From a virus, in the IMG/VR virus record IMGVR_UViG_3300026484_000157, positions 62,001-126,000 of that record: a stretch of 64,000 nucleotides of DNA, one strand, 5' to 3'. The notes under the pieces were generated by a model. The model did no database searches. It saw only the letters and a program-made list of their open reading frames with translations, and was not told where the DNA came from. The position numbers and the translations under genes were made by a program. Positions 1 through 64,000 of this stretch are shown here, piece by piece. Positions within the stretch are counted from its first letter, which is position 1; each line of letters starts with the position of its first letter.

Positions 1-32
1 ATAACAACCATATCAAAGAAAGGTGGGAAATA

Positions 33-767
33 ATGCTAAATAAACTATTTCGGCTATTTAAATCAAAAAATAAACCAGAAGATTCTATTGAGGAAACTTC
101 AAGTATAAACTTTAGTAATTATATGTCACCCAAAGATCTTAGACAAAACTATGAGGTATTAGCAAAAATACCTGAATTGGTTATGCCAAAAAATTCAAAG
201 CCAAATATATTGTTAATGGATGATAACATAGGTACTGTATCTTTTTTAAAAGATGACTTAGAATCATATCATTACCTCGCTCAAAGAATAAGAACTAATA
301 ATCTATCAGATATGTCAGTTAGATTATATAATGTATATAAAGATCTAACTGATAAAGAGATTAATTTCTTAATGAATTTCGATTTATCAAAATATAATAT
401 CATTGAGGCAACAGGAGATATGGCAGGTTTCTCTGTTGAAAATGCAATCAAAAATGGGGCACATTTTGATATTGCAGTATTGGATATTATTTTAGGTGGA
501 TATAAAATATCTAAAAGTGAGAACATAATATATGATGGAATTGATATTTATAAAATGCTCATAGAATCTAACCCAAAAATAATAATCAAATTTTACACTG
601 GTTGTGTTCTCTCAAAATATAGCTATGAATCAATTAAATTCGACAAAATTTTTGGTGATGATATTAATAATTATGCAATTATTAAAGATGAAGACTTCAA
701 ATTCAGAAGAAAACAACTATTAAAAATACTAATTAAATCGGAAAAGCTGATAAATGAAAGCAATTAA
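33..767 (+). CDS. Receiver-domain (response-regulator-like) protein
   Basis: Probably the phospho-acceptor partner of the histidine kinase that follows. A CheY-like receiver fold is seen in the second half: acidic pair D63-D64 after a hydrophobic strand (ILLMDDN), acceptor Asp D151 in AVLDIILGG, T189 in FYTG, and a Lys near 218. The spacing D64-D151 is about 40 residues longer than in ordinary receivers, so there is an insertion. The N-terminal 55 residues are charged and of unknown role. There is no DNA-binding output domain, so output is by protein contact or phosphotransfer. Start has the strong RBS AAAGGTGGGAAATA. It overlaps the kinase gene by 14 bp, indicating translational coupling. 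A degenerate, non-phosphorylated receiver is possible. Confidence 0.75.
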   Translation: MLNKLFRLFKSKNKPEDSIEETSSINFSNYMSPKDLRQNYEVLAKIPELVMPKNSKPNILLMDDNIGTVSFLKDDLESYHYLAQRIRTNNLSDMSVRLYNVYKDLTDKEINFLMNFDLSKYNIIEATGDMAGFSVENAIKNGAHFDIAVLDIILGGYKISKSENIIYDGIDIYKMLIESNPKIIIKFYTGCVLSKYSYESIKFDKIFGDDINNYAIIKDEDFKFRRKQLLKILIKSEKLINESN

Positions 768-2109
768 ACTAGATGAATCAATAAGGTCAAGAATTAACAG
801 AAGTTTGTTATCTTATCTAATATTAGTCATAACAAGTTATAACCTATTTACTTATTTTGTCACAACCAATTATGTGGATCAACAAAACCAACTAGTAACT
901 GAAATAACTAAAGAGATGAACGATTTTGATCCTGAGGTTGTATGTAACATAACTGGGTGTGACTCAATAACAATATATACAAATACTAATAAAGAAATCA
1001 CATATAGAAGTATTAATGGCTCTTTAGAAAAGATAAACTATGAAGAGTTACCAAGTCACATAAGCATAGGATCACTACAAATATTCACTGATTTATCTTT
1101 GGGATTTAGCACTAAATATAATACGAATATTCGGATACCTCTTCCATCATTCTTAATAATATTATCTATCTCATATGTGGTATTCATAATTTTATCAGTA
1201 TCATTATTTAGAATGTTCCTTAATAATATTGCAGTCGAATCTAAATGGGCTGATATTATGAATTTTGCAGGTAAAGAAGCTCAATTATCAAACAAAAACA
1301 TGACCCTATTAACTGAGGATATACATCATGAGATGAAGACTCCACTAGCAATAATAGTAAACAAGGTTGACTATCTACGAGAATTCATATATGATCTTCA
1401 AAGAATTGTTAACAGTTCAACTGCAGATAGGGGATACCAACGGAAGTTAGACTTAAAAATTATGGGATGTAAGATGGAATGTGCATCTTGTTTGGCTTTT
1501 AAAAAAGGAACTGGATGCACGAGTTTAAACAAGAATGCTAAAATTGAAGAGGCTTTTGAATTAATCGACTTTTATACTAACTCAATATATAACATATTAG
1601 AGAGAATGAAAAACTTCAAGAATATTAAATATTCAAATGGTAACAAAACATTATATGACATTGTAAATGCATCGGTATCGACAATGAAGTTACATCATAA
1701 AGGATTATTTGAATATTTAATTGATGACAATCTAAAAAACCTAAAATTAGACCATGATGGGCTAAAAAATGAAGATCTACTGAATCTATTTCTTAATCAC
1801 ATAAAGAACTCACTTGAAGCTAACTCTACTTTCATATCAATAAACACAATCCAATATAAAGACAGATTTATTTACATTGATATTGTTGACAATGGAAATG
1901 GGATACCTAATGAAGCCTTAAACCAAGTATACGATCCTAATTTTTCAACTAAATCAGGTAATGGTGATGTAAGAGGTATTGGAATGTACCTAGCAAAATC
2001 AATACTGAAGATAGCAGGTGGAGATGAAGAGGTAAAAGAAACAAGTAAATCAGGAACAGTTCTTCGGCTTTGGTTTCCAGCGATATATAATAAGGAAGAT
2101 GTGAAATGA
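754..2109 (+). CDS. Membrane sensor histidine kinase
   Basis: Autophosphorylating sensor kinase, 451 aa, in the inner membrane. Visible layout: TM1 about residues 18-37, an extracytoplasmic loop of about 95 residues with C64 and C69, TM2 about 131-152, H-box HHEMKTPLA with H192 as likely phospho-site, an inserted Cys cluster (C239, C243, C246, C255), N-box NHIKNSLEA (N348, N352), G1 DNGNGI, G2 GIGMYLAK and a final GT-LRLWFP strand. All catalytic boxes are intact, so it should be active. Histidine kinases are rare in phages. It sits between a receiver protein and two envelope proteins with overlaps on both sides, so the four genes are probably one signalling and envelope module. Its signal and partner are unknown. 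Confidence 0.9.
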   Translation: MKAIKLDESIRSRINRSLLSYLILVITSYNLFTYFVTTNYVDQQNQLVTEITKEMNDFDPEVVCNITGCDSITIYTNTNKEITYRSINGSLEKINYEELPSHISIGSLQIFTDLSLGFSTKYNTNIRIPLPSFLIILSISYVVFIILSVSLFRMFLNNIAVESKWADIMNFAGKEAQLSNKNMTLLTEDIHHEMKTPLAIIVNKVDYLREFIYDLQRIVNSSTADRGYQRKLDLKIMGCKMECASCLAFKKGTGCTSLNKNAKIEEAFELIDFYTNSIYNILERMKNFKNIKYSNGNKTLYDIVNASVSTMKLHHKGLFEYLIDDNLKNLKLDHDGLKNEDLLNLFLNHIKNSLEANSTFISINTIQYKDRFIYIDIVDNGNGIPNEALNQVYDPNFSTKSGNGDVRGIGMYLAKSILKIAGGDEEVKETSKSGTVLRLWFPAIYNKEDVK

Positions 2110-2360
2110 GAAAACTACCATTAATAATAACATTATCTTTATCAATATCAGTATATGCAGCAGAGAATAATATTAATGATATAATATGCAGAAGATATTA
2201 TGAATCTCATAATATTGATCCAAATATCAGATCATATAACGGTTGGTTAAGATATTATAAAAATAATAATATAACTATTTCTTCTGAACTCAAATTATGT
2301 CTTAAGAAAGACTCTTTTAATTACAATAAATATATCAATTACATGGGGAAGAAACAATGA
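2106..2360 (+). CDS. Small exported protein
   Basis: 84 aa with a clear Sec signal peptide: MRKLP, a hydrophobic core to about residue 16, and a likely cut after VYA. The mature part is about 65 residues, rich in Tyr and Asn, with two Cys (C29 and C65 by count), possibly a disulfide in the periplasm. ATGA overlap with the kinase and with the following beta-barrel gene. Not recognised as a known family. The context suggests a periplasmic accessory or sensor-linked factor. Confidence 0.7.
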   Translation: MRKLPLIITLSLSISVYAAENNINDIICRRYYESHNIDPNIRSYNGWLRYYKNNNITISSELKLCLKKDSFNYNKYINYMGKKQ

Positions 2361-3478
2361 AAACTCTAATCATAACTTTAGCGGTATTATCGAGCTTATT
2401 AGCTACTGAAAATAATCCAATATTATTTGTAGATTATACATTTAACAATACAAATAATAACAGCCTAAGTTTTGCAAAAATTGATATATCAAACACCACT
2501 AAAATCGATGATGAAAACATCCTAAATTATAATTTGGTTTATTCAAGAATATCAACCAACAGTTTTATCGATCAAGGAACTGGGGATTATCCACCAAAAG
2601 ATTCATTATATACTACAACTGCATATTATACACACCATTTTGGAGATAACAGCATTAATATTGGTCTTATTCCTTTTAAAAATGGATCATATTCCGATGT
2701 TAATTATAACATAACACAAAGAGGTGATGGACTATATAACATTGTAAATGTATCTGCTTATTCAATTATGATGACAACAAAAATAAACAACACGATGTAT
2801 AAATATGGTGCGATGTTATACAACAACGAATTTTTGAACATTGAACACGATCAAGTAAAACAGAATAATAATTCAATATTTTTAACATTTCTAACAGATA
2901 CTAACATAGATTCAAAAAATAACATAACAACAAATGCATTCTACGGTAAGCCAAAATATAACGATGAAGAAGTAGCTGATATGTTTCTTACTGCAATAGG
3001 TTATAAATGGGATGATAAAGATGACACTGGATTAATAATATATACAATTATTTCTGCTTCATATATAAACGAGAATATTTCAAATCCAATAAGAGATGAT
3101 ATCATTACAAAATATAATATTCCAGAACAAATGGTAGCTAGTGGCAAATCATCGGGATTTGGATATTCAACATTGTTTGCCATCCAAAAGTCTTTTGAAA
3201 CTTATTATCCAACTTCAATAACTTATGAAACACAACACAATTCTGATGAATATTATAATTTAAGTGGATCAATGTTTAATTACGAGCGATTCGGTGGATG
3301 GGTTGGCGACTTCCAATCAATAAATTTTTCAATAAAGCCTAAGCCAAATTTGAAAATTTCTGCAAAACTAACAGAAATGACATCATCTAAAACAAAACAG
3401 CCAGGATCACTTATAAATACTATGGTAAATCCACAACATTCTAATTCTTTTTGTTTAACAATAAGATGGATGTATTAA
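2357..3478 (+). CDS. Outer-membrane beta-barrel-like protein
   Basis: 373 aa with a signal peptide (MKTLIITLAVLSSLLA) and a mature chain of alternating hydrophobic/polar strands rich in Tyr, Asn, Ser and Thr. It ends in an aromatic C-terminus (LTIRWMY) typical of BAM-inserted barrels. It shares translational coupling (ATGA) and a good RBS (GGGGAAGAAAC) with the upstream exported protein. No known porin is recognised; the fold call rests on composition, signal and C-terminus. Plausible roles, all inference: surface remodelling that blocks superinfection, or changing permeability of the infected cell. It is the last gene of the operon; a new promoter follows at 3475. Confidence 0.65.
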   Translation: MKTLIITLAVLSSLLATENNPILFVDYTFNNTNNNSLSFAKIDISNTTKIDDENILNYNLVYSRISTNSFIDQGTGDYPPKDSLYTTTAYYTHHFGDNSINIGLIPFKNGSYSDVNYNITQRGDGLYNIVNVSAYSIMMTTKINNTMYKYGAMLYNNEFLNIEHDQVKQNNNSIFLTFLTDTNIDSKNNITTNAFYGKPKYNDEEVADMFLTAIGYKWDDKDDTGLIIYTIISASYINENISNPIRDDIITKYNIPEQMVASGKSSGFGYSTLFAIQKSFETYYPTSITYETQHNSDEYYNLSGSMFNYERFGGWVGDFQSINFSIKPKPNLKISAKLTEMTSSKTKQPGSLINTMVNPQHSNSFCLTIRWMY

Positions 3479-3503
3479 ATTCTCAAATTCTATCGTTTAT
3501 AAA
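3475..3503 (+). promoter_or_regulatory. Promoter TTAAAT-N17-TATAAA
   Basis: Fits the window-wide promoter pattern (TTAAAA-like hexamer, exactly 17 bp, TATAAA). It begins on the stop codon of the beta-barrel gene and serves the helicase at 3530. ATACCC (3502-3507) and GGGTAT just before the ATG form a 6-bp inverted repeat around the leader. Confidence 0.6.
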
Positions 3504-3529
3504 TACCCAGTAAAAATCAAGGGTATAAA

Positions 3530-5050
3530 ATGTCAGATAAATTATATACAAAGTATCATCGTGGAGACATAAGATATTATAAGCATCAAGAAGAAGGATT
3601 AATGCACCTTATCAAGCAAAAAAAGTCAATGTTATTATTGCCAACAGGTTTAGGTAAGACTCTCACATCGCTTTCTCTGTATGCACTGTTAAAACACAAT
3701 AATAACGAGAACAAAAAATGCATCTTTGTTTCAACTAAGTCTGTTGTGGGGCAAGTCCATAATGATATTAATAAATTCTTCAATGGCATATCTTATGTTC
3801 ATTTATTTGAAGATCCAAAGCCAAAACGAATAAAGAAATATGATCAATTCGATAAAGAAACTGATATCCTGATCATATCATATGATAATATACGAAGTGA
3901 TTACCAACATATATTTAAATTGGCTAAAAAACATAACCCTTTCATAATCTGGGATGAGGGTACTGCATTTAAGAATGATCAAACCAAAGTATATAAATTA
4001 GTTAATGCAATATCCAGAGTTACAACTAGATCGACTGTATTAACAGCAACTGCTATTACAAATAAGCTTCAAGATATTGTTAATATTGCAAATGCCATTG
4101 GTATTGACATCATAACCACAACTAAGCTTCAAAGATATTATTGCAAATGGGAAACTAAACATTTTGGAAGAAGAAAAGTTAGAGAGGTAATTGGATATAA
4201 GAATATCTCAAAATTTTATGAAACAATGAAACCATTTATATTTTCAAGAAAGAAATCTGAAGTGAATGACATTCCACCGTTCACTTTAAATAAGACATTC
4301 ATCCAGAGGGATAAAAATGTAGATGAGGCACATGATGCATTAAAAGAGAGATTTAAGGCAGTCGATGAGAATGGGAATCCAGAATACGATGATAATGGAG
4401 AACAAAAATATAAACTTCCACCAGTTGGATTATATGCAATTGCTTCGGCTTGTCCATCGCTGGTTTTAGAAGATGAATCCAAATCTGTAAAATTCGACAC
4501 TATTCTGTCAAAAATAGAATATGATGTAGATGAGAATGAGAAAATAATATTGTTTTGTGAATACAAATCTGTGTTATTACAACTAGAAAGACTACTTCAA
4601 ATAACTTATGGGACACATACAACTGCATCAATTCATGGTGGGACAAAGAATAGACAGGCTGAAAAAGAGAGATTTATTGAAAAACCAGAATGTAGATTCT
4701 TTTTAGGTACATCGGCAATGAGTCATGGTGTTGATGGTCTTCAAGTTGCAAATAATATCTTCTTTGTGATCCCACCATCAACAAGCGACATACTACAACA
4801 AGTGGCAGGTAGAATTTCAAGACTAAACACAACTCATACAACATTAAGTTTATATTTCTTTTTCATGAAGAACAGTATTGATTACGAATTATATTCAATG
4901 ATACAAAATCAATTGGTGTTGATTAACTCAATTAACCCTGATGGCATAGACGAGGGATTGATCGATGAGGATGTAACATCTATCGGTTTCAAAACTATGG
5001 AAGAAGGTGATGAATGGATCAAATCAAGAATGAGAATGCACTTCGATTAA
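3530..5050 (+). CDS. SNF2/UvsW-type superfamily 2 DNA helicase
   Basis: 506 aa ATP-dependent DNA translocase or branch-migrating helicase. Motif I LLPTGLGKTLTS near residue 37, motif II IIWDEGTAFKN, motif III VLTATAITN, a second RecA lobe with SIHGGTKN and LGTSAMSHGVDG, and motif VI QQVAGRISRL. The motif II and VI wording is of the SNF2/RAD54 type. T4 UvsW has similar length and roles in fork remodelling and recombination, but SNF2-like phage helicases are an equally good match. First gene of the replication block. RBS lies in the AAGGGTATAAA leader, with its own promoter upstream. Confidence 0.85.
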   Translation: MSDKLYTKYHRGDIRYYKHQEEGLMHLIKQKKSMLLLPTGLGKTLTSLSLYALLKHNNNENKKCIFVSTKSVVGQVHNDINKFFNGISYVHLFEDPKPKRIKKYDQFDKETDILIISYDNIRSDYQHIFKLAKKHNPFIIWDEGTAFKNDQTKVYKLVNAISRVTTRSTVLTATAITNKLQDIVNIANAIGIDIITTTKLQRYYCKWETKHFGRRKVREVIGYKNISKFYETMKPFIFSRKKSEVNDIPPFTLNKTFIQRDKNVDEAHDALKERFKAVDENGNPEYDDNGEQKYKLPPVGLYAIASACPSLVLEDESKSVKFDTILSKIEYDVDENEKIILFCEYKSVLLQLERLLQITYGTHTTASIHGGTKNRQAEKERFIEKPECRFFLGTSAMSHGVDGLQVANNIFFVIPPSTSDILQQVAGRISRLNTTHTTLSLYFFFMKNSIDYELYSMIQNQLVLINSINPDGIDEGLIDEDVTSIGFKTMEEGDEWIKSRMRMHFD

Positions 5051-5061
5051 TCGAAAGTGCA
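5037..5061 (+). terminator. Hairpin over the helicase stop codon
   Basis: TGCACTTCGATT pairs with AATCGAAAGTGCA (12 bp, one bulged A) across the TAA stop. There is no T-tract, so it may be a processing or stabilising hairpin rather than an intrinsic terminator. It contains the -35 of the next promoter. Confidence 0.4.
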
Positions 5062-5075
5062 CTACAACCTATAAA
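5047..5075 (+). promoter_or_regulatory. Promoter TTAATC-N17-TATAAA
   Basis: Same geometry as the other promoters; the -35 TTAATC is shared with the promoter at 48704. It drives the loader/helicase pair. The downstream leader is AAAGGACTCGGAAATG, the type specimen of leader class II. Confidence 0.5.
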
Positions 5076-5103
5076 CAAACACAAATAAATAAAGGACTCG
5101 GAA

Positions 5104-5667
5104 ATGGCAATACAACATGATTGTAAATACTGTGGTGGCTCAGGAATAGTAATTAAGAATGGGCAAGAACGGAGATGTAAATGCATAATAGAAAATCAAC
5201 TTAAGTCTTATCTCGAACCAGCCCTTTTGAATGCAAAGATAAATAAAAAATTACTGGAGAGCCTTATTAATGAAGGTAAAATGTCAAGATTTAGCATACT
5301 TAAAGGCAATAATGCTAAATGTCTTGGCTTGGTTAAAACATTTGTAATAAGCAAGTTTCTTCAAACAAGTGGAGATTACACATATATCTTATCAAATGAC
5401 CAAGACATGCAGGATAGAATCTTTAAAGAAGATATGTTTGTATCAGACCTTATAAAGCCTGACTTCTTATTTTATAAACTACAAGGTTATAAACACAATT
5501 CAATCCCACCAACATTATTACAAGTACTTCAGGCAAGATTGGATGAAGGGAAAGAAACATGGATATGGGCAGGTACGGATAAACATTTCGGTGCTGATAC
5601 GGTATATGGATCAGAATTAGTAAGATTTTTGAGAGACGAATTTAAAATAATAGGGAAAAATAAATAA
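5104..5667 (+). CDS. DnaC/DnaI-like helicase loader, degenerate P-loop
   Basis: 187 aa. The N-terminus has the zinc-binding signature CKYCGGSG-x8-RRCKC (residues about 7-29) typical of phage DnaC/DnaI-type loaders. The rest resembles a shrunken AAA+ core, but the Walker A position reads KGNNAKCLG with no GKT/S and no clear DD Walker B, so ATP binding is doubtful. It abuts the DnaB-type helicase (TAATG overlap), the classical loader-helicase arrangement. Likely role: loads the 5667 helicase on ssDNA. The family assignment is from motif and context. Confidence 0.6.
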   Translation: MAIQHDCKYCGGSGIVIKNGQERRCKCIIENQLKSYLEPALLNAKINKKLLESLINEGKMSRFSILKGNNAKCLGLVKTFVISKFLQTSGDYTYILSNDQDMQDRIFKEDMFVSDLIKPDFLFYKLQGYKHNSIPPTLLQVLQARLDEGKETWIWAGTDKHFGADTVYGSELVRFLRDEFKIIGKNK

Positions 5668-7076
5668 TGTATCAATTACCAATACTTAAAACTATAATAG
5701 AATCACCAGATTCGGTTTCACTAAATGTGATCAATGAAATAAACACTAGAAAAGATATGATATTTTTGAACTCATCAACATCTTGTTTATTTGATACTAT
5801 AAAAACATTCTACCAAAAGTATAAAAAACCACCTACAAAAGATTATCTAGAATCAATGTATGCAACCGAGAAGGATAATGAAGGTCATGAGGCATTTAAA
5901 GAGATTTATGCAGATGACATTGCCTTATCTGATAATCTTTTAGCAGTTTCAGATTTACAATTCCATTTTGGTCTGAAAACTATGATAATGAGAGTGCAAA
6001 AAGAATACAATGATAAGATAAAAATGACAAATCTTACTGACATTCAAGATGTTGCAAAAGAATTTGGGGCACAACTATCGGAGATTAATCGAAATGCATC
6101 AACATCTAATAAGGCTAAATATCGATTTGATAAAGAAACTGATGCAAGAAAAGAACTAGAAGAATATTATAATAAAATGGAAGAATCAGGTTATGTAATT
6201 TCAAAAACATCAATAGAAAAAATCGATGAGATCTGGGGTGGTATCCAAAGAGATGATATGATAACAATAGGTGGATATACAGGGCAAGGTAAATCAACAT
6301 TAGCAAGATATCTTGCATATTTACAAATTTTAGATGGTAAAAATACGGTATATATAACTACTGAAATGACAAAAGAGTCAATTAGAGCCTATTTTATTTC
6401 AATGCATGTTAATAATAGAAAAATATGGGGTTATGGTAGACCATCAGTTTCAACTAAATCAATATTAACAGGGGATATGACTGCAGAACAGAAAGAATTT
6501 GTTATAGAAGCATCTGAGGATTTACATAACAATCCAAAATATGGTATATTGGAGATTATTGAACCAGATACTTATAAGTATACCATATTGGATGCATTAG
6601 ATGAAATTCAATCTATCCATAATGATGATTTTCCTATTCATCTACTGATTTGGGATTACCTAACAAATATGAAACCAAGAGAGAAATACAGTCTTGGGAA
6701 CATGAGAGAAGAATATAACAAGTCAATCTCTGATGCAAGAAGAGTTCTGCTTAATTTAGAAATACCATGGGTTGCTTGTGCACAAGTATCAAGGGGTGGA
6801 TATAATGACTACATTAAGACTGGGAAGTATACCATCGATGCATTATCTGATTTCAACGAATATGATAGATCATCTACAAAGGTAACCTTTGTTGGTCAAA
6901 CTCCTGAAATGAAACAATCATCTACTTTTGAAATACAAAATGCTAAGAGTAGAAATACACCTCTATTTGAACCAATCAAAATGGTACAAGATCCAACATC
7001 AGGACTATTTCATTCTAACATATCTAATATTGATAAAGAAGATACTATGGTAATATTAGATGAACTAGAAATCTAG
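5667..7076 (+). CDS. dnaB: Replicative DNA helicase, DnaB/gp41 family
   Basis: 469 aa hexameric 5'-3' replicative helicase. RecA core from about residue 190: Walker A GGYTGQGKSTLA, H1a-type segment TVYITTEMTKES, Walker B HLLIWDYLTNMK, and H3-type VACAQVSRGG with a downstream loop KSRNTP. The N-terminal ~150 residues match the DnaB interaction domain in position but are divergent. Preceded directly by its likely loader; the phage primase is split between 13488 and 44882. Confidence 0.9.
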   Translation: MYQLPILKTIIESPDSVSLNVINEINTRKDMIFLNSSTSCLFDTIKTFYQKYKKPPTKDYLESMYATEKDNEGHEAFKEIYADDIALSDNLLAVSDLQFHFGLKTMIMRVQKEYNDKIKMTNLTDIQDVAKEFGAQLSEINRNASTSNKAKYRFDKETDARKELEEYYNKMEESGYVISKTSIEKIDEIWGGIQRDDMITIGGYTGQGKSTLARYLAYLQILDGKNTVYITTEMTKESIRAYFISMHVNNRKIWGYGRPSVSTKSILTGDMTAEQKEFVIEASEDLHNNPKYGILEIIEPDTYKYTILDALDEIQSIHNDDFPIHLLIWDYLTNMKPREKYSLGNMREEYNKSISDARRVLLNLEIPWVACAQVSRGGYNDYIKTGKYTIDALSDFNEYDRSSTKVTFVGQTPEMKQSSTFEIQNAKSRNTPLFEPIKMVQDPTSGLFHSNISNIDKEDTMVILDELEI

Positions 7077-7078
7077 TA

Positions 7079-7107
7079 TTAAAACTTCCACATTTTGTTT
7101 TTATAAA
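7079..7107 (+). promoter_or_regulatory. Promoter TTAAAA-N17-TATAAA
   Basis: Consensus hexamers with a 17-bp spacer, starting two bases after the helicase stop. The spacer holds CCACATTTT, complementary to the start region of the next gene (see 7088-7127). Confidence 0.7.
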
Positions 7108-7127
7108 TCAGTATAAATAAAATGTGG
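7088..7127 (+). promoter_or_regulatory. Inverted repeat hiding the start codon
   Basis: CCACATTTT (7088-7096) and AAAATGTGG (7119-7127), 9 bp perfect. The left arm is inside the promoter spacer, the right arm covers the GTG start at 7124. In transcripts from upstream the start would be paired; in transcripts begun at this promoter the left arm is absent. Confidence 0.55.
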
Positions 7128-7684
7128 AGTTAATTTTGGAACTAAAAACACGAATAAAAAGAAATGCCAACCTTGTATTGCTACTACTAGCACTTTCAAC
7201 ACAAGCAACTGCTAAAGAAGATCTATTAAAAGAACTTAATAATCTAACCCCAATTCAGAAGGCTATAATGCTAAAGACTTTCAATAAGGCTAGACAATTT
7301 AATTATGAATATACAATGACTGCAATTGCTTGGCAAGAGTCAAAATTCGGTAAATATAAAATCAACCTGAATGATCCATCATTTGGAGTATTTCACAATC
7401 TGATATCTACAGTTCAATTAAGACATGATTCAAGAGGATCATGGGCTAGATCAAGATTAGCTGAAAGACTTATGATAGACTACGATTTTAGTTTCACTGA
7501 AGCATTATCTGAGCTGAAATATTGGGAGAATTATTGGTCTAACAAAAGAGTACCAAAGAAATGGAGTCATACAATTGGTAGTTATAACGGTGGGTTTACT
7601 CCAAACATGAGTTATACTGAAAAGATTAAATCAAAAATTAGAGCACTCAAAACATACTTCAAAAACAAAGGAATAACATGGTAG
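7124..7684 (+). CDS. Exported lytic transglycosylase (SLT-like)
   Basis: 186 aa cell-wall-cleaving enzyme. A signal peptide (KTRIKR, hydrophobic LVLLLLALST, likely cut after ATA) is followed by an SLT-type domain: catalytic Glu in AIAWQESKFGKY, then SFGVFHN, and IGSYNGGF with a closing Tyr segment. GTG at 7124 gives the full N-terminus; TTG at 7136 is an alternative. It lies among replication genes, not in a holin/lysis cassette, so it could be the endolysin, exported through Sec, or a wall-remodelling factor. Start site is in a hairpin with the promoter. Confidence 0.7.
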   Translation: MELILELKTRIKRNANLVLLLLALSTQATAKEDLLKELNNLTPIQKAIMLKTFNKARQFNYEYTMTAIAWQESKFGKYKINLNDPSFGVFHNLISTVQLRHDSRGSWARSRLAERLMIDYDFSFTEALSELKYWENYWSNKRVPKKWSHTIGSYNGGFTPNMSYTEKIKSKIRALKTYFKNKGITW

Positions 7685-7842
7685 ATACATCAAACTACAA
7701 TTCACTGTATGAAGAATATAACAAACTAAGGAGAAAGAATTATTTGAGTGAGGATGAAATTAAAAGAATGCATCAAATATTCACTCCTGATTTTAAGAAA
7801 TATTATATCAATAAATACACGAAGGAGAATAATAATGGTTGA
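7678..7842 (+). CDS. Small hypothetical protein (54 aa)
   Basis: Too short for usual gene calling. The ATG overlaps the previous stop and the TGA overlaps the next ATG, so it fills the gap in frame with coupled translation on both sides. The product is charged, with many Tyr, Asn and Lys, probably helical. No family recognised. Confidence 0.6.
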   Translation: MVDTSNYNSLYEEYNKLRRKNYLSEDEIKRMHQIFTPDFKKYYINKYTKENNNG

Positions 7843-8194
7843 AACTATAAAAAGAAGAATAAAGAAAGAAGACAGATTTCTAGAGATACTAGACTCAATG
7901 AGGAACCCCCAAATTTCTATAATAAGATCTGATGTAGGTGTTCCATCAGTTAATATATGTGCGATTGCACAGGATGGAATATATGAGTACCAATATAATC
8001 ATTCAGGAGTAATAGGAATAGATTCTTTGTTGGAAAATTTATCACATAGAATGCAACCGACTGATTACATAGTTGAGGAAGATACTAGATCAAGAATAAT
8101 ATCACACATTGTTGATCTATCAAATAAACTAGATACTAACGATCTTCATGACTTAGTTCACACTATTAAGTCAAAATATCGATTTAAACTATAA
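7835..8194 (+). CDS. Hypothetical protein (119 aa)
   Basis: Start placed at 7835 because of the RBS AAGGAGAATAATA; the longer reading frame from 7748 has no RBS and overlaps the preceding small gene. The product begins MVETIKRRIKKEDRF and is acidic and helical towards the C-terminus. No recognised family. Confidence 0.65.
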   Translation: MVETIKRRIKKEDRFLEILDSMRNPQISIIRSDVGVPSVNICAIAQDGIYEYQYNHSGVIGIDSLLENLSHRMQPTDYIVEEDTRSRIISHIVDLSNKLDTNDLHDLVHTIKSKYRFKL

Positions 8195-8222
8195 CATATT
8201 ACAACATAACAAAGGATTCGGA

Positions 8223-8897
8223 ATGGAAAAAATAATAGAACAAATGGCACATCTACAACATGCACTAAATTCTAAGATACACCCAGAATGGTATAAGCAA
8301 GGAAATGACTGGGATACTGCAATCATGGTTGAGTCAGCAGAGTTGTCAGATTCTCTGCAATGGAAATGGTGGAAAAATATGGATGACGATTGGTCAAATG
8401 TAGAAGTGGAATTGGTAGATTTATTTCACTTCATACTATCTAAAATGATAGAAAAGAATAAGATGAATATTGTGAACAAAGTGATAACTAGAGCACTTAC
8501 AACATTCCAATTATCAAAGCCAATTGATGACAATGATATGAAAAGAGAACTAGTGCTTATGTTCAACAAATCACTTGTACAAGCTACATTGGAAGATAAA
8601 ATGCATGATGCAATTATGTATTGGTATAAAATGTGGCTTACTATTGGTAAAACAAAAGAAGATATCTTGAAACAATATTTTGTCAAGAACATTCTAAACA
8701 CATTTAGACAAGACAATGGTTATAAAGATGGAAGTTATATCAAAGAATGGGTAGGTAAAGATGGGAGAAAATATGAGGACAATGTAATTGCATTTTACAT
8801 TGCAGATGATTTAAAATTAGATGACACATTTCCAGATGAATTTGCTAAGGCATTGGATGAAGTTTATGCAGATACCAAAATTCATCATCTCAATTAA
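8223..8897 (+). CDS. dut: Dimeric all-alpha dUTPase (MazG-like superfamily)
   Basis: 224 aa; hydrolyses dUTP (and dUDP in this family) to dUMP, Mg-dependent. Metal-binding helix motifs ESAELSDS and EVELVDLFHF are present with the WKWWK segment, and the C-terminal KNILNTFRQDNGYKDGSY is a signature of this family. From memory it is very close to the Campylobacter jejuni dimeric dUTPase. It supplies dUMP and keeps uracil out of DNA. A second, unrelated trimeric dUTPase lies at 27095. RBS leader is AAAGGATTCGGA. Confidence 0.9.
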   Translation: MEKIIEQMAHLQHALNSKIHPEWYKQGNDWDTAIMVESAELSDSLQWKWWKNMDDDWSNVEVELVDLFHFILSKMIEKNKMNIVNKVITRALTTFQLSKPIDDNDMKRELVLMFNKSLVQATLEDKMHDAIMYWYKMWLTIGKTKEDILKQYFVKNILNTFRQDNGYKDGSYIKEWVGKDGRKYEDNVIAFYIADDLKLDDTFPDEFAKALDEVYADTKIHHLN

Positions 8898-9093
8898 AAC
8901 ATATATCTCAGGTCTTATCCTGAGATATAAACCCCACTCTAAATATCTTCATTGTATGGATGGATCAATAATAGAAATTAAACATACAATCACCAATAAG
9001 TGGATTTTCAGGAAATTTTATAATAACATATTGATTGCTGAAAAGTCATACAAGACGGAGAAAGAATTATATAAAGATTCAGGAGTCTTATGA
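8866..9093 (+). CDS. Hypothetical basic protein, start uncertain
   Basis: Up to 75 aa from ATG 8866, which overlaps the dUTPase end and follows GGATGAAG; ATG 8956 would give only 45 aa. Rich in Lys, Ile and Tyr, no recognised domain. A perfect 11-bp stem-loop (8902-8929) lies inside the longer version, so the shorter start or even non-coding status is possible. Confidence 0.35.
   Translation: MQIPKFIISIKTYISGLILRYKPHSKYLHCMDGSIIEIKHTITNKWIFRKFYNNILIAEKSYKTEKELYKDSGVL
8902..8929 (+). promoter_or_regulatory. Perfect 11-bp stem-loop
   Basis: TATATCTCAGG, loop TCTTAT, CCTGAGATATA, just after the dUTPase stop. No T-tract follows, so a mRNA-processing or stabilising hairpin is more likely than a terminator. 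Same 11-bp/6-nt geometry as at 41066. Confidence 0.55.
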
Positions 9094-9110
9094 AACCCAA
9101 GGATAACAAA

Positions 9111-9368
9111 ATGTCAATATTAACAATTGAAAAAAATGCAATGATACAAATCACGAGTGACGAGCTAGATACATACATTAAACATATAAAAAATCTAAAA
9201 ATCGAACATGATCAATATGCAGTAGGATCAATTGATAATCCAAGACATATTGTGGTTGCTCAAAATCAAAAGATAATAGATTACTTAACTGAAACATTCC
9301 CACTTTCTAAGAAAGAAATTAAGAAAATTGCTTCATGTAACATGATCACATTAAAAGAAGGATACTGA
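9111..9368 (+). CDS. Hypothetical protein (85 aa)
   Basis: Start chosen at 9111 because AAGGATAACAAA stands at the right distance; the upstream in-frame ATG at 9090 would place this RBS inside the gene. It contains a helical segment with many Lys and Ile. No family recognised. Confidence 0.6.
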   Translation: MSILTIEKNAMIQITSDELDTYIKHIKNLKIEHDQYAVGSIDNPRHIVVAQNQKIIDYLTETFPLSKKEIKKIASCNMITLKEGY

Positions 9369-9370
9369 TA

Positions 9371-10195
9371 ATGGCAAACCATAAGATTAAGAAAGAATTT
9401 GAAGATTTAGAGATCTTTATCGAGGGTAACAACCCAATTGTTGAATATAAGGGTAAGTTCTATTGGATTGGAGAGGACAAATGTCCTTTTGATCATATAG
9501 ACAATGTCAAAATTGAAAATCAAATAATTCCAGCATTTAGAAAATCTATTGGGATTCAACCACCAATATCTGAGCCATATAACACTCACATGTCACAACA
9601 CACTGAGTTCAAAGATGGAATTATATTAGATAAAGAATTCGGTTATCTTCCAAGTAATAGAAATCGAATTTACAAGAAAATGCTCAATGACAACATAGAT
9701 GAGGAATTCATTGTAACCAAATATGACGATGATAACAACCCAACTAGATATTGTATCAAGAATTCTTGTAACAAATGTGAATACAATGAGATCTGTAAAC
9801 CAGAATTAGAAGAGATTCAATATGAAGGTCACAACCAATCAATAGTTGTATTTGATATTTCTGCCCAAGAACCAGTAATTGCAGCAGCAATAGTACATAG
9901 GGAGCCACGATGGTTGGAAACATTTAGAAACAGATCACAAAGAGAAGAATTAATTGATGTATTTCTAAACATAGTAATTCAAGAAGAATTTGGTCTAGAT
10001 ATTAACCACCATACTGCTTATCAATATTGGGAATTCTTGGAATATATCGTACTAAATGAGGAACTGCTTAGTAGTTTAATCGATATGAATAATTCCTTTT
10101 ATAGAATCAGAGCTAATGAGGAAGTTCCAGAATTAGAAGAGCAGATTAACTTCATGATAGACAAATATAAAGAATTTCTTAAAAGGTATAAATAA
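9371..10195 (+). CDS. Hypothetical protein with Cys cluster
   Basis: 274 aa. A central cluster CIKNSCNKCEYNEIC (four Cys in 15 residues) suggests a small zinc or Fe-S site. The N-terminus has a beta-rich stretch, the C-terminus is helical and acidic. It overlaps the next gene by one base. No function can be assigned. Confidence 0.65.
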   Translation: MANHKIKKEFEDLEIFIEGNNPIVEYKGKFYWIGEDKCPFDHIDNVKIENQIIPAFRKSIGIQPPISEPYNTHMSQHTEFKDGIILDKEFGYLPSNRNRIYKKMLNDNIDEEFIVTKYDDDNNPTRYCIKNSCNKCEYNEICKPELEEIQYEGHNQSIVVFDISAQEPVIAAAIVHREPRWLETFRNRSQREELIDVFLNIVIQEEFGLDINHHTAYQYWEFLEYIVLNEELLSSLIDMNNSFYRIRANEEVPELEEQINFMIDKYKEFLKRYK

Positions 10196-10842
10196 TGAGT
10201 AAAGAACAAATCATCCAGAAAATAAAAGAGTCTTCTGAATATAAGGCTATTGAAGATGGACTGAAACTACAAGTTGAAAACAATATAATTTCAGATTACA
10301 GAATTAATATAAGCGATGATTATATTAATTCGTTCAATGAAGATAGAACGACTGAGGTTAAGCTCATATTAAACATTGATGTGATGCCAACTAACCCATT
10401 AAAGACAACAACTATTCAAGTGAATCCGAGACATGAGACATTGGATATGAAACCAAAATGGGGGAAAAATGACATAGTCATACACAAGAAAACTGGATCA
10501 TTAGGAGTTGTAGATAAAGATGTAAGTTACGAGAAATTCCCAGACTTCAATTGTTGGTGTGCTACTATTAACGGATTCATATATGACTGTAGAGATTGGG
10601 AATCAGCCCCATCTATTAACGGTAGAATTTGTTTGTTTAAAGATGGATCCATAACACTAGTGAATAATATGAAAACTAGAAGATTAGTGACTGAAATCTC
10701 AAGTGGAACACACCCATATGATGCAATAATTAGAATATACAAAGATTTCGACCTATTTTATTCATCAGGGGATGCTCACATTGATTTCAGTAAAATATTT
10801 AGCAATAATGCATTCAACACTAAGGTAGGAAGACATGAATAA
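10195..10842 (+). CDS. Hypothetical protein (215 aa)
   Basis: Beta-rich middle section with KNDIVIHKKTGSLGVV, possibly an SH3/KOW-like barrel, and several Trp and Cys (FNCWCATINGF). TAATG junction with the previous gene and overlap with the next. Not recognised. Confidence 0.6.
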   Translation: MSKEQIIQKIKESSEYKAIEDGLKLQVENNIISDYRINISDDYINSFNEDRTTEVKLILNIDVMPTNPLKTTTIQVNPRHETLDMKPKWGKNDIVIHKKTGSLGVVDKDVSYEKFPDFNCWCATINGFIYDCRDWESAPSINGRICLFKDGSITLVNNMKTRRLVTEISSGTHPYDAIIRIYKDFDLFYSSGDAHIDFSKIFSNNAFNTKVGRHE

Positions 10843-11176
10843 TCAAATGACATCAACTGCACAATTCACTATTGATGAATTATTTGCAATGAATGAATGC
10901 ACGAATGGGACACCAATCAGAAATGAAGATGGATATTTAAAGAAATTTCTGCCTGATGACTGGTCTGATTTTAAACATGATATTTTGATTAATGGACTTC
11001 GAGATCCAATTAAAATTGAGCTTAAAGATTCACTATATACAATAAGTGATGGAGTCCATCGGATAATAGCACTTAAGGAACTTCAAAACGAAGGGCTTTA
11101 TGATAAGGATATTAAGTTAACTGTTTCAGTTACTGTATATAAGATCACAAACAAATTAAAATTCAAGGATAACTAA
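10835..11176 (+). CDS. ParB/sulfiredoxin-fold protein
   Basis: 113 aa, a single ParB N-terminal-like domain: INGLRDPIKIEL, then ISDGVHRIIALKEL, the arrangement (G-x-R-x-P, then D-G-x-H-R) of ParB/Srx nucleotide-binding proteins. There is no HTH or partner ParA, so partitioning is unlikely. Phage relatives act as CTP- or ATP-using nucleases or modulators; the activity here is unknown. Overlaps the previous gene by 8 bp. Confidence 0.6.
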   Translation: MNNQMTSTAQFTIDELFAMNECTNGTPIRNEDGYLKKFLPDDWSDFKHDILINGLRDPIKIELKDSLYTISDGVHRIIALKELQNEGLYDKDIKLTVSVTVYKITNKLKFKDN

Positions 11177-11177
11177 G

Positions 11178-11915
11178 ATGAAAACAACAAACATCATAAT
11201 CGCACATGTTACAAACAAAGACATAACAACCCTATTAATCAATGGTGGATACAATGTACACCCATCGGTTGTGATTGGAACAATCATGGCAGGTAAAGGA
11301 GGAGATGACTCTTTCACTATCCATATTAATAAGGATAAAATAATCACTAAGCCAACTGCACAAGAGTTAGAAACACTTATGACTGCAGGTGTCGAAACTG
11401 TAGAGTTCGATGAACTAGTTAAACAATTCAAGCCAGAAGATGAAAGTCCATTTAAGTCATTATTTGATATCATGGATAATATCATGAAAGAGCGATGTGA
11501 ACAAGATCAGGCTGGATCTGGACTTACTCAAGGGAAGCCAGAGGAAGATACAACATCTAAACCGATAGAAAAACCAACAACATCTGAGGTTGCAGAAGAT
11601 ATCAACGAAAGCTTCTTTAAAAACAAACACAGAACACATTATCTAAAATGGGAAATTGGAAATGGTACATCTATAAGATATTTCTTTTTATATGAGGACA
11701 AGCCAAAGTTAGAAGGCAAATGGGTAATTAAAAATCATGATGACAAGAAATTTCAAATATTTGAAAACAAACAAATTGCAATGTCGATGATTAGATCTCT
11801 TTGTCCATCAACGAAAGCATTGGAGATCACTGGCATTAGAAAACATGATATGTATATCAAGACAATCATGGACGAGAACGGAGTTCTTATTAAAAAAGAA
11901 GAGCAAAAATGTTAA
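11178..11915 (+). CDS. Hypothetical two-part protein
   Basis: 245 aa with two folded parts joined by a low-complexity linker of Glu, Pro, Thr and Ser (about residues 110-145). The first part is beta/alpha, the second contains KWEIGNGTSIRYFFLYEDKP. No family recognised. It overlaps the next gene by 7 bp. Confidence 0.6.
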   Translation: MKTTNIIIAHVTNKDITTLLINGGYNVHPSVVIGTIMAGKGGDDSFTIHINKDKIITKPTAQELETLMTAGVETVEFDELVKQFKPEDESPFKSLFDIMDNIMKERCEQDQAGSGLTQGKPEEDTTSKPIEKPTTSEVAEDINESFFKNKHRTHYLKWEIGNGTSIRYFFLYEDKPKLEGKWVIKNHDDKKFQIFENKQIAMSMIRSLCPSTKALEITGIRKHDMYIKTIMDENGVLIKKEEQKC

Positions 11916-12250
11916 AGGTCGGAACAAAATTCAACCCTAGAACAGAATCAATAGCTTCATCTGAAGTTATTGGTGGATACACAGTCTACTCAAATGGTGA
12001 TGGAGTATTTATTTCAAACTCAGATGGTGATCATAAGGTGGTCTTAGATGATCACAATGCATTCTGTGTACAACAAATACTATCAACAATAATGAAGCCT
12101 AATTTTGGACCTTATGTACTAGAAAATGGTAAAGTTTACTATATTGTTAATGCTCTCAAAACTTCATTTATTTTTGAATCTTTTGAAGATGTAGTTAGAT
12201 TCACTTCAATCATAATGGACATCAGAACAATACTGTTAAAAGAAATCTAG
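11909..12250 (+). CDS. Hypothetical beta-rich protein
   Basis: 113 aa with repeated Gly-rich turns (GGYTVYSNGDGVFISNSDGD) that suggest a beta-hairpin fold. Last gene before a 186-base intergenic region. Not recognised. Confidence 0.6.
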   Translation: MLKVGTKFNPRTESIASSEVIGGYTVYSNGDGVFISNSDGDHKVVLDDHNAFCVQQILSTIMKPNFGPYVLENGKVYYIVNALKTSFIFESFEDVVRFTSIIMDIRTILLKEI

Positions 12251-12300
12251 ATGTTTCAACAATTCCCATTATAAATTAACCTGTTTAATTCAAGAGGAAA

Positions 12301-12325
12301 ACCTCAGCACAATTTCAGCTGAGGT
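12301..12325 (+). terminator. 8-bp stem-loop after 11909 gene
   Basis: ACCTCAGC, 9-nt loop, GCTGAGGT. The only GC-rich hairpin in this gap, followed by GTGGTATAATTTTTATAG. It may end the upstream operon, although the T-run is displaced by 10 bases. Confidence 0.4.
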
Positions 12326-12326
12326 G

Positions 12327-12335
12327 TGGTATAAT
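12327..12335 (+). promoter_or_regulatory. Possible extended -10 promoter TGGTATAAT
   Basis: TG-N-TATAAT with no visible -35, about 100 bases before the sigma-like gene. It would be readable by host housekeeping sigma, unlike the phage-type promoter 40 bases downstream. Confidence 0.35.
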
Positions 12336-12374
12336 TTTTATAGAAATTTGAGAAGAAAATCGTTTAATCTAGTA

Positions 12375-12403
12375 TTAAAACTTTTGAAATTCAATTTTAT
12401 AGG
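12375..12403 (+). promoter_or_regulatory. Promoter TTAAAA-N17-TATAGG
   Basis: Consensus phage promoter with a downstream ATATAA block and the leader AAGGATAACAACATG (class I). Only weak complementarity to the RBS here. Confidence 0.7.
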
Positions 12404-12436
12404 AATATAAGAATTAAACAAATCAAGGATAACAAC

Positions 12437-13441
12437 ATGGCAACAAGAAGAGACTTAGACAGAACAATTTCGGCAATCGCATCAGGTATTTTACAAGTTA
12501 TTGATACATATAATTTAACAGGTGATCTTCCATCAGGAAAAGATACAAACATTGAACCAAACATTGCTAAAATTTTCAACAAAGAATTTGGTTGGGCAAT
12601 TGGTAGAGGCGATTATGAAACTGCAATCGATATGATCTCTGAATGGTACCAAATTTTGTTCCTTGAAAGAGCAGATAAATTGCTTGGGGAATATACACCA
12701 TCTTGGGAAGAAGGACATATATCACCATTATTGGGATATTTAAAGCTTTCAATGATAAGAGCAGCACAACAAGTATCAATTAAATTTACTAAAATTAGAC
12801 AAAGAGAACAACAAGTCAACCCAATTGATGATGAATCTTACGATGATGCACTTAACAGAATAATGAACACTCCAAAAAGTGGAAAGATCATTCATGAAAA
12901 TGACCCTATGATATTAGAGTTGGAAGAAATTATCGAGTATTATGAAGCTAACCCATCTGAGAACAATGATAAGAAACTTAAAAAAGCAAAAGAAAAACTA
13001 GATCTAATATTCAACCCAAAGAAAGTACTTCATGATGTAGATGTATTCTTAAATAAAGAGTTTGATGTTATTGATGAAATTGCTTATGAGAGAATTCTTG
13101 CTGACCTTAAAAAGATAATCAAAGGTAGACAAAATTATGAAATCCAAATTAAAATTCTAGATTTATTGTTAGCAGACTTCGCTCCATCTGAAATTGCAAG
13201 ATTATTAAATGTATCAGCAGCAAAAATATCACAAAGAAAGAAAACATTACTTGATGATATCACAAAACTAGCAAAAAAATATAGTGAAGAGGGTGATTCA
13301 ACATTAGATGAGTTCCTTGAGGACAGACTAAGTAAGAAAAATTCTACTAAATCAAAATCTGGTGTTACTGGTAATAGAAAACAAGAGACTAATGTTGAGT
13401 GTCTTCTAACAACAGCAGCACTAATGGGAATTAAATTATAA
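12437..13441 (+). CDS. Sigma-70-like factor (putative)
   Basis: 334 aa. The C-terminal part contains a region-4-like helix-turn-helix: LDLLLADFAPSEIARLLNVSAAK (two helices about residues 243-265), followed by a basic helix. The N-terminal part (AIGRGDYETAID and the helical stretch after it) is reminiscent of region 2. A mid-section of about 90 residues is charged. This would redirect host RNA polymerase to phage promoters, possibly the TTAAAA-N17-TATAAG family. It is much divergent from housekeeping sigma; a non-sigma HTH regulator is the alternative. Confidence 0.55.
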   Translation: MATRRDLDRTISAIASGILQVIDTYNLTGDLPSGKDTNIEPNIAKIFNKEFGWAIGRGDYETAIDMISEWYQILFLERADKLLGEYTPSWEEGHISPLLGYLKLSMIRAAQQVSIKFTKIRQREQQVNPIDDESYDDALNRIMNTPKSGKIIHENDPMILELEEIIEYYEANPSENNDKKLKKAKEKLDLIFNPKKVLHDVDVFLNKEFDVIDEIAYERILADLKKIIKGRQNYEIQIKILDLLLADFAPSEIARLLNVSAAKISQRKKTLLDDITKLAKKYSEEGDSTLDEFLEDRLSKKNSTKSKSGVTGNRKQETNVECLLTTAALMGIKL

Positions 13442-13459
13442 TCCAAACCAATTTATAAG
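13431..13459 (+). promoter_or_regulatory. Promoter TTAAAT-N17-TATAAG
   Basis: Overlaps the stop codon of the sigma-like gene; 17-bp spacer and GCATAA after the -10. Drives the primase module. Confidence 0.65.
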
Positions 13460-13489
13460 AGCATAACCCAACAAAGGAGTTGCTCTTAT
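13455..13489 (+). promoter_or_regulatory. Inverted repeat pairing -10 with the start codon
   Basis: ATAAGAGCA (13455-13463) and TGCTCTTAT (13481-13489), 9 bp perfect. The left arm is part of the -10, the right arm includes the first two bases of ATG 13488, the RBS AAAGGAG is in the loop. Confidence 0.5.
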
Positions 13490-13949
13490 GCTACTAATAC
13501 ATGAAGTTCTTGAAAAAGAATGTAATATTCAAGTCGACCAAGACACCCCAAGATTAATATCTTCTCCTTTACGATCAGACTCATCACCATCATTTAGAGT
13601 ATTCCCACCAGAATTCGATGATAATGGTGGTCTTGTATGCAACGGTGCATATGATTATGGTAAAGGTAAATCATATTCTTGTTATTCATTTATTAAAGAA
13701 TATCACCAGTATGAAACCAAGAGAGAAGTCCTTGATCACATTAAAGAAGTTTATGGGATAACAATGGATGTAACATTCGAGGAATCTAAAAAGGACAAGG
13801 ATCTACATGATAAAATTCAGATTATTGCCAATTCCAGATTCATTAACAATAATAAGAAGATTAAGGCTCTTGAAAAATCAGTAGTTACATATTATAGAGG
13901 TAACTCTGCCCAGATGGATTTAATAATTGAGAAGTCGTTAATTTTCTAA
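13488..13949 (+). CDS. Primase zinc-domain-like module (N-half)
   Basis: 153 aa. The segment SPLRSDSSPSFRVFP, then GKGKSYSCYSFIKEY and REVLDHIKEVYG follow the layout of the DnaG-type CHC2 domain (usual wording CPFHxDxxPSF), but the metal ligands are mostly replaced, so zinc binding is doubtful. The TOPRIM catalytic half is a separate gene at 44882, so the primase appears split into two polypeptides. This half should recognise template or activate synthesis. The assignment depends on motif order and the existence of the other half. Confidence 0.55.
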   Translation: MLLIHEVLEKECNIQVDQDTPRLISSPLRSDSSPSFRVFPPEFDDNGGLVCNGAYDYGKGKSYSCYSFIKEYHQYETKREVLDHIKEVYGITMDVTFEESKKDKDLHDKIQIIANSRFINNNKKIKALEKSVVTYYRGNSAQMDLIIEKSLIF

Positions 13950-13952
13950 TTA

Positions 13953-13981
13953 TTAAAAAGACCCAATTCAACTTTTATATA
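13953..13981 (+). promoter_or_regulatory. Promoter TTAAAA-N17-TATATA
   Basis: Consensus -35 and 17-bp spacer directly after the primase-module gene. The leader is AAAAAAGGATAAGACAAA. No strong inverted repeat with the RBS. Confidence 0.6.
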
Positions 13982-14015
13982 AAAATATAAACAAATCAAA
14001 AAAGGATAAGACAAA

Positions 14016-14414
14016 ATGGAAAATAATACAGCAATCCAACTTTCAGAACTACACAAACTAATGGAGATAAAAGATCAGCTTTCTAAAATGAAAGTATCAG
14101 AGCTAAATAACATTCTCATAGATAAAACTGCTGATTTAATGGTTAATGCAGATCTTAGTCAAATGGAATATGCAAAACATATTCAAAATGAAATTAATTC
14201 GCTTGTAACTGTAACTGCTCCACTTTCTGCTAAGCAAATATCAGAGTTGCCTATTAAAACTATAGTATCATATGTAAAGGCATATTATGTAGTTACTAAA
14301 ATTGACTGGAATAAAAATTATAGTGATGATGATGCAATGATTGATGTTGATTTCGCTTTTTATTCAGGATTTACTGCAGAATTCTCAGAATTTGTAACTG
14401 GTATAATGGACTAA
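14016..14414 (+). CDS. Hypothetical protein (132 aa)
   Basis: Mostly helical, acidic, with MENNTAIQLSELHKL at the start. Four bases separate it from the polymerase gene, so it is co-transcribed and coupled. No domain recognised; a polymerase accessory role would be guesswork. Confidence 0.6.
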   Translation: MENNTAIQLSELHKLMEIKDQLSKMKVSELNNILIDKTADLMVNADLSQMEYAKHIQNEINSLVTVTAPLSAKQISELPIKTIVSYVKAYYVVTKIDWNKNYSDDDAMIDVDFAFYSGFTAEFSEFVTGIMD

Positions 14415-14418
14415 CATT

Positions 14419-16287
14419 ATGGCTGATGTTTATTCTCTTGAAAAAGGTCTGGATCATCTTTATCCAGAATATCAACTACAATATAAAGATAATATTGATG
14501 GGTTTAACAAGACATTTAATCCATCAATGATTGATGTGAATAAAACTATGTTCAAGAAATCTATGGAAATGATAGAGCATCATAAATGGATGAAAGAATG
14601 TAAATTCACACTAGCAACATATACTGATCCAAAAGAGGATTATGAATTAGATATTGAAAAGTTTGACAACATTGATCAGCTAATTGCTCTAATAGACGAC
14701 CGATGTGAAATGCAAGACCCAGAGGATAACCCAGTCCTAAAAGAGCCAAAGAAAATTGTCGCATTCGATTTAGAAACAACTGGTCTTAGAAACAGACATC
14801 AGAGAATTGGTGGTAAAAAAGAGTCACAAGTAGGTATTGTTGGAATATGTGTTGCATATTCTGAAACTGAGGGTTATTATATACCAATTAAACATAATGA
14901 GTTAGATGGCATTAAGAATTGGACTATTCAAGATGCAGTTAAGCTTATCAATTATTTCCAACAAGATAACCATCTGGTAATATGGCACAATGCAATATAC
15001 GATTTATTTGTAAGTATATCATCAGGTGTAACTTTGAATAAATCAATGAACCATGATACCTATTTATTATGGAAGATGACATTTGAGGAAGAATTTAGCA
15101 ATCTATTTCAATACGGACTAAAGCTCTTATCAGAAAGATTCCTTAAAAGAAAAATGCAGACAATTAACGATCTGCTTGGTGTTGATGCGAAAGCACACAT
15201 AGAATTTCAGAGATTACCATCTGTAAATGCAGTAACCTATGCAGTGTCTGATGCAACTAACACTTATGCACTTTGGAAATATCTATTTAGCAAAAAATTC
15301 AGAAGAAACCCATATACTAAACAGCCAATAGCAACTAGACTGGAAATGCGATCTATCTATGATTCATTATCAATGCTAAGTACTGGGATTCCAATAAACA
15401 CAAGTCATGCAATCCCAATGCTGAAAACAATTTACAGAAGACAAATATTATTACAGAGTAAATTTGACCAATTGGTAGGTGATGGATTCACAGTAATAAC
15501 TAGTGATGAAAAATGTGGAATGTATATTGGTAAAACAATAATGGGTGCTTGGGAAGAGTCAGGAAAAGACAAAGATCAGGGATATAAATTTTTGGAAGAA
15601 AAATTTGGAATGAAGATGACTGTTAGAAATGGTGCAGGTGGAGTGAAAAAAGAGACATTCTCAAATGCTGATTCAGTTCTTGAAGCATTACTTAAATCTC
15701 TCCCAAATATGGATTTCATTAAAGATGAACAGAAGAAATCTTTAACATCAATCATTAAATATATACAAGCATATCGATCATTAGACCATGAAAGATCTGG
15801 ATATCTTGGAATAATAAGATCAGTAACATTGGATGATAGAGGATATCCTTTTGTTCACAACTCGCTGAACCTTAATGGTACCGACTGTGTAATAAAAGAT
15901 ACACCAATAAACATAAGAGTTAACAAATCTAATAAGCCAATATCCACGACGATGGACAAGCTAGATAGATATTGTGATTATGATGATCTTGAGGGCGAAT
16001 ATGAGTTTAATGAATACATAGAAATTGAAACTATTGATGGCTGGGTACATATAACTCATTTTGTTACTAAACATAAAGACACAATTGAAATATCAACTAA
16101 ATCAAGATCTATTGGTGTAGCAACTAGACATAGATTCATGAATGAAAATGACAGATGGATATATGCTAATGAATTGAAAATTGGGGATTTTGTCAAAACA
16201 ATAGATGGTTATGAAGAGGTTACAAAGATAATCAATTTAAAAGGACAAATGACATATGATATTGTCACCAACCACAAACAATTATAA
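14419..16287 (+). CDS. polA: Family A DNA polymerase, N-terminal fragment plus N-intein
   Basis: 622 aa. Residues 110-290 form a DEDD 3'-5' exonuclease: D117/E119 in AFDLETTG, D195 in WHNAIYDL, D278 in YAVSDATN. Residues 300-489 correspond to the thumb of a Pol I-type enzyme. At residue 490 the chain enters an intein after LNLNGTD with CVIKDTPI; the intein block TKHKDTIEISTKSRSIGVATRH is Hint-like. The frame stops after MTYDIVTNHKQL, in the middle of the last intein strands. The remainder starts at 17091. Splicing would create GTD-TGRYS, matching the T-x-TGR motif of family A. The palm with the catalytic Asp residues is in neither fragment. Confidence 0.85.
   Translation: MADVYSLEKGLDHLYPEYQLQYKDNIDGFNKTFNPSMIDVNKTMFKKSMEMIEHHKWMKECKFTLATYTDPKEDYELDIEKFDNIDQLIALIDDRCEMQDPEDNPVLKEPKKIVAFDLETTGLRNRHQRIGGKKESQVGIVGICVAYSETEGYYIPIKHNELDGIKNWTIQDAVKLINYFQQDNHLVIWHNAIYDLFVSISSGVTLNKSMNHDTYLLWKMTFEEEFSNLFQYGLKLLSERFLKRKMQTINDLLGVDAKAHIEFQRLPSVNAVTYAVSDATNTYALWKYLFSKKFRRNPYTKQPIATRLEMRSIYDSLSMLSTGIPINTSHAIPMLKTIYRRQILLQSKFDQLVGDGFTVITSDEKCGMYIGKTIMGAWEESGKDKDQGYKFLEEKFGMKMTVRNGAGGVKKETFSNADSVLEALLKSLPNMDFIKDEQKKSLTSIIKYIQAYRSLDHERSGYLGIIRSVTLDDRGYPFVHNSLNLNGTDCVIKDTPINIRVNKSNKPISTTMDKLDRYCDYDDLEGEYEFNEYIEIETIDGWVHITHFVTKHKDTIEISTKSRSIGVATRHRFMNENDRWIYANELKIGDFVKTIDGYEEVTKIINLKGQMTYDIVTNHKQL
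15886..16284 (+). other. N-intein (133 aa) in DNA polymerase
   Basis: Starts at Cys (TGT 15886) directly after GTD and holds an N-terminal splicing block (CVIKDTPINI) and a TRHRF block with the conserved His. Ends at the stop codon before the C-terminal HN block, which is encoded at 17091-17135. Confidence 0.8.
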
Positions 16288-17104
16288 GACAATAAAATCA
16301 TATACAAATGGCTTCACAAATATAAAGAAATTTGTGAAGCTACTACACACTAATAAAGGTTACAACTTTAAGAGATACAACTTCATGTATCCAATCAGAT
16401 TCAAGATAGTTCTGTTCTTATTCATAATGAGGGAGCAGAACTCAATATATAAGTATAAAATTCCAGAAAACTGTAAAATGAGATATGATACTGATAAAAT
16501 CATAATAACATGTCCATTTCATGGAGACTTCAGTCAAAGAATAATAAAACACATAAGTGGTAATGGTTGCCCAAAATGTGCATCAAATATACGGCTGACA
16601 AATGAAGAATTCGACTCGAGATTGAAGTTAATAGATAAAAGTTTGATAAGATTAGATGAATATATTTCAATGGAACATGGACTAGATATAAAATGTATGA
16701 GATGTGGAGATATATTTAATAAAACTCCAAATATATTATTATATGGTAATAGTGGATGTAGTGTATGCAGATCTAAAGAATCTAAAGGTTCATTAGAAAT
16801 TTCACATCAACTAAATCTATTCAAAGTAAGGTATATTAAAGAATATAGATTCAAGGATATAGCAAGAATGCCATTTGATTTTTATTTGCCAGATTATAAT
16901 ATATGCATCGAATATGATGGGGAACAACACTTCACATATAATAATCCATTTAGTTCGTTAGTAGGAAATACTATTAAAAATGACCAAATCAAGAACAATT
17001 TCTGTGCTAAGAACAATATCAAATTAATCAGGATACCCTATACAAGTTATAAGGATATAAGATTAATAATAGTAACAATAAAGGACAACAATGAAAAGAT
17101 ATGA
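16256..17104 (+). CDS. Vsr-like (EDxHD-fold) homing endonuclease
   Basis: 282 aa from 16256 (AAAAGGACAA lies 11 bases upstream); ATG 16428 is an alternative start. Zinc-finger repeats ITCPFHGDFSQ ... GNGCPKC and a second CMRCG ... GCSVC precede a nuclease domain MPFDFYLPDYNICIEYDGEQHF with a C-terminal IKLIRIPY, the layout of Vsr-like homing endonucleases. It sits exactly in the break of the polymerase intein, overlapping the N-intein gene by 32 bp and the C-intein gene by 14 bp. It would spread the fractured intein by cutting uninterrupted polymerase genes. Confidence 0.8.
   Translation: MILSPTTNNYKTIKSYTNGFTNIKKFVKLLHTNKGYNFKRYNFMYPIRFKIVLFLFIMREQNSIYKYKIPENCKMRYDTDKIIITCPFHGDFSQRIIKHISGNGCPKCASNIRLTNEEFDSRLKLIDKSLIRLDEYISMEHGLDIKCMRCGDIFNKTPNILLYGNSGCSVCRSKESKGSLEISHQLNLFKVRYIKEYRFKDIARMPFDFYLPDYNICIEYDGEQHFTYNNPFSSLVGNTIKNDQIKNNFCAKNNIKLIRIPYTSYKDIRLIIVTIKDNNEKI
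16311..16340 (+). repeat. Perfect 11-bp inverted repeat
   Basis: GCTTCACAAAT, 8-nt loop, ATTTGTGAAGC, 24 bases after the N-intein stop, inside the 5' part of the endonuclease frame. It could damp translation of the endonuclease from the polymerase mRNA. Confidence 0.45.
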
Positions 17105-17135
17105 TTATATTGCAAATGGGTTTGTTTGCCATAAC
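17091..17135 (+). other. C-intein of 15 residues
   Basis: An unusually short C-intein (natural ones are mostly about 35 residues), ending with the conserved His-Asn before Thr +1. Confidence 0.75.
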
Positions 17136-17384
17136 ACTGGACGGTATTCCAATGCTAAAACAAGATTTAATAGATTAACTATCAATGTCACAAAAACTGG
17201 TAAAGTCAATATAAAATTTAAAGATTCATCTATCCTACCAAATATGCAAGGACTATCAGGTAGACCATATATTACGAAACCTGCTAAACAACTTAAGTCT
17301 ATTCCAATATCTATCGAGCAAGACATAACAAGTTTAAATGATAAGGTTGAAGAGTTATTCAGAGAAGAAATACTAAAATTATAA
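17091..17384 (+). CDS. polA: C-intein (15 aa) plus polymerase C-extein fragment
   Basis: 97 aa with its own RBS (AAAGGACAACA). The first 15 residues, MKRYDYIANGFVCHN, are the terminal intein block ending in HN; the next residue is Thr +1 of TGRYS. After splicing the extein continues with a short linker and LPNMQGLSGRPYITK (compare PNLQ of family A enzymes) and stops 82 residues after the junction. The fingers/palm motifs A, B and C are missing, so another polypeptide must supply them. A dead remnant is the alternative. Confidence 0.8.
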   Translation: MKRYDYIANGFVCHNTGRYSNAKTRFNRLTINVTKTGKVNIKFKDSSILPNMQGLSGRPYITKPAKQLKSIPISIEQDITSLNDKVEELFREEILKL

Positions 17385-17405
17385 TAATCAAGAAGGATAA
17401 CAACA

Positions 17406-19709
17406 ATGAAATTAGATGAGTTTCAACAAAAGATAGTTGATAGCAACCAAGATCAATCAACTCTAGTTACTATTACGGCAGGTGCAGGATGTGTAGCATA
17501 TGACACCCCAATTGTAGTAAAAATAAAAGATAACATACCACAAGATGTTTATTATAAGCTTTCCAAAATATTAAATGATAAAATGATAACCACAATAGAA
17601 ATTTCGAAGTTATTCGAAATCAAGGATCTTCTTGAATATATAGAAATAGACACACCTGATGGTTGGCAACCGATAGATGATGTGTTTGAAACTGGTGATA
17701 AAAAGTCATATAACATAACGACTGAGACTGGTGATATAACTGTTTCTGAAGATCATTGGTTATTAGACAACAACAATAACTGGTCTTCTGTCGCTTCGCT
17801 TCATGTTGATGATATAATACAAACCAGAGATGGGAACGAGAAGATTATATCGAAGAAATCAATTGGTACAATAAAAACTATGGACATTACTGTTGGACAT
17901 GAGAATCATAGATATTACACTCAAAATATAATATCACACAACAGTGGTAAAAGCACTGTTTTCGCAAATAAAATAGCTAGGTTAATTTTAGAAGGTCATG
18001 CAAAACCTGATGAGATAATAACACTAACCTTCACAAATAAAGCAGCACGGGATATTAAAAGTAAAATAAAAGCACTACTTCCAAAGGGTGCTGAACTTCC
18101 ACATGTATCAACAATTCATAGCTTATTTATCAAACTACTAAGAGATTTCAAAGTCAATCCTATTGTAATGAATGAATGGGGCAATATTTTAACTTTGAGA
18201 TCAATTATTGAACAACATTACCAATTTGATACAAAAGGTGAGCTTACTGCATTTACTAGAGATATTCTTGCTTATGTAGATCAATATCAATTATCTGCTC
18301 CTGATATCAACATTGATGACTGGAAATTATCTGATTATGTTGAAGATTGTACAATCACAAGTAAAAAATTTAACAAAATTTACAAAGAATATGATAAGTT
18401 TAAGAGGGAGAAGAATTTATGGTCGTATAACGATTTAATTTCATCTAGAGTAAAAGAAGTAATCGATTTTAATAAAATTAATAGTTCAACCAAATATTTA
18501 TTCAATGATGAGGCTCATGATGAGACATTGGCAGAATTACTTCTAATAAGAGATATAGCAAGTCAAAATATCTTATATAACATACAAGATAACTGCCAAG
18601 AAATTTATGGGTGGAGATTTAGTCGTGCTGATCTATTAGCAGATAAATCCTTTTGGGCAGATCACTTCAATAAATATGAAGAGTACAAACTTCTGAAAAA
18701 TTATAGATCAACTGAAAATATATTGAAAGTGTCGAATTTATATAGATCACATCTGGATGATATCCAATTAATACCCACTAAAGAAAACTTGAAGGGATCA
18801 GTTAAAATATCTCAGGTGGAAATGGAAACTCATGAAGGTAAATATATCGCAGTTGAGATAAAGAAATTACTGGAAGAGGGTACTGCTCCAAAAGACATAA
18901 CAATATTGGTAAGATCAAATATGTTCATTAAATCAATACTTGAGCCACACTTAATAGAATCAAATATACCTTACACAATTGATACTCCAAAATCAAAAAA
19001 GAAGATGTTTGAATCTCCAATAAACAAGATATTCCTATCATTTATGGAAATATATTCGAATAACGAGAATTTACTAAGCATAATCTCAATATGTGATTAT
19101 TATATTGGTGTTGGTGCAGGATCTAAAAAGACTCTAATGGATTCATTTATTAACACTTCAATGTTAACACCAGATAAGAAATTCGATAACATAAGATACA
19201 CTTTTAATAACATATGTGAGTTTTCAACTCAATATTCATCTGCTTCAAAATTGCCAGTAATACTAGATTACTTTGAATCTTTAATAAGACAATTCATAAA
19301 AACTTCTGAATACAATGAAAATAAGATCAATCTCATAAGAAAAACTATCACAAATTATGTGTATACAATCTATGAAGATTATCCATCTTACACAATCCAT
19401 GAGATTTTTGCTGAAATTATAACACAAATTGACTCATTTGAAGATGATGCTATGAATAAGGTTAAAATCATGACATATTATGGTGCAAAAGGATTATCAC
19501 TTCCATATGTATTTGTATCAGATATGTCATTAAAAGCACCTAAATCGAATAGTGATAGTGACAATTCATTATATGTAGCATTATCTAGGGCTGAAACAAG
19601 AATGTATATTGTTTCATCAAGTATAAAAATTAACAGAAGTTTTGGCAAAATGAAACAAAATATCCCATCAATATGGACTAAAACATATAACAAGCTTGTT
19701 GGTGGTTAA
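17406..19709 (+). CDS. UvrD/PcrA-type helicase with a mini-intein in the P-loop
   Basis: 767 aa precursor, about 616 aa after splicing. Superfamily 1A 3'-5' helicase: Q-motif at the start (DEFQQKIV), P-loop TAGAG-SGKST interrupted by the intein, motif Ia TLTFTNKAARDI, motif II YLFNDEAHDET, motif IV region LLKNYRSTENI, motif V AKGLSLPYVFVSD, motif VI YVALSRAETRMYIV. Until spliced it cannot bind ATP. RBS AAGGATAACAAC (class I). Role in replication restart or in repair is inferred. Confidence 0.9.
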   Translation: MKLDEFQQKIVDSNQDQSTLVTITAGAGCVAYDTPIVVKIKDNIPQDVYYKLSKILNDKMITTIEISKLFEIKDLLEYIEIDTPDGWQPIDDVFETGDKKSYNITTETGDITVSEDHWLLDNNNNWSSVASLHVDDIIQTRDGNEKIISKKSIGTIKTMDITVGHENHRYYTQNIISHNSGKSTVFANKIARLILEGHAKPDEIITLTFTNKAARDIKSKIKALLPKGAELPHVSTIHSLFIKLLRDFKVNPIVMNEWGNILTLRSIIEQHYQFDTKGELTAFTRDILAYVDQYQLSAPDINIDDWKLSDYVEDCTITSKKFNKIYKEYDKFKREKNLWSYNDLISSRVKEVIDFNKINSSTKYLFNDEAHDETLAELLLIRDIASQNILYNIQDNCQEIYGWRFSRADLLADKSFWADHFNKYEEYKLLKNYRSTENILKVSNLYRSHLDDIQLIPTKENLKGSVKISQVEMETHEGKYIAVEIKKLLEEGTAPKDITILVRSNMFIKSILEPHLIESNIPYTIDTPKSKKKMFESPINKIFLSFMEIYSNNENLLSIISICDYYIGVGAGSKKTLMDSFINTSMLTPDKKFDNIRYTFNNICEFSTQYSSASKLPVILDYFESLIRQFIKTSEYNENKINLIRKTITNYVYTIYEDYPSYTIHEIFAEIITQIDSFEDDAMNKVKIMTYYGAKGLSLPYVFVSDMSLKAPKSNSDSDNSLYVALSRAETRMYIVSSSIKINRSFGKMKQNIPSIWTKTYNKLVGG
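17490..17942 (+). other. Mini-intein (151 aa) in helicase P-loop
   Basis: Cys1 (TGT 17490) to terminal Asn (AAC 17940-17942), ending YYTQNIISHN with Ser +1. Contains the TVSEDHWLL block with its His. No homing endonuclease domain. Insertion point GAG-C...N-SGKST is the ATP-binding loop. Confidence 0.85.
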
Positions 19710-19716
19710 TTTATAG

Positions 19717-19745
19717 TTAAAACTTCTAAATCCTGATTTTATAAG
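19717..19745 (+). promoter_or_regulatory. Promoter TTAAAA-N17-TATAAG with anti-RBS spacer
   Basis: ATCCTGATTTT (19730-19740, spacer and start of -10) pairs with AAAACTCAGGAT (19759-19770, one bulged C), which includes the AGGAT of the RBS. Confidence 0.7.
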
Positions 19746-19776
19746 AACATAACAAATTAAAACTCAGGATAACAAC

Positions 19777-20667
19777 ATGTCAGAATTTAAAAAACTAACA
19801 CTTAGACAACTAGGCTTCATGGATCTATGGATGGAGACGATCAGAGAAAATAATAGAGTGAACCATAAAATTGCACAAAGTTCAATATATTGGGGAACTC
19901 ATATAGATACAACGACTGATTTCTTGTCGTTATTATCAATGTCAGAGGAGCTACCAACATTCGATTACAATAGAATGACATTATCACACATAATAGACTC
20001 ATTAGTAGAAGTCAATGCAATCATAGTATTAGATCCAATCAAGATGATATATAAAGTAACTAACGATATGATAATACATATGTCAACAAAGAAAACAAGA
20101 TTCGAGAGAGGGCAAGATAAAATATTCACAGCTGTCAATCTTAAAATATTTAGAGATTGGGTTAACAGCACAAGAATAACTGGAGATACTATAGTTAGTT
20201 ACAACTCATTCATGGACTCAACATCTGATGAAACATTTAGAGAAATTAAGGAATCTCTTAAAGGCTGTAAAGAACATAAGAAATTCCTCAAAGGTAAAAG
20301 CCAAGAGTTCTTAGACAAATATGAAGATGGATTTTTAGCAAAAATGTCCTATAGCCATCTGAGATACCTTGTAACCAGATTAAGCGATGCTAAGCTACTG
20401 ACTAAATATAAACCAAAAGGAACAAGAAACATTTATACAGTTACCCCAGAATTTGTTGATGTATTAGGAAGACATAAAATCGCTTTTGCTGAAACTCCAG
20501 TTTATACTTATATAAAACCAAAAAAGAAGAGAGTAAAAGAGATCGAGCTAAAAACTGAGGATCTAGATACATTAATAGAAGAACTGATGAATATGAGAAG
20601 TGGTAATTCTAACAAATGTAGAATAGATGCTGATAATACCATCATTGAGTTAAGTTTCAAACAATAG
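19777..20667 (+). CDS. Hypothetical protein with winged-helix-like segments
   Basis: 296 aa. Two stretches look like winged helices: IIDSLVEVNAIIVLDPIKMIYKVT-type near residues 70-95 and LVTRLSDAKLLTKYKPKG near 190-210. Basic linkers. It heads a long run of unknown genes behind a phage-type promoter. Possibly DNA-binding; no family assigned. Confidence 0.6.
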   Translation: MSEFKKLTLRQLGFMDLWMETIRENNRVNHKIAQSSIYWGTHIDTTTDFLSLLSMSEELPTFDYNRMTLSHIIDSLVEVNAIIVLDPIKMIYKVTNDMIIHMSTKKTRFERGQDKIFTAVNLKIFRDWVNSTRITGDTIVSYNSFMDSTSDETFREIKESLKGCKEHKKFLKGKSQEFLDKYEDGFLAKMSYSHLRYLVTRLSDAKLLTKYKPKGTRNIYTVTPEFVDVLGRHKIAFAETPVYTYIKPKKKRVKEIELKTEDLDTLIEELMNMRSGNSNKCRIDADNTIIELSFKQ

Positions 20668-20669
20668 TA

Positions 20670-20698
20670 TTAAAATTTTTGAAATTCAATTTTATAAG
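20670..20698 (+). promoter_or_regulatory. Promoter TTAAAA-N17-TATAAG
   Basis: Consensus hexamers, ACATAAG after the -10, class I leader AAAGGATAACAACATG. Only partial complementarity between spacer and RBS. Confidence 0.7.
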
Positions 20699-20728
20699 AA
20701 CATAAGATAAAAATCAAAGGATAACAAC

Positions 20729-21121
20729 ATGAAATTAACAAAAAAACAATCGGACATTTTAAACAACTGGCTTCAAATAACTCAGGGTAGTTGTGGTGCA
20801 GATACATGGGACAAGCTTGGACAAGATAATCACAGCTTCGCAGACATAAATGATATAACTGAAGTTTCAAAAGATTACAGTAAACCTCAAATTATTGGAA
20901 TTGTAGCATCATTGGTAGACAAAGGTCTTATAATGCTAGATCCAGATGCTACAAAAAACAATAAGAGCAAAGTATGGTGGATTTGTGATGAAACGATTGA
21001 TATGATGATCAAACTGGAATCTGATGAGTCATCAGAACCAAAGAAAGAAACCGCAGAACCAGAATTTGATGACTTCACTGATGATGGCTCATTAGAAACA
21101 CTAATGGAATTGGTGGGTTAA
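20729..21121 (+). CDS. Small winged-helix-like protein
   Basis: 130 aa. KQSDILNNWLQIT ... KPQIIGIVASLVDKGLIML ... KVWWICDE fits a compact winged helix (helix, recognition helix, wing) of about 90 residues, followed by an acidic Glu/Asp tail. Possibly a small DNA-binding regulator; not a named family. Confidence 0.6.
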   Translation: MKLTKKQSDILNNWLQITQGSCGADTWDKLGQDNHSFADINDITEVSKDYSKPQIIGIVASLVDKGLIMLDPDATKNNKSKVWWICDETIDMMIKLESDESSEPKKETAEPEFDDFTDDGSLETLMELVG

Positions 21122-21123
21122 TT

Positions 21124-21483
21124 ATGGCAAAGCAAATATTAAGAAAAGAATTATACAAAATCGTTTCTGCTGAAATAACAGAGGAACGATTAGCAAAGTT
21201 ACCAGTTTGGGCACAGCGAGAAATTATGGCACTATCATCAAAAATTGAGAGACTTAACAATATGTTAGATAATACAGATCCAACTGATTTATGGATAGAC
21301 CCACCAGTAGGAGATAAGAAAAGATATTTAGATCCACATTCGAGATTAGTGTTCAGAACAGATCATAAAACTGAAATATCAATCCATATGCCACATGGAT
21401 CAAACAGAGTAAGAATCAGTAAGGATACATGTGGAGAAATTTTCATGATTCCAACTGGTGGTAATACTATGGAGGTATTATAA
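21124..21483 (+). CDS. Hypothetical protein (119 aa)
   Basis: Helical N-terminus with a coiled segment (IMALSSKIERLNNML) then a beta-rich end. TAATG junction with the next gene. Not recognised. Confidence 0.6.
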   Translation: MAKQILRKELYKIVSAEITEERLAKLPVWAQREIMALSSKIERLNNMLDNTDPTDLWIDPPVGDKKRYLDPHSRLVFRTDHKTEISIHMPHGSNRVRISKDTCGEIFMIPTGGNTMEVL

Positions 21484-22196
21484 TGAGCAGATATCATTAT
21501 AAAGATTTTGATGATTACATTAAATCAAATAAGAACCTATTTAAGGATCATAAATTAACTGCCACAAAACTGAATAACACCGATCTAATTATTGATTGGT
21601 CTAAGCCATCTAGTGGAGAAGGATCAATGAGGATAACTTATATAGGTGGATATCTATCTATCAATGGTGACTATGGATCTGCTTCATTCACATGGCATAA
21701 TCCAAATAACACAATAGAATGGATGTCTAAGTGTAACATTGGATATTTTATGTCAAAATGCATATCATCAGAGAAACAGGAAAATGGAATTCATATGATG
21801 GAATGGGATCAAGATGAATGCATTGAGACTGTAGAATCATATATATCTGAAAAAGATGACTGCGATATAAAACCAAATGACGATAGCTGGAAAATGCATA
21901 CAGAATCGGCTTGTGATTGGAATTCATATTTATCAAAATATGGAGAGAATGAATTCGGAGACTCATGGTATGAGACATATCCAAATGCAGGTCTAGTTCT
22001 CCATTCAAGAGTATACATTTGGATACATGCATTACAAGAAATTTCGAAACATCTAGATGAAGATGCTGAATATATATCTGCACAAGTAAAATTCAATGAT
22101 TTGGATTCGGAACTTCTTAAACAGGATGGCGAATTGGATTGGACTATTAATTCAAATAACGGATATATAAAACTTAAAATAATAAAAGAGGACTAA
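21483..22196 (+). CDS. Hypothetical acidic protein (237 aa)
   Basis: Rich in Trp, Tyr, Asp and Cys. Residues about 40-75 form a beta-like stretch (GSMRITYIGGYLSINGDYG). Typical of conserved phage proteins of unknown role. Coupled to its neighbours. Confidence 0.6.
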   Translation: MSRYHYKDFDDYIKSNKNLFKDHKLTATKLNNTDLIIDWSKPSSGEGSMRITYIGGYLSINGDYGSASFTWHNPNNTIEWMSKCNIGYFMSKCISSEKQENGIHMMEWDQDECIETVESYISEKDDCDIKPNDDSWKMHTESACDWNSYLSKYGENEFGDSWYETYPNAGLVLHSRVYIWIHALQEISKHLDEDAEYISAQVKFNDLDSELLKQDGELDWTINSNNGYIKLKIIKED

Positions 22197-22199
22197 ATT

Positions 22200-22772
22200 A
22201 TGAGTACCTTATTCAGAGCAAAACATATAAATAGCAATCAGATGGTTATTGGCACAGGCACTACTAATTTCTTGAATATGAAACAATACGATCAATTCAA
22301 AGGATCGGGCAGAACATGGTTGTGGTCGAACTATTCATGGATTGAAGTCGATCCAGATACATTATCTGTTCACCATGAAGGTATGGATGATTCTAATGGC
22401 AAACCAATTTTTGCATCACTAGATAAAGTGAACCATATAGGTGGAGATATACTAATCCCAATAAAGCAGACAACTTCCAATGAGCCAATTGTCTGCTTTA
22501 TTGAAAACGGTCTTTGGAATTATACTGATAGCGACTGGATGATTTCAGGAATACATGGAATCAACAATACTCCATGTGAATATTGTAACATTGTTGAATA
22601 TACAGGCAAACTGTTTGAATTATCAAGTGTAATAGACGGTAAGGATCAAAACATAGAAGTCTGTCTGCAATCTAATGTTGATGAAGAAACAGTTGGATTA
22701 TCAATCGATGGGACACACTATGAAGCATTTATTGATATTAACTTCTGCCCAAAATGTGGTAAGTCATTATGA
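22200..22772 (+). CDS. Hypothetical protein with C-terminal zinc motif
   Basis: 190 aa, with PCEYC in the middle and a FCPKCGKSL end, the usual wording of a four-Cys zinc ribbon closing many phage proteins. The middle holds a perfect 15-bp DNA inverted repeat (22459-22503). Function unknown. Confidence 0.6.
   Translation: MSTLFRAKHINSNQMVIGTGTTNFLNMKQYDQFKGSGRTWLWSNYSWIEVDPDTLSVHHEGMDDSNGKPIFASLDKVNHIGGDILIPIKQTTSNEPIVCFIENGLWNYTDSDWMISGIHGINNTPCEYCNIVEYTGKLFELSSVIDGKDQNIEVCLQSNVDEETVGLSIDGTHYEAFIDINFCPKCGKSL
22459..22503 (+). repeat. Intragenic 15-bp perfect inverted repeat
   Basis: CAATAAAGCAGACAA (22459-22473) and TTGTCTGCTTTATTG (22489-22503) with a 15-nt loop, inside a coding region. 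Confidence 0.8.
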
Positions 22773-22966
22773 TTGAAGTTGGGACTCTAGTAACATCACC
22801 GATTTATGGTGATGGCGAGGTCATAAGGTTGTATTCGGACTGCATGATATCGATCAAATTTGTTGAAAACACATTACCAATAATGTGTAGTTCTAGATCT
22901 ATGGAGACAATACATAGTGGTAAAAAATCAAAATTCAAGGTAGTAAATAATGTTAATAAAAGCTAA
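22769..22966 (+). CDS. Small beta-barrel-like protein (65 aa)
   Basis: MIEVGTLVTSPIYGDGEVIRL resembles the first strands of SH3/CarD-like barrels. ATGA overlap with the zinc protein and 17-bp overlap with the next gene. No function assigned. Confidence 0.5.
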   Translation: MIEVGTLVTSPIYGDGEVIRLYSDCMISIKFVENTLPIMCSSRSMETIHSGKKSKFKVVNNVNKS

Positions 22967-23222
22967 ATTCAATAGAATAAGATTTAAAATCGAAGAAAGA
23001 GAACGATTAGAGTTAGAAGCAGATAGAATAACTGCTGAATATAATAATTCTATCACAGAAATCACATCACAAATTGCAGATCTGGATATAGATCACAAAT
23101 ATGAAGTCGCATATAATATTGGAGTTTATGCTAAAGAAAACTACAAAAAGTGTGAAAATATGACGATCTATGAAGCATATAAATATGTGGATATGCTAAT
23201 GGAAAAATATGAAGATGAATAG
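22950..23222 (+). CDS. Hypothetical helical protein (90 aa)
   Basis: Charged, probably coiled-coil in the first half (IEERERLELEADRITAEY). Overlaps the previous gene by 17 bp. Unknown. Confidence 0.55.
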   Translation: MLIKAKFNRIRFKIEERERLELEADRITAEYNNSITEITSQIADLDIDHKYEVAYNIGVYAKENYKKCENMTIYEAYKYVDMLMEKYEDE

Positions 23223-23225
23223 GTA

Positions 23226-23254
23226 TTAAAACTTCGGCTACCTAATTTTATACA
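23226..23254 (+). promoter_or_regulatory. Promoter TTAAAA-N17-TATACA
   Basis: Consensus geometry, ACATAAG block, class I leader AAAGGATAACAACATG. The spacer segment CCTAATTTT has only interrupted complementarity to AAAATTAAAGG. Confidence 0.65.
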
Positions 23255-23284
23255 AACATAAGATAAAAATTAAAGGATAACAAC

Positions 23285-23632
23285 ATGAGAAAATCAATCG
23301 CTTCAAACAACGAGATTAAAGAGCTAATAGCAGAAATGGAAAAGCTACAAGCACAAAAATCGGTTATTGAAAAACAATATAATTCAATCAAAAAGACTAT
23401 TACTGACAGACTAATCGCTCCAGATTTAAATGATAAAGACACTGTTTATGAATATGAATTAGGTCTTGACTCAAATAAAATTTTAAGATACGAATTAGTA
23501 CCAACAACTAGATTTGATACTAAAAGATTTACTGCAGAATGCCCTGAGCTTAAAGCAAAATATACAAATGCAACAGTAAATAAAGTCTTCAAAATTATTG
23601 AGGAGAAATCAGAAGAGAAGGTGGAAAAGTAA
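23285..23632 (+). CDS. Coiled-coil phage protein (115 aa)
   Basis: N-terminal coiled coil (about residues 8-40) followed by a mixed domain. The layout resembles conserved phage proteins of unknown role found near single-strand-binding or recombination genes. TAATG junction with the next gene. Confidence 0.6.
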   Translation: MRKSIASNNEIKELIAEMEKLQAQKSVIEKQYNSIKKTITDRLIAPDLNDKDTVYEYELGLDSNKILRYELVPTTRFDTKRFTAECPELKAKYTNATVNKVFKIIEEKSEEKVEK

Positions 23633-24144
23633 TGGCACAGTCAACAACTGAAATAAAACAAGCCATTGCAGATCAAGTGAATTATAAATTGCCATTAACT
23701 GTCAGCAATCAATTTCTTGCAGTTAATGTAAAGGATTTTCTTGGTAAAATACTACAGGAAGACTCTTACATTCTGCCTTATGGTTATTTGGAAGAATATT
23801 CTGAATACAACTACATAAGATTGGACGATCTGATTGCAAAACTTATTAAAGATGACAACACTAGATTCATCAATACTGCAATCAAACTGGCAATAGCAGT
23901 TAATTCTGAGGAATTTAACATTCATTTTAATGAGTTTAATTTATTAGCAAAATTCTGCTATAATAGAATTGATCAAGACAAATTTGTACAACTTATGATG
24001 CCAAGATATAATGATCGCAACTATATCATAACAAAATGGGATGAATTCAGAAATGACCCATTAAGATTCATTATTAGTCGATCTGAGAGAGAATTATTTG
24101 ATGAGATTTCGAGAGAGATTATAATGACAAAATATAAAGGATAA
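23632..24144 (+). CDS. Hypothetical protein (170 aa)
   Basis: Helical, neutral, no clear motif. Translationally coupled to the coiled-coil gene upstream. Not recognised. Confidence 0.6.
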   Translation: MAQSTTEIKQAIADQVNYKLPLTVSNQFLAVNVKDFLGKILQEDSYILPYGYLEEYSEYNYIRLDDLIAKLIKDDNTRFINTAIKLAIAVNSEEFNIHFNEFNLLAKFCYNRIDQDKFVQLMMPRYNDRNYIITKWDEFRNDPLRFIISRSERELFDEISREIIMTKYKG

Positions 24145-24147
24145 TTA

Positions 24148-24441
24148 ATGCCAAAAATTTACAAGCAGTTACAAGATATTAAAATTGGCAATCACTTAGA
24201 AACATTGGATTTTGATGGTCACACACCAGAGTTATATATAATATTAGATTTGAAAAAAGATCAAGAATCAATTAAATTAGATGACAAAAGAGTATTATAT
24301 ACTGATAATAAAAACATAATTGTTGTTGCTAAAAGAATGGCAAATCAATCAATATTGGTGGAAACTGTCATTAATTCAATCAATATTGAGGTATACAAAA
24401 ATCAAATTATTAGCCATTACTTACCAGAGGGAGAAGAATAA
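24148..24441 (+). CDS. Hypothetical protein (97 aa)
   Basis: Beta/alpha composition. Start preceded by AAAGGATAATTA; ends in an overlap with the next ATG. Not recognised. Confidence 0.55.
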   Translation: MPKIYKQLQDIKIGNHLETLDFDGHTPELYIILDLKKDQESIKLDDKRVLYTDNKNIIVVAKRMANQSILVETVINSINIEVYKNQIISHYLPEGEE

Positions 24442-24650
24442 TGGCTAATATGAGCTACTGCAGATTTGAAAATACCACTGCAGATTTTGAAGATTGTTAT
24501 GATGCACTAACTGAGGCAGGATCGATTGAGAATTATATTAAGACTAAAGATCCATCAACTGAAGAGATAATGGCAATTCAAGAATTGATAAACCTTGCTA
24601 AGGCTATGGTATCAAATTTTGGAAACATTGAAGGATCAAATAATGGCTAA
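24441..24650 (+). CDS. Conserved small phage protein (MANMSYCRFEN type)
   Basis: 69 aa. The N-terminus MANMSYCRFENTTADFEDC is a wording I recognise from many unrelated phages, always annotated as unknown. RBS GGGAGAAGAATA. Ends overlapping the next start. Confidence 0.65.
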   Translation: MANMSYCRFENTTADFEDCYDALTEAGSIENYIKTKDPSTEEIMAIQELINLAKAMVSNFGNIEGSNNG

Positions 24651-24918
24651 GCACTTACAACTAGCAAAGAATATTGCTCTCGGCAAATTATTCTCTGAGC
24701 TTCCAACGGACTTAGTGGAACCAAAATGCACACCAGAAGAACAATGGGAATTATTCGAAAAGGTATACAGACATGAATCAATAAAAGATGATAGATTTGT
24801 CTTGATTGATCAGTTGTCTTATTTGTCATATAGAACCATATGGGAATTAGCAGATGACATTGTTAAAGCCCAAATTGAATTTCTTGAAATTTGCATTGAC
24901 ACTGGTGTAACAGACTAA
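24643..24918 (+). CDS. Hypothetical protein (91 aa)
   Basis: Start set at 24643 (RBS AAGGATCAAATA), overlapping the previous stop; a frame opening at 24595 has no RBS. Helical and acidic. Unknown. Confidence 0.6.
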   Translation: MAKHLQLAKNIALGKLFSELPTDLVEPKCTPEEQWELFEKVYRHESIKDDRFVLIDQLSYLSYRTIWELADDIVKAQIEFLEICIDTGVTD

Positions 24919-24963
24919 AAACACTGTTAAAAACAAACATATAATGCTATGTAAGGATTAGTA

Positions 24964-25182
24964 ATGAATAAGAAGACCCACAGAGTGTCATCTCTCTTCT
25001 CGGCAGAGAAATGGCTACTGGAAAATGGATTTAATGAGAAAGAAGTAATAATAAATCAAGATTCTCTAACAGTTCATCCAAATGAGAATGATACAGTAAT
25101 GGTATCAATAGGAGAAACTATGCATCTAGAAGGTAAATTCAAAGATGGAACATATGATTTCTGGGTTACTGACAATGACTAG
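24964..25182 (+). CDS. Hypothetical protein (72 aa)
   Basis: RBS TAAGGATTAGTA. N-terminal helix (SSLFSAEKWLLENGF) then a beta-rich part. Unknown. Confidence 0.55.
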   Translation: MNKKTHRVSSLFSAEKWLLENGFNEKEVIINQDSLTVHPNENDTVMVSIGETMHLEGKFKDGTYDFWVTDND

Positions 25183-25537
25183 AATAAAATGTAATCTATG
25201 TAATGTGAACAAAGTCTACAGAAACGATGAAAATAGTGAAATACTGCACTTTACAGGGTATATTAACAATGAATGGCATCACCATTGGCACATTTGTATT
25301 GAATGTTCGGATTTCAACAACTTAAATATATCAAGAAGATTAGATAAAAAACTGTTGAATATAAAGATTGGTCAGCAGTTCATGAAGAGTAATTCGTGTA
25401 ACATACCCTATGAAGTTTCAAAAATCAATGGGAACACAATTTATATGATACAATTCAATGGATCGGCAACTGATGTTATAACAATATCAAGAAAGATCTC
25501 AAAAGAAGATTTTCATAAACAATTTACTAAGGTATAA
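25175..25537 (+). CDS. Hypothetical protein with CxxC pair
   Basis: 120 aa from ATG 25175, overlapping the previous stop. CNLC near the N-terminus and CIEC about 45 residues later, with HHHWH between, suggest a zinc site. Start is the first in-frame ATG that keeps overlap minimal; RBS is weak. Confidence 0.5.
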   Translation: MTRIKCNLCNVNKVYRNDENSEILHFTGYINNEWHHHWHICIECSDFNNLNISRRLDKKLLNIKIGQQFMKSNSCNIPYEVSKINGNTIYMIQFNGSATDVITISRKISKEDFHKQFTKV

Positions 25538-25539
25538 AA

Positions 25540-26523
25540 ATGACAAATACACTACATGACCCAAGATTAACCGATGAACAGAAAAAATTATACGATGAAT
25601 TTTCTGTTAATGAAATGTTACCAGTAGAAGAACATGAAACTCCAATTGGTAACATACTGTTCAAAAGAATAGATAAATATAAACCAGTTGATAACATCCA
25701 TGTTGGTGGTGGAAAAACTTTACAGTCTGTAACATTGATGATAAATAACATCAATCAAATCAGAGACCATTTTGATTCAAATGTTTCAACAGCAGCAGCA
25801 CTGACATCACCTCAACATCATTTGGTATCTGGTGTTGCCAAGAAACTAGGATTGAATTCATTTGTGGGTATACAAGGGACTCCTGAGAGACTACCAATCA
25901 TTTTAGAAAAATACTCAATGATAAAAGCAGCACAATATTATGATGCGACGATATTACCAGTTACTAAAGCAGCATACCAAGTTGTAATAGAATCTAGAAT
26001 GAATAAACAATTAGCAAAAGATGGTATAAAGCATTTCTTTATCAAATTCGGTATTAACATTGATAAAGACAGGGATGCAATTCTAGGATCAATAGCTAAC
26101 CAAGTTGAAAACATTCCTGATGAATTAGATCACCTAATCATCCCAAGTGGATCATGTCTATCTGCAGCAGCAATTATTAATGGCATTCATAAATTTAAAA
26201 AGAAAATCAAAAATATTCATGTAATTCAAATAGCAGGTGGCTCTCATGCCAAAAATATAGATGTAAATATGCCAGTATTGGCTCACTATAAATATCAATT
26301 CCACTTAATAACTGATATCCCATATAAAGAACATAGATATTATACTATTGGTAAAGATGATCAAGAATTTCAAATCGATCCAGTATATGAGGGTAAGGCT
26401 TATGAATATCTTCTGAACAATCATAAAGAGATGGGAATAAAACCAGATGACAAGACACTATTTTGGGTTGTCGGATCGACTGTATCAACTAGAAAACACT
26501 TTGGTGATTCATTAGGATACTAA
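25540..26523 (+). CDS. PLP-dependent enzyme, fold type II (ACC deaminase/D-cysteine desulfhydrase-like)
   Basis: 327 aa cytosolic enzyme, likely a lyase or deaminase on an amino acid. HVGGGKTLQSVTLMINN carries the probable Schiff-base Lys (compare GGNKxRK of ACC deaminases); TSPQHHLVSGVAKKLG and IIPSGSCLSAAAIINGI match the substrate- and phosphate-binding loops. Good RBS (AAGGTATAAAA). Fold type II enzymes are uncommon in phages. Substrate cannot be told from sequence; amino-acid catabolism during infection or making a DNA-modifying group are both possible. Confidence 0.65.
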   Translation: MTNTLHDPRLTDEQKKLYDEFSVNEMLPVEEHETPIGNILFKRIDKYKPVDNIHVGGGKTLQSVTLMINNINQIRDHFDSNVSTAAALTSPQHHLVSGVAKKLGLNSFVGIQGTPERLPIILEKYSMIKAAQYYDATILPVTKAAYQVVIESRMNKQLAKDGIKHFFIKFGINIDKDRDAILGSIANQVENIPDELDHLIIPSGSCLSAAAIINGIHKFKKKIKNIHVIQIAGGSHAKNIDVNMPVLAHYKYQFHLITDIPYKEHRYYTIGKDDQEFQIDPVYEGKAYEYLLNNHKEMGIKPDDKTLFWVVGSTVSTRKHFGDSLGY

Positions 26524-26546
26524 ATATAAATTGAGAAGAGGGAAAG

Positions 26547-26654
26547 ATGCCAAAACAAAACATAAAACTAAGAGATAAATTATTGTTAATAATAGCTCTA
26601 GTCGGTGGAATTACTGATTTAATTTTGATAGTTAATGTTTGTCATCATTGGTAA
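26547..26654 (+). CDS. Tiny membrane protein (35 aa)
   Basis: RBS AGAGGGAAAG before ATG 26547. Basic N-terminus (MPKQNIKLRDK), then one TM helix (LLLIIALVGGITDLILIV) and VCHHW. It fits between neighbours without overlap. Unknown role. Confidence 0.5.
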   Translation: MPKQNIKLRDKLLLIIALVGGITDLILIVNVCHHW

Positions 26655-26659
26655 TTAGT

Positions 26660-27031
26660 ATGAAATTAGGAATCATTGGTAGTAGGAATATTACCAATTT
26701 CAAAACTTTTGAGCCATACATCACCAAAATTGTACAAGATGAGAACATAACAACTTTGGTATCTGGTGGTGCAACAGGTGTTGACAGTTTTGCTGAAAAA
26801 TATTCAGTTAAACATCAACTCAAATTAATTCTATATAAACCAAACTGGCAAAAACATGGAATGAATGCAGGATTTATAAGAAACCATGACATAATTAAAT
26901 CTTCTGATATTATATTGGCAATTTGGGATGGATCTTCAAAAGGCACAAAACACTCGATTAATTTAGCAAACAACTATGGGAAGCCTATAAAGATTATAAC
27001 AGTAAGGAGAAAAAATGGCAACAAAACATGA
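26660..27031 (+). CDS. SLOG/DUF2493-family nucleotide-binding protein
   Basis: 123 aa. Rossmann-like start MKLGIIGSRN, then LVSGGATGVDSFAEKY, the hallmark of the DUF2493/YspA branch of the SLOG superfamily, which binds nucleotide derivatives. Start at 26660 begins the domain; a longer frame from 26639 would overlap the upstream gene. Its ligand is unknown. In bacteria SLOG proteins are linked to nucleotide signalling and anti-phage systems, so this may be a ligand sponge or sensor. Confidence 0.75.
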   Translation: MKLGIIGSRNITNFKTFEPYITKIVQDENITTLVSGGATGVDSFAEKYSVKHQLKLILYKPNWQKHGMNAGFIRNHDIIKSSDIILAIWDGSSKGTKHSINLANNYGKPIKIITVRRKNGNKT

Positions 27032-27092
27032 ATTCTGTGAGTTGGCAACATTCGAACAACTATTAACTACAAAAGATATGAAAAGGATATAA
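27015..27092 (+). CDS. Tiny ORF (25 aa)
   Basis: ATG 27015 with a perfect AAGGAG RBS; MATKHEFCELATFEQL. Overlaps the SLOG gene end and stops two bases before the dUTPase fusion start, so it may act as a coupling peptide. Confidence 0.4.
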   Translation: MATKHEFCELATFEQLLTTKDMKRI

Positions 27093-27094
27093 AA

Positions 27095-27934
27095 ATGACG
27101 ATCGAAGAGACTATGGCTATCATAGATGCTAATGGCATTTGTTATGATACAATAAATAGGAACCATTTAAAAATTGATACTGCCAATGGCACCATAAATT
27201 TCTACCCATCTTCAGGGACATTCCATTATAACAATGAAAAATCAATAGGTAAATCTGTTTACCAACTGATGGAACATTTAGGAATAAACGAGCCTAGATC
27301 ATTTGTTGCTTCATCTGATGAAGAGGAAGATGACACATTCGATTGGCTAGATGAAAATGTTCCATCTATTGAGAAATCACCGATTGAAAATAAAACTATT
27401 AAGCCACCACCTCCACAGAAATCAAATAATAACATTCTGCGAAATATCTCAATGGCTGATAGTAGAAATATTATGAAGCTTAAATATAAGCGACTGGATA
27501 AAGATGCATTTCCACCAAGAAAAACCAGACTAACTGATGCAGGTGTAGATTTATATGCAGTAAAAGATGCAGTATGGCAACAACATGGATCTCAATGGTT
27601 CTGCATTGTTGAAACAGGAATTGCTCTTGAAATTCCCCCATATCATTATCTAGCAACTGCACCTAGATCATCTGCATTATTTGGTGATGATCATGTGTCA
27701 ACATTCCATTCTGTATTAGATACTGGATATAAGGGAGAGATCACATTTTTGTGTAATTCATTTAGTGAAGAAATGCCACAGATTATAAAAAGAGGTGATA
27801 GAATGTCGCAGGTGGTTTTAGTTCCTATCCCAATGATAGATACTTCTTTTGAAGAGGTTGAAGAATTACCAAGCCATTCAGATCGTGATAAATTAGGATT
27901 CGGAAGTTCAGGAGACACACCATGGGAAAAATAA
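27095..27934 (+). CDS. dut: Trimeric dUTPase with extra N-terminal domain
   Basis: 279 aa. Residues about 130-279 hold all five motifs of trimeric dUTPases: I DAGVDLYA, II APRSSAL, III VLDTGYKGEI, IV GDRMSQVVL, V DKLGFGSSG. Residues 1-60 form a small alpha/beta unit (NGTINFYPSSGTFHYN) seen in other phage proteins; 61-125 is a linker rich in Asp, Glu and Pro. Hydrolyses dUTP to dUMP. With the dimeric enzyme at 8223 the phage has two non-homologous dUTPases. Overlaps the dNMP kinase gene by 13 bp. Confidence 0.9.
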   Translation: MTIEETMAIIDANGICYDTINRNHLKIDTANGTINFYPSSGTFHYNNEKSIGKSVYQLMEHLGINEPRSFVASSDEEEDDTFDWLDENVPSIEKSPIENKTIKPPPPQKSNNNILRNISMADSRNIMKLKYKRLDKDAFPPRKTRLTDAGVDLYAVKDAVWQQHGSQWFCIVETGIALEIPPYHYLATAPRSSALFGDDHVSTFHSVLDTGYKGEITFLCNSFSEEMPQIIKRGDRMSQVVLVPIPMIDTSFEEVEELPSHSDRDKLGFGSSGDTPWEK

Positions 27935-28665
27935 AAACAATATATCTAGTAACTGGCAAAAAGAGATCAGGTAAAGATTACTTATCGGATTTAATGCTAG
28001 ATGAACTGAATAACTCTGTAACTGCAAAGTTTTCAGGACTGATGAAGTCAATTACTCAATCATTATTTTCTATTGATTCTGATCAACTAGAAGAATATAA
28101 AAATGATGAAACAATACTTATTGGTGATGTGACTAAAGTTAGAATGGACTCTCAAAGTTTGGCAACTCATTTAGTTGAGTTATATGACATTTTCAATAAT
28201 TCATTCATATTTGGAGAACATGACAAGATAAACATTAATTATGATATTGTCTATCAAGTAGTGAAAAAAGTGATGAAAGATACGAAAGTTGAAGATATTA
28301 CTTTCAGAAAATGGCTTCAAATATTTGGGACAGATATTACATATCCATTATTTGGTGATGATATCTGGGCTAGATACACATCTTATGAAATCAACCAGCT
28401 ACTTAAAAAACATGACTCTGTTATAGTTTCTGATTTCAGATTTCCTCATGAATATGAAGTAGTTAATTCAATGGCGAATAATCTCTATAAACTAGTAACC
28501 ATTAAGGTAATAGATCACAATCTTGAAGATTCATCTGATTCTCATATTAGTGAGAATGCCTTGAGTGGGTTTCACTTCGATAAACTGTTAGATAATTCAG
28601 TAAAAAACGGAGAAGAACCTATAAGAAAGTGGATAAATGAAATCATAATAAAAGGAGTCGATTAA
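27922..28665 (+). CDS. Deoxynucleoside monophosphate kinase (T4 gp1-like)
   Basis: 247 aa; phosphorylates dNMPs to dNDPs for phage DNA synthesis. P-loop GKKRSGKDYLS at the start, then FRKWLQIFGTDI and VSDFRFPHEYEV, wording typical of T4 gene 1-type kinases. Gene 1 enzymes accept modified dNMPs as well, so this one could serve an unusual base. Coupled to the dUTPase. Confidence 0.8.
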   Translation: MGKIKTIYLVTGKKRSGKDYLSDLMLDELNNSVTAKFSGLMKSITQSLFSIDSDQLEEYKNDETILIGDVTKVRMDSQSLATHLVELYDIFNNSFIFGEHDKININYDIVYQVVKKVMKDTKVEDITFRKWLQIFGTDITYPLFGDDIWARYTSYEINQLLKKHDSVIVSDFRFPHEYEVVNSMANNLYKLVTIKVIDHNLEDSSDSHISENALSGFHFDKLLDNSVKNGEEPIRKWINEIIIKGVD

Positions 28666-28725
28666 TGAAAATATCAGCTTAAACAGGCATCACAATCAAA
28701 GAAACAAGCAAGCATTAAGTTGGAT

Positions 28726-28741
28726 TTGCGATATATCGCAA
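28726..28741 (+). repeat. 16-bp perfect palindrome
   Basis: TTGCGATATATCGCAA in the 109-base gap before the SSB-like gene. A dimeric operator site is the simple reading. The rest of the gap shows no gene; the SSB leader is ACAAGGAAAATAAA. Confidence 0.7.
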
Positions 28742-28774
28742 CCGTAAAAGCAAATAAAAAACAAGGAAAATAAA

Positions 28775-29485
28775 ATGGCATATCAAGCTGAAGAACTAGA
28801 ATTAGACGACATCGAGATCAAAGAAGAGGATCTTTCAAAACTAAAGTTAAAATTTGATCAAGACAAACAAAAAGTTAGAATTGGTTTCCCACTATTAGGA
28901 AAAACAGGTAAAGTAGCAATTAAGAGAATCAGATATTTTCCATTCTCTGAAAAATACAGAAAGCAATTTCTTGTAACAGGTGATGAGGAATTTGATAAAG
29001 AAATTGAAAAGTATATGGGTGCACCAAAAGACAAATATGTTACTGCAGTGGTACATTACCAAACTGACATGAATGGAAAACTTATTAAGAATGGTGGTCT
29101 TAGTTACATAATCAGACCTTTTGTAATTCCACAAAATAAACTGCCAGTTTTACAAGCAAGTTCAGCTGAGTTTCCATTGAATGAGCATGATTACATTCTT
29201 ACTTGTACAAATAAACAGTTCCAAAATTTTGATCTTAGCCCAACTAAAGATGCAATTTGGTTAAAAAATGACAAGATTAAATCTCAAATCATGTCAGAAA
29301 TTCAAGAAATGAATGAGGCAGGTCTTCATCAAGCAGTTGCGATCGAAGCATCTAAAGAGAAGATCAAAGAGTGGTTAGAAATTGGCAAAGAACCAGATCC
29401 TGAGCCAGAAGATGTTCCAGAACCATCAGGTGGATCAATCGATCTAGATGATGACGATGATATATCGGATCTTCTAGAAGATTAA
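28775..29485 (+). CDS. ssb: Single-stranded DNA-binding protein (putative)
   Basis: 236 aa. A beta-rich core (residues 20-150) with many aromatic and basic residues is followed by helices and a Pro-rich linker, ending in a very acidic tail DLDDDDDISDLLED, as in SSB, T7 gp2.5 and T4 gp32. It sits in the replication block and has an isolated transcription unit closed by a strong terminator. It is not close to a named SSB family, so the call rests on architecture and context. Confidence 0.55.
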   Translation: MAYQAEELELDDIEIKEEDLSKLKLKFDQDKQKVRIGFPLLGKTGKVAIKRIRYFPFSEKYRKQFLVTGDEEFDKEIEKYMGAPKDKYVTAVVHYQTDMNGKLIKNGGLSYIIRPFVIPQNKLPVLQASSAEFPLNEHDYILTCTNKQFQNFDLSPTKDAIWLKNDKIKSQIMSEIQEMNEAGLHQAVAIEASKEKIKEWLEIGKEPDPEPEDVPEPSGGSIDLDDDDDISDLLED

Positions 29486-29493
29486 CTCCAAAC

Positions 29494-29522
29494 AAGTCGG
29501 CATTTGCCGACTTAGTTTTATT
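29494..29522 (+). terminator. Intrinsic terminator after SSB gene
   Basis: AAGTCGGCA and TGCCGACTT (9 bp, very short loop, functionally 8 bp with ATTT loop) followed by AGTTTTATT. One of the best GC-rich terminators in the window. Confidence 0.8.
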
Positions 29523-29649
29523 AGAGTTGGACATCGGATAGAGCAAAACAATCTACAATAGTGAAGTTGTTATCCTTAGTAGAACTTGCAAAAATCGTAT
29601 AAGACATAAAATCCTATGACTCTATCAGGTGTTCAACTCTAATAAAACT
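29514..29649 (+). ncRNA. Structured RNA with anti-leader segment
   Basis: The ends form a 20-bp stem: AGTTTTATTAGAGTTGGACA (29514-29533) with the complementary 29630-29649, one G-U pair. A three-by-three internal loop and a second 7-bp stem GATAGAG (29537-29543) / CTCTATC (29620-29626) follow. The enclosed 76 bases contain GTTGTTATCCTT (29566-29577), the exact complement of the class I leader AAGGATAACAAC used by at least a dozen genes here. Could be a trans-acting RNA, the 5' UTR of the methyltransferase gene, or both. No clear promoter is seen right before it. Confidence 0.6.
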
Positions 29650-29676
29650 CAAATTTCAACAAAGGATTCGGAAACC

Positions 29677-31089
29677 ATGGCAAAGAAAAATAAAGAAAAA
29701 CCATTTGATTATGAAACATACAGGGATCTACTTACTAGAGTTCCAACTCATGAAGAAGCTAAAGCAATTCATAAAACATTAGCACCTAAAATCAGATCAT
29801 TAGCACCAGAAGAATATTATAATATGGATTCTGAAAAATTATGGGAATATGCAGTTGCTTATTCTTGGGATGCACATATAAGCCCTTTTAATTATGGGGA
29901 TAATACTCCAAATATCAAAGATCTAAATAACCTACTTAAAGTTAATACAAGAGCAAATATCAATGCTCAACTTGAAATAGGAAGAGGTACAAATGGTCTT
30001 AAATTCCTTAATTATTATGTTAAGGAATATTTATACAACACAGAAATTGGTGGCAGAAGTAAAACTATGATTGAAGCTAAAGATGATATTTCTTTTGTTT
30101 ATAAAGTTGTAATCAAATTAATGTACCACTCTTGTACTAATATAACAAGAAACAACATATATTCATTTTTCAAAATTGCATCTATCCAAGTTCCATCAAA
30201 CTTCAAACCTGCAGTTGCTTCAGTACTATGGGATAAGCTTGGAATTCAAAAGTTAGATAAAGATGCTACCCAATTAAATATTCTATGCCCATCAGAGGGT
30301 TGGGTATCAAGATGTTTATCGTCATATAAAATTGCACATGATAATCCACATATAAAGATAAGATATCATACAATAGATCCTAATCCACAAGTAAAAGTTG
30401 CATATAATACAATGACTAAATTTCTTAAAAATTTTGGTGGTTTCAATCGAGTTAAAAATTGGGAGACTACCTACCATTTCGGTGGATCTCAAGACATAGA
30501 ATCAATCCCAACCGACTTAATAGGTAGTATGGATGTAGTTGGAACATCTCCACCTTATTTTGGAATAACTGAGTTATACGGCTTTAACATTGCATTAATA
30601 GGGGACAATGAATTTGATCCAACTAAAGGATTCCAAACTGATCATGGCAATATGATGGTTGAAGATCTACCAGAGTTCCTAGTAACAAACCCAACTGCAG
30701 ACTCGGTTACTCAATTTGATAAAGAATTTAAAATAATAAAAACTAATGATCTTGAGAAAGATTTCACATCAGCAAACCCAAATTGTGTTTATTTTTGGGA
30801 GGCATCACAAGCATCTAACATTGACTCATACACTGGTTGGCAAGAAGAATATTTAAGACCGACAATTACAAATGCACATATAGCACTTAAAGAAAATGGA
30901 TATTTATGGATAAATGTTGCAAATTCTAAGGGTATGCCTACATTTGAGGACGATGTAACCAAAATTGTTGAAGAATGTGGATTTGAACATGTCGAAACAT
31001 ATAAAATGCTAATATCAAGATCACCTGCTCTTAAAGACAAAACTAAAAATAAACCATTTGAACCAATTTTCATATTTAAGAAGAGATAA
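29677..31089 (+). CDS. SAM-dependent DNA methyltransferase (TSPPY type)
   Basis: 470 aa. Catalytic motif IV is VGTSPPYFG near residue 290; a motif I-like stretch LNILCPSEGWVSRCL lies before it, and ENGYLWINVANSKG with the final FEPIFIFKK strand matches the end of the fold. TSPPY is typical of amino-methyltransferases acting on N4-cytosine or N6-adenine. No cognate nuclease is nearby, so it likely protects phage DNA. Start 29677 chosen for leader AAAGGATTCGGAAACC (class II); a frame from 29629 lies within the structured RNA. Confidence 0.7.
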   Translation: MAKKNKEKPFDYETYRDLLTRVPTHEEAKAIHKTLAPKIRSLAPEEYYNMDSEKLWEYAVAYSWDAHISPFNYGDNTPNIKDLNNLLKVNTRANINAQLEIGRGTNGLKFLNYYVKEYLYNTEIGGRSKTMIEAKDDISFVYKVVIKLMYHSCTNITRNNIYSFFKIASIQVPSNFKPAVASVLWDKLGIQKLDKDATQLNILCPSEGWVSRCLSSYKIAHDNPHIKIRYHTIDPNPQVKVAYNTMTKFLKNFGGFNRVKNWETTYHFGGSQDIESIPTDLIGSMDVVGTSPPYFGITELYGFNIALIGDNEFDPTKGFQTDHGNMMVEDLPEFLVTNPTADSVTQFDKEFKIIKTNDLEKDFTSANPNCVYFWEASQASNIDSYTGWQEEYLRPTITNAHIALKENGYLWINVANSKGMPTFEDDVTKIVEECGFEHVETYKMLISRSPALKDKTKNKPFEPIFIFKKR

Positions 31090-31103
31090 CCTCTTCTTAT
31101 AAA
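31075..31103 (+). promoter_or_regulatory. Promoter TTTAAG-N17-TATAAA within a hairpin
   Basis: Overlaps the end of the methyltransferase. AAGAAGAG (from 31078) and CTCTTCTT form an 8-bp stem that spans the stop codon and the promoter spacer. Leader is AAAAAGGATAACAACATG. Confidence 0.5.
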
Positions 31104-31132
31104 TTCCATATAAACATAAAAAGGATAACAAC

Positions 31133-31756
31133 ATGGCAGTAGTACTTAATCAATTACTATCTTTAAGAAAAGAACTGATGGAGATAGTGGTAAAACCAGC
31201 AGAAACATTTACAACATTTGAACAAGATATTTCTGAAATATTCAAAGAAATTAAGGGATTAGTATCAGATTGGTCTAAATCAGATTACCCATCATATAAA
31301 GTTGCAAAATCGTTTCTTGAAAAAGACGAGGATGGTGGTTATACAATTTCTAAAGGAGAATCTCTTTGGGTAATACACACTGCAATTTACAACATCCAAG
31401 AGATCAACACTAAAATATCAATAGATTTATATGATAAAGCAGTGGAAATCCATTCTCTTGCAAAGTCATTACACAATTCATTAAAAGTTGAATTACAAAA
31501 CAATGAGAAATTATTAATGCTAATTTCTACAAAGACCGATCAAGCTAGAGAAGTAGACTTCATTATGAATAATACTAATCTACATTGGTCAACTATAGAC
31601 ATGAGATTCAAACAGATTAAAAACCTTGTAAATTATATGGAAGATCAAAGTAGTGCTTTAAATAGATTAGATTCTGCACTTAGATTGAAGCAATCAATTG
31701 ATTCTACGGCAGCATTTGAAGCAATATCTACGAGTAATACGATTGAAATTGAATAA
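31133..31756 (+). CDS. Hypothetical helical protein (207 aa)
   Basis: Almost all helix, with two heptad-rich stretches (about residues 85-125 and 165-190). Class I leader and its own promoter imply good expression. No family recognised; possibly a structural or scaffold-like factor. Confidence 0.6.
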   Translation: MAVVLNQLLSLRKELMEIVVKPAETFTTFEQDISEIFKEIKGLVSDWSKSDYPSYKVAKSFLEKDEDGGYTISKGESLWVIHTAIYNIQEINTKISIDLYDKAVEIHSLAKSLHNSLKVELQNNEKLLMLISTKTDQAREVDFIMNNTNLHWSTIDMRFKQIKNLVNYMEDQSSALNRLDSALRLKQSIDSTAAFEAISTSNTIEIE

Positions 31757-31768
31757 AAGGAATATATT

Positions 31769-31975
31769 ATGAATGATGACAAAATAGAACAACCAGATAC
31801 AGGATTTATTGAAGCATATGGTCAAGTTTCTATGGATGACAATACACAATACCCTAGAGGTGAGAGACCAGAATTTATTCATGTTGATGAAGTTCCAACT
31901 ACAAGAGTGAACCTTACTGAACTGACTCGAACTAAGAACTATACAGTGGAAGATGATGATGGTTACATTGACTAA
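31769..31975 (+). CDS. Small acidic hypothetical protein (68 aa)
   Basis: RBS AAAAGGAATATATT. Acidic and Thr-rich, no motif. Its end overlaps the GGDEF gene by 17 bp. Confidence 0.5.
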   Translation: MNDDKIEQPDTGFIEAYGQVSMDDNTQYPRGERPEFIHVDEVPTTRVNLTELTRTKNYTVEDDDGYID

Positions 31976-32447
31976 GAAGTCAGTACTCAGTTATGAATGT
32001 GAGATAAAAAGGTTAAATGAGTTAGTGAGAGTTTATAGATATGATTTTCTCACTAACCTTAAGATGAGGAGAGATTATTTTAATGATCTCAAAGAAAACA
32101 ATAATAAATGGTTAACTATCATTGATATTAATGATCTTCATACATTGAATCGGCATCCTGATGGTGGATATGAAGCAGGTGATCGATTAATAATCGACAC
32201 AGTAAATGCTCTGAAAGAAATATCTGAAACAGCAAATTTTAACAAAGATAATATCTACAGAATTGGTGGTGATGAATTTGCTATAATCAGTGACCACAAA
32301 ATAGAACAGTATCTAACATCAATAGATAGAATAACTTTTGCTTCTGAAAAAATAATCCATAATACAGACTACTTTAATTTAATAGATATGAAAATTAAAA
32401 CTAAAAAGCGACTCCTTTATAAAAATGCAGAGAAAAGATCAAATTAA
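31959..32447 (+). CDS. Minimal GGDEF-domain protein (diguanylate-cyclase-like)
   Basis: 162 aa, one GGDEF domain and nothing else. YDFLTNLKMRRDYF matches the DxLTxLxNRR entry, WLTIIDINDLHTLNR the metal-binding strand, GYEAGDRLI the GHxxGD helix (His replaced by Tyr) and YRIGGDEFAII the intact active loop. The C-terminus is shorter than usual. It may make c-di-GMP or a related dinucleotide, or bind GTP. A short N-terminal helix could allow dimerisation. Start 31959 is the third of three ATGs, best spaced from GGAAG. No I-site was recognised. Confidence 0.75.
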   Translation: MVTLTKKSVLSYECEIKRLNELVRVYRYDFLTNLKMRRDYFNDLKENNNKWLTIIDINDLHTLNRHPDGGYEAGDRLIIDTVNALKEISETANFNKDNIYRIGGDEFAIISDHKIEQYLTSIDRITFASEKIIHNTDYFNLIDMKIKTKKRLLYKNAEKRSN

Positions 32448-32457
32448 AGGATAACAA

Positions 32458-32814
32458 ATGGTTTCACACCTACTCTCAAATTTAGAGAATGAAGAAATAA
32501 TTGCTAGAGTTCAAAAGATAATAGATGCAATATCTTTCAAAACAATCACATCATCAATGAATGGAGTTAATCCATTAAGTGGTAGTTATGAATCTGCAAG
32601 TGCATCTGTAACTATCGATGCTGACATTTCAGATATCAATCATGACGATATAATGATTGCTAATGTCTGTCTGTCTTATTTAAACAGAAGAGCAGTTTTA
32701 TTATCGTGGTATCAAACTGGACTAATTAAGTCTACTCAATATAAGGAACAATCTACACTTATCTTGGATAGATCAACCAAATTATTAAATCAAATGGCAA
32801 AATCAAATGGTTAA
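32458..32814 (+). CDS. Hypothetical protein (118 aa)
   Basis: Leader AAAGGATAACAAATG (class I-like). Helical with one Ser-rich stretch. Overlaps the ligase start by 8 bp. Not recognised. Confidence 0.55.
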   Translation: MVSHLLSNLENEEIIARVQKIIDAISFKTITSSMNGVNPLSGSYESASASVTIDADISDINHDDIMIANVCLSYLNRRAVLLSWYQTGLIKSTQYKEQSTLILDRSTKLLNQMAKSNG

Positions 32815-34144
32815 TTATGAATTAGACCTTATTGGTCGGTTTGTTTCTGAAATGAAAGCCACAACAAAGGCAAAAGAAAAAGCACTTATTTTGGAACATT
32901 ATCTACTTAATTACACTCATACTATTAGTAGAATTTACAAGATTGCTTTTGATAGTAATTATCAAACATTCATAACTAGTGTTCCAAAAGCTAAAGAATT
33001 CTCTTATGATAAAGATGCATATGATTATTTTGTTGAACTTACTAATAGAATAATCAATGACAACGAACGAATCAAGCGAGATGAATGGGCACAATTGGTA
33101 TTCCTTTTGCAACAGTCTGTTTCTGAAAAAATTCAAGCTATTCTTGGTGACATAATGATCAAAAAATTAACTGTCGGTGCAGGTGTATCAAGTTATAATA
33201 AAATTGCTAAAAGGCTAGGATTGGATCTATTATTTGAGCATAAAGAGATGAAGGTTTCAAATTTGTCTGATGCAGAAATAAACTGGGAATCTGGGGTTAT
33301 GGTAGGCACAAAATATGATGGCTCAAATGGATCATATAAAAAAGGTATAATCTATAGCAGAAACGGAAGTCCAATTTTTACCAAACCAATGGAAGATGCA
33401 TTAGAACCATTAATAGATAGTGGATATGTTATCTGTGGAGAACTTTATAATAAAGAAAGTAGACAATCTGCTAATGGTATTATAAATTCGTGTATAAAAA
33501 TGGGATATGACACTAAATTACCAGTCGAGCAATTATCATTTGCAGTATTCGATGTAGTTCCAATTGAAGATTATGAAAATGGACATTGTGCAATTCCCTA
33601 TGAGGATAGAATTGCTAAGGCTGATGAGCTTATTGCTGAAATAAATCATCCAAAGATTCATGTAGTCGAACAAACGATAGTCCATTCTATGTCTGAAGCA
33701 TACAAGATGTATAGAGACATTAGATCAGACATCACTAAAATTGGCTATGAAGAAGGTATAATCATAAATAACAGAGATGCAATTTATGAAGCCAAAAGAT
33801 CTAAGTATCGTGCAAGAATTAAGGACAAACATACTGCAGACTTATATGTGAGAGGATGGAAACAACATAGAACTAATCCATCAATGGTTGGAAGTCTTCT
33901 TGTTGAAACTTCTGATAAAAGAATATCAGTTTGGGTTGGCTCAGGTCTAAAAGATTCACATATGATAGATTTCTTTGAGAGAAGAGATAATCTAGATGGA
34001 ATCATTGTTGAAATTGAATACAATCACATAATAAAAGGTAATAATGAGAGTGAATTCACTTTTTATTTACCAGTCTTTAAGAGGGAACGAATAGATAAGT
34101 CTGATGTTAACTCATTCGATAATTTAGATGGAAAAATATTATAG
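32807..34144 (+). CDS. lig: ATP-dependent DNA ligase
   Basis: 445 aa; seals nicks with ATP. Motif I GTKYDGSNG holds the lysine that is adenylylated (about residue 167), motif III ICGELYN, motif IV EEGIIINNRD, motif V KYRARIKDKHTADLYVRGW, followed by an OB-like C-terminal domain. Length is close to T4 ligase (gp30). Works with the phage polymerase and SbcCD/RecA in replication and repair. Confidence 0.9.
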   Translation: MVNYELDLIGRFVSEMKATTKAKEKALILEHYLLNYTHTISRIYKIAFDSNYQTFITSVPKAKEFSYDKDAYDYFVELTNRIINDNERIKRDEWAQLVFLLQQSVSEKIQAILGDIMIKKLTVGAGVSSYNKIAKRLGLDLLFEHKEMKVSNLSDAEINWESGVMVGTKYDGSNGSYKKGIIYSRNGSPIFTKPMEDALEPLIDSGYVICGELYNKESRQSANGIINSCIKMGYDTKLPVEQLSFAVFDVVPIEDYENGHCAIPYEDRIAKADELIAEINHPKIHVVEQTIVHSMSEAYKMYRDIRSDITKIGYEEGIIINNRDAIYEAKRSKYRARIKDKHTADLYVRGWKQHRTNPSMVGSLLVETSDKRISVWVGSGLKDSHMIDFFERRDNLDGIIVEIEYNHIIKGNNESEFTFYLPVFKRERIDKSDVNSFDNLDGKIL

Positions 34145-34155
34145 TGTTTTAATTT
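34141..34155 (+). repeat. 15-bp repeat ATAGTGTTTTAATTT, copy 1
   Basis: Identical to 43428-43442; both copies begin at the stop region of a gene and directly precede a structured intergenic element. Confidence 0.75.
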
Positions 34156-34210
34156 AAGGAGGATGTCGAAAGACATCCGAGTCCTTAGGTAGCACTTCCG
34201 ATGCTACCTA
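34156..34210 (+). ncRNA. Two-hairpin element with class II anti-leader
   Basis: Hairpin 1 GGATGTC-GAAA-GACATCC (34161-34178, GNRA loop) framed by AAGGA/TCCTT. Hairpin 2 TAGGTAGCA ... TGCTACCTA (34186-34210, 9 bp, loop CTTCCGA). CCGAGTCCTT (34177-34186) is the exact complement of AAGGACTCGG, and loop TTCCGA is complementary to TCGGAA, both from the class II leader AAGGACTCGGAAATG at 5092. May also control the gene at 34237 in cis. Confidence 0.55.
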
Positions 34211-34236
34211 TACAAACTACATAAGGAACGGATAAA

Positions 34237-34974
34237 ATGAAAATCAAAAATAAAAAATACCTAAGTAACTGGAAGTGGAATACACTCAACGATATTATTG
34301 GTGATATCATGACTGATATCAATAGTGGAGAAGTGTTATCCTATGAGAGTTCAACTCCCAAATATATGGAATCACTAACAGAGAAATACCTCAACGATAT
34401 TATTGAATTAAACGAAATGGAAATTCAATTTATCAATGACTATTTAATTTGGAAATCTGAAACAAAATACAACAAGTTTCATTCATTTATTGGCAAGTCG
34501 GAATCAAAATTTGAATTTGTAAGCAGTAAATGTGACCAACTAATAAGATCAATAAAAGAAGGAATTGCAGAAGGTGTACCATCTGCCCAATTATATCCTT
34601 CAATTGTTCTTGCAAAACAAACTTTTCTTCTTCCAAAAGAGATATATAAGCTATTCTCGGCTTATATGAAGGTTGCACTGTTCTTAGATGAAAACAGAAA
34701 GCCTAAGGATCTTAAAGAGACTTTGGATACTGCAGCGAATTATTTAACCGACAATTACGATATTGAAGAATTAATAATAGTCGTATCTGCTGATTATATT
34801 CCAGATGGTGGAATATCAGTATGCATCGAAAATGTCAATAATGGAGACTCAATCATAAAACATTTAAGATCTGAGCTTGTGCATTGGGAATACAAAAATG
34901 ACCTAAACCCAAACCATGATAACAATACAGGTGATGAAATTCCAATATTGTTATCCAAAGTTGAGGAGGACTAA
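34237..34974 (+). CDS. Hypothetical protein (245 aa)
   Basis: Helical first two thirds, then a beta-strand rich end. It follows the structured element and is coupled to the nuclease gene that begins one base after its stop. No family recognised; a partner of the nuclease is possible. Confidence 0.6.
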   Translation: MKIKNKKYLSNWKWNTLNDIIGDIMTDINSGEVLSYESSTPKYMESLTEKYLNDIIELNEMEIQFINDYLIWKSETKYNKFHSFIGKSESKFEFVSSKCDQLIRSIKEGIAEGVPSAQLYPSIVLAKQTFLLPKEIYKLFSAYMKVALFLDENRKPKDLKETLDTAANYLTDNYDIEELIIVVSADYIPDGGISVCIENVNNGDSIIKHLRSELVHWEYKNDLNPNHDNNTGDEIPILLSKVEED

Positions 34975-34975
34975 C

Positions 34976-35518
34976 ATGAGTAAGGCAAAAGGGTCAGAAT
35001 TCGAAAGAAAAATAGCAGGTATAATGAATAAAGCATTTATAGAACACACTGGTTTAGATAAGGCATTTATAAGAAACATCCATTCAGGTGCATGGTATGG
35101 TGGTAAAAATGCACATAGAGCTGAGGGGGTAGGAGATAAGGATCTAAACACTGGAGATATAACTACTCCATTGGATTTTATCTATACAATAGAATGTAAA
35201 CATTATAAATCACCCCCAGCATTCAAGGGTTTCATTGATGGTAAAGTGAGTCAATGGGATACATGGATTGATCAAACAGAACAGGATTCTGCAACTTCAG
35301 GTAGATCATCAATGTTAATCATAAAGTACAATTTGGTTTCTGAAATAGCAATGATAAGAAAAGATGATTCTGCTCTTCTTAAAGACAAGAAACTGAATCC
35401 AATTCAGCCATTATTTTTGTTTGAGTCTAAAAATCATGGTACTTGGTATGCATACAATTTTAACAGATTAATTGCTGAGACACATATATCTAGTTGGTTT
35501 AATATTAATTTAGACTAA
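34976..35518 (+). CDS. PD-(D/E)XK nuclease, resolvase-like
   Basis: 180 aa. KGSEFERKIAGIMNKAF, then a long spacer, GDITTPLDFIYTIECKHY (Asp ... Glu-x-Lys) and a conserved Gln helix (QTEQDSATSGRSS) fit the Holliday-junction-resolvase/RecB-like nuclease group of phages. Begins with ATG 34976 after GGAGGACTAAC. Placed directly before recA, which supports a role in recombination. Confidence 0.65.
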   Translation: MSKAKGSEFERKIAGIMNKAFIEHTGLDKAFIRNIHSGAWYGGKNAHRAEGVGDKDLNTGDITTPLDFIYTIECKHYKSPPAFKGFIDGKVSQWDTWIDQTEQDSATSGRSSMLIIKYNLVSEIAMIRKDDSALLKDKKLNPIQPLFLFESKNHGTWYAYNFNRLIAETHISSWFNINLD

Positions 35519-35565
35519 TCACTCCCCTACAAGGGAATCAAGCCAATAAAAATAAAGGACTTAAT

Positions 35566-36744
35566 ATGGGAATAAATGAACTAGACAATGTCATGAAGGA
35601 CATTCAAAAAACTTACAAAAAGAAGAATGATACAATAATCTACGATCCAGATAGAGAGAAGATTCCACTATCATCAGGATCTGCAGTTATTGATTCACAA
35701 CACAATGGTGGTCTATGTTATTTGGGCAGAATCACACAGCTTATGAGTTTAGAATCTGGTGGTAAAACAACATTAGCCTTACAAACGGCTATATTAGCAT
35801 GTAAGAATTATCCTGATAAGGGTGTAGTCTTCTTTGACATGGAACAACATATGGATTATACTTATCTTGAGATGTTATCAAGAAAATACGGATTCGATTC
35901 TGTTCCTAGCAATTTATACATTTTACAGCCAATGAATGCTGAAGAACTAGAAGATGTATGGCTCAAATTCATGGCTAAAAATGGTGATAAAATTGTATTA
36001 GCCATTATTGATTCAGTAGCAGCAACTAAACCAAAATCAATGTTAGAAAAAATTCATGGAGAATCAAGTCAAAAATCTCAACATGCAATGTTTTGGAACG
36101 ATTTTATACCAAAAGTCAACAATGATGCTTCAAAATTCCAATTAGCAGTTTTATTAGTAAATCAGCTTAGAGCAGCACCATCTTTATCAAATATGGATAA
36201 GTTTAAAACTGGTGGACAGGTAGGACTAGGTGCAGGTGCATCGAATTTTGATACTGATATGACTCCAACTGGTGGTAATGCACTTAGATATTACATTTCA
36301 TGTTCATACATGTTATCTTGGTCAGGAAGAGTAAAAGAACAATTAGAAAACGATCAAACTGGTGAGATCGAAGATGTTGAGGTTTCAAATAAATATACAA
36401 TCAGAAATGTTAAGAATAAAGTTGCAAGACCTTATTCAAAATCTAAATACATAATTAGATTTGGTGATGGTACTGATGATGCTCCAATCATTCTAGAAAG
36501 AATGAAAGAAATTGGCAGAATAACTAATCAAGGATCATTCTTATCTTATCATGCCAGAAATTCTGATTTAGACTTCAGAGTCAATGGTAAAGTAAAATTT
36601 AACGAAAAATTCATGATGCCAGATATATTGGCTGATGCAACAATTCAATATATAGATTCATATAAATCAGATTTTGAAATGCCAGAACTGGATGATGACG
36701 ATAATGATGATATGGACGGTTTATTAGAAGAAGTAGAAGTTTAA
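35566..36744 (+). CDS. recA: RecA/UvsX recombinase
   Basis: 392 aa; forms ATP filaments on ssDNA and drives strand exchange. Walker A LESGGKTTLALQ near residue 65, VVFFDMEQHMD, Walker B VLAIIDSVAAT, a loop 1/2 region with LLVNQLRAAPS and TGGNALRYY. The acidic C-terminal tail (DDDDNDDMDGLLEEVEV) resembles those of RecA and SSB. Neighbours are nuclease and SbcCD. Confidence 0.95.
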   Translation: MGINELDNVMKDIQKTYKKKNDTIIYDPDREKIPLSSGSAVIDSQHNGGLCYLGRITQLMSLESGGKTTLALQTAILACKNYPDKGVVFFDMEQHMDYTYLEMLSRKYGFDSVPSNLYILQPMNAEELEDVWLKFMAKNGDKIVLAIIDSVAATKPKSMLEKIHGESSQKSQHAMFWNDFIPKVNNDASKFQLAVLLVNQLRAAPSLSNMDKFKTGGQVGLGAGASNFDTDMTPTGGNALRYYISCSYMLSWSGRVKEQLENDQTGEIEDVEVSNKYTIRNVKNKVARPYSKSKYIIRFGDGTDDAPIILERMKEIGRITNQGSFLSYHARNSDLDFRVNGKVKFNEKFMMPDILADATIQYIDSYKSDFEMPELDDDDNDDMDGLLEEVEV

Positions 36745-36755
36745 ACTTCTTCTAA
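36724..36755 (+). promoter_or_regulatory. Inverted repeat at the recA end
   Basis: TTAGAAGAAG (36724-36733) and CTTCTTCTAA (36746-36755), 10 bp perfect; inside it AGAAGTTTAAACTTCT is itself a palindrome. It ends at the RBS AAAGGACTC of the next gene, so it may limit its translation. Confidence 0.5.
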
Positions 36756-36767
36756 AGGACTCAGAAA

Positions 36768-37148
36768 ATGTCAATACTAAATCAAGAAACATGTGAATAC
36801 AATACAGACCTGATAGATGATATTATGCTATCAGTATTAGATGGTGCTGAAATTACCATTCCAATATATAGAAGAATTATTGAGTTTCAAATATCTGAGT
36901 TTACAAAGAATTCGGATGAAGATGATCAATCGGAAGATCAGGCAATAATAATATTCAAAACAAATGACATTATTAAAAATGATATAACCCCAGATATGGA
37001 ACATTTTGTATCTGGTTATATTTATAGATCAATAGTGGAGATACTTAAAAATTCCATTATTATTGATGAGAATAGTATTCAATTCTCTGTTTCTCTTGAC
37101 CATTTGGCTGACCAATATGAAGTAACAATCTACATTTCAGAAAGATAA
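36768..37148 (+). CDS. Hypothetical acidic protein (126 aa)
   Basis: Leader AAAGGACTCAGAAA (class II-like). Acidic, alpha/beta. Unknown. Confidence 0.6.
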   Translation: MSILNQETCEYNTDLIDDIMLSVLDGAEITIPIYRRIIEFQISEFTKNSDEDDQSEDQAIIIFKTNDIIKNDITPDMEHFVSGYIYRSIVEILKNSIIIDENSIQFSVSLDHLADQYEVTIYISER

Positions 37149-37152
37149 TATT

Positions 37153-37181
37153 AAATCTACACTTCCTTATTTTTATAAAAC
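37153..37181 (+). promoter_or_regulatory. Promoter TTAAAT-N17-TATAAA with anti-RBS spacer
   Basis: CCTTATTTT (37167-37175), in the spacer, is complementary to AAAATAAGG (37192-37200), which is the RBS region of the leader peptide and SbcC genes. Confidence 0.7.
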
Positions 37182-37207
37182 AACATATCAAAATAAGGAA
37201 GAACAAA

Positions 37208-37261
37208 ATGCCTGATGAAATACCAACTACTCCAAAATCAATATTAAATGGAGATTATTAA
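37208..37261 (+). CDS. Possible 17-aa leader peptide
   Basis: ATG 37208 after the promoter's RBS; MPDEIPTTPKSILNGDY, TAATG junction with the SbcC gene. The RBS of SbcC (GGAGATTATTA) is inside it, so translation of this peptide probably opens the SbcC start. Confidence 0.45.
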   Translation: MPDEIPTTPKSILNGDY

Positions 37262-38538
37262 TGACAAATTTTACATTAAAGAACTTTCAATCCCATAAAA
37301 ACACCACTATAACTATTGATGGATTTACAATTATAAAAGGGTCATCTAATGGTGGGAAATCTGCAATAAGAAGAGCAATATCATGTCTATTATTTAATGA
37401 ATATGATAAATCTTATATAAGAAACTCGGCAACATCACTAGAATTGGAACTAGATGATGGAACAAACATCTTCAAACTTTCAAAGCCTAAAAATTCATAC
37501 CTAGTGAATGGAAAGGAATTTCCAAAAATTGGTAAAGATGTGCCTGAGAAATTCAAACAGCTCGGCATTGACTATTTTGTTGCAGATGGCACGAAACATA
37601 ATCTAATATCTAGTTCACAACTAGATCCTTTATTCATGCTAACATATTCTGATCAAGATAATACAAGAATTCTAAACAAGATATTCTCTGTTGAAAGATA
37701 CGAATTGGCATCTAAGGATGTGAAGAAAGATAAAGATAATCTAAGAAAAGAAAACAAGATATTTAGAGAACAACTATCTGAAGAAAAAGGTCATAGAAAC
37801 TTACTATCTGATTCTCTTGACCTTACTACAAGAGCAATAGAAGTAATGGATAAACTGGAGTCATTAGATAATCACAATCTTGCTCTGTCTAAATATAATT
37901 CATTGTATTACGAATCAAGAAAAATAAAAGATTCAATCACTGAATTGGAGGAACTAGTTAGTAGATACACTCTTCTTAAGAACAGCATAAGTAACATAGA
38001 TAAGCATCTAGGAGATGAACTACAATTATCCAATGTTCAAGATCAATCTTCCAAATTAGTGAGTTTATTTGGATATTATGATAAGTTAATGAACATTCAG
38101 GTTATTTCTTCATTTTTGAAACAATTAGATAATATTGACATTGCCAAAAGCCATTTAACTGATATTTCCACTAAGATTAATAAAGGCATGATGTCAATAG
38201 ACAAAATCGATACAATAGTAAGACAGAGTGATTCTGCAAGAGATAAGATTAACAAAATCACAGAATTCACTGCTCTTATTGATAAACTTACCACTAACAA
38301 TTTAGAACATAACAAAACATTGATGGCTCTGAACGATCTGTCATCAAAAAGTGATCAATTCACTCAACATAATGATAACATTATGGTTATTGCAAGAACT
38401 ATTGACATTATAGCAATTTATGATAAGAAAAAGGATCAATTAAGTAGAATTCCTTTAAAGATTAAAGAGCTAGAAGAACAACTTCCAGAAACATGTCCGA
38501 CATGTGGACAAGATATAAAGGATAATCAATGTCATTAA
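37261..38538 (+). CDS. sbcC: SbcC/Rad50-like ATPase, N-terminal half ending at zinc hook
   Basis: 425 aa. Walker A GSSNGGKSAIRR (residues 27-37) and the N-lobe of an SMC-type ATPase to about 150, then about 250 residues of coiled coil, ending with CPTCGQ (C412 and C415), the zinc-hook CxxC, only 10 residues from the C-terminus. The returning coil, signature motif and Walker B are missing and are found in a separate gene at 44293. The product should pair with that half and with SbcD. It overlaps sbcD by 10 bp. Confidence 0.85.
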   Translation: MTNFTLKNFQSHKNTTITIDGFTIIKGSSNGGKSAIRRAISCLLFNEYDKSYIRNSATSLELELDDGTNIFKLSKPKNSYLVNGKEFPKIGKDVPEKFKQLGIDYFVADGTKHNLISSSQLDPLFMLTYSDQDNTRILNKIFSVERYELASKDVKKDKDNLRKENKIFREQLSEEKGHRNLLSDSLDLTTRAIEVMDKLESLDNHNLALSKYNSLYYESRKIKDSITELEELVSRYTLLKNSISNIDKHLGDELQLSNVQDQSSKLVSLFGYYDKLMNIQVISSFLKQLDNIDIAKSHLTDISTKINKGMMSIDKIDTIVRQSDSARDKINKITEFTALIDKLTTNNLEHNKTLMALNDLSSKSDQFTQHNDNIMVIARTIDIIAIYDKKKDQLSRIPLKIKELEEQLPETCPTCGQDIKDNQCH

Positions 38539-39482
38539 AATATGCAACAATTAAAGATCCACACCTACGATTTGGATTTAATAAGCCAGTTGGTCGGTCT
38601 GAAAGTTTCTTTGATGAAATTTCTGCCAAATTAGATTACATAAGACAAGAAATGAATAATAAAGATATTAAGCTTTTGATCATACCAGGGGATATATTAG
38701 ATATAAAAGCACCTCATAAATATACTTATGTTCAAATCAACAAGATCATTAAGGAGCTAGAAAAATTTACAAATGATGGGATTAAAATCTTAACCATTGC
38801 AGGTAACCATGATTTGCCATTTTCATCAATTGAGAAGAAGCCAGATTCTATTTATCAATTTCTAGTAAACAATAACTATATAATTTCTGTGGCTGATGAT
38901 CCATATATAACTGATGAATATGAGATACATGGGATCGACTATTCATCACCAGAAGAATCAGTGTTTGAAAAACTAGATACAATACATGCCAAATTGGATA
39001 CAAATAAGCACAATATTGTATTAATGCACCAACATTTCATCCCTGATGGTAAAGATACATTAGATTTTGTTTCTTTTTTCAAATATAGTAGCCTTACAAA
39101 GTATGAATTGGTAAATACCTTTATAATGGGACATTTACATAAAGGATATAATCCAGTCTTTCATAAAAATAAAACCAGAGATCAATGGTATATAAACCAA
39201 TGGTCACCTGTCCGATTAGCAAGGGATTACTACTCTGTCAATGACAAACATATACCTACAATGGTAACATATATTGATAATGAGTTTACTACTATTGAAT
39301 TGCCTTGCAAATCATTTGATGATTCATTCATAAAAATGGAACTGAAAAATGATAAGTCATTTAATGACGGACTGGATAAATTTATCAAAGGTATGAAAGG
39401 TGCATCATTAGATACAGAAGATCTAATTCCACCAGAGGAAATTAAGGAAAAGGTAATGCATTACCTACAAAAACATGAATAA
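38529..39482 (+). CDS. sbcD: SbcD/Mre11-like nuclease
   Basis: 317 aa metallophosphoesterase, exo/endonuclease partner of SbcC (T4 gp47). Motif I KDPHLRFG, II GDILD, III GNHDLP, IV MHQHF, V MGHLHKGY, with C-terminal cap region to residue 317. All metal ligands appear present. Translationally coupled to the SbcC N-half. Confidence 0.9.
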   Translation: MSLKYATIKDPHLRFGFNKPVGRSESFFDEISAKLDYIRQEMNNKDIKLLIIPGDILDIKAPHKYTYVQINKIIKELEKFTNDGIKILTIAGNHDLPFSSIEKKPDSIYQFLVNNNYIISVADDPYITDEYEIHGIDYSSPEESVFEKLDTIHAKLDTNKHNIVLMHQHFIPDGKDTLDFVSFFKYSSLTKYELVNTFIMGHLHKGYNPVFHKNKTRDQWYINQWSPVRLARDYYSVNDKHIPTMVTYIDNEFTTIELPCKSFDDSFIKMELKNDKSFNDGLDKFIKGMKGASLDTEDLIPPEEIKEKVMHYLQKHE

Positions 39483-39497
39483 ATCAAAGGAGATATA

Positions 39498-39731
39498 GTG
39501 ATAGACAAACTAAAACAAACAATTGAGAAGCTGAAGATTAAAGAGGGGATTCTTAAATCTGAACTTGAAACTTTAGAAGAACAAGTAGCCACTGGTAAGG
39601 CAAACATGAGAGAATTATTTGGTACTGATGATGTAAAAGAGCTTGAAAACATAAAATCTGGCTTAGAACAATCAGTTAGTGAACTAGAGGCTCAAATAAA
39701 CGAGATTACTAAAGATCTCAATCTTAATTAA
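39498..39731 (+). CDS. Small coiled-coil protein (77 aa)
   Basis: GTG start after AAAGGAGATATA. Nearly all heptad-type coiled coil (IEKLKIKEGILKSELETLEE). Lies in the SbcCD operon; it might complete or cap the SbcC coiled coil, which is inference. Confidence 0.6.
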   Translation: MIDKLKQTIEKLKIKEGILKSELETLEEQVATGKANMRELFGTDDVKELENIKSGLEQSVSELEAQINEITKDLNLN

Positions 39732-39742
39732 AGGAGGACAAG

Positions 39743-39985
39743 ATGAGTAAAGCAATTTTATTTGAATCACAATTAGTTGAACATTTTGCAGACACTTCAA
39801 ATTCATATCTATATAAAGTAGAAGATGATGGTACAATAACTTGTAATATGTGTAGTGATTTTGAAATACATAAATGTGAAGAGCATGATGATGAGATTTT
39901 AAGTGATGAAACACTACTATTTGAAGGCTCTTGTGGAGAAGGTATTAACTTCAACCCAATAACAAAACAATTGAAAAAGGTATAA
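39743..39985 (+). CDS. Hypothetical acidic protein with CxxC
   Basis: 80 aa; RBS AAAGGAGGACAAG, very strong. CNMC and later HKCEEH suggest one zinc site. Ends one base before the clamp gene. Unknown. Confidence 0.55.
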   Translation: MSKAILFESQLVEHFADTSNSYLYKVEDDGTITCNMCSDFEIHKCEEHDDEILSDETLLFEGSCGEGINFNPITKQLKKV

Positions 39986-39986
39986 T

Positions 39987-41048
39987 ATGAACAAAATAGA
40001 ATTCACACTAACACATGAACAAATGGCTGAGCTGAAAACTGCCACTGCACCAATTTCTGCAAATTCACTGTTAGTAAATGCAACAAATGATGGTGTTTCT
40101 TTTAACATCTATGATCAACAATCTTATGAGGGTACTGTAAAGTTCCCAATTATTTCTGATGGTACAGGTAACTTTACAATAAGTAAAAATATGCTAAACA
40201 GCATTTTCTCGGTTATGGGTGCAAAAACAACATTTACTGTTGATGATACATTACTTACTGTAGATATTGATGGTACAAAACTGAACATCAACCTACCATA
40301 TGATCAAGACTCAGGTGCATATATTCCACCAATGGAGGGTGCAGAACTGGTTGCTGAGATTCCAAAAGATAGATTTCAACAAATTATCAATCTTATGAAT
40401 GTATCAAATGACAGTGATGCAGGTGCATCTAAGATCATAGAATTTGCTGAAACAAGTAAATCAGGTAATGGTCTTCAAGTAAATATTGTTGAGACTCCAG
40501 AATTTGCAGAAGTTAAGATTCCATTGACTGGCTTATTTTATGGAATTGCTAAGATGTTTGCAACACTTACAAAAGACAATGTTTCTGTTTATCTAAATAA
40601 AGAAGCAGGGGTAGTTATTTTCACAACCTCTTACACAACTTATTGGTCTGCTCTAAACCAATATGATTTTCCAACTGATTACATTGAGGGTGATAAACAA
40701 GAAGAGACTGAATCTTTCACACTTAAAAATGTGAATCCAATAGTGTCATCATTGAAAAAATTATCGATCCCACTTATTGGTATCAGTAATCCTTTTATCT
40801 CATTAAAAACAATGAAAGATGGTAGATTGAATTTATCAGTTACTGATCTAGGTAACAGAATCAGTCATGCATTTGCTGATATTGAGATGCACACAGAGTT
40901 AGACGATGAGCTAGTTCAAATCTCAATCAAATCAATGTCATCGATTTTATCAAAATGTCCATCTGAAGATATCGAAGTATCATTCAGAGAGACTCTTGTT
41001 AAATTCAGATTCGATGGATATTCTGCTTATTTAGGTAAATTCCTATAA
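39987..41048 (+). CDS. DNA sliding clamp (beta/DnaN-like)
   Basis: 353 aa, close to the length of bacterial beta clamp (about 366). Three repeats of alternating strands can be followed (for example FTISKNMLNSIFSVMG, IPKDRFQQIINLM, FTLKNVNPIVSSLKKL at the same place in each third, then a final FRFDGYSAYLGKFL), the hallmark of DnaN. It would ring DNA and tether the phage polymerase. No clamp-loader gene is seen in the window. Family call rests on length and repeat pattern. Confidence 0.65.
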   Translation: MNKIEFTLTHEQMAELKTATAPISANSLLVNATNDGVSFNIYDQQSYEGTVKFPIISDGTGNFTISKNMLNSIFSVMGAKTTFTVDDTLLTVDIDGTKLNINLPYDQDSGAYIPPMEGAELVAEIPKDRFQQIINLMNVSNDSDAGASKIIEFAETSKSGNGLQVNIVETPEFAEVKIPLTGLFYGIAKMFATLTKDNVSVYLNKEAGVVIFTTSYTTYWSALNQYDFPTDYIEGDKQEETESFTLKNVNPIVSSLKKLSIPLIGISNPFISLKTMKDGRLNLSVTDLGNRISHAFADIEMHTELDDELVQISIKSMSSILSKCPSEDIEVSFRETLVKFRFDGYSAYLGKFL

Positions 41049-41065
41049 GCTCAATAGCATCTCTT

Positions 41066-41093
41066 CTAGGCATAGTCGGTGCACTATGCCTAG
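41066..41093 (+). promoter_or_regulatory. Perfect 11-bp stem-loop
   Basis: CTAGGCATAGT, loop CGGTGC, ACTATGCCTAG, 18 bases after the clamp stop. No T-tract. Same geometry as the hairpin at 8902. Confidence 0.6.
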
Positions 41094-41095
41094 CA

Positions 41096-41257
41096 ATGAA
41101 TATTGGATACAATCTTGAATCCTATTATATATTCACAGTCTCATCAATCTTATGGATCAAATATGGATTTACGATCAAAAATAACCCACTTATTATAATG
41201 AATTTGGTGTTTATTGTAATAGACTTAATAGGTATATATAATTATGGTAATAACTAA
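41096..41257 (+). CDS. Small membrane protein (53 aa or longer)
   Basis: From ATG 41096: two TM segments (YYIFTVSSILWIKYGF and PLIIMNLVFIVIDLIGIY). The open frame reaches back to about 41039 and would add a first hydrophobic helix (SLLGIVGALCLAMNIG) if an ATT or ATA start is used, which fits a three-helix phage membrane protein better. It overlaps the next gene. Unknown role. Confidence 0.5.
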   Translation: MNIGYNLESYYIFTVSSILWIKYGFTIKNNPLIIMNLVFIVIDLIGIYNYGNN

Positions 41258-41435
41258 AATAAAAAGAACATTTCATTTATATATAACATGTAGAATAAAG
41301 GGACACGATAATGAGTTCACATTTCATCATAATGGGTGGAAAAAGGGAACATTCCAGACTCACCGTCCAATCCCACTATATCAGGCAAAATGTGTAAGGT
41401 GTAATAGATATTACGGAGAAAAACAAGAATTTTAA
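41244..41435 (+). CDS. Small basic protein with CxxC
   Basis: 63 aa; HLYITCRIKGHDNEF and KCVRCNRYYGE: a short zinc-binding protein, typical of phage small-protein clusters. Overlaps the membrane protein by 14 bp. Confidence 0.55.
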   Translation: MVITKIKRTFHLYITCRIKGHDNEFTFHHNGWKKGTFQTHRPIPLYQAKCVRCNRYYGEKQEF

Positions 41436-41444
41436 AGGAAAAAT

Positions 41445-41909
41445 ATGATAAAGTTATCAGTAGTAGCATGTAATTTACTAGCAAAAGTAAATGTTAACAT
41501 CATGAACATGGAATTAGAAAAAATTAAATCAAAGAATGAGCTGAATATAACCTATGCTAAAAACAAAGCGGTTGTTCAACATTCATTAGGTTACCTACCT
41601 GAAAATATCTCAGTTTCAGAAACTGATGACAGGGATATCATTGATAAGATGATGCATTTATTCGAGGATCAACCAAGAAAGATAGATTTGATGCTTGTTC
41701 ACAAATCATTGGTAGAGTCATTATTGAACTCATTAACAAAATATGACCATAAAGACAAAATATCTGTAGATAACGGACTTATTGGTACAATTTGGGGTAT
41801 TCCATTTTATGACTTCACTGATGAATATGAAATGTGGAAGATCATAACAGATAATACAACTGATGGAGTAATTCCAAATTATAGAGTATTAGTACCTGAG
41901 GATTACTAA
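41445..41909 (+). CDS. Hypothetical protein (154 aa)
   Basis: Alpha/beta, with IGTIWGIPFYDF and RVLVPEDY near the end. RBS AAAGGAAAAAT. No family recognised. Confidence 0.6.
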   Translation: MIKLSVVACNLLAKVNVNIMNMELEKIKSKNELNITYAKNKAVVQHSLGYLPENISVSETDDRDIIDKMMHLFEDQPRKIDLMLVHKSLVESLLNSLTKYDHKDKISVDNGLIGTIWGIPFYDFTDEYEMWKIITDNTTDGVIPNYRVLVPEDY

Positions 41910-41911
41910 TC

Positions 41912-42268
41912 ATGTCTGTTCAAATATCTTGCCTTGAGCAAATTTCACCAGATAGATGGACTGCCAGTCTGTCACTATTCGATTGTTCTAATCAATCGAA
42001 TAGCAATATAGAGCAAATTAATTGTTATGCCAATTCTAAGGAAGAGGCTGAAACAAAATTAATAGAATCATATAGAAATCTGATTGGTACAAGATTAGAT
42101 ATGCTCACTAAGGATTCTACTAGATTAGAAGCCAGAAAACAGGAGCTTCAATTAGAAATTGACACTTATGAGGAAGATGACACTACTTTGTCTGAGAATG
42201 AGCTTGGTGTTGTTGAAGATGAGTTGAAAGAAATTTACAACAAAATGGAGAAACTACAATGGTTATAA
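41912..42268 (+). CDS. Hypothetical protein with coiled coil
   Basis: 118 aa; last 60 residues are a helical hairpin (RLEARKQELQLEIDTYEED ... EKLQWL). Overlaps the ThyX-like gene by 10 bp. Unknown. Confidence 0.6.
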   Translation: MSVQISCLEQISPDRWTASLSLFDCSNQSNSNIEQINCYANSKEEAETKLIESYRNLIGTRLDMLTKDSTRLEARKQELQLEIDTYEEDDTTLSENELGVVEDELKEIYNKMEKLQWL

Positions 42269-43431
42269 ATATTTATGATGATAACATAGGTTATCTTACT
42301 AATGAAGTTAGTTCTGTTCCGACTAGTTTGGCTAATGCTAATGAAGAAAATAGAATAAAATTTGTTACAGATTTAGCAGCAGTATCTAGAGGTAAATCTG
42401 AGAGTAATAATCCAGAAAAAAGATATCAGTCGTTACTTAAGGAAGCAGCACCTAAACAAATTGATGGATATAAAGAGAAATCACCATCAAGACCCTTAGA
42501 ATTCCTGCCAATTGCAATCAACTATACAATTGTGCCATCGGCAACTCCACATATCGCATTAAAGCTGAAAAATGAAGATCAAAATATCAATCTGATTGAT
42601 TTTTCAAACAATATAGCTAAATATAGTTATATGAAGGATGGGGTATTATATACAAACATGAGATGTTTGTTAAATGCAGGGATTCCCTATGATAACATTC
42701 CATATAACGATAATATAGAAGGATTCATAGCATTGAAAGCTAAGATCCCAATGTTTGTATGGGCACAAGTTCCAAATACACACAATGCAATATCTAAGGA
42801 AGCTCAATCAGATAGAATGGTCGATATAAACGAATATTGGTTACCAAATGACATATTACAAAGAATTGTCAATAAACAGTGGAAGATATCTATCGACAAG
42901 AAGACAAAACAAGGTGTATTCTTTAGTAAAATGGATATCAGATTATTTGTTAATCAAGAAGCACCAACGAGAGAAGCCCTTGTCAATTATTTCCTATCAA
43001 TTGGTCAATCTGATTGTCAAACACTATTCAAAACTTTGGGATACCCTAGAGAAATCTATTCTCGTGCAATGTATTATTTCAAGTATAAAGAGGTAGTGAC
43101 AACTGCATGGATTCAAGATCCTAATACATGGAAGCATTTGCTTGTTGAAAGAAACTCTGTTCAAGATGTTTCAAAGAATTGGACACAAACAGAAACTAAT
43201 CAATTTACAAACTCAATCAAATATCTTATTGTTAAAGATTTAGGCATTGAATTGAAATATGAAGCCCAAAAGTCACCACTGGATGCTCTCATTGGATCTA
43301 CAATGAGACATGGGAGAAAAAAAGTAACCATAATCAGTGTAAGTTCGTATAAATTCAATGAATTGAGAGTGTTATACAAGAATGGTGATGAGGACTCGAT
43401 CCCATTAACCGATTTAACTCAATGGAAATAG
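42259..43431 (+). CDS. ThyX-like protein with degenerate signature
   Basis: 390 aa. The stretch MFVWAQVPNTHNAISKEAQSDRM followed by YWLP lines up with the ThyX signature (RHRxxSxNExSxRY ... P), but the RHR is replaced. The C-terminal REIYSRAMYYFKYKEV ... TWKHLLVERNSVQDVS matches the ThyX FAD-binding helices. ThyX makes dTMP from dUMP using flavin. Loss of RHR suggests altered chemistry or a lost activity. A different flavin protein is possible. Confidence 0.45.
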   Translation: MVINIYDDNIGYLTNEVSSVPTSLANANEENRIKFVTDLAAVSRGKSESNNPEKRYQSLLKEAAPKQIDGYKEKSPSRPLEFLPIAINYTIVPSATPHIALKLKNEDQNINLIDFSNNIAKYSYMKDGVLYTNMRCLLNAGIPYDNIPYNDNIEGFIALKAKIPMFVWAQVPNTHNAISKEAQSDRMVDINEYWLPNDILQRIVNKQWKISIDKKTKQGVFFSKMDIRLFVNQEAPTREALVNYFLSIGQSDCQTLFKTLGYPREIYSRAMYYFKYKEVVTTAWIQDPNTWKHLLVERNSVQDVSKNWTQTETNQFTNSIKYLIVKDLGIELKYEAQKSPLDALIGSTMRHGRKKVTIISVSSYKFNELRVLYKNGDEDSIPLTDLTQWK

Positions 43432-43442
43432 TGTTTTAATTT
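43428..43442 (+). repeat. 15-bp repeat ATAGTGTTTTAATTT, copy 2
   Basis: Identical to 34141-34155 and likewise at the 5' border of a structured gap. Confidence 0.75.
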
Positions 43443-43602
43443 CCATTTTATGACTGATAGGTAATGAGTTCAGCATCCATTATTTATTTCCACGATAGCA
43501 TGCTAGTGGCAGTCAATCCGTACTGAACTCACTCGTTTGTTAAGTTCATATATTCCTCCAAGAATTAAGATAAAAGATCCCCTAAGCTTCAGCAACTTAG
43601 GG
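43443..43602 (+). ncRNA. Structured intergenic element with CCTCC
   Basis: TGAGTTCAG (43465-43473) / CTGAACTCA (43523-43531), 9 bp, encloses a hairpin 43490-43509 (CCAC-TAGC / GCTA-GTGG, two-base bulge). TGACTG (43451-43456) / CAGTCA (43510-43515) would cross it, a possible pseudoknot. Downstream TTCCTCCA (43552-43559) is complementary to TGGAGGAA of the RBS at 50933. A 7-bp hairpin CCCTAAG/CTTAGGG (43580-43602) may end the RNA. No ORF fits this gap. Confidence 0.5.
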
Positions 43603-43608
43603 TGATTC
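43580..43608 (+). terminator. Possible terminator
   Basis: CCCTAAG, 9-nt loop, CTTAGGG, then TGATTCTT. The T-tract is poor. Confidence 0.4.
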
Positions 43609-43636
43609 TTATAAAACTCACTCAAAACAAATCCAG

Positions 43637-43665
43637 TTAAAACTACAAAAATCTCCTTTTATAAA
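43637..43665 (+). promoter_or_regulatory. Promoter TTAAAA-N17-TATAAA with anti-RBS spacer
   Basis: TCTCCTT (43652-43658) in the spacer is complementary to AAGGAGA (43683-43689), the RBS of the next gene. Confidence 0.7.
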
Positions 43666-43695
43666 ACAATAAGTTCAAAAACAAGGAGAAATAAC

Positions 43696-44160
43696 ATGAA
43701 CCAAGAACAAAATAACATTTACATCAAAGTAGCATCTTCTCATTTAGATGAAGCACCAGTTTTAACAGCACCGATAACAAAAGAGGATAAAGCATTCTTT
43801 GTAATAGTATCAGGTAGTCAAGGTACTAAAGTACTAGGTATTCTTACTGAACCAGAAGTTCTTGAAATTGCTAAAGGTCAGCATAATGCAATTGCTGAGG
43901 GTACAAGAGGCACACTAGCTATTCCAGAAGGTACACCATTAGAAGTTGTAAATGCTGATTTGCTTAACACTTACACTATGATCCCACTTGAAGGTATGCA
44001 ACTTCAATCAATTACAAGTCAATTTACTGTTGAAGAGACTGATGCACCTGTTGAACCAGAGACTGAAGAGTCAGAAGCTAAAGAAGATGATCTTCCATCG
44101 GAAGAAGACCATGAAGCACCAGTTGATGACTGTGAATGCGACACAGAGTGTAACTCTTAA
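43696..44160 (+). CDS. Hypothetical protein with acidic tail
   Basis: 154 aa; folded beta-rich part to residue 110, then a Glu/Asp tail ending ECDTECNS. Strong RBS and promoter and own terminator suggest an abundant, separately regulated product. Unknown. Confidence 0.6.
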   Translation: MNQEQNNIYIKVASSHLDEAPVLTAPITKEDKAFFVIVSGSQGTKVLGILTEPEVLEIAKGQHNAIAEGTRGTLAIPEGTPLEVVNADLLNTYTMIPLEGMQLQSITSQFTVEETDAPVEPETEESEAKEDDLPSEEDHEAPVDDCECDTECNS

Positions 44161-44178
44161 AAAACACTTGCTCTGCTC

Positions 44179-44214
44179 AAATATGAATGCTATGTCAATG
44201 GCATTCATATTTTT
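44179..44214 (+). terminator. Intrinsic terminator
   Basis: AAATATGAATGC and GCATTCATATTT (12 bp perfect, 10-nt loop) followed by TT: closes the monocistronic unit 43637-44160. Confidence 0.7.
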
Positions 44215-44292
44215 CAATTAAAAAGAAACCAACATTTTGTTTATTGAGAAGATAGATATCATTTTACTAAACAAAATTATAAGGAATATGAG

Positions 44293-44889
44293 ATGAGAAA
44301 CATACACAATCAACTTACTGCACAATACAAGGCATCAATATCGAGAGTTAAAATGTTAGAAGATAAAATAGATTCGAATGATGCTGAAATCATAACACTG
44401 GACAAGGTTAATGAATTTTTCCAAGAAGTTATTGATTTTAAAACTAGTTCGACAAGAGAATTTATTAAGAACCTAGTTAATGATGGTCTGTCATTCATAT
44501 TCAATAATGACCTCCAAATTGATATTGTATCGAGCATAAAAATGAACAAGGTGGTATATTCTATCCAAATTATTAATACTGCAGACGGTACTATCGGTAC
44601 GAAAGAATCATATGGTGGTGGAATTTTAGCAGTAATATCATTTCTATTGAAATTAACAATGCATTTCTTGTCAAATCAATACAAACTAATGGTGCTTGAT
44701 GAAACATTGGCATTTGTATCAGAAGATTACCAAGAAAACTTATCAATGTTCCTTAAACAGATATCTGAGAAATTTGGATATGACATCTTATTGATATCGC
44801 ATCAACCAAAGCTTAATACTCATGCAAACAAAATATATACAATAGTAAACACTAATGGTATATCTAGTCTAAGAAATAATAATGACTGA
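44293..44889 (+). CDS. sbcC: SbcC/Rad50-like ATPase, C-terminal half
   Basis: 198 aa. Starts with about 60 residues of coil, then the C-lobe: signature-like SYGGGILAVISF, Walker B KLMVLDETLAF and H-loop LLISHQP. There is no Walker A, which is in the N-half at 37261. The two halves are 5.8 kb apart. The returning coil here is much shorter than the outgoing one (about 60 against 250 residues). Overlaps the TOPRIM gene by 8 bp. RBS TAAGGAATATGAG; TTTTGTTTA/TAAACAAAA flank the leader. Confidence 0.8.
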   Translation: MRNIHNQLTAQYKASISRVKMLEDKIDSNDAEIITLDKVNEFFQEVIDFKTSSTREFIKNLVNDGLSFIFNNDLQIDIVSSIKMNKVVYSIQIINTADGTIGTKESYGGGILAVISFLLKLTMHFLSNQYKLMVLDETLAFVSEDYQENLSMFLKQISEKFGYDILLISHQPKLNTHANKIYTIVNTNGISSLRNNND

Positions 44890-45475
44890 AGACGAATTAT
44901 ATCAAATAGCAAGAAAGGAATCACCTGAGCTAACTAGTTATCTAGGTAAGAGAAAGCTCAGAGATTCAGGTGCTATTGGTTATATTAAAAGCACAATTTA
45001 CAATGATAGAGTTATAACCAATAGTATTTTGCTGTTTACTAGAGATTCTCTTGGCAAAATTGTACAAATCGAACAAAGAAGAATGGACAATAATTCATAC
45101 AACAAAATATATACCGATATGAATGCGATTCCAATATTTAATATTGAGTCGGTACTGTTTGCTGAAACTATAATTATAACAGAGTCAATACATGATGCAG
45201 AGTCAATAAACCAAAATATATCAGGATGTGTGGCGATATCAACTAATTCTGCATCAGTTAAAATGAAACAAATACTTATGCTTTTAGTTATTCTAATAGA
45301 TAAGAAAGTTTGGATTGCTTTTGATAATGATAGTTCAGGACAAATCAATGCTAAGAGATTACAAGAATTTCTGCCCAATGCAGAATTATTGGACTATCCT
45401 TATAACGATTTAAATGAATTTTTGAAGAAGAATAGAAGCCTTTTTAAATCTTACATACTAGAACAAATAATATAA
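44882..45475 (+). CDS. Primase catalytic (TOPRIM) half
   Basis: 197 aa. TOPRIM motifs: IIITESIHDAES (catalytic Glu), VAISTNSASVKMKQ, and VWIAFDNDSSGQINAKR (D-x-D). N-terminal part resembles the RNA-polymerase basic domain of DnaG-like primases in position. No zinc domain is present; the matching N-terminal module is at 13488, 31 kb away. It would make RNA primers for the DnaB-type helicase. Confidence 0.7.
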   Translation: MTEDELYQIARKESPELTSYLGKRKLRDSGAIGYIKSTIYNDRVITNSILLFTRDSLGKIVQIEQRRMDNNSYNKIYTDMNAIPIFNIESVLFAETIIITESIHDAESINQNISGCVAISTNSASVKMKQILMLLVILIDKKVWIAFDNDSSGQINAKRLQEFLPNAELLDYPYNDLNEFLKKNRSLFKSYILEQII

Positions 45476-45487
45476 GGATAAGACTCA

Positions 45488-46381
45488 ATGAACAAGAAAA
45501 TACCTAACATATCATATTCATCATACTCAATGTACAAACAATGCCCACGAGAATTTTGGTATCAATACATGCAAAAAGAAGTTAAGCAAACAGAATCATG
45601 TGGTTATTTCTCGTTTATAGGGACAATTTTTCAGTATGTATTTGAAAAGATAACAAATGACAGATTATATAGAATATACAGTTATGATGAGTTAGTTAAG
45701 ATGATTAATTCAGATTTACAAGCTACAATCGATACATGCACTGTTCCATTGGGGCTAGATACAGATAGGAACATTAAGGGTATAGGATTTTATGATGGCA
45801 TGGAAGGACAATGGTCGATTGATATTACTAAATATACAAATCAAGATATATTGGATGAGTTTGAAAATGTATTTCCAAATCTAGAGAAATGGTTGAATAA
45901 ACCACACAAAATCCTTGATGCAACAGTGTGTGAGCCTTATTACAAAAAAGAATACAAGTCATTGGAAGGTCGACCTTATAAAATGGTCGGATATATTGAC
46001 TTTTTAATTAAGAGAAAGAAGTTATCGATCATTGATGGTAAGAGAAACACTTTTGTTACCTACAAGAAGTCAGACACTGAAAAGAAAAACCCAGAGTTTC
46101 CTTTTATTTCTCCGACCCAACTCCACTTTTATATAATTCTTACAAATTCTTTAGACTCTTTTGAGTTCATCAGTTTTTGGGATTATACTAAAAATAAGAT
46201 CATTAGAGTACCAGTTACAAAAGAAGATGTACTCAAAACTAAAGAAGAAATTGACAAAACAGTTGATTTAATATGGAAAGATGAACAATGGAATAAACAT
46301 CCATCTCAACAAAATTGTAAATTCTGTTCGTATAAAGAACATTGTCATAAACAAATTGATGAAGAAGGGATAGAAATATGA
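45488..46381 (+). CDS. Fe-S PD-(D/E)XK nuclease (Cas4/AddB-like)
   Basis: 297 aa. YSSYSMYKQCPREFWYQY (first Cys and RecB-type start), then YKMVGYIDFL ... LSIIDGKR (catalytic Asp ... Asp-x-Lys) and a terminal CKFCSYKEHC that completes a four-Cys Fe-S cluster. Cas4- and AddB-type single-strand exonucleases share this plan. In a phage it probably processes DNA ends with RecA/SbcCD; there is no CRISPR array here. Confidence 0.8.
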   Translation: MNKKIPNISYSSYSMYKQCPREFWYQYMQKEVKQTESCGYFSFIGTIFQYVFEKITNDRLYRIYSYDELVKMINSDLQATIDTCTVPLGLDTDRNIKGIGFYDGMEGQWSIDITKYTNQDILDEFENVFPNLEKWLNKPHKILDATVCEPYYKKEYKSLEGRPYKMVGYIDFLIKRKKLSIIDGKRNTFVTYKKSDTEKKNPEFPFISPTQLHFYIILTNSLDSFEFISFWDYTKNKIIRVPVTKEDVLKTKEEIDKTVDLIWKDEQWNKHPSQQNCKFCSYKEHCHKQIDEEGIEI

Positions 46382-46539
46382 CCATTCATCAAGAAATTAA
46401 GCAATTAATAAACACAGGAACATCTAAAAAACTAGCAATCATATCAAAACCATCTTTAAACAAATTGGATATGGTGTTAGAAACTCTAAAGAAAGAGAAT
46501 TTGGAGTTATACAATAAACTTATGGGAGATAACAAATGA
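46378..46539 (+). CDS. Small hypothetical protein (53 aa)
   Basis: ATG overlaps the nuclease stop and TGA overlaps the next ATG. Helical and Lys/Leu-rich (DMVLETLKKENLELYNKL). Unknown. Confidence 0.55.
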   Translation: MTIHQEIKQLINTGTSKKLAIISKPSLNKLDMVLETLKKENLELYNKLMGDNK

Positions 46540-46841
46540 GAGTAATAGCAGGGATAATCCCTTTGAAAAACAAACGAGTAAAAGCTGAAAAGAAATTAGT
46601 GACTATTGACATTAAGGCTACTATGTCAGAGGGGGATATGGCGAATTTCCTTGGAATGCTTGATACTATACAGAATTTAGGTGCTGTTGGTTCATCAAGA
46701 ACTATTGAATTATGGGTAGATGGTGATGGTGCTTCATCACCTAAATTTGAATATAAGATTAACCCACCAAGTTTAGTGGAACCAATAATGACAGATGAAT
46801 CTGCTAATGGCACATTCAGATTTGAAATGGAGGGACAATAA
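46536..46841 (+). CDS. Hypothetical protein with IAGI N-terminus (101 aa)
   Basis: MRVIAGIIPLKNKR resembles the N-terminal tag of the products at 52436 and 57580. Remaining domain alpha/beta. RBS GGGAGATAACAA. Unknown. Confidence 0.6.
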   Translation: MRVIAGIIPLKNKRVKAEKKLVTIDIKATMSEGDMANFLGMLDTIQNLGAVGSSRTIELWVDGDGASSPKFEYKINPPSLVEPIMTDESANGTFRFEMEGQ

Positions 46842-47410
46842 TGGATAATACAATTTTGGTTGACATGGACAATACAGCATTTGATTTTACAAAGCAATAT
46901 GTAAAATATCATAATAAACAAGTTGGTACGACAATAAGACCTATAGATCTTAAGGGTGCAGGTTACAATTTCTTCTCAATATTAGGAGTTTCAGAAGAAG
47001 GTAAATACAATTATTTAAGATTACCTAAATTTTTTGATTCAATGCCACCAATGGAGGGTGCAGTTGCAATATTGAATAAATTACATAAACAAGGTATCAA
47101 CATAATTTTTACAACTACTGGTGTTGTGCCTGAGGCATATAGTGGCAAAATTAACTGTTTGAAACGATATTTTAAATGGTTCAATATGGAAGATCATCTA
47201 ATCATGATTAAGAACAAGCATTTGTTGAAACCTGCAATCATAATTGATGATAACCCCCATGTAATTAGAAATTCAAGAGATCATCATCATGTAATTATAT
47301 TTGATGATGACTGGAATCAGAACATGGAATGTGACTATCGGACTAGAAGTTGGGATGATGCTTTATATCAACACATTCTAAACACAATAAGGATACAAAA
47401 TGAGAAATAA
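46841..47410 (+). CDS. HAD-family 5'(3')-deoxyribonucleotidase
   Basis: 189 aa; dephosphorylates dNMPs. Motif I VDMDNTAFDF (DxDxT), motif II IIFTTTG, motif III Lys near KHLLKP, motif IV IIIDDNP. Size and order match the NT5C group. In a phage with dNMP kinase and a PurA/PurZ-like enzyme it helps set the deoxynucleotide pool. Confidence 0.8.
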   Translation: MDNTILVDMDNTAFDFTKQYVKYHNKQVGTTIRPIDLKGAGYNFFSILGVSEEGKYNYLRLPKFFDSMPPMEGAVAILNKLHKQGINIIFTTTGVVPEAYSGKINCLKRYFKWFNMEDHLIMIKNKHLLKPAIIIDDNPHVIRNSRDHHHVIIFDDDWNQNMECDYRTRSWDDALYQHILNTIRIQNEK

Positions 47411-47831
47411 ATTGGATATTGGGGCATCTTTAGCTAAGGCAAAGAGTAGAAAAGCAAGAGCATCTGTTAAACATACAGCATCATTTGATGATATGTCAAA
47501 AGAATTACTTGATGTAGTTAAAAAATATGAGGGTGAGCAAGATAAGATAAACAAAAAAGTTGAACCAATTGTTAGTAGACTAAATGAATTTTACCTAAAT
47601 GACGATATTGCTGAATGTAGTGATGCAAAAGACATTAAGAAGTATGTAAAAGAAGCAAAAGACTTTGGATTTGAAGATTATGAAGACGAAGATGAAAAAG
47701 ATGCAGTAATTTCACTTCTTGACGATGTATACAAAAATGCAGAAGATTTAGCAGAATACTACAATAACCAAAACAGTGGAATTTCAGGATTAATCATCGG
47801 TGTTCAAAATCTTATAAATGATCTAAAGTAA
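47400..47831 (+). CDS. Hypothetical helical protein (143 aa)
   Basis: Basic N-terminal 25 residues (KLDIGASLAKAKSRKARAS), then acidic helices. The basic head could be a targeting or cleavage segment. Unknown. Confidence 0.6.
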   Translation: MRNKLDIGASLAKAKSRKARASVKHTASFDDMSKELLDVVKKYEGEQDKINKKVEPIVSRLNEFYLNDDIAECSDAKDIKKYVKEAKDFGFEDYEDEDEKDAVISLLDDVYKNAEDLAEYYNNQNSGISGLIIGVQNLINDLK

Positions 47832-47842
47832 AGGAATTTAAA

Positions 47843-48703
47843 ATGGCAAAAGATAAAATCAAGACTGCATCTGTTACAACTGAATTAGTTGATCATTTAG
47901 CAGCAGATATGAACGGTAGAGTAGTTGTAGTAGTAGACGGTAAAAAATATGGTATATCTGACACAGTAAAAACTGGTAGTGGTCTTATCCTAATGGTAGA
48001 TGAAGATGATGATTTTCCAAAAGCTAAAGATATTATTGATGACATAGAACAATCAACTGGTTTACCTATTTTGATTGAAATAAATGGTAAGGCTCTTCCA
48101 ATCAAATCAATTGAGGGATACAAAAGAGGTATTCAAATCAATGCAAATACTAACACTAGTCTTGCTTATATGAATAAAGCAAAGAAGCTAGAAACTGTTG
48201 AAATGGCAGATGCTGAAGGTCTAGTAGTTGGTGAGAAAGATGGAAACCCAGTTACTATTCTAGTTGGTGATGATTTAATTGGATCTGCAGAAATTGAGAT
48301 CAACTGGGGAGAAGACAAATATGAGATCATAATGATTGATGATTTATTTGACGAACTTAAAAAGCTGACTTCAATTAGTCTTAGTGGCTCTGAAAAAGAT
48401 CAAGTTATTACTTTTGTTCAAGATAGATATGGATTTGTTATTGGTAAGAAAATGGATGCTTCAACTCCAACTACTGCAACATCATTCACACAAGATAAGC
48501 TTGTATCAATTATTCAAGACTGGGTAGGTATGGATGCAGATGAAGATGCTATCGAATCAGTTCTTTGGGCACTTATGATGATTGATGAAGATTCTGCAGT
48601 TTGTCAATATCTTAAAAAGGCTAGATTTGAATATGAAAAAGGTCGTGAAGAGTTTGATATGACTAATAGTTCAATCATTGCAGGAATTTGCAGTAAAAAG
48701 TAA
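47843..48703 (+). CDS. Hypothetical acidic protein (286 aa)
   Basis: RBS AAAGGAATTTAAA. Two related beta-rich units (about residues 20-100 and 125-170: GRVVVVVDGKKYGI against GNPVTILVGDDLIG), then a helical domain. No family recognised. Confidence 0.6.
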   Translation: MAKDKIKTASVTTELVDHLAADMNGRVVVVVDGKKYGISDTVKTGSGLILMVDEDDDFPKAKDIIDDIEQSTGLPILIEINGKALPIKSIEGYKRGIQINANTNTSLAYMNKAKKLETVEMADAEGLVVGEKDGNPVTILVGDDLIGSAEIEINWGEDKYEIIMIDDLFDELKKLTSISLSGSEKDQVITFVQDRYGFVIGKKMDASTPTTATSFTQDKLVSIIQDWVGMDADEDAIESVLWALMMIDEDSAVCQYLKKARFEYEKGREEFDMTNSSIIAGICSKK

Positions 48704-48732
48704 TTAATCAACCCATCTATTGATCCTATAAA
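48704..48732 (+). promoter_or_regulatory. Promoter TTAATC-N17-TATAAA
   Basis: One base after the stop of the upstream gene. Spacer carries the left arm of the start-codon hairpin at 48714-48753. Confidence 0.6.
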
Positions 48733-48753
48733 AAAACAAAGGATCAATAGATG
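48714..48753 (+). promoter_or_regulatory. 13-bp inverted repeat covering RBS and ATG
   Basis: CATCTATTGATCC (48714-48726) and GGATCAATAGATG (48741-48753), perfect. The right arm is the RBS plus the whole start codon; the left arm is in the promoter spacer. Confidence 0.75.
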
Positions 48754-48945
48754 AAAGCAAAAACAAATTTAGAAAATAACCTCAACACTGCAATCCAAAA
48801 ACTCCAACAGATTAAAACTGAAATCTACAATCAACCAATTTTACAATACGAATTGGAACAAATCATCAAGAATAATACAGTAAAAGAAGCAACTAGACTA
48901 ATCTTACAGAGATATACATTAATAGAAAATGAAGGAGACAAATAA
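48751..48945 (+). CDS. Hypothetical protein (64 aa)
   Basis: Helical, Gln/Asn-rich. Translation start is locked in the hairpin in any read-through transcript. TAATG junction with the next gene. Unknown. Confidence 0.55.
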   Translation: MKAKTNLENNLNTAIQKLQQIKTEIYNQPILQYELEQIIKNNTVKEATRLILQRYTLIENEGDK

Positions 48946-49223
48946 TGGGAATGTTCGATTACACATATCATAAATGTCCAGAATGCAAGAGAATTGCAGA
49001 GGGTCAATCAAAGGCTTCGGAATGTTCATTAAAAAGGTATTACTTTGGTGATATAAAAGATGAGTTGCCAGAAGTGGTAAATGAGTTCACATATGAATCT
49101 GAAGAATTTTACCCAGCAAATTTTGAAATACTAGCAGAGGCAGAGCGATTTGGTCTTAAGTGTGACCATTGTGGATATAAGGCAAATGTGAAGTTACTAT
49201 CAATAGTGGTGGATATATCATGA
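48945..49223 (+). CDS. Zinc-binding hypothetical protein (92 aa)
   Basis: CPEC near residue 11 and CDHC near 75, with another Cys at 27; a probable two-part zinc ribbon. MGMFDYTYHKCPEC is a wording found in phage proteins of unknown role. Overlaps the YopX gene. Confidence 0.6.
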   Translation: MGMFDYTYHKCPECKRIAEGQSKASECSLKRYYFGDIKDELPEVVNEFTYESEEFYPANFEILAEAERFGLKCDHCGYKANVKLLSIVVDIS

Positions 49224-49648
49224 ACTTCAATCGTGAAATTAAATTTAAAGCATTAGGACATCCTGATAAATCATCTAAAAATAGATGGATATATGGCACT
49301 AATATCTATGCCAATGAGAACACAGATATGGATATTCATTCATTGGCAGCATACGAAAGACTAATGAGGGGTAACCATTTAAATGCAAAAACTAGATGTC
49401 AGTTCACTAATTGTTTCTCTAAAAATGGCGATGAACTATATGAGGGAGATATCATCTTATGGAATGGTATTGTAAACTACATAAAATTGGTAAAAGGAGC
49501 ATACTCATTGGTAAATAACAAATCGAACAACTATAGATATTTATTTGTGGTTGCAAACAACTGTGAAATTATCGGCAATATTCACATTGAAAATAAATAC
49601 TATAAAGTAACAGACTCTGGTGAGGTAATATTTGGAATTGGATATTAA
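49220..49648 (+). CDS. YopX-family protein
   Basis: 142 aa. NREIKFKALG at the start, SKNGDELYEGDIILWNG in the middle and EIIGNIHIEN at the end are the typical YopX landmarks. The family is common in phages; its function is unknown. Confidence 0.75.
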   Translation: MNFNREIKFKALGHPDKSSKNRWIYGTNIYANENTDMDIHSLAAYERLMRGNHLNAKTRCQFTNCFSKNGDELYEGDIILWNGIVNYIKLVKGAYSLVNNKSNNYRYLFVVANNCEIIGNIHIENKYYKVTDSGEVIFGIGY

Positions 49649-49673
49649 AACTTTTATCATTTGATTTTATAAG
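49645..49673 (+). promoter_or_regulatory. Promoter TTAAAA-N17-TATAAG with anti-RBS spacer
   Basis: TTATC and TTGATTTT (49654-49668) pair with AAAATCAA and GATAA (49688-49701) of the class I leader. Confidence 0.7.
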
Positions 49674-49705
49674 AACATAACAAATCAAAAATCAAGGATA
49701 ACAAC

Positions 49706-49996
49706 ATGATATTAGTAATAGACATTAAATCACTGGCAGTTTCTTCAATAGAAGCAATAAATGATAATCACATAACAAAGCACAGTCCAATCAAAAGATT
49801 GATGAGAATGCATCAAGCAATTAATTTAGACATATTAGAAAATCAAGAATACGATTTCCTGAAAATAACAGATATAAATGCCCAAGACTATAATACAGTA
49901 AAAGAATTTGTAACAGCTAGATTACAAGAGATTTATTGGAAAAATAGATCGGAAAATGCTTTTAATACACTTCTTCAAACAATAGGAGAGCAATAA
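49706..49996 (+). CDS. Hypothetical protein (96 aa)
   Basis: Class I leader. Helical with a beta-strand start (MILVIDIKSLAVSS). Two bases before the next gene. Unknown. Confidence 0.55.
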   Translation: MILVIDIKSLAVSSIEAINDNHITKHSPIKRLMRMHQAINLDILENQEYDFLKITDINAQDYNTVKEFVTARLQEIYWKNRSENAFNTLLQTIGEQ

Positions 49997-49997
49997 A

Positions 49998-50852
49998 ATG
50001 ATGAATATTACAGATATCTTAAGATTCGCAATACATATAGAGAAACAAGTGTTAAATTTTGATAAATTAGATACTGATACAGTTGTCGATGAGGATGGCG
50101 ACATATTAGGAATCTCATTGGTGGATCAAAAAACTGGAATAGTAATAATAGCGATGAGAGCTGATTATACAGAAGCGGATAATTTATTCATTGATCCAAA
50201 CACGAATTATCTCTACATCCCTCTGTTAAATTCAGAAAATGACACCAAAAAGTTTGTATCTTCTGTAAAAAAGATGCTAAAAGACTACCCAACCTCAATT
50301 ATTCATGAGGTAACTCATCTTCTTGATAACACTGATGATGCTATCGAATTAGGCACAGATCCATCAGTTAAGGATATTATGAATAATGAGCATGAAGCAA
50401 GAGCAACATTAGTGGAATTGTTAAGTTCAAATTTCAAACCAGTTAGTGGATATACAGCTGAATTTATTGAAGAGTTTCTTGCTGAAATGAATAATGAAGA
50501 ATTAGATTATACTGCGACAATGTCATCTAACAAAGATATATTCTATAGATATATGTCTGTCGATGAATACAAATGGATAAAGAAAAATAAAAAATTACCA
50601 ATAGGTCATGCAGGAAATTCAAGATTTTTCACCAAAACATTAGAATTTGCAATACAACATAAGATTGACACTGATAATGGAGATACACAATCTAGAGGCA
50701 ATAATATGGAAATTATTGCCAAGTTGAAGATTAACAACCCATTAGGAAAGGGTATGATTTGTACATCAAGAGTGGGTGGCATTTGTAAGTCACTCTTTTT
50801 CATGGGTGAGATTCTAGACCAACTCGAGATTGTTAGTATTGAATCGATCTAA
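49998..50852 (+). CDS. HExxH metallopeptidase-like plus ART-like domain
   Basis: 284 aa. SIIHEVTHLLDNT (H103, E104, H107) is a minimal zincin motif; a downstream third ligand could be E in the NEHEARATLVELL helix. From about residue 175 a second unit begins IFYRYMSVDEYKWIKKNKKLP ... NSRFFTKTLEFAIQHK, reminiscent of ADP-ribosyltransferase-fold proteins (Arg strand, then Ser/Thr-Thr), though without a firm catalytic Glu. Might process host or phage proteins. Both calls are by motif only. Confidence 0.5.
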   Translation: MMNITDILRFAIHIEKQVLNFDKLDTDTVVDEDGDILGISLVDQKTGIVIIAMRADYTEADNLFIDPNTNYLYIPLLNSENDTKKFVSSVKKMLKDYPTSIIHEVTHLLDNTDDAIELGTDPSVKDIMNNEHEARATLVELLSSNFKPVSGYTAEFIEEFLAEMNNEELDYTATMSSNKDIFYRYMSVDEYKWIKKNKKLPIGHAGNSRFFTKTLEFAIQHKIDTDNGDTQSRGNNMEIIAKLKINNPLGKGMICTSRVGGICKSLFFMGEILDQLEIVSIESI

Positions 50853-50902
50853 ATTCATATATTGATAACCAATCAAAGTGTCTTTGGAAACAGGATCATA
50901 TA

Positions 50903-50950
50903 ATGAGTTTGAAACATCAACTCAAATATGGAGGAAACAATGAAGACTGA
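50903..50950 (+). CDS. Possible 15-aa leader peptide
   Basis: ATG 50903 after CAGGATCATATA; MSLKHQLKYGGNNED, overlapping the next start. Coding is uncertain. TGAGTT/AACTCA (6 bp) lies within it. The remaining 50 bases of this gap show nothing clear. Confidence 0.25.
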   Translation: MSLKHQLKYGGNNED

Positions 50951-51221
50951 ATTAAGAGATATCAAAGAGAGAATCTCTAAAAACTACAAGGATGAATTTC
51001 ATAAACTAGCAAATTCATCCGATCAAGAACTGATAGACATCATAAAGCCATTACTTACAACTAGAACGAGGGCAGTGGTTGGTATTGTATCATACTATAA
51101 TCAATATAAGAAGTTATCGACATCACAAAGAATTACTCTGATGGAATGGGCAACAGATAAGATAATTAAAAGATATCATAATGAGGAGTTACAAAACAAT
51201 ATAAAACTCAAAAAGGTATAA
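50940..51221 (+). CDS. Hypothetical protein (93 aa)
   Basis: Start at 50940 after GGAGGAAACA; ATG 50928 lies within the RBS. Helical, basic. This RBS is complementary to TTCCTCCA in the element at 43443. Unknown. Confidence 0.6.
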   Translation: MKTELRDIKERISKNYKDEFHKLANSSDQELIDIIKPLLTTRTRAVVGIVSYYNQYKKLSTSQRITLMEWATDKIIKRYHNEELQNNIKLKKV

Positions 51222-51222
51222 T

Positions 51223-51882
51223 ATGAAAATAGAAGACATTGAAAGAAAAGATTTATATTGTAAGGTAATCAATGATGAACAAACTCACAAGAATTCTAGA
51301 ACTATAGAATATGAATTTCTCGGTTCAACTGCAAGTATCACATCTAATAAACCTGAGGATCATTTAAATAAGAGGAATAGAGCAATTGATTTGATTCCAA
51401 ATGGTGCAATAATAGTACCAAAGAATCTAATATCATTATTTAATGGTGTGCTTATGGCAGGGATACTGCAAGATTCAGTATATACAGTATATGGTATATG
51501 TGAGGGTGGAATTAGAGGTTATGCTTGTTCTGTATATTATGTACCAACTAAGGAAGAGCTAGATAAAATGACACCAAATCAAGCATTATTGGACTCAATA
51601 CATGGAGAAGAGCCATTCAATCGAGTTTATAATCAAATAATTCCACCAGAGAAGAAATATGGAAGATCTGGACAGACATTCTTTGAAAGACAAGAAAGTG
51701 ACCATGAAGATACAATATATTGGTACTGCATTCATGGTGCTTGGGGATTTAATTCTGATCTAGATGGTAATGCCATTCCTGAATTAAACGACTATAGAGT
51801 TCCAAAGACACTAAAAATTGAAGAATATCTGACAAGAGATGAATTGGACAATTATAAAGATAAATGGGAACTTAAATCGTGA
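51223..51882 (+). CDS. Hypothetical protein (219 aa)
   Basis: Beta-rich middle (VYTVYGICEGGIRGYACSVY), two Cys, several Trp near the C-terminus. RBS AAAAGGTATAAT. Unknown. Confidence 0.6.
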   Translation: MKIEDIERKDLYCKVINDEQTHKNSRTIEYEFLGSTASITSNKPEDHLNKRNRAIDLIPNGAIIVPKNLISLFNGVLMAGILQDSVYTVYGICEGGIRGYACSVYYVPTKEELDKMTPNQALLDSIHGEEPFNRVYNQIIPPEKKYGRSGQTFFERQESDHEDTIYWYCIHGAWGFNSDLDGNAIPELNDYRVPKTLKIEEYLTRDELDNYKDKWELKS

Positions 51883-52424
51883 TATCACTTATCAACATCA
51901 ATAAAATCACAAAATATCAACCGATGAAGAATAAAACATCTAAGAATATAAAAAGAACGGATTTTATTGATGAGAAGGCAGTCGAGCTAGATAGAGATAT
52001 TGATTGGTTTTATGAAGAGTTCACGAGATATATGGCAATTATCATTGTGAACAGAATAAAACATTCGGTACAAACCCAGACTGTTGGTGGTAAATCAATG
52101 AAATCAAAGTATAAACCTCTTTCAAAATCTTATAATAAATCTAAACCAAAAAGAACACAAGGCAAATTTTGGATAAATTCTGATTATTTGATTAAGAATA
52201 TCAAAGTATTCAAAAGAGGATCTAGTTGGAATATTGGATATCCTAAGATAATCAGACATCCGAGTGGCAAAGATGTACCAGCTCATGATATATTGGTCTT
52301 CCTTGAAAAAGGTACTAAAAATGGTGTACCAGCCAGACCTTTAATAACCCCAACTCTGAAAATAGTGGCTAAGAACTTAGATGGCTATTTTTGGCACTGG
52401 GTTAAACTAATGAAATTACAATAA
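51879..52424 (+). CDS. Possible virion/tail-completion-like protein
   Basis: 181 aa from GTG 51879 (ATG 51924 would give 166 aa). Basic. LVFLEKGTKNGVPARPLITPTL near residue 145 resembles the conserved ARPF-x-PAL end of HK97 gp10/tail-completion proteins. If right, it would be the only virion-assembly gene recognised here. Confidence 0.4.
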   Translation: MISLININKITKYQPMKNKTSKNIKRTDFIDEKAVELDRDIDWFYEEFTRYMAIIIVNRIKHSVQTQTVGGKSMKSKYKPLSKSYNKSKPKRTQGKFWINSDYLIKNIKVFKRGSSWNIGYPKIIRHPSGKDVPAHDILVFLEKGTKNGVPARPLITPTLKIVAKNLDGYFWHWVKLMKLQ

Positions 52425-52462
52425 AAGGACAAACAATGAATATCATTGCAGGAATTACAACA
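52424..52462 (+). repeat. 39-bp direct repeat, copy 1
   Basis: RBS, ATG and first nine codons of the gene; identical to 57568-57606. Confidence 0.9.
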
Positions 52463-52804
52463 TCAACAGTAAAGGCTAGTACCCTTTTTGACAAGATCAA
52501 GACAATATCAAAAAGAGGTGATGGATGGGATGATGTACATCAATATTTTGATGATATCGATGGCATTGAAACAGTTGGTAGAGATCAAGGAGATAGTTGG
52601 GATAACTATGGTAACGAAACTCCACTAGATTATAAATTTAATCTAGATATTTCTTTTGGGGATGACCTAAAATATGCAGTAACAAATGATGGTAAAGCAT
52701 TTGATAAATTGGACAAGTTTCTTGACAAATGTCTTGAATTATCAAAAGACCATGATGAAAACGATGTGTACCCAGAACTAACTAAATATGCTAAAAGTCT
52801 ATAA
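52436..52804 (+). CDS. MNIIAGITT-tagged hypothetical protein (122 aa)
   Basis: The N-terminal tag MNIIAGITTS is followed by an acidic domain. Leader AAAGGACAAACA. Paralogue-like start shared with 57580 but the bodies differ. Unknown. Confidence 0.6.
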   Translation: MNIIAGITTSTVKASTLFDKIKTISKRGDGWDDVHQYFDDIDGIETVGRDQGDSWDNYGNETPLDYKFNLDISFGDDLKYAVTNDGKAFDKLDKFLDKCLELSKDHDENDVYPELTKYAKSL

Positions 52805-52820
52805 AAGTTAACTCACCAAT

Positions 52821-52847
52821 CCCAACCACTCTAAAAGGTGGTATGGG
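52821..52847 (+). promoter_or_regulatory. Hairpin covering RBS and start
   Basis: CCCAACCAC (52821-52829) pairs with GTGGTATGGG (52838-52847, one bulged A); the right arm holds part of the RBS and the ATG at 52843. Confidence 0.5.
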
Positions 52848-53250
52848 AAAAATATACACAAACACTGACAAAATACAATTTTCGGATCTTCCACCTTTTG
52901 TAAAAGAGATGGTAACAGAACTTATAAATGACCAAAATTTTTACAAAGTGACTTATGAGGGTCATCTTCCAATAGATTACATTTATGTCATTATTGACAA
53001 GAAATACTTATTCAAGAAATTTAAGAATCCAACCATAGTATTATCCACATTGGCTTATGGTGATGAGTCTGAACTCCCAATATTACCACACAATGGATTA
53101 TTAATTGGTGCACACATAACAGATCATGACTATTCCAATAACAGAATAAGAATGAATACTATGCAACAAGTAAACAAGTGTATTATTAAAACCACACCAC
53201 CAGAAGACTGTACAGACAAGAGGATCTATCTTGGTCACTACACAGATTAA
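52843..53250 (+). CDS. Hypothetical protein (135 aa)
   Basis: Beta/alpha, no motif. RBS AAAAGGTGGT lies in a hairpin. Unknown. Confidence 0.55.
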   Translation: MGKIYTNTDKIQFSDLPPFVKEMVTELINDQNFYKVTYEGHLPIDYIYVIIDKKYLFKKFKNPTIVLSTLAYGDESELPILPHNGLLIGAHITDHDYSNNRIRMNTMQQVNKCIIKTTPPEDCTDKRIYLGHYTD

Positions 53251-53264
53251 AAGGAGAAACAAAA

Positions 53265-53510
53265 ATGAAGAAGATATTAATAATATCATTGCTAACAGTT
53301 AGTTTATTTGCTTGGGGTAAGGACAAAATTAAGACTCAGGCAAGAGAAGAAGCACAATCAATATGTATTGCAGGATTTTTATTTGCAATAACTACAGTTC
53401 ATAACGGAAGTGGGACTGGTGTGTCAATAACACAAATATTTAGAGAAGGTCTGAAAGATAACTATCCAAATAGACCAATAAAATGTAATAATCACAAGAA
53501 AGGAAAATAA
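53265..53510 (+). CDS. Small exported protein (81 aa)
   Basis: Signal peptide MKKILIISLLTVSLFAWG, mature part about 60 residues with two Cys (SICIAG and KCNNH). RBS AAAGGAGAAACAAAA. Probably periplasmic; a second exported small protein besides 2106. Unknown role. Confidence 0.6.
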   Translation: MKKILIISLLTVSLFAWGKDKIKTQAREEAQSICIAGFLFAITTVHNGSGTGVSITQIFREGLKDNYPNRPIKCNNHKKGK

Positions 53511-53767
53511 TGCCAAGTTATAAAACAATAGAGATATCGGTTGATGAAGGGAGATATAGATTTCAACAAGCAGATGATTCTAACAAAATCAAATTAATTG
53601 AGTCATCAACAGGTAAAACTATTGAAGTTTTTGATATTGATTTAGAACACAAGTTGCTAGGATCTGGTGGTGGATTCCTAAGTCTTAATGAATCTTTTGG
53701 TTACAATGTTTCTAAATATAAATCTCTTGGGGAGGTAATTGAATATGCTCACAAAATGTATAGTTAA
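53510..53767 (+). CDS. Hypothetical protein (85 aa)
   Basis: TAATG junction. Beta-rich first half. Its end overlaps the next promoter. Unknown. Confidence 0.55.
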   Translation: MPSYKTIEISVDEGRYRFQQADDSNKIKLIESSTGKTIEVFDIDLEHKLLGSGGGFLSLNESFGYNVSKYKSLGEVIEYAHKMYS

Positions 53768-53792
53768 AATTTTGGCTATTTAATTTTATAAA
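53764..53792 (+). promoter_or_regulatory. Promoter TTAAAA-N17-TATAAA
   Basis: Starts on the stop codon of the upstream gene; ACATAAC after the -10, class I leader. TTTAATTT (53779-53786) pairs with AAATTAAA (53801-53808), which does not reach the RBS. Confidence 0.65.
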
Positions 53793-53826
53793 GACATAAC
53801 AAATTAAAACATTCAAGGATAACAAC

Positions 53827-53988
53827 ATGGAACAACTATCAAAATCAGATAGAACTAAGGTTAGAAAATACTACATCAAGAAGCTAGGAAAATCTTCAAC
53901 TGATTCTGAAATTAAAGAATTATGTGATTCTGTTACAACAGTTAGAGAAGCAAAAATCGAAATAAACAAGATTGCGAGTACAAGATAA
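53827..53988 (+). CDS. Small hypothetical protein (53 aa)
   Basis: Class I leader AAGGATAACAACATG. Basic N-terminus, helical. TAATG junction with the next gene. Below usual length cutoffs but with promoter, RBS and coupling. Confidence 0.65.
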   Translation: MEQLSKSDRTKVRKYYIKKLGKSSTDSEIKELCDSVTTVREAKIEINKIASTR

Positions 53989-54395
53989 TGAAGTTCCTTA
54001 AAGTTGAAGAATCTTATTTAATGGCAATGATTGAAAAAGTTGCTACAATGCAGGAAGAAATTTCATCACTGAGAGATGAAAATTATCGAATTAATAATTT
54101 GGCAGGAGATTTAGAAGATTACAATAAGCATCTTGTAAAAAGACATAAGACTGATTGCGATCACATTGAAACTCTAAGACATGCTAATAAAAGATTGACG
54201 ATTACAAATAAATCAAATAATTTGCTTATTGCTTCATTGAATGATAAATATAAGTCAGTTAAAGGTTATAAATCGTTATATAATTCGATAAAACACAAAA
54301 TTGCGATTATCGAGTCACAACCAGAACCTGCAAGTTGTAAAATTATAAAAATTACCGATTCATTAGAACAAATGGGGGTTGAAAAATATGCATAG
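53988..54395 (+). CDS. Coiled-coil protein (135 aa)
   Basis: Heptad pattern over residues about 10-90 (MQEEISSLRDENYRINNLAGD). Overlaps the next gene by 8 bp. Unknown. Confidence 0.6.
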   Translation: MKFLKVEESYLMAMIEKVATMQEEISSLRDENYRINNLAGDLEDYNKHLVKRHKTDCDHIETLRHANKRLTITNKSNNLLIASLNDKYKSVKGYKSLYNSIKHKIAIIESQPEPASCKIIKITDSLEQMGVEKYA

Positions 54396-55116
54396 TGAGA
54401 AAATTAAAGCAAGAATTATAAAACTATTGGCTCTTGCAACAAGTTCAAATGAGGCAGAATCACTCTCTGCCATGAATAAAGCGGTTGAACTCATGCAAAA
54501 ATACTCAATAGATGAGAATCAACTACATAAACAAACTATTGAAACACTTCAAATTGAAACTAAATATAAATTAATACCAAGTTGGGTTGCAGTGTTATAC
54601 AATGAAATTTCAAAATCTGCAGGAGTATACTGTGTATACAATAATGCAATTGGTTTTAACAACACTAATGCAGAATTTTATCTATCTGGAAGAAAATCAG
54701 ACATATTGAATGTGGAATATATAACTACATATTTAATGGCTCAAATTGAGAAAATGAGCAAAGAATTTACAAAGACCCTACCTAAGGACATGAAACCAAT
54801 GGATAAACAGCAAATGTCCAAGTCTTATAGAATGGGGATGTCGGTTGGCTTAGGTGCGAGAATGAATGAAATCACAAAGGAATTCTTCAAAGAAATAAAC
54901 TCAACCGCATTAGTCCCAGTCGATGACAATATTGTTAAATATAATGAGGCAGAAGAGGACTTTCTTAAAGATAATAAAGTAAATATGACAAAGAGAACTG
55001 CAACACTTCACCAAGAAGCAGCAGATAGGGGTAATCAGGACTCTGCAAAGATTTCGATAAATAAATCAATAGACGGGACTGTTACCCCACACGAGGATGC
55101 TCTTCTGTTAAAATAA
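54388..55116 (+). CDS. DUF2786-domain protein
   Basis: 242 aa. KIKARIIKLLALATSSNEAESLSAMNKAVELMQKYSI is the DUF2786 landmark (I-x-KLLxLA ... EAxxA ... kysi). The rest includes a conserved SKSYRMGMSVGLGARM helix. Start 54388 follows GGGGGTTGAAAAAT. The family is common in phages with unknown biochemical role. Confidence 0.7.
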   Translation: MHSEKIKARIIKLLALATSSNEAESLSAMNKAVELMQKYSIDENQLHKQTIETLQIETKYKLIPSWVAVLYNEISKSAGVYCVYNNAIGFNNTNAEFYLSGRKSDILNVEYITTYLMAQIEKMSKEFTKTLPKDMKPMDKQQMSKSYRMGMSVGLGARMNEITKEFFKEINSTALVPVDDNIVKYNEAEEDFLKDNKVNMTKRTATLHQEAADRGNQDSAKISINKSIDGTVTPHEDALLLK

Positions 55117-55135
55117 TATGAATAACATGCTTTAT

Positions 55136-55174
55136 TTTGGATATCCTAAATTTAACAACAAAAGGATATCCAAA
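55136..55174 (+). promoter_or_regulatory. 11-bp inverted repeat covering the RBS
   Basis: TTTGGATATCC (55136-55146) and GGATATCCAAA (55164-55174), perfect; the right arm holds the RBS and the A of ATG. No TTAAAA-type -35 at the usual place, so the hairpin may be read from upstream transcripts only. Confidence 0.65.
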
Positions 55175-55350
55175 TGGAAAATTACAAAGCAGCAGTAGAA
55201 TTCGCTCAGGCGATAGTAGATGAAGCTACAAATCTTGAGGAAAAACATACTAAATCTGGATCTGCAAGACAGAGAAAAAACTTAAATGAAATCAAAAAAC
55301 TTGTTACTGGTGCTAAGAATGAACTTCTAGCAAAAGATAAAGGAGAATAA
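55174..55350 (+). CDS. Small hypothetical protein (58 aa)
   Basis: MENYKAAVEFAQAIVDEA then a basic helical tail; looks like the short phage histone-like or accessory helices. RBS AAAGGATATCCAA within a hairpin. Unknown. Confidence 0.6.
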   Translation: MENYKAAVEFAQAIVDEATNLEEKHTKSGSARQRKNLNEIKKLVTGAKNELLAKDKGE

Positions 55351-55353
55351 ACA

Positions 55354-56202
55354 ATGTTCAATATCATATCAGGTGTAAGCTCTAAAGCTGATAAGAGTAC
55401 AGTGGCAACTCAGCTAACTACAGTACTCAGAAACTTTAAGAAGAGAAATAAAGATGCATTCAAAATTGGAGTTATCACTATCAATAAGAAAGTGCCAATT
55501 GCAATTTATTGGGCAGAGGTTGGAGAAAAATACCCAGGCATAGATGGTAAATATCCAACTGTTGAAAATCGTAGATTAGAAGTTGGTACAAAATTTTTAG
55601 CAGCAATTCCAACATCATCAGATCTTACTAAAAAGAATGCACTATTCATTTATGATGAGATTAGTAATTCTTGGGGACGAATACCAGGGGCTTATTATAA
55701 GAAGATTATTGAAGCATCAGATATTCGACAATCAGTCTTAGAAACAGTTTTGGAAAAGAAAGAACTGAATGAAAAACAAGCAATCCTAGATGAGGAAATA
55801 AAATTAGCTGAGCTAATTGATGATTATTCTAAATTAGCTGAAAAATTTGCCAATGAACTTAGACCTGTAAGTAGATTTGGTGCTGATTTCAAATCTAAAG
55901 ATGGTCAAATTCCTGACATCTATTTCCAAGAATGGCAAGATTGGGATATGGGGACACCATCGGTTGATGTTCGTTATCGTATCAATGAGTCTTTTAGAGA
56001 AAGAACATCAAATCATTCATTAGAATTTTCATTTTCAAGTGGTCGTATTAGCAATGATGAAGATCGAAAAGAACTAGTGAAAATCACAGAAGAGATTGGT
56101 AAAATGCAATCTATTCTTGCAAAACATAAGGTTGGTCTTGATAATGCATATGACAAGATCAATAACAAACAAGATCAAATATGGGAAATGAAAAAATCAT
56201 AA
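55354..56202 (+). CDS. Hypothetical protein with IISGV N-terminus (282 aa)
   Basis: MFNIISGVSSKADKS resembles the IIAGI tag. Middle: helical coil (about residues 130-180); later a beta-rich part. RBS AAAGGAGAATAAACA. Unknown. Confidence 0.6.
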   Translation: MFNIISGVSSKADKSTVATQLTTVLRNFKKRNKDAFKIGVITINKKVPIAIYWAEVGEKYPGIDGKYPTVENRRLEVGTKFLAAIPTSSDLTKKNALFIYDEISNSWGRIPGAYYKKIIEASDIRQSVLETVLEKKELNEKQAILDEEIKLAELIDDYSKLAEKFANELRPVSRFGADFKSKDGQIPDIYFQEWQDWDMGTPSVDVRYRINESFRERTSNHSLEFSFSSGRISNDEDRKELVKITEEIGKMQSILAKHKVGLDNAYDKINNKQDQIWEMKKS

Positions 56203-56209
56203 TTCATAG

Positions 56210-56238
56210 TTAAAACAGTTATCCTTTGATTTTATAGG
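56210..56238 (+). promoter_or_regulatory. Promoter TTAAAA-N17-TATAGG with anti-RBS spacer
   Basis: Consensus promoter whose spacer and -10 start form the left arm of the strongest repeat of this kind (56218-56265). Confidence 0.75.
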
Positions 56239-56265
56239 AACATAAGATAAAAATCAAAGGATAAC
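56218..56265 (+). promoter_or_regulatory. 16-bp perfect inverted repeat, promoter spacer to RBS
   Basis: GTTATCCTTTGATTTT (56218-56233) and AAAATCAAAGGATAAC (56250-56265). The right arm includes AAGGATAAC of the leader, four bases before ATG. Confidence 0.85.
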
Positions 56266-56268
56266 AAA

Positions 56269-57078
56269 ATGTCAAAACAACCAACAATCTCACTAGAACA
56301 ACTTCAAAAGTCAGTGCCATCAGCATTCACAACATCAAGATACTCAAAAGCTTCAGAAAAATACCAAGTTGCAAACACATCAGAAATCGTTAAAGAGTTC
56401 ATGAAAAGTGGATGGGATATTACTCGAGCAACACAATCTATGGTAAACAACCCAGAGAAACAAGGTTATCAGTTCCACTCAATAAGAATGAGAAATCAAG
56501 ATATAAAAATCAGTGAAAATAATAAAGAGTTTGCTGAAATTGTAATTACTAATGGTCATGATACAAATCACCTACTTACAATCAGTATGGGTATTTATAG
56601 ACAAATTTGCTCAAATGGACTAGTAGTTTCGGATTCTTATATTGAGCCTATCAAAATAAAACATGTTGGGGAGACCTTTAAAACTGAATTGGCTCAGGCA
56701 ATAACTTATGCATCTGAAAAAACAGAGGATTTAAAAAGATTGATGAATACAATGAAAGATAAAGAAATTACCGATGAACAGCAACTAATGATGGCTAAGC
56801 AATTCTTTGAATTCAGAATGGAAAAAGAACCAACTGATACACAAATTGATCAAATACTAACGGCTCATCGTGAAGAAGATGATGGTAACCAACTATGGGT
56901 AACATACAACCTGCTTCAGGAAAATATTATCCAAGGTAAATTCACATATGAAGTTAAGAAGCTGATAAAAGATAAAAAGACAAAGATCTCTGAATACCAA
57001 GCTAAGGCAATATCTTCTGTTGCAAAAATACAAGACCTGAATAAAAAGATGTTCGATAGTGCGATGAGTTATGCTTAA
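56269..57078 (+). CDS. DUF932-family protein
   Basis: 269 aa. SAFTTSRYSKASEKYQVANTSEIVKEF, then NGHDTNHLLTISMGIYRQICSNGLVV match the DUF932/DUF945 plan (P-x-S-x-RY ... HD ... R-x-C-x-NGL). Plasmids and phages carry it near recombination genes; the mechanism is not established. Own promoter and hairpin-controlled RBS. Confidence 0.75.
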   Translation: MSKQPTISLEQLQKSVPSAFTTSRYSKASEKYQVANTSEIVKEFMKSGWDITRATQSMVNNPEKQGYQFHSIRMRNQDIKISENNKEFAEIVITNGHDTNHLLTISMGIYRQICSNGLVVSDSYIEPIKIKHVGETFKTELAQAITYASEKTEDLKRLMNTMKDKEITDEQQLMMAKQFFEFRMEKEPTDTQIDQILTAHREEDDGNQLWVTYNLLQENIIQGKFTYEVKKLIKDKKTKISEYQAKAISSVAKIQDLNKKMFDSAMSYA

Positions 57079-57268
57079 TAGTCTGGTCGCTAAAATAAGA
57101 CACTCTGAAAAGCCTACCTCTTATTGGGTAGAGCTAGTGTCGGTTTCAGATTTACCACAGCAAGTCAAGACGGATCTTATGAACTGGTTAGAGCCACCAA
57201 AGGTACAACCTACTGTAGTACACGATACAACTAACCTATGGCAGAATGTCATAGGATTATCACACTAA
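57071..57268 (+). CDS. Small hypothetical protein (65 aa)
   Basis: Overlaps the DUF932 gene by 8 bp. Pro/Trp-rich end. Unknown. Confidence 0.5.
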   Translation: MLNSLVAKIRHSEKPTSYWVELVSVSDLPQQVKTDLMNWLEPPKVQPTVVHDTTNLWQNVIGLSH

Positions 57269-57278
57269 GGAGACAACA

Positions 57279-57563
57279 ATGTATGAATTACAAATAGCAA
57301 AAGACAGAATGGATAATTTAATCCACGAAAGTAGATCAGAGTTAGAATCAGCAAAGCCAACATTAAATTTTAATCATGAGATAACAAAGAATGACATTGA
57401 AAAAGCCATTCAGCAATCAAATTGGGCATGGACTGATGTAATGGTAGGTTTAACAGAGATGGGAATATCGCCAACCCAAGATGATAAAGATAGAATACTG
57501 CTACAATTGGTAAAGAAGAAAATAAAAGGTGTTCTATGGAAAAAGAACCAAACGAAATATTAG
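57279..57563 (+). CDS. Hypothetical protein (94 aa)
   Basis: RBS AAGGAGACAACA. Helical. Unknown. Confidence 0.55.
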   Translation: MYELQIAKDRMDNLIHESRSELESAKPTLNFNHEITKNDIEKAIQQSNWAWTDVMVGLTEMGISPTQDDKDRILLQLVKKKIKGVLWKKNQTKY

Positions 57564-57567
57564 AAAC

Positions 57568-57606
57568 AAAGGACAAACAATGAATATCATTGCAGGAATT
57601 ACAACA
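57568..57606 (+). repeat. 39-bp direct repeat, copy 2
   Basis: Identical to 52424-52462, including RBS, ATG and first nine codons. Confidence 0.9.
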
Positions 57607-57930
57607 CAAGCATCTATGAAGGTGGATGACAAATTTGAAATTTGGGATGATAAGTTAGCGGAGTCACTTTCTGAACAGTTTGGTTTGAACAAGAGTCAAC
57701 TAGACAAATACTTCAATAAGATTACAGTACACGATGGTGGTAACAGAATCACAGTTGAGTGTAAGAAATGTGAAATCATGGAACAACTAGATGTATTCTC
57801 TGAAAAAGTATACGAGTTACAAGAGATGATGGAGTTAGAAGAAGATGAGGCAATCGAGGAAGTTATGGATCTTGAAGTGAACTTCTATATAGAAGATGGC
57901 GAAATAGAATATGCAACTATTGGGGAATAA
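57580..57930 (+). CDS. MNIIAGITT-tagged hypothetical protein (116 aa)
   Basis: Start 57580 set by the RBS AAAGGACAAACA inside the repeat; a longer frame from 57529 is not supported. After the tag the body is acidic with CKKC. Unknown. Confidence 0.65.
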   Translation: MNIIAGITTQASMKVDDKFEIWDDKLAESLSEQFGLNKSQLDKYFNKITVHDGGNRITVECKKCEIMEQLDVFSEKVYELQEMMELEEDEAIEEVMDLEVNFYIEDGEIEYATIGE

Positions 57931-57972
57931 ACAAACCCCAATAGCCCACAATAAAATCTCTCACAAATAGTA

Positions 57973-58001
57973 TTAAAATTCCAATTATCCAATTTTATAA
58001 G
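57973..58001 (+). promoter_or_regulatory. Promoter TTAAAA-N17-TATAAG (first of tandem)
   Basis: Consensus promoter with GAACATAAG after the -10, but no gene starts behind it before the second promoter. Confidence 0.65.
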
Positions 58002-58011
58002 AACATAAGAC

Positions 58012-58057
58012 ATAAATCCAAAAACCTAGTATTAAAATTTTCGGTTTTTGGATTTAT
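58012..58057 (+). promoter_or_regulatory. 15-bp perfect inverted repeat around second -35
   Basis: ATAAATCCAAAAACC (58012-58026) and GGTTTTTGGATTTAT (58043-58057). The loop is the -35 TTAAAA and neighbours of the second promoter. Confidence 0.75.
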
Positions 58058-58060
58058 GAG
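58032..58060 (+). promoter_or_regulatory. Promoter TTAAAA-N17-TATGAG (second of tandem)
   Basis: Weaker -10 than the others; leader is class I AAGGATAACAACATG. Confidence 0.5.
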
Positions 58061-58091
58061 GAAATAGAAAATAAAATTCAAGGATAACAAC

Positions 58092-58730
58092 ATGAAAGCA
58101 TTTAACGGAATAGACACAAACGGAAACATCTTAGAAATCACTCACAATGATAACAACACTCACTTTTATTGCAATAATAAGAGAATCAAAGGGTCATTGG
58201 CAATTGAAATGAAAGAAAGATTCGAATCTTCTAGAGTTATTACAGCATCTAAGAAAGAAAAAACAGAGGTAATGGTTGATTTAGCAAAAGAAGGATCATC
58301 AGATACTACTGCAATTGTATTTAATGGGACAATTGATCAACTATTCAAACTAGTATCTGAAACTAAATCAATAAAAGATAAAATGGCACTATTACAATCA
58401 AATTTAACAAGTGAAATTCAACTTTTATTAGGATGGAGCAGAAAATCAGAACTTTCAAAAGGATTCTCTTGGAAGAGAATTAACAAGTTCATGGAAAAAT
58501 GTAAAACTAATGAGGACTGCAATGCTAAATTGGTTAGAACTGAAGACTGTAACCCTGAGGTTATAAATAGTCTAGTTGCTAATGGTAAACCGAGATTCGA
58601 ATTAAAAGATGAAGAAAAAATTCAAGTTATTAATTCATTACCATTAGGGAAAGAAAAGCTATATTGTGATGCTATATCAAGAAACCTTAAATTAGGATTA
58701 TCTGATAAACAAATAAATAGCTTAATATAA
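58092..58730 (+). CDS. Hypothetical protein (212 aa)
   Basis: N-terminal beta hairpins (GIDTNGNILEITHNDNNTHFYC), then helices, four Cys. Class I leader behind a tandem promoter, so probably well expressed. Unknown. Confidence 0.6.
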   Translation: MKAFNGIDTNGNILEITHNDNNTHFYCNNKRIKGSLAIEMKERFESSRVITASKKEKTEVMVDLAKEGSSDTTAIVFNGTIDQLFKLVSETKSIKDKMALLQSNLTSEIQLLLGWSRKSELSKGFSWKRINKFMEKCKTNEDCNAKLVRTEDCNPEVINSLVANGKPRFELKDEEKIQVINSLPLGKEKLYCDAISRNLKLGLSDKQINSLI

Positions 58731-58743
58731 AAGGAAATCCATT

Positions 58744-59028
58744 ATGGCAAATTACAGAGAGTTGAAAAAGAAATATCAAAATGATCCAGTAATGTTAGGT
58801 TTCGTTTCTTGTGAAGGAGATCTGGACTGTATAAATGAAAAACTGCATGAAGCAGGTAATGGATCAGATTTCACATTACAAGAAATTGCCGACATTTTAG
58901 GAATAACAAGAGAAAGAGTGAGACAGATTGAATCTAGTGCAATTAAAAAATTAAGACACCCTAAAGTTGGTCGGTCTTTAAATACATATGTGCATGAGCA
59001 CATAACTGATACACCTAATGGATTCTAG
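58744..59028 (+). CDS. Stand-alone sigma-70 region 4 protein
   Basis: 94 aa. FTLQEIADILGITRERVRQIESSAIKKLRHPKVGRSL matches region 4.2 of housekeeping sigma almost word for word (TRERVRQIE and KLRHP). No region 2 is present, so it cannot open a promoter alone. It may replace or compete with host sigma region 4 at -35 elements, or bind the RNA polymerase beta flap, as other phage appropriators do. RBS AAAAGGAAATCCATT. Confidence 0.85.
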   Translation: MANYRELKKKYQNDPVMLGFVSCEGDLDCINEKLHEAGNGSDFTLQEIADILGITRERVRQIESSAIKKLRHPKVGRSLNTYVHEHITDTPNGF

Positions 59029-59101
59029 TAATAGAATCCATCTTAAATCAAGATTGTGCACAACTTACATAAAAATGAAATCAAATAAAAAAAGGACTCA
59101 A

Positions 59102-60499
59102 ATGGAAAATGAAACAATATTAGTCGAAGGTAAAATCAATATTTTGCTTGATCATCTATATGGCTCATCTGCTAAAGGGCAAGTATGTGCAGCGATAGCA
59201 GATAAAGAACGACCAAGTATTCTTATTGCTAATCATAGCACATCGGCATCACATACAGTAATGGAAGGGGATGAAGAATTTGTATTTAAGGCTCTACCAT
59301 CTGCAACATTCTTATGTAAAACAAGAGATGACTACAATCCATCAATATTTATGGCAGCATCATCAGGATTTGAAATTGATCAAGTTATCAAAGAGATGAA
59401 ATGGATCAATAATCCAGAAATTAAAGTTTATGTACATCCATATGCAGTTATAGTTCTTCAGGAACATAAAAATCTAGAAGCAGGTCTTAATAGAGATGGG
59501 TCTTCATCTGATAACAGTGGAACATTACATCTTGGATCTACAATGAGTGGACAATCTTATGCATTTGCAGATAAAATGACAAGAAGATCACCATCATCAT
59601 TAGCGAAGGATTATGCTGAGGAACTATATAAACATAATATTATAGTTATGGCTACACCATGGGCATTCCAACTACAATTATTATCAGAATTAGCAAAGGA
59701 TGATGCAACTGCTCTTGCTGAAATGCCACAAGGATTTCCATTGTCAATTGATCATGGACCAGAGTTTCCTTATTCAACATTCAGAAACATTACACCTATG
59801 CAATTATTGGCAGACTTAGGTCTTAATGAAGCATATTTAGGATCAGTTATTGGTAATATTAGATCACTCCCTATCAGAGTCAGTAACAGATTTGTTGGTA
59901 ATAACATGGACAATGTAATGTTATTCGCTAAATTTGATGCTGAAAACAAGATGAGTGAGTCATCTTGGAACACACCAGAGCAACTTGGAATGACATATTC
60001 AGATGTAAATGCAATCACATATGATCTATTGATGGGTAATGAAAAACGATTCAAAAATTGGATCATAACAGACATTAAAGGTGTAACTGGAACATCTGGA
60101 CCATTTGAAGAAGATATGGAGGAGATTTCATGGAGAGAATTATCTGATCATTTAACCTCAATTGCAGGTAAAGATGTAAATGTTGAAGAAATTACTACAC
60201 TTACAAAATTAAATAGAAGAATAGCAAAAATAGCCGATGAGAGATCATTATCTATAGATATGCTGATGAAATTTATGGTAGCAGTTAATCCTACTCATCT
60301 ATCAATCACATTCTTGAACTATATTGATCCAAACTTGGAAGGTGCTACTTCAATAGAGGAGATCAACAAAAGTGAGATATTTAATGATTGGTCTATTAGA
60401 GCAATTGAAGACTTGAGAGAAGCATATAATGGTGAGGTATTTCCAAAAATTACTGCTCTTCAAACTGGTAAATATTTAGAAAATGTAATATTCATTTAA
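59102..60499 (+). CDS. Adenylosuccinate synthetase homologue (PurA/PurZ-like)
   Basis: 465 aa. Landmarks of the family are present in order: YGSSAKGQV at residues 20-28 (where PurA has GDEGKGK), ASHTV (catalytic His), GSTMSGQSYAFADKMTR, QGFPLSIDHG-x3-PY. The catalytic Asp of PurA is replaced by Ser, as I recall for PurZ, which makes the precursor of 2-aminoadenine DNA from dGMP and Asp. The Asp-binding Arg loop is not clear. Longer than known PurZ. The exact substrate is undecided. Start 59102 follows AAAAGGACTCAA. Confidence 0.65.
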   Translation: MENETILVEGKINILLDHLYGSSAKGQVCAAIADKERPSILIANHSTSASHTVMEGDEEFVFKALPSATFLCKTRDDYNPSIFMAASSGFEIDQVIKEMKWINNPEIKVYVHPYAVIVLQEHKNLEAGLNRDGSSSDNSGTLHLGSTMSGQSYAFADKMTRRSPSSLAKDYAEELYKHNIIVMATPWAFQLQLLSELAKDDATALAEMPQGFPLSIDHGPEFPYSTFRNITPMQLLADLGLNEAYLGSVIGNIRSLPIRVSNRFVGNNMDNVMLFAKFDAENKMSESSWNTPEQLGMTYSDVNAITYDLLMGNEKRFKNWIITDIKGVTGTSGPFEEDMEEISWRELSDHLTSIAGKDVNVEEITTLTKLNRRIAKIADERSLSIDMLMKFMVAVNPTHLSITFLNYIDPNLEGATSIEEINKSEIFNDWSIRAIEDLREAYNGEVFPKITALQTGKYLENVIFI

Positions 60500-60511
60500 G
60501 GAGGATATATC

Positions 60512-61120
60512 ATGAGATTAACATGTAAGAAAGAATTTAGAGGTCTTGGGCTAAAACCCAATGACCAAGTGGATGCAACAATCCAAGACGGTGAGTATTT
60601 AATCGATGGTGCAGTATTGATTTCAAAAGCGACTCTAGACGAGCATTTTTCAATATCATGCGATGCTAATGGCAGTGAAGATTCTTCTGTGCAACAGAAC
60701 CAAACAGGAATGCAAATGTTTATTGGTACAAAAACAATAATGGCACGACCTCAGCAAAATGGTGATAAAGAGGGTTATGAAGTTGTCTATGAGGACGGAT
60801 ACAGATCGTGGTCACCTAAAGAGACATTTGAAAAAGCATACAGATTAGATGAGAATTTAACATTTGGTGATGCAGTTCACCTAATGAAATCTGGTCATAA
60901 AATGTCTAGAGCAGGATGGAATGGGAAGAGTATGTTTGTATTCTTAGTGCAGGGATCAACATTCAAGGTAAATAGACCACCATTAAATCAATTTTATTGC
61001 GAGGGTACTGAAGTAACTTATCAACCACATATTGATATGAAAACTGTAGATGGTACAATCGTACCATGGTTGGCTTCACAAACAGATATATTAGCAGAAG
61101 ATTGGGGAGTTGTACTATGA
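60512..61120 (+). CDS. DUF2829 (Tad2-type anti-defence) protein
   Basis: 202 aa. Residues about 115-202: LTFGDAVHLMKSGHKMSRAGWNGK, FLVQ, and VPWLASQTDILAEDWGVVL are the DUF2829 signature. DUF2829 proteins of the Tad2 group sequester cyclic nucleotide signals of Thoeris and related systems. The 110-residue N-terminal part (beta-rich head, then MFIGTKTIMARP and YEDGYRSWSPKE) is an attachment seen in other phages. RBS AAGGAGGATATATC. Anti-Thoeris activity is inference from the family. Confidence 0.75.
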   Translation: MRLTCKKEFRGLGLKPNDQVDATIQDGEYLIDGAVLISKATLDEHFSISCDANGSEDSSVQQNQTGMQMFIGTKTIMARPQQNGDKEGYEVVYEDGYRSWSPKETFEKAYRLDENLTFGDAVHLMKSGHKMSRAGWNGKSMFVFLVQGSTFKVNRPPLNQFYCEGTEVTYQPHIDMKTVDGTIVPWLASQTDILAEDWGVVL

Positions 61121-61704
61121 AATACTTGTCAGTAGATATAGAGACAACTGGTCTTAATCCAGAAAAATGCCAAACATTGGAGGTATCTTTTGTAGTAGAA
61201 GATACCAATAATATAAAACCACTGGAAGAACTTCCAAGATTTACTGTTTGTATTGAACATAAGAGGATTCATGGAGAGCCTTATGCTCTCTCAATGCCTT
61301 ATAATGCTTCAATTATAAACGATATGAAGAACAAATTGGAAGATAGAAAATTCAATTTCATTAAGCCTGATGAATTTTATTCATCTCTTTTACTATTCTT
61401 ATCAAAAAACGATTTACTTGATGATAAGAATAAGGCAACTTTAAATATAGCAGGTAAGAATTTCCAAGCATTTGATAAGCCATTCATAATGAAATTGCTA
61501 GAATCTGATCCACAATGGAACAATCAAATAAGATTTAGATATCGAGTTATTGACCCAGCAATTCTATTTGTGAATTGGAAAGATGACTCTGCTCTACCTG
61601 ATTTGAATACATGTAAACAGAGAGCAAATATTAGCGGTGAGGTAGCTCATGACTCATATAGTGATGCTCTTGATGTAATCAAGCTTCTAAGAAGTACTTA
61701 TTAA
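61117..61704 (+). CDS. DnaQ-like DEDDh 3'-5' exonuclease
   Basis: 195 aa. Exo I LSVDIETTGLNP (D and E), Exo II AGKNFQAFDKPF, Exo III AHDSYSDALD (His ... Asp). Stand-alone proofreading or oligonucleotide-degrading nuclease. The polymerase fragment already has its own exonuclease, so this one may do nucleotide recycling. ATG 61117 overlaps the previous stop. Confidence 0.8.
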   Translation: MKYLSVDIETTGLNPEKCQTLEVSFVVEDTNNIKPLEELPRFTVCIEHKRIHGEPYALSMPYNASIINDMKNKLEDRKFNFIKPDEFYSSLLLFLSKNDLLDDKNKATLNIAGKNFQAFDKPFIMKLLESDPQWNNQIRFRYRVIDPAILFVNWKDDSALPDLNTCKQRANISGEVAHDSYSDALDVIKLLRSTY

Positions 61705-61730
61705 CTCAATAGGTACCTACATCTTATAAA
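61701..61730 (+). promoter_or_regulatory. Possible promoter TTAACT-N18-TATAAA
   Basis: Just after the exonuclease stop and 57 bases before the tRNA-like gene. Spacer is one base longer than in the family and contains the palindrome TAGGTACCTA. Downstream TGAAGAGAG / CTCTCTTCA form a 9-bp repeat before the tRNA. Confidence 0.4.
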
Positions 61731-61786
61731 ACTGAAGAGAGATAATAAAGGAGCTACCAAGTCTCATAATAAAACTCTCTTCAAAT

Positions 61787-61864
61787 GTCACGATAGACGG
61801 TTATTAGGAAGACCTCACTTATAATAGTAAGATAGCACTGGTTCGAATCCAGTTCGTGACACCA
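61787..61864 (+). tRNA. tRNA-like gene with 8-nt anticodon loop, isotype unresolved
   Basis: Acceptor GTCACGA / TCGTGAC (7 bp), discriminator A and encoded CCA. T arm ACTGG-TTCGAAT-CCAGT is perfect. Variable region ATAGC. Anticodon stem CTCAC / GTAAG has one C-A mismatch and encloses eight bases, TTATAATA, not seven. D arm has a GG (TTAGGAA) but a poor three-base stem. The anticodon cannot be set with confidence. It may be a decaying tRNA, or a phage tRNA with a special loop. Confidence 0.7.
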
Positions 61865-61892
61865 CCTAAAAATAAATACAAAAGAGAATAAT

Positions 61893-62219
61893 ATGAATAG
61901 AAAAATGAACTTATTAATGGCATCAGCTATGGTCGGTATGGCTTCAATGGGGATAAGCCCACAATATAATCCTATGAGATTACCAAGAGTAGGCACTAAA
62001 GATCACGAACCTCAAAGTGACGAAGATATACAGAATATGTTATCTAAGGCTGAAATCAAAAGACAAAGAAAATTTGATAAGAAGTGTAATTCATGTCGTT
62101 TCCTTGTTAAAAACTGTAACCACCATGATGACTGTTTGTACTTTTGTAACCATCCAAGTAATCCAGAAGATACTGAAGGTAACAACAGAATGAGTATTTG
62201 CCCAATTTTTAAAATGTAG
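61893..62219 (+). CDS. Hypothetical Cys-rich protein with hydrophobic N-terminus
   Basis: 108 aa. MNRKMNLLMASAMVGMASMG could be a weak signal or membrane anchor; then CNSCRFLVKNCNHHDDCLYFCNH and a final CPIF, six or more Cys for metal binding. RBS AAGAGAATAATA. Unknown. Confidence 0.55.
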   Translation: MNRKMNLLMASAMVGMASMGISPQYNPMRLPRVGTKDHEPQSDEDIQNMLSKAEIKRQRKFDKKCNSCRFLVKNCNHHDDCLYFCNHPSNPEDTEGNNRMSICPIFKM

Positions 62220-62221
62220 TA

Positions 62222-62250
62222 TTAAAATTCCAAAAATTCGATTTTATAGG
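62222..62250 (+). promoter_or_regulatory. Promoter TTAAAA-N17-TATAGG with anti-RBS spacer
   Basis: TCGATTTT (62238-62245) can pair with AAAATTGA (62264-62271, one G-U), which runs into the RBS GAGGATAAC. Confidence 0.7.
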
Positions 62251-62281
62251 AACATAAGAAATAAAAATTGAGGATAACAAC

Positions 62282-62647
62282 ATGGCATATAAAATTTCAA
62301 AAACAATTAAAGGTATCCGAGTTAATAAAAATTACATTGGCGATTCATTTCTTGAAAAAGAAACTGTATTATCGGATAGAAAGAACATTCATCAAGCAAG
62401 ACCATCAAGATTAAGAGAATATAAAGTGGTCAAGGTCACTAGTGACCTAGATATCAACATTAGTTTGTTAAAATCACTAGTTCCTGAAATAGAAACATCA
62501 GATATTGACCAAGAGGCATTTAATATTAAAATGGCTAAAGTTGATGCAGCATATTACAATCAAGATGGTAATAATCATAATTGGGGAAATAAAGCAATTG
62601 CCTTATTTTTAAACGACTTATTTACAGTTGAAATTTTTGAGTACTAG
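62282..62647 (+). CDS. Hypothetical protein (121 aa)
   Basis: Class I leader. Basic N-terminus, helical C-terminal half. Contains the DNA palindrome AGGTCACTAGTGACCT (62433-62448). Unknown. Confidence 0.6.
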   Translation: MAYKISKTIKGIRVNKNYIGDSFLEKETVLSDRKNIHQARPSRLREYKVVKVTSDLDINISLLKSLVPEIETSDIDQEAFNIKMAKVDAAYYNQDGNNHNWGNKAIALFLNDLFTVEIFEY

Positions 62648-62656
62648 GAGATAACC

Positions 62657-63334
62657 ATGAAATCAAATTACAATAGAGATACAATACCAAATGCAGATGG
62701 CACATTTACAGCTTATGTTAAAGACCCAGCAGGTAATAAAATAGAAGAACTTACAATAACAGGTAAATCGAAGATTGGGGTTGGCTCTAAATTAGGTCAA
62801 GCAATCAAAAAATTCGATTTTGATAAATATGAAGAAGAAAATGATGTATCTGTTAAAGCTGAGGTAGATCCTTATAAAGGTCTATCAGGTGTAGATAGAC
62901 TAATTGCTCAATCTATTGATAAAGGGACTTATTTGGAAGATGAGATCAATGGTTGGACTGTTAAATTAGTACCACAAGATTGGGCATCAACTTATAAATT
63001 CAGAATAGGTAAAATATCTTATTCATTTGACATGAGAATTGATGAAAAAGTAATCATATTTTCTAATTGTAGTAACAGATTTGGTGATAATCTTACCGAT
63101 GTACATATGCCAAAAATTATGAACAAGATTGATGAAATCATAGCAACTGTTAAATCTAATTTGGCTCAAATTAGTCAAGAATTGAAAGAGAAATCTAGTT
63201 ATGATAAAGATTTAACACCAACTCAGAAAAAGCTAGGACAAGTTATTGATAAAGACAAATCAAATCCATCAACTAATAAAGTCCTAATTTGGCAATTTAT
63301 GGATCTACATATTATTGGGGAGGTAACACTATGA
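62657..63334 (+). CDS. Hypothetical protein (225 aa)
   Basis: RBS AGGAGATAACC. Alpha/beta with a Lys-rich linker near residue 185. Ends in an ATGA overlap with the next gene. Unknown. Confidence 0.6.
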   Translation: MKSNYNRDTIPNADGTFTAYVKDPAGNKIEELTITGKSKIGVGSKLGQAIKKFDFDKYEEENDVSVKAEVDPYKGLSGVDRLIAQSIDKGTYLEDEINGWTVKLVPQDWASTYKFRIGKISYSFDMRIDEKVIIFSNCSNRFGDNLTDVHMPKIMNKIDEIIATVKSNLAQISQELKEKSSYDKDLTPTQKKLGQVIDKDKSNPSTNKVLIWQFMDLHIIGEVTL

Positions 63335-63450
63335 AAACCCATCCAAAGGTGGCTAAATTAATTCTACAAATTAAGCTTGTTAAAAATAGAAAACAAAAGC
63401 TAATGGAATCAACATTGGAGAAAATAAAACAACTATCAAAGGTTAAATAA
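63331..63450 (+). CDS. Tiny basic protein (39 aa)
   Basis: RBS GGGGAGGTAACACT. A single Lys-rich amphipathic helix (KVAKLILQIKLVKNRKQKL). Coupled on both sides. Confidence 0.5.
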   Translation: MKTHPKVAKLILQIKLVKNRKQKLMESTLEKIKQLSKVK

Positions 63451-63731
63451 TGAAGAAAATAACTATAGCACAACACTATACGATAGATATTCCTGCTGAA
63501 ATGGAAAATTTATCACCAGAGCAACTGCTTAATCAACTAAATAGAATGTATGACATTCATGGGCAGGGCATAATTGCTCATGGACTGGATGCAAAACAAG
63601 ATTATGACATGACAACATTAACTCACATTGATGATGAAGAGGTCTATACTGATAATTCATCAATTTCCAATGAGGGTCATATCATAATCTTAGATGGTCA
63701 GCCACTATCGGATGAGGGAGATAAATTATAA
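63450..63731 (+). CDS. Hypothetical protein (93 aa)
   Basis: TAATG junctions at both ends. Beta-strand start, helix, acidic end. Unknown. Confidence 0.55.
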   Translation: MKKITIAQHYTIDIPAEMENLSPEQLLNQLNRMYDIHGQGIIAHGLDAKQDYDMTTLTHIDDEEVYTDNSSISNEGHIIILDGQPLSDEGDKL

Positions 63732-64000
63732 TGGAATGGCATCTATTACACCCAAAAAAATCATATGGATTATCATCTAAGTCTGAATTTTTCAAAAAGG
63801 TAGTAATCAACCACTTAGTACACCTAAATGAATCGCAAGGAATACATAAGTCTATGTCAGTATTTGGCACTTATTTTCTTATTGATGATGTCCATGTACC
63901 AGCCAAGAATAGATTCATTATTTCTGCAATTAAAAGAGATGAGAAAGGATTTACCAATATAGACTTGGATAAAAATTGGAATAAAATTATGTCACAATTA
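63731..64000 (+). CDS. Hypothetical protein, runs off the window
   Basis: Starts MEWHLLHPKKSYGL; at least 90 residues, open at the window edge. Basic, alpha/beta. Not recognised from the visible part. Confidence 0.55.
   Translation, partial: MEWHLLHPKKSYGLSSKSEFFKKVVINHLVHLNESQGIHKSMSVFGTYFLIDDVHVPAKNRFIISAIKRDEKGFTNIDLDKNWNKIMSQL

What the first reader, a model, noticed from the sequence alone, without database searches (positions are those of the whole stretch)
29514..29649. Candidate trans-acting RNA with a 12-base complement to the phage's own leader
A 20-bp closing stem (one G-U) frames a 136-base RNA right after the SSB terminator. It exposes GTTGTTATCCTT (29566-29577), an exact antisense to AAGGATAACAAC, the leader in front of genes at 12437, 17406, 20729, 23285, 31133, 49706, 53827 and 58092 (19777 and 62282 match 11 bases). 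One small RNA could thus switch translation of a whole gene set. I know no phage RNA of this kind.
Basis: partly seen in the sequence, partly recalled or inferred. Interest (0 to 1): 0.9.

Follow-up and report, generated by a model that had tools for sequence, protein, structure and literature searches.

The report
Intercistronic stem; leader is phage promoter module
The hairpin and the 12-base match are real, but the matched "leader" is the ribosome-binding end of a promoter that this phage reuses about ten times, several copies of which hide their own start site by pairing in cis, so a separate trans-acting RNA is possible but not the likeliest reading.

Summary
The sequence facts hold: a 29-pair stem closes 29514-29649 (the window's top-listed inverted repeat, fold z -7.3), and 29566-29577 is the exact complement of AAGGATAACAAC, found before eight window genes and one more elsewhere in the 126-kb phage. 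The 12-mer is the Shine-Dalgarno end of a recurrent promoter module (TATTAAAA-N-TTTTATAAGAACATAA-N-AAGGATAACAAC-ATG; ten strong copies). Several copies carry a spacer complementary to their own leader, cognate pairs beating swapped pairs (p 0.0026). Read-through mRNA would hide the start site and promoter-born mRNA free it, as for T4 gene e. The element has no promoter of this class, no terminator of its own, a 5' arm that uses the SSB terminator's U-tract, a loop no more structured than chance, and an antisense segment mostly paired. Most likely it is an intercistronic mRNA stem between the SSB-like gene and a methyltransferase-like gene, with an incidental match. Still, the 12-mer is expected 0.003 times genome-wide and only one other place pairs as well, so a trans role stays open (about 0.2). 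No close relatives were found, so conservation could not be tested.

The parts
28775..29485 (+). SSB-like gene (236 aa, acidic tail); identity by context and composition only
   Evidence: No PHROG, Pfam, NCBIfam or PDB match; weak match to an ORF near a UvsX-like match in another virus record
29494..29523 (+). Intrinsic terminator of the SSB-like gene; its T-rich tail (29514-29523) is the start of the long stem's 5' arm
29514..29543 (+). 5' arm of the long stem
29566..29577 (+). GTTGTTATCCTT, exact complement of the shared leader AAGGATAACAAC; about 70% paired over GUUGUU
29620..29649 (+). 3' arm of the long stem
29677..31089 (+). Methyltransferase-like gene downstream (470 aa, TSPPYFG motif); own Shine-Dalgarno AAAGGA about 10 bases before its ATG
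   Evidence: PF01555 E 0.009, below cut-off
12365..12436 (+). Promoter-leader module
   Evidence: score 52.4
19707..19776 (+). Promoter-leader module; spacer ATCCTGA matches its own variant leader TCAGGAT
20660..20728 (+). Promoter-leader module
23216..23284 (+). Promoter-leader module
49635..49705 (+). Promoter-leader module with partial spacer-leader hairpin
53754..53826 (+). Promoter-leader module
56200..56268 (+). Promoter-leader module; spacer GTTATCCTTTGATTTT pairs 16/16 with leader AAAATCAAAGGATAAC
57963..58091 (+). Strong module plus a weak second promoter (58022), nested hairpins before gene 58092
62212..62281 (+). Promoter-leader module with G-U containing spacer-leader hairpin

Best explanation
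Two things coincide here. (1) AAGGATAACAAC is the Shine-Dalgarno/5'-UTR end of a phage promoter class used at least ten times (shown by sequence). At several copies the promoter's -35/-10 spacer is complementary to the leader, so an mRNA reading in from upstream folds the ribosome-binding site away while an mRNA begun at the promoter lacks the 5' arm and is translated (pairing shown by sequence; effect on translation inferred by analogy with T4 gene e). (2) The 29514-29649 element is an intercistronic stem on the mRNA that reads through the SSB-gene terminator into the methyltransferase-like gene. A nearly perfect 29-pair stem is most simply an mRNA processing or stability structure, for example an RNase III target or a 3'-end barrier (inferred). 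The 12-base complement in its loop is then incidental, or has a minor secondary effect.
For: Module: ten strong sites scoring 47-55, the next at 18.5, none in the element (best -14.9). Cognate spacer-leader duplexes stronger than swapped ones, mean -8.5 against -6.8 kcal/mol, permutation p 0.0026. RBS-sequestering helices at 12 of 45 gapped starts at p<=0.05 (2.25 expected), no excess inside genes; 13 of 49 in a first version. T4 gene e gives the same anatomy under the same folding, and its mechanism is described in PMC3014915. Element: stem z -7.3, loop z +0.45, terminator overlapping the 5' arm and no + strand promoter in the gap.
Against: The complement is rarer than chance allows for a pre-specified place, and it lies in the strongest inverted repeat of the window. 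No direct evidence for processing or stability; there is no transcript data. A hairpin test shifted to -47..-29 was also enriched (10 of 45), partly through terminators, so enrichment at the ribosome-binding site alone is not specific; the cognate-swap test is the better support. Only about half of the modules have a convincing spacer-leader hairpin.
Confidence: 0.52

Rival explanations
1. Trans-acting antisense RNA: the element, released from read-through mRNA by processing, pairs through GUUGUUAUCCUU with the leader of promoter-born mRNAs of about ten genes and blocks 30S binding.
For: Exact 12-base complement expected 0.003 times. Of 3258 overlapping windows on the + strand only the 56269 spacer and the element reach -17.3 kcal/mol with the leader consensus. 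Net interaction after opening both partners -8 to -11.5 kcal/mol for promoter-born leaders. The target covers the Shine-Dalgarno up to the start codon.
Against: No promoter or own terminator. Segment fully open only 0.7% of the time. Match stops at exactly 12 bases. Loop unstructured beyond chance. A post hoc match. No relatives to test conservation.
Confidence: 0.2
2. Cis leader of the methyltransferase-like gene: ATCCTT (29572) or AATCCT (29611) in the loop pairs with that gene's own Shine-Dalgarno (AAAGGATT), as a pseudoknot or as a competing fold.
For: Six-base complements AATCCT/AGGATT found as the best helix for this start. Cis hiding of start sites recurs in this phage.
Against: Helix for 29677 not significant, p 0.13; six-base matches to a Shine-Dalgarno are common; the long stem ends about 12 bases before it.
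Confidence: 0.1
3. DNA-level feature: an inverted-repeat protein site, origin structure, or a small non-autonomous mobile element with 30-bp terminal repeats.
For: Sharp 30-nt inverted ends; single unit of 136 bp.
Against: Single copy in the genome. The arm pattern has only three chance hits elsewhere, two of which (L016, L017) are nearly the same sequence and none of which shows the element. No target duplication seen. Two of the three DNA mismatches in the arms are G-U in RNA.
Confidence: 0.1

Closest known systems
T4 genes e, soc, 49 and I-TevI: start site hidden in read-through transcripts (PMC3014915)
   Same: Promoter lies in or beside the 5' strand of a hairpin whose 3' strand is the Shine-Dalgarno; promoter-born mRNA lacks the 5' strand (T4 e folded here)
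   Different: Here it is built into a recurring promoter class with a shared leader and occurs at more genes; promoter sequence is not the T4 late TATAAATA
Phage trans-acting sRNAs such as PreS, VpdS, 24B_1, P22 sar (review PMC12197685)
   Same: Phage-encoded RNA with short complementarity to mRNA; sar blocks translation initiation of a phage gene
   Different: Those have mapped transcripts; none in the passages of that review read here targets one leader shared by many phage genes. The element has no mapped transcript, promoter or terminator
Intercistronic RNase III stems of phages such as T7 (own knowledge)
   Same: Long perfect stem between two co-directional genes
   Different: T7 sites are shorter hairpins with small loops (own knowledge); here the loop is 76 nt and cleavage is untested

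Membership tests
T4 gene e-type start-site hiding (promoter modules) | Shine-Dalgarno paired in read-through mRNA | tested here: met
   56269 -18.4, L005:15240 -13.2, 19777 -9.4 kcal/mol; clear at roughly half of the modules
T4 gene e-type start-site hiding (promoter modules) | Promoter between the arms, so own transcripts lack the 5' arm | tested here: met
   -10 motif lies between the arms at the scored modules; transcription start not mapped
T4 gene e-type start-site hiding (promoter modules) | Reduced translation of read-through mRNA | not testable with these tools
   Needs reporter or ribosome profiling
T4 gene e-type start-site hiding (element 29514-29649 itself) | 3' arm covers the Shine-Dalgarno | tested here: not met
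   Arm ends at 29649, about 12 bases before the Shine-Dalgarno
Trans-encoded antisense sRNA | Own promoter and a 3' terminator (or defined processing) | tested here: not met
   No promoter in the gap and no terminator at the 3' end; release by processing not testable
Trans-encoded antisense sRNA | Complement to a translation start region | tested here: met
Trans-encoded antisense sRNA | Accessible seed | tested here: inconclusive
   0.7% fully open, opening cost 3 kcal/mol
Trans-encoded antisense sRNA | Conservation of seed and stem in relatives | not testable with these tools
   No close relative found
Known Rfam family | Match at gathering score | tested here: not met
RNase III processing stem | Long double-stranded RNA (more than about 20 bp) | tested here: met
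   22+7 pairs
RNase III processing stem | Cleavage by RNase III | not testable with these tools
   No transcript data

The most novel reading that the evidence does not exclude
A processed phage RNA from behind the SSB-like gene that silences in trans the common leader of a whole promoter class, while read-through copies of some of those leaders are already protected by cis pairing, so that it would act only on promoter-born mRNAs.
Probability: 0.17. Interest if true: 0.85.

Novelty: new variant of a known kind. Interest (0 to 1): 0.38.

Why it matters
If the module reading holds, this phage has made T4's gene-e trick part of a reusable promoter, giving a sequence-readable example of translation being tied to which promoter an mRNA came from. 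If the trans RNA were real as well, it would be a regulon-wide antisense RNA in a lytic-type phage; the review PMC3014915 (2010) states that no such RNA had been functionally characterized from T4.

Tried and rejected
Homology of the element to the promoter modules (p 0.23). Inverted or decayed promoter in the element: best scores -14.9 (+) and -17.8 (-). Rfam at permissive threshold: only chance-level hits. Leader peptide: GTG 29561 VKLLSLVELAKIV without a clear Shine-Dalgarno. Relatives: SSB, methyltransferase, ligase and UvsX-like proteins, the promoter-leader pattern and the arm pattern gave no relative carrying the element; terminase and helicase gave only 28-30% relatives. The two records with SSB-like matches are GC-rich; in the better one (G002) the next gene follows after about 9 bases with no element, which is too distant to count against conservation.

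Full report
Where it is. The window is bases 62001-126000 of a 126,269-base virus record, AT-rich (window GC 31%), with the long ORFs laid out along the + strand. Phage character: tail sheath, large terminase, DnaB-like helicase, UvsX-like recombinase, DNA ligase. Relatives are remote: no match of the element region or the downstream gene in 50,697 phage records, and about 45-47% identity at best for the tail sheath.

The observation. The inverted repeat is real and strong. The pairs are 29514-29535 with 29628-29649, then 29537-29543 with 29620-29626. The complement GTTGTTATCCTT at 29566 and the leader positions are as described. Significance: expected count 0.0034 for the exact 12-mer on the + strand of about 124 kb; 7 of 20,000 shuffled loops contain any 12-mer antisense to any of the leaders; in a scan of 3258 overlapping 76-base windows only the 56269 spacer and the element reach -17.3 kcal/mol with the leader consensus. 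The choice of this match was post hoc, so these figures overstate the case; I take them as moderate evidence.

What the leader is. Laying out the sequence before the leader genes showed a common upstream block, and a weight matrix finds ten strong sites scoring 47-55, then 18.5, 18.5 and 14.8: TATTAAAA, a spacer, TTTTATAAGAACATAA, about 25 bases, ATG. Nine of the ten lie in this window and one in the other half of the genome. The leader is the Shine-Dalgarno end of this module. Two leader genes (17406, 31133) have the leader without a strong promoter hit. The promoter role is inferred from sequence; no start site is mapped.

Cis pairing. In several modules the spacer is the reverse complement of that module's own leader: 16 of 16 at 56269, 15 of 15 at L005:15240, and at 19777 the variant leader TCAGGAT faces the matching spacer ATCCTGA. 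Cognate pairs are stronger than swapped pairs (permutation p 0.0026). Because the -10 lies between the arms, only mRNA coming from upstream can form the hairpin. This is the anatomy of T4 gene e, which I folded as a control and whose mechanism is reviewed in PMC3014915. Hairpins over the start site also occur at genes with other upstream sequences (37209, 48751, 55174, L007:12717). The genome-wide count is 12 of 45 at p<=0.05, with no excess inside genes, but a shifted intergenic control is enriched too (10 of 45), so the count alone does not prove start-site hiding.

What the element is. It follows the SSB-gene terminator directly, and its 5' arm begins with the terminator's U-tract. No promoter of the class is present and no sigma-70-like site on the + strand of the gap, so RNA over the element must come from read-through or an unrecognised promoter. 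There is no terminator at the 3' end. The loop is no more structured than shuffled sequence (z +0.45), so the significant structure is the closing stem. The antisense segment is about 70% paired over GUUGUU and wholly open 0.7% of the time, though opening it costs only 3 kcal/mol. The plainest reading is an intercistronic mRNA stem for processing or stability; this function is inferred, not shown. T4 gene 32 mRNA is unusually stable and is processed near its stop codon, by RNase E, not by a stem (PMC3014915); that is a parallel in setting only.

The trans reading. Net energies of -8 to -11.5 kcal/mol with promoter-born leaders would allow it, and the pairing would cover the ribosome-binding site. 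In read-through mRNA the best-protected leaders would be out of reach (56269 +4.7, L005:15240 -2.5 kcal/mol). I give it about 0.2.

Limits. No expression data; no relatives; promoter and terminator calls rest on sequence. The SSB identity of 28775-29485 is by context only, and the methyltransferase identity of 29677-31089 rests on a sub-threshold Pfam match and a TSPPY motif.

Noticed in passing
61787-61861: tRNA-like sequence with 7-bp acceptor stem, T-arm and encoded CCA; scores 32.8 bits (gathering 29) when searched alone, but missed by ARAGORN and by the whole-window Rfam scan; anticodon arm looks irregular.
   Followed up: partly
59018-60499 and 14419-16287: PurZ-like (NF038379, E 5e-34) and DpoZ-like DNA polymerase (NF038380, E 1.5e-10), both below curated cut-offs; possible 2-aminoadenine genome.
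   Followed up: partly
17406-19709: UvrD-like helicase whose Walker A motif reads TAGAGC then VAYDTPIVV, with helicase similarity resuming at residue 180: looks like an intein at the P-loop.
   Followed up: no
57963-58091: Tandem promoters with nested hairpins (23-nt inner inverted repeat, outer stem from the upstream promoter's spacer to the leader).
   Followed up: partly
16256-17104: HNH/homing-endonuclease-like gene directly after the DNA polymerase gene.
   Followed up: no
3479-3529 and 7077-7123: TATAAATA motifs (T4 late-promoter consensus) near start sites with possible hairpins.
   Followed up: no

What the first reader, a model, noticed from the sequence alone, without database searches (positions are those of the whole stretch)
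31959..32447. Minimal GGDEF protein in a phage
An intact GGDEF active loop in a 162-residue protein with no sensor. It could flood the host with c-di-GMP (stop motility, promote surface growth) or make another dinucleotide. With the two-component system and the Tad2-like protein it suggests a signalling-based takeover.
Basis: partly seen in the sequence, partly recalled or inferred. Interest (0 to 1): 0.75.

Follow-up and report, generated by a model that had tools for sequence, protein, structure and literature searches.

The report
Compact phage-clade diguanylate cyclase (GGDEF)
A virus of bacteria carries a small, apparently complete version of the bacterial enzyme that makes the signal molecule c-di-GMP, and it belongs to a so far unnamed group of such enzymes found (in what was sampled) only in uncultivated phages, which suggests that many phages make this bacterial signal themselves during infection.

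Summary
The gene is real. Window 31959-32447 (or from ATG 31953; 162-164 aa) encodes a stand-alone GGDEF protein (Pfam 3.7e-7, above the curated cut-off) inside the replication-gene block of a 126-kb tailed-phage record. It is not a lone oddity: I recovered 32 relatives in other IMG/VR contigs (147-222 aa, all sensor-less), plus two motif-only members. They form one clade (support 100/97) apart from the best-matching cellular GGDEFs and from the known stand-alone phage GGDEFs of Yuavirus and SP-15. Across 33 sequences (median identity 31%) the active-site positions are invariant or nearly so. The N-terminal helix keeps a fixed heptad pattern (dimer stalk). The region after the GGDEF loop is shortened, and residues equivalent to PleD K332/D336/H340 became H/R/Y. 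AlphaFold2 gives a confident GGDEF fold (pLDDT 94). The query lacks the product-inhibition Arg. Best reading: a compact, sensor-less diguanylate cyclase that dimerises through its own stalk and makes c-di-GMP during infection. Activity and benefit to the phage are inferred.

The parts
31959..32447 (+). Gene of the compact GGDEF protein (162 aa; 164 aa if started at ATG 31953)
   Evidence: clade membership
31948..31952 (+). Shine-Dalgarno-like GGAAG, 6 nt before ATG 31959
   Evidence: Read from the sequence
31983..32036 (+). Stalk helix, heptad a/d positions V11, Y14, I18, L21, V25, Y28 (numbering from ATG 31953); predicted dimerisation coiled coil
   Evidence: Hydrophobic in 80, 94, 97, 97, 100 and 100% of 33 members; helix 2-29 in the AF2 model
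32043..32054 (+). DxLT motif (D31-T34) at the start of the GGDEF domain
   Evidence: D31 and T34 invariant in 33 members
32124..32126 (+). Metal-binding Asp D58 (PleD D327)
   Evidence: Invariant in 33 phage and 17 bacterial rows
32136..32183 (+). Guanine-site and clade-signature segment L62-H63-x2-N66-R67 ... G72-Y73-x2-G76-D77
   Evidence: N66 33/33, D77 31/33, H63 29/33, aromatic or Met at 73 in 33/33; motif scan
32259..32279 (+). RIGGDEF active loop (R103-F109)
   Evidence: D107, E108, F109, G106 and R103 invariant in 33 members; two further members have H at 103
32406..32408 (+). K152, predicted phosphate-binding Lys (PleD K442) in the C-terminal helix
   Evidence: Invariant in 33 phage and 17 bacterial rows
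31769..31975 (+). Upstream 68-aa ORF that overlaps the GGDEF start by 17-23 nt; no family match
32807..34144 (+). ATP-dependent DNA ligase; the only neighbour type seen near the clade's gene in several other phages

Best explanation
A phage-encoded compact diguanylate cyclase. Shown here: the gene, its fold family by sequence and model, residue conservation, and the clade. Inferred: two copies pair through the N-terminal coiled-coil stalk, each GGDEF half-site binds one Mg-GTP (D58, D107, K152; guanine read by N66 and D77), and E108 helps join two GTP into 3',3'-c-di-GMP. With no sensor domain and no I-site Arg in this protein, output would be set mainly by how much protein is made. The gene sits among replication genes, so c-di-GMP probably rises early to middle in infection and pushes the host towards its high-c-di-GMP state (less motility, altered surface or matrix), which favours this phage or hinders competitors. 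Active as a diguanylate cyclase: about 0.75. This physiological role, given activity: about 0.7.
For: Pfam GGDEF above cut-off. Active-site residues invariant or nearly so over 33 phage proteins with median identity 31%. Clade supported 100/97, all 200 bootstrap trees (97 in the quick tree). AF2 pLDDT 94.0, pTM 0.84. Best solved-structure matches are diguanylate cyclases: SadC, SiaD, PleD, DgcB, DgcZ. Conserved heptads in fixed register before DxLT. Setting among ligase, UvsX and nuclease genes; ligase near the gene in several relatives. No PilZ or EAL domain in the record, so a product would act on host receptors.
Against: No activity, expression or host data. PleD R446 has no clear counterpart, and K332, D336 and H340 equivalents differ from the canonical enzyme. 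P0001 misses the TIGR00254 cut-off. Two members have Asn at the D344 position and two have His for R366. The dimer was not modelled. The host is unknown, so it may lack c-di-GMP receptors.
Confidence: 0.55

Rival explanations
1. Counter-defence: the c-di-GMP is made to interfere with nucleotide-based immunity, for example as a decoy ligand, to keep a guard protein quiet, or to offset c-di-GMP soaked up by the phage's own Tad2-like sponge, rather than to change host lifestyle.
For: Tad2-like domain in the same record. In G021 a Tad2-like gene starts 3 bp after the clade's GGDEF gene, and in G005 the two lie 1.1 kb apart. A review reports strong binding of cGG by Tad2 and that cGG can fill the pockets used for other dinucleotides (PMC12043709). 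Panoptes shows that decoy cyclic dinucleotides matter in phage defence (PMC12657218).
Against: Only 4 of 33 records have a Tad2-like match, one of them degenerate; here the two genes are 28 kb apart. The adjacency was noticed after the fact and rests on two independent cases.
Confidence: 0.12
2. Catalytically silent or weak protein that binds GTP or pairs with host GGDEF proteins and so alters host c-di-GMP enzymes (heterodimer or receptor role).
For: Small, sensor-less, with a free stalk helix; K332 and H340 equivalents changed; PleD R446 not conserved.
Against: Strict conservation of the metal and catalytic residues D58, D107, E108 and K152 over a divergent clade is not expected of a silent protein. 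The I-site Arg needed for known c-di-GMP-receptor GGDEFs is missing in this protein.
Confidence: 0.15
3. The enzyme makes a different cyclic dinucleotide, such as 3',3'-cGAMP or c-di-AMP.
For: The pocket region has clade-specific changes (H63, R67, Y73), and promiscuous GGDEFs exist (Bd0367, abstract of PMC9140294).
Against: The guanine-contact positions N66 (33/33) and D77 (31/33) are kept.
Confidence: 0.08
4. A recently captured bacterial gene, passing cargo without a phage function.
For: GGDEF genes are abundant in bacteria and do appear in phages by capture.
Against: A deep clade of phage proteins with conserved catalytic residues over 20-40% typical identity; base composition like its neighbours (third-position GC 24% against 21%); no cellular member found, though that scan was cut short.
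Confidence: 0.03

Closest known systems
Bacterial diguanylate cyclases with a coiled-coil stalk (Caulobacter DgcB, Pseudomonas SiaD, SadC; Pfam PF00990)
   Same: GGDEF fold, active-site residues, N-terminal helical stalk
   Different: Shorter segment after the GGDEF loop (42-56 against 56-67 residues to the Lys), H/R/Y changes, no other domain, I-site Arg absent in this protein
Stand-alone GGDEF proteins of Yuavirus and Vojvodinavirus phages (MP1412 gp43, YuA gp44, LK3)
   Same: About 156 aa, phage-encoded, sensor-less; LK3 lysogens reported to make more biofilm (PMC8471281)
   Different: Canonical K..ND..GH residues; outside the clade in both trees; beside a KlcA antirestriction gene in high-GC siphophages
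Bacillus phage SP-15 gp150 diguanylate cyclase
   Same: Small phage GGDEF protein (183 aa)
   Different: Full-length canonical domain (PF00990 positions 3-161), inside a sugar and teichoic-acid gene cluster, outside the clade
Panoptes OptS / mCpol (minimal CRISPR polymerase)
   Same: Single minimal palm domain that makes cyclic dinucleotides (PMC12657218)
   Different: Host defence protein; GGDEF motif nearly absent; different nucleotide preference

Membership tests
GGDEF domain / diguanylate cyclase (PF00990) | Profile match above the curated cut-off | tested here: met
   30.5 bits against 23.8; all 33 clade records pass. TIGR00254 missed by P0001 but passed by relative L021
GGDEF domain / diguanylate cyclase (PF00990) | GG[DE]EF loop, metal Asp, guanine Asn/Asp and phosphate Lys | tested here: met
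   D58, N66, D77, R103, G105-F109 and K152 present; conserved across the clade
GGDEF domain / diguanylate cyclase (PF00990) | GGDEF three-dimensional fold | tested here: met
   AF2 pLDDT 94; Foldseek best E 4.3e-7 to SiaD, VIA-align Z about 14-15 to many diguanylate cyclases. A model, not an experiment
GGDEF domain / diguanylate cyclase (PF00990) | Homodimer with facing half-sites | not testable with these tools
   Only the stalk heptad pattern supports it; no complex prediction available
GGDEF domain / diguanylate cyclase (PF00990) | Synthesis of c-di-GMP from GTP | not testable with these tools
   Needs biochemistry
GGDEF with product-inhibition I-site (RxxD) | Arg and Asp of RxxD before the GGDEF loop | tested here: not met
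   F96-N-K-D99 in P0001: Arg missing. Not a requirement for activity
Hypr (cGAMP-making) GGDEF | Ser in place of the guanine-contact Asp (D344 of PleD; own knowledge) | tested here: not met
   D77 here, D in 31 and N in 2 of 33
Yuavirus/Vojvodinavirus stand-alone GGDEF group | Falls within that group on a tree | tested here: not met
   Separate side of a 100/97 branch; 97 in the quick tree
mCpol / Panoptes OptS | Palm domain with the GGDEF motif nearly absent | tested here: not met
   GGDEF strictly kept; definition from PMC12657218

The most novel reading that the evidence does not exclude
A clade of phage-made c-di-GMP synthases that works as counter-defence: the phage supplies c-di-GMP itself, alone or with a Tad2-like sponge encoded beside it, to satisfy, saturate or mislead nucleotide-based immunity.
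Probability: 0.1. Interest if true: 0.87.

Novelty: new variant of a known kind. Interest (0 to 1): 0.6.

Why it matters
Phage diguanylate cyclases have been noted one at a time (Yuavirus, Vojvodinavirus, SP-15, a Mu-like marine virus), without a family view in the papers I could search. Here is a recurrent phage clade with its own residue signature and a compact fold, spread over contigs of 6-236 kb. If active, it shows that many uncultivated phages write to the host's central lifestyle signal rather than only react to it, and it offers a very small sensor-less cyclase for biochemistry. The Tad2-adjacent cases connect c-di-GMP with anti-phage signalling in a directly testable way.

Tried and rejected
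Single-protein scan of viral contigs gave one hit, L002, a chance match inside a structural protein. UvsX and ligase scans found no relatives of this phage; terminase found only distant ones, none with a GGDEF. The best tblastn hits in 'phages' (MT83 records, L003-L005) are gut contigs whose GGDEF genes are large multidomain proteins of bacterial type, not useful relatives. No nucleotide match of the window to known phages. The idea that K332-to-His is unique to phages was rejected: some Clostridia GGDEFs have it. A conserved gene partner was sought and not found beyond loosely recurring replication neighbours. No PADLOC match for the protein. Phrase searches for phage-encoded diguanylate cyclases gave no paper. 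The first genome contigs attempt failed for lack of a conserved stretch.

Full report
Observation. The window is bases 62001-126000 of a 126,269-base virus record. Pfam GGDEF matches at 3.7e-7, above its cut-off, but only over profile positions 3-94 of 161, and NCBI's TIGR00254 is missed. It is the only GGDEF in the record. The record is a tailed phage: large terminase, a sheath match below cut-off, replicative helicases, and ligase, UvsX and a RusA/PDDEXK nuclease around the gene. No nucleotide relative is in the phage collection.

Relatives. A query with the single protein finds nothing useful. A small alignment of diverse GGDEFs (A2) opened a family, and the alignment built from it (A3) enlarged it. 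A profile from 19 seed members ranks 33 distinct phage proteins, this one included, at 105 bits or more; all are stand-alone, 147-222 aa. The best cellular sequence reaches 99 bits (L140, 203 aa, from a Micrarchaeota MAG contig), and the rest are mostly domains of larger proteins. The score gap alone is small; the trees separate them: SH-aLRT 97 in a quick tree of 132 rows, and 100/97 with all 200 bootstrap trees in a careful tree of 64 rows. Yuavirus and SP-15 proteins fall on the other side. An independent DNA motif scan for LHxxNRxxGYx[AG]GD hit 12 contigs: ten already in hand and two new ones, both encoding clade-type proteins, with FHIGGDEF. All 33 records pass the Pfam cut-off. So 'phage-only' means in what was sampled.

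Anatomy. In the 33-member alignment (pairwise identity median 31%, range 20-95%) the invariant residues are D31, T34, D58, L62, N66, G76, R103, I104, G106, D107, E108, F109 and K152; D77 is kept in 31 and G105 in 32. By PleD numbering (own knowledge) these include the metal ligands D327 and E370, the guanine contacts N335 and D344, the catalytic E371 and the phosphate Lys K442. The clade differs from the 17 aligned bacterial GGDEFs at three places: K332 is His in 29 of 33 (His also in 4 of 17 bacterial rows), D336 is mostly Arg (21 of 33), against Asp or Asn in all 17, and H340 is aromatic or Met and never His, against His in all 17. From the GGDEF Phe to the catalytic Lys there are 42-56 residues instead of 56-67. 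The I-site Arg is Phe in this protein; most other members have a gap there in this alignment, so I do not claim its loss for the whole clade. Heptad positions of the N-terminal helix are hydrophobic in 80-100% of members, with the other positions of the helix mostly at 3-44%.

Structure. AlphaFold2 on 52 aligned sequences gives pLDDT 94.0 and pTM 0.84: stalk helix 2-29, a beta-alpha core, the GGDEF hairpin at 101-113, one helical turn at 118-121 where the canonical domain has a longer segment, strand 127-133 and helix 140-163. The best solved matches are diguanylate cyclases (SiaD, SadC, DgcB, PleD). The domain is compact, not broken.

How it probably works. Shown: sequence, fold model, conservation. 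Inferred: self-dimerisation through the stalk, c-di-GMP synthesis, absence of sensor control, timing with replication genes. The phage record encodes no PilZ or EAL domain, so the product would act on host receptors. Which host state helps the phage is unknown because the host is unknown. Published phage examples point to biofilm or surface effects but are not gene-level proofs: LK3 lysogens make more biofilm, yet flagellar motility also rose (PMC8471281); a Mu-like Cariaco virus carries a diguanylate cyclase (PMC7785012); phage N4 depends on a c-di-GMP-dependent surface glycan (abstract of PMC8669472).

Context. 754-2109 is a membrane sensor histidine kinase with an H-box (HHEMKTPL), N-box and G-boxes. 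33-767 reads like a receiver protein (ILLMDDN, IAVLDIILGG), although Pfam does not call it. A homologous adjacent pair lies in another clade phage, L061. 60512-61120 has a Tad2-like domain. None is near the GGDEF gene here. In relative G021 a Tad2-like gene follows the GGDEF gene directly, and in G005 the two are 1.1 kb apart. Since Tad2 is reported to bind cGG strongly (PMC12043709), this is a lead, but only 4 of 33 records have any Tad2 match.

Verdict. The finding is real and stronger than stated: one member of a phage clade of compact, catalytically intact-looking diguanylate cyclases. The kind of protein is known, and phage examples are known; the clade and its residue signature appear not to have been described in what I could search. 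Takeover by signalling remains to be tested.

Noticed in passing
window 33-767 and 754-2109: A phage-encoded two-component-like pair: a two-TM sensor histidine kinase with complete H, N and G boxes, and an adjacent 244-aa receiver-like protein; a homologous pair lies in L061 (9394-11281, - strand), another phage of the same GGDEF clade.
   Followed up: partly
window 59018-60499 and 60512-61120: PurZ-like adenylosuccinate synthetase (NCBIfam PurZ E 5.3e-34 but below its cut-off) directly followed by a protein with a C-terminal Tad2-like domain; suggests a possible 2-aminoadenine genome, untested.
   Followed up: partly
L087 5971-6929: Clade GGDEF gene followed directly by a 95-aa Tad2-like gene, same strand; a degenerate Tad2 copy sits at the same place in related record G017.
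   Followed up: partly
window 26639-27031: YspA/SLOG-family (DprA-like) protein with homologs near the clade GGDEF gene in L064, L067 and L070; SLOG proteins can sense or process nucleotides.
   Followed up: no
L009 913-3753: 946-aa coiled-coil protein of a gut phage-labelled contig with a C-terminal degenerate GGDEF domain (SMGDIF), a different use of the fold.
   Followed up: no
L140: 203-aa stand-alone GGDEF on a 9.4-kb contig of a Micrarchaeota MAG, the cellular sequence scoring closest to the phage clade; may be a misbinned mobile element.
   Followed up: no
L047, L051, L052, L056, L095, L106: Very long open frames (about 2000-3200 aa) in viral contigs with a weak GGDEF-like stretch in the middle; not examined.
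   Followed up: no

What the first reader, a model, noticed from the sequence alone, without database searches (positions are those of the whole stretch)
59102..60499. PurA/PurZ-like enzyme with Asp to Ser change in the P-loop: possible 2-aminoadenine (Z) or other purine-modified genome
The GDEGKGK loop of PurA reads GSSAKGQ. Loss of that catalytic Asp in favour of Ser is, as I recall, a mark of PurZ. The genome also carries a family A polymerase fragment (Z-phages use the family A DpoZ), a MazG-superfamily enzyme at 8223, a dNMP kinase and a deoxyribonucleotidase. But no DatZ-like HD protein is seen and the enzyme is longer than PurZ.
Basis: partly seen in the sequence, partly recalled or inferred. 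Interest (0 to 1): 0.8.

Follow-up and report, generated by a model that had tools for sequence, protein, structure and literature searches.

The report
Divergent PurZ-like gene in large phage
A large uncultured phage carries an enzyme whose sequence marks and family tree place it with PurZ, the phage enzyme that makes 2-aminoadenine (Z), so its DNA may carry Z in place of some or all adenine; but the usual helper genes were not recognised, so this stays a testable proposal.

Summary
At 59102-60499 (+) lies a 465-aa enzyme of the adenylosuccinate synthetase superfamily whose P-loop reads GSSAKGQ (59162-59182), with Ser where PurA has catalytic Asp13. It is not a PurA: it falls in the Ser-type PurZ/PurZ0 clade (100/100), also with diagnostic columns removed; grouping its clade with Asp-type PurA is rejected (AU p=0.0135). 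At 15 columns separating Z-cluster PurZ from PurA it has 10 PurZ, 1 PurA and 4 other states. It is divergent (best matches about 30-37% identity), scores below NCBI's PurZ cut-off, and shares a roughly 65-aa insertion site with Flavobacterium phage MaF61. Most likely it joins Asp to dGMP towards dZTP. A trimeric dUTPase-like gene overlapping a dNMP kinase gene is a candidate substitute. Related PurZ-like genes sit on contigs up to 436 kb, some also carrying DatZ-like, MazG-like, PurB or IMPDH genes. MaF61 is cultured and also encodes PurB, guanylate kinase, MazG and an HD phosphatase, so LC-MS of its DNA would test the lineage.

The parts
59102..60499 (+). PurZ-like 2-amino-adenylosuccinate synthetase, 465 aa (ORF open from 59018; likely start 59102)
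59162..59182 (+). P-loop GSSAKGQ; Ser22 replaces the catalytic Asp13 of PurA
59885..60091 (+). insertion of roughly 65 aa after PIRV, at the same site as in phage MaF61 and absent from known PurZ
60188..60220 (+). aspartate-binding loop EITTLTKLNRR, PurZ-type (PurA ATTGRRRR)
60308..60322 (+). TFLNY in place of the PurA TKLD nucleotide-specificity motif; PurZ has NFxN/Q
27095..27934 (+). trimeric dUTPase-like protein with ~130-aa N-terminal extension; candidate stand-in for DutZ (dATP/dGTP hydrolysis), inferred only
27922..28665 (+). deoxynucleoside monophosphate kinase overlapping the Dut-like gene; candidate dZMP kinase, inferred only
8223..8897 (+). dimeric all-alpha dUTPase (dUTPase_2), not MazZ
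46841..47410 (+). 5'(3')-deoxyribonucleotidase (NT5C family)
14419..16287 (+). N-terminal piece of a family A DNA polymerase with exonuclease domain, ending in an N-intein
17091..17384 (+). C-intein (FVCHN) followed by ~80 aa of polymerase; the O-helix piece lies outside the window at record position 17268-18050

Best explanation
The gene encodes a divergent PurZ-type enzyme of a large phage. It condenses L-aspartate with dGMP, using a nucleoside triphosphate, to N6-succino-2-amino-dAMP. The host's adenylosuccinate lyase (PurB) would then release fumarate to give dZMP, and the phage's own dNMP kinase (27922-28665) or host kinases would take it to dZTP, which the phage polymerase inserts opposite T. 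Z therefore replaces some or all adenine, probably protecting the DNA from host restriction. With no recognisable DatZ or MazZ, dATP removal and dGMP supply would fall to other enzymes, most plausibly the trimeric dUTPase-like protein overlapping the kinase gene (as DutZ does in PurZ0 phages), or substitution is only partial. Shown: family, PurZ-type residues, PurZ-clade placement, absence of the usual partners from the record. Inferred: substrate, product, dZTP route and presence of Z in DNA.
For: Best PDB, PHROG and NCBIfam matches are all PurZ. The tree puts it inside the Ser-type clade (100/100), with PurZ rather than PurZ0 (97/93 and 95/88), unchanged when diagnostic columns are removed; grouping with PurA rejected. 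Three functional sites are PurZ-type (Asp13 to Ser, TTxTK loop, TFLN), and 10 of 15 PurZ/PurA-separating columns are PurZ-type against 5 of 15 for PurZ0. Catalytic His41, Thr129, Arg143 and Gln224 equivalents are kept. Its clade-mate MaF61 also encodes PurB, guanylate kinase, MazG and HD_3 proteins; phage PurB is uncommon and is found in the known Z phage Ghobes.
Against: No DatZ/HD, MazG/DUF550/DUF5664, PurB or IMPDH found in the 126-kb record. The polymerase O-helix keeps Tyr where both DpoZ groups have Phe. The score is far below NCBI's PurZ cut-off (117.7 against 300 bits). One base-pocket residue (S-2L Asn49) is Ser here and varies within this clade, so the substrate could differ. The branch is long.
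Confidence: 0.62

Rival explanations
1. The enzyme is PurZ-like but the phage substitutes Z only partly, because dATP is not removed efficiently; Z is a minor base.
For: No DatZ and no DpoZ mark recognised; in S-2L, DatZ is the main factor excluding adenine (PMC8599892).
Against: The Dut-like protein could remove dATP as DutZ does in PurZ0 phages; the record may be incomplete.
Confidence: 0.3
2. A phage-borne PurA-type metabolic gene that boosts ordinary adenine nucleotide synthesis in the host.
For: Same superfamily; large phages carry other nucleotide genes, here RNR, dCMP deaminase and dNMP kinase.
Against: PurA's catalytic Asp13 is lost and the enzyme falls outside PurA in all trees; AU p=0.0135.
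Confidence: 0.12
3. A PurZ-fold enzyme that has drifted to another purine substrate (for example IMP, dIMP or a modified base), serving a different base modification.
For: Base-pocket Asn49 is Ser and varies within the clade; long branch; clade-specific insertion near the sugar-recognition loop.
Against: The Ser beside the 2-amino group and the aspartate loop are kept; no other base-modification gene stood out among the proteins scanned.
Confidence: 0.15

Closest known systems
PurZ of cyanophage S-2L and vibriophage phiVC8 (Z-cluster phages)
   Same: Ser at the Asp13 position, TTxTK aspartate loop, NFxN-type motif, catalytic residues; same clade
   Different: 31% or less identity, about 100 aa longer, roughly 65-aa insertion, Asn49 to Ser; no datZ or mazZ beside it; large phage
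Adenylosuccinate synthetase of Flavobacterium phage MaF61 (PQ858689, ORF141)
   Same: Closest annotated phage relative (30% over 89%), same clade, insertion at the same site, Ser P-loop
   Different: MaF61 also has PurB, guanylate kinase, MazG, an HD phosphatase and a family B polymerase; no Z reported for its DNA
PurZ0 of Arthrobacter/Gordonia/Microbacterium phages
   Same: Ser-type; those phages use a dUTPase-like DutZ instead of DatZ/MazZ, and this record also has a trimeric dUTPase-like gene
   Different: Outside the clade holding the query; keeps Glu after the Ser and Asp in the nucleotide motif; DpoZ-1 polymerase with helix-O Phe
PurA (bacterial and archaeal adenylosuccinate synthetase)
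   Same: Fold family and most catalytic residues
   Different: Asp13, Gly-Arg loop and TKxD motif absent from the query; separate clade

Membership tests
PurZ (2-amino-adenylosuccinate synthetase) | Ser in place of catalytic Asp13 | tested here: met
   feature from PMC12884076
PurZ (2-amino-adenylosuccinate synthetase) | Falls in the PurZ group, not PurA | tested here: met
   AU test
PurZ (2-amino-adenylosuccinate synthetase) | Reaches NCBIfam NF038379 cut-off (300 bits) | tested here: not met
   117.7 bits; best family but below cut-off. A naming rule rather than a defining trait
PurZ (2-amino-adenylosuccinate synthetase) | Uses dGMP to make dSMP | not testable with these tools
   needs biochemistry
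Z-cluster phage (datZ-mazZ-purZ) | datZ and mazZ present, usually beside purZ | tested here: not met
   record may be incomplete
PurZ0 phage (dutZ, often dmtZ) | PurZ0-clade enzyme | tested here: not met
   PurZ0 branches outside the query's clade
PurZ0 phage (dutZ, often dmtZ) | DutZ (dATP/dGTP-hydrolysing dUTPase relative) | tested here: inconclusive
   a trimeric Dut-like gene is present and matches a 3-sequence DutZ profile (3e-14), but so would any dUTPase
DpoZ polymerase | Phe instead of Tyr in helix O | tested here: not met
   query RAIGKGLGLSLLYQ, DpoZ-1 NFSLIFG; feature from PMC8599892
Z-containing genome | 2-aminoadenine in virion DNA | not testable with these tools
   needs LC-MS

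The most novel reading that the evidence does not exclude
Z-containing DNA extends beyond the small podo- and siphoviruses to a deep PurZ lineage in large phages (this one, MaF61 and relatives on contigs up to 436 kb), with different accessory sets: some carry DatZ-like plus MazG-like, PurB or IMPDH genes, while this one replaces DatZ/MazZ with a dUTPase-like enzyme and uses a polymerase without the DpoZ mark.
Probability: 0.4. Interest if true: 0.78.

Novelty: new variant of a known kind. Interest (0 to 1): 0.6.

Why it matters
Known Z-DNA phages are small sipho- and podoviruses (the largest Z-cluster phage record seen here is 67.5 kb). If this lineage makes Z, complete or partial replacement of adenine also occurs in large and jumbo phages, with a new branch of the key enzyme and a different way of keeping dATP out. 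The pattern in relatives (phage-borne PurB, guanylate kinase and IMPDH) would mean some phages carry much more of the Z pathway themselves instead of relying on the host. It is directly testable in MaF61, a phage already in culture.

Tried and rejected
Reading the enzyme as ordinary PurA: rejected by residues, trees and AU test. Reading the gene at 8223 as MazZ: rejected, it is a dimeric dUTPase. 'DTGY' in the Dut-like protein as a DutZ mark: dropped, since as I recall ordinary dUTPases can have a Gly there. MaF61's HD protein as DatZ: not accepted, its best PHROG is a dNMP phosphatase, not dATP triphosphohydrolase. Looking for missing polymerase motifs A and C by pattern: no convincing hit. 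A single-protein scan of viral contigs found nothing close; the first genome-contig scan failed for lack of conserved stretches. The viral-contig scan used a pattern that included Ser at the P-loop as one of its two patterns, so the universal Ser among those loci is partly by selection; the archaeal and bacterial PurA rows were collected without that pattern.

Full report
Setting. The window is positions 62001-126000 of a 126,269-base virus record with no end repeats, so possibly incomplete. I predicted 178 ORFs, 174 on the + strand. The record encodes a terminase, class I ribonucleotide reductase, dCMP deaminase, clamp loader, DnaB-like helicase, UvsX-like recombinase and DNA ligase. Genes in the window have Shine-Dalgarno-like sites (69 of 87 ATG starts against 384 of 3000 random positions). 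That argues against a Bacteroidota host, which as I recall rarely use such sites.

The gene. The ORF at 59102-60499 is an adenylosuccinate synthetase relative (Pfam 3e-12; PHROG 1211 1e-25). Its closest solved structures are S-2L PurZ (9e-23) and phiVC8 PurZ (3e-18), ahead of any PurA (1e-8). NCBIfam ranks PurZ first (117.7 bits) ahead of archaeal-type PurA (88 bits), but below the curated PurZ cut-off of 300. In 50,697 phage records the best match is Flavobacterium phage MaF61 at 30% over 89%.

Functional sites. On E. coli PurA numbering the query has Ser for Asp13 (GSSAKG), ITTLTKLNRR for the PurA ATTGRRRR loop, and TFLN for TKLD. It keeps the His41, Thr129 and Arg143 equivalents and the QG of the Gln224 segment. 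At 15 columns that separate PurZ of eight Z-cluster phages from 17 PurA sequences, the query is PurZ-type at 10, PurA-type at 1 and neither at 4; two PurZ0 score 5/5/5 and 5/6/4. The columns were chosen by contrasting the same sets, so this describes resemblance and is not a statistical test. In the S-2L pocket described in PMC8342488, Asn49 corresponds to Ser48 here; clade-mates have Asn (MaF61) or another residue, so base recognition may differ.

Phylogeny. With bacterial PurA and archaeal long and short PurA included, all Ser-type sequences form one clade (100/100) next to archaeal short PurA. PurZ0 branches first, then a haloarchaeal sequence, then PurZ in the wide sense (95/88) with the query in a four-member clade {query, MaF61, L054, L055} at 98/97. 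Removing the diagnostic columns keeps that clade and its place. Forcing the clade to group with Asp-type PurA is rejected (p-AU 0.0135). The query's branch is long, so its exact position inside PurZ is unsure.

Partners. In the known pathway PurZ makes dSMP from dGMP, host PurB and kinases finish dZTP, DatZ removes dATP and MazZ supplies dGMP; PurZ0 phages use DutZ and sometimes DmtZ (PMC12884076). In this record HD_3 gave no match at E<=1; profiles of DatZ, MazZ, MazZ-2 and DUF5664/550 gave none; PF00206 (PurB), PF03819 (MazG) and PF00478 (IMPDH) gave none. Present are a dimeric dUTPase (8223), a trimeric dUTPase-like protein (27095) overlapping a dNMP kinase gene, and an NT5C nucleotidase (46841). 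Two dUTPase types in one genome is compatible with one being repurposed, but this is inference. The polymerase O-helix keeps Tyr where DpoZ-1 has Phe, the only change PMC8599892 reports as shared by both DpoZ groups.

Wider picture. A scan of viral contigs gave 80 loci, many on contigs of 120-436 kb. In three of these (308, 427 and 436 kb) an HD protein whose best PHROG is dATP triphosphohydrolase sits beside a MazG-like ORF; in the 308-kb one IMPDH follows. PurB-like lyases were found in six of eighteen records searched, MaF61 included, and IMPDH in three. Phage PurB is uncommon in public phage records (43 matches with one query, several in short or unannotated records), and one clear case is the known Z phage Ghobes. 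MaF61 itself has PurB with the adenylosuccinate lyase C-terminal domain, guanylate kinase, MazG, HD_3 and a family B polymerase. The paper describing MaF61 contains neither adenylosuccinate nor adenosuccinate, and does not mention restriction, so DNA modification was apparently not examined. I found no paper in the held library reporting PurZ in jumbo phages; subscription papers are not covered.

Verdict. The enzyme is most likely a PurZ-type synthetase from a deep, divergent branch. Whether this phage has Z in its DNA, and how completely, is open.

Noticed in passing
window 14419-16287, 16256-17104, 17091-17384; record 17268-18050: Family A DNA polymerase in pieces: N-part ending in an N-intein, an HNH endonuclease, a C-intein plus about 80 aa, and an O-helix piece about 59 kb upstream; motifs A and C not located.
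   Followed up: partly
window 17406-19709: Helicase (PHROG 1967) with an intein-like C-terminal junction (TQNIISHN|SGKST).
   Followed up: no
window 8223-8897 and 27095-27934: Two unrelated dUTPase types in one phage genome.
   Followed up: partly
L115, L116, L118 (contigs of 427, 436 and 308 kb): DatZ-like HD gene directly beside a MazG-like gene on PurZ-encoding jumbo contigs; IMPDH follows in L118.
   Followed up: partly
L011:7956-9077 (Bacillus phage vB_BpsS-140): Ser-type PurZ-like gene annotated purA in a Bacillus phage; 7 PurZ, 6 PurA and 2 other states at the 15 columns.
   Followed up: partly
L111 (Halobacteriales MAG): Ser-type PurA/PurZ relative in an archaeal genome bin that also holds a canonical PurA.
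   Followed up: partly
L106 (Agrobacterium rubi plasmid) and related Rhizobiaceae plasmids: 'Adenylosuccinate synthetase' of 537 aa whose N-terminus looks like a kinase P-loop (GPISVGKS), not the PurA loop.
   Followed up: no
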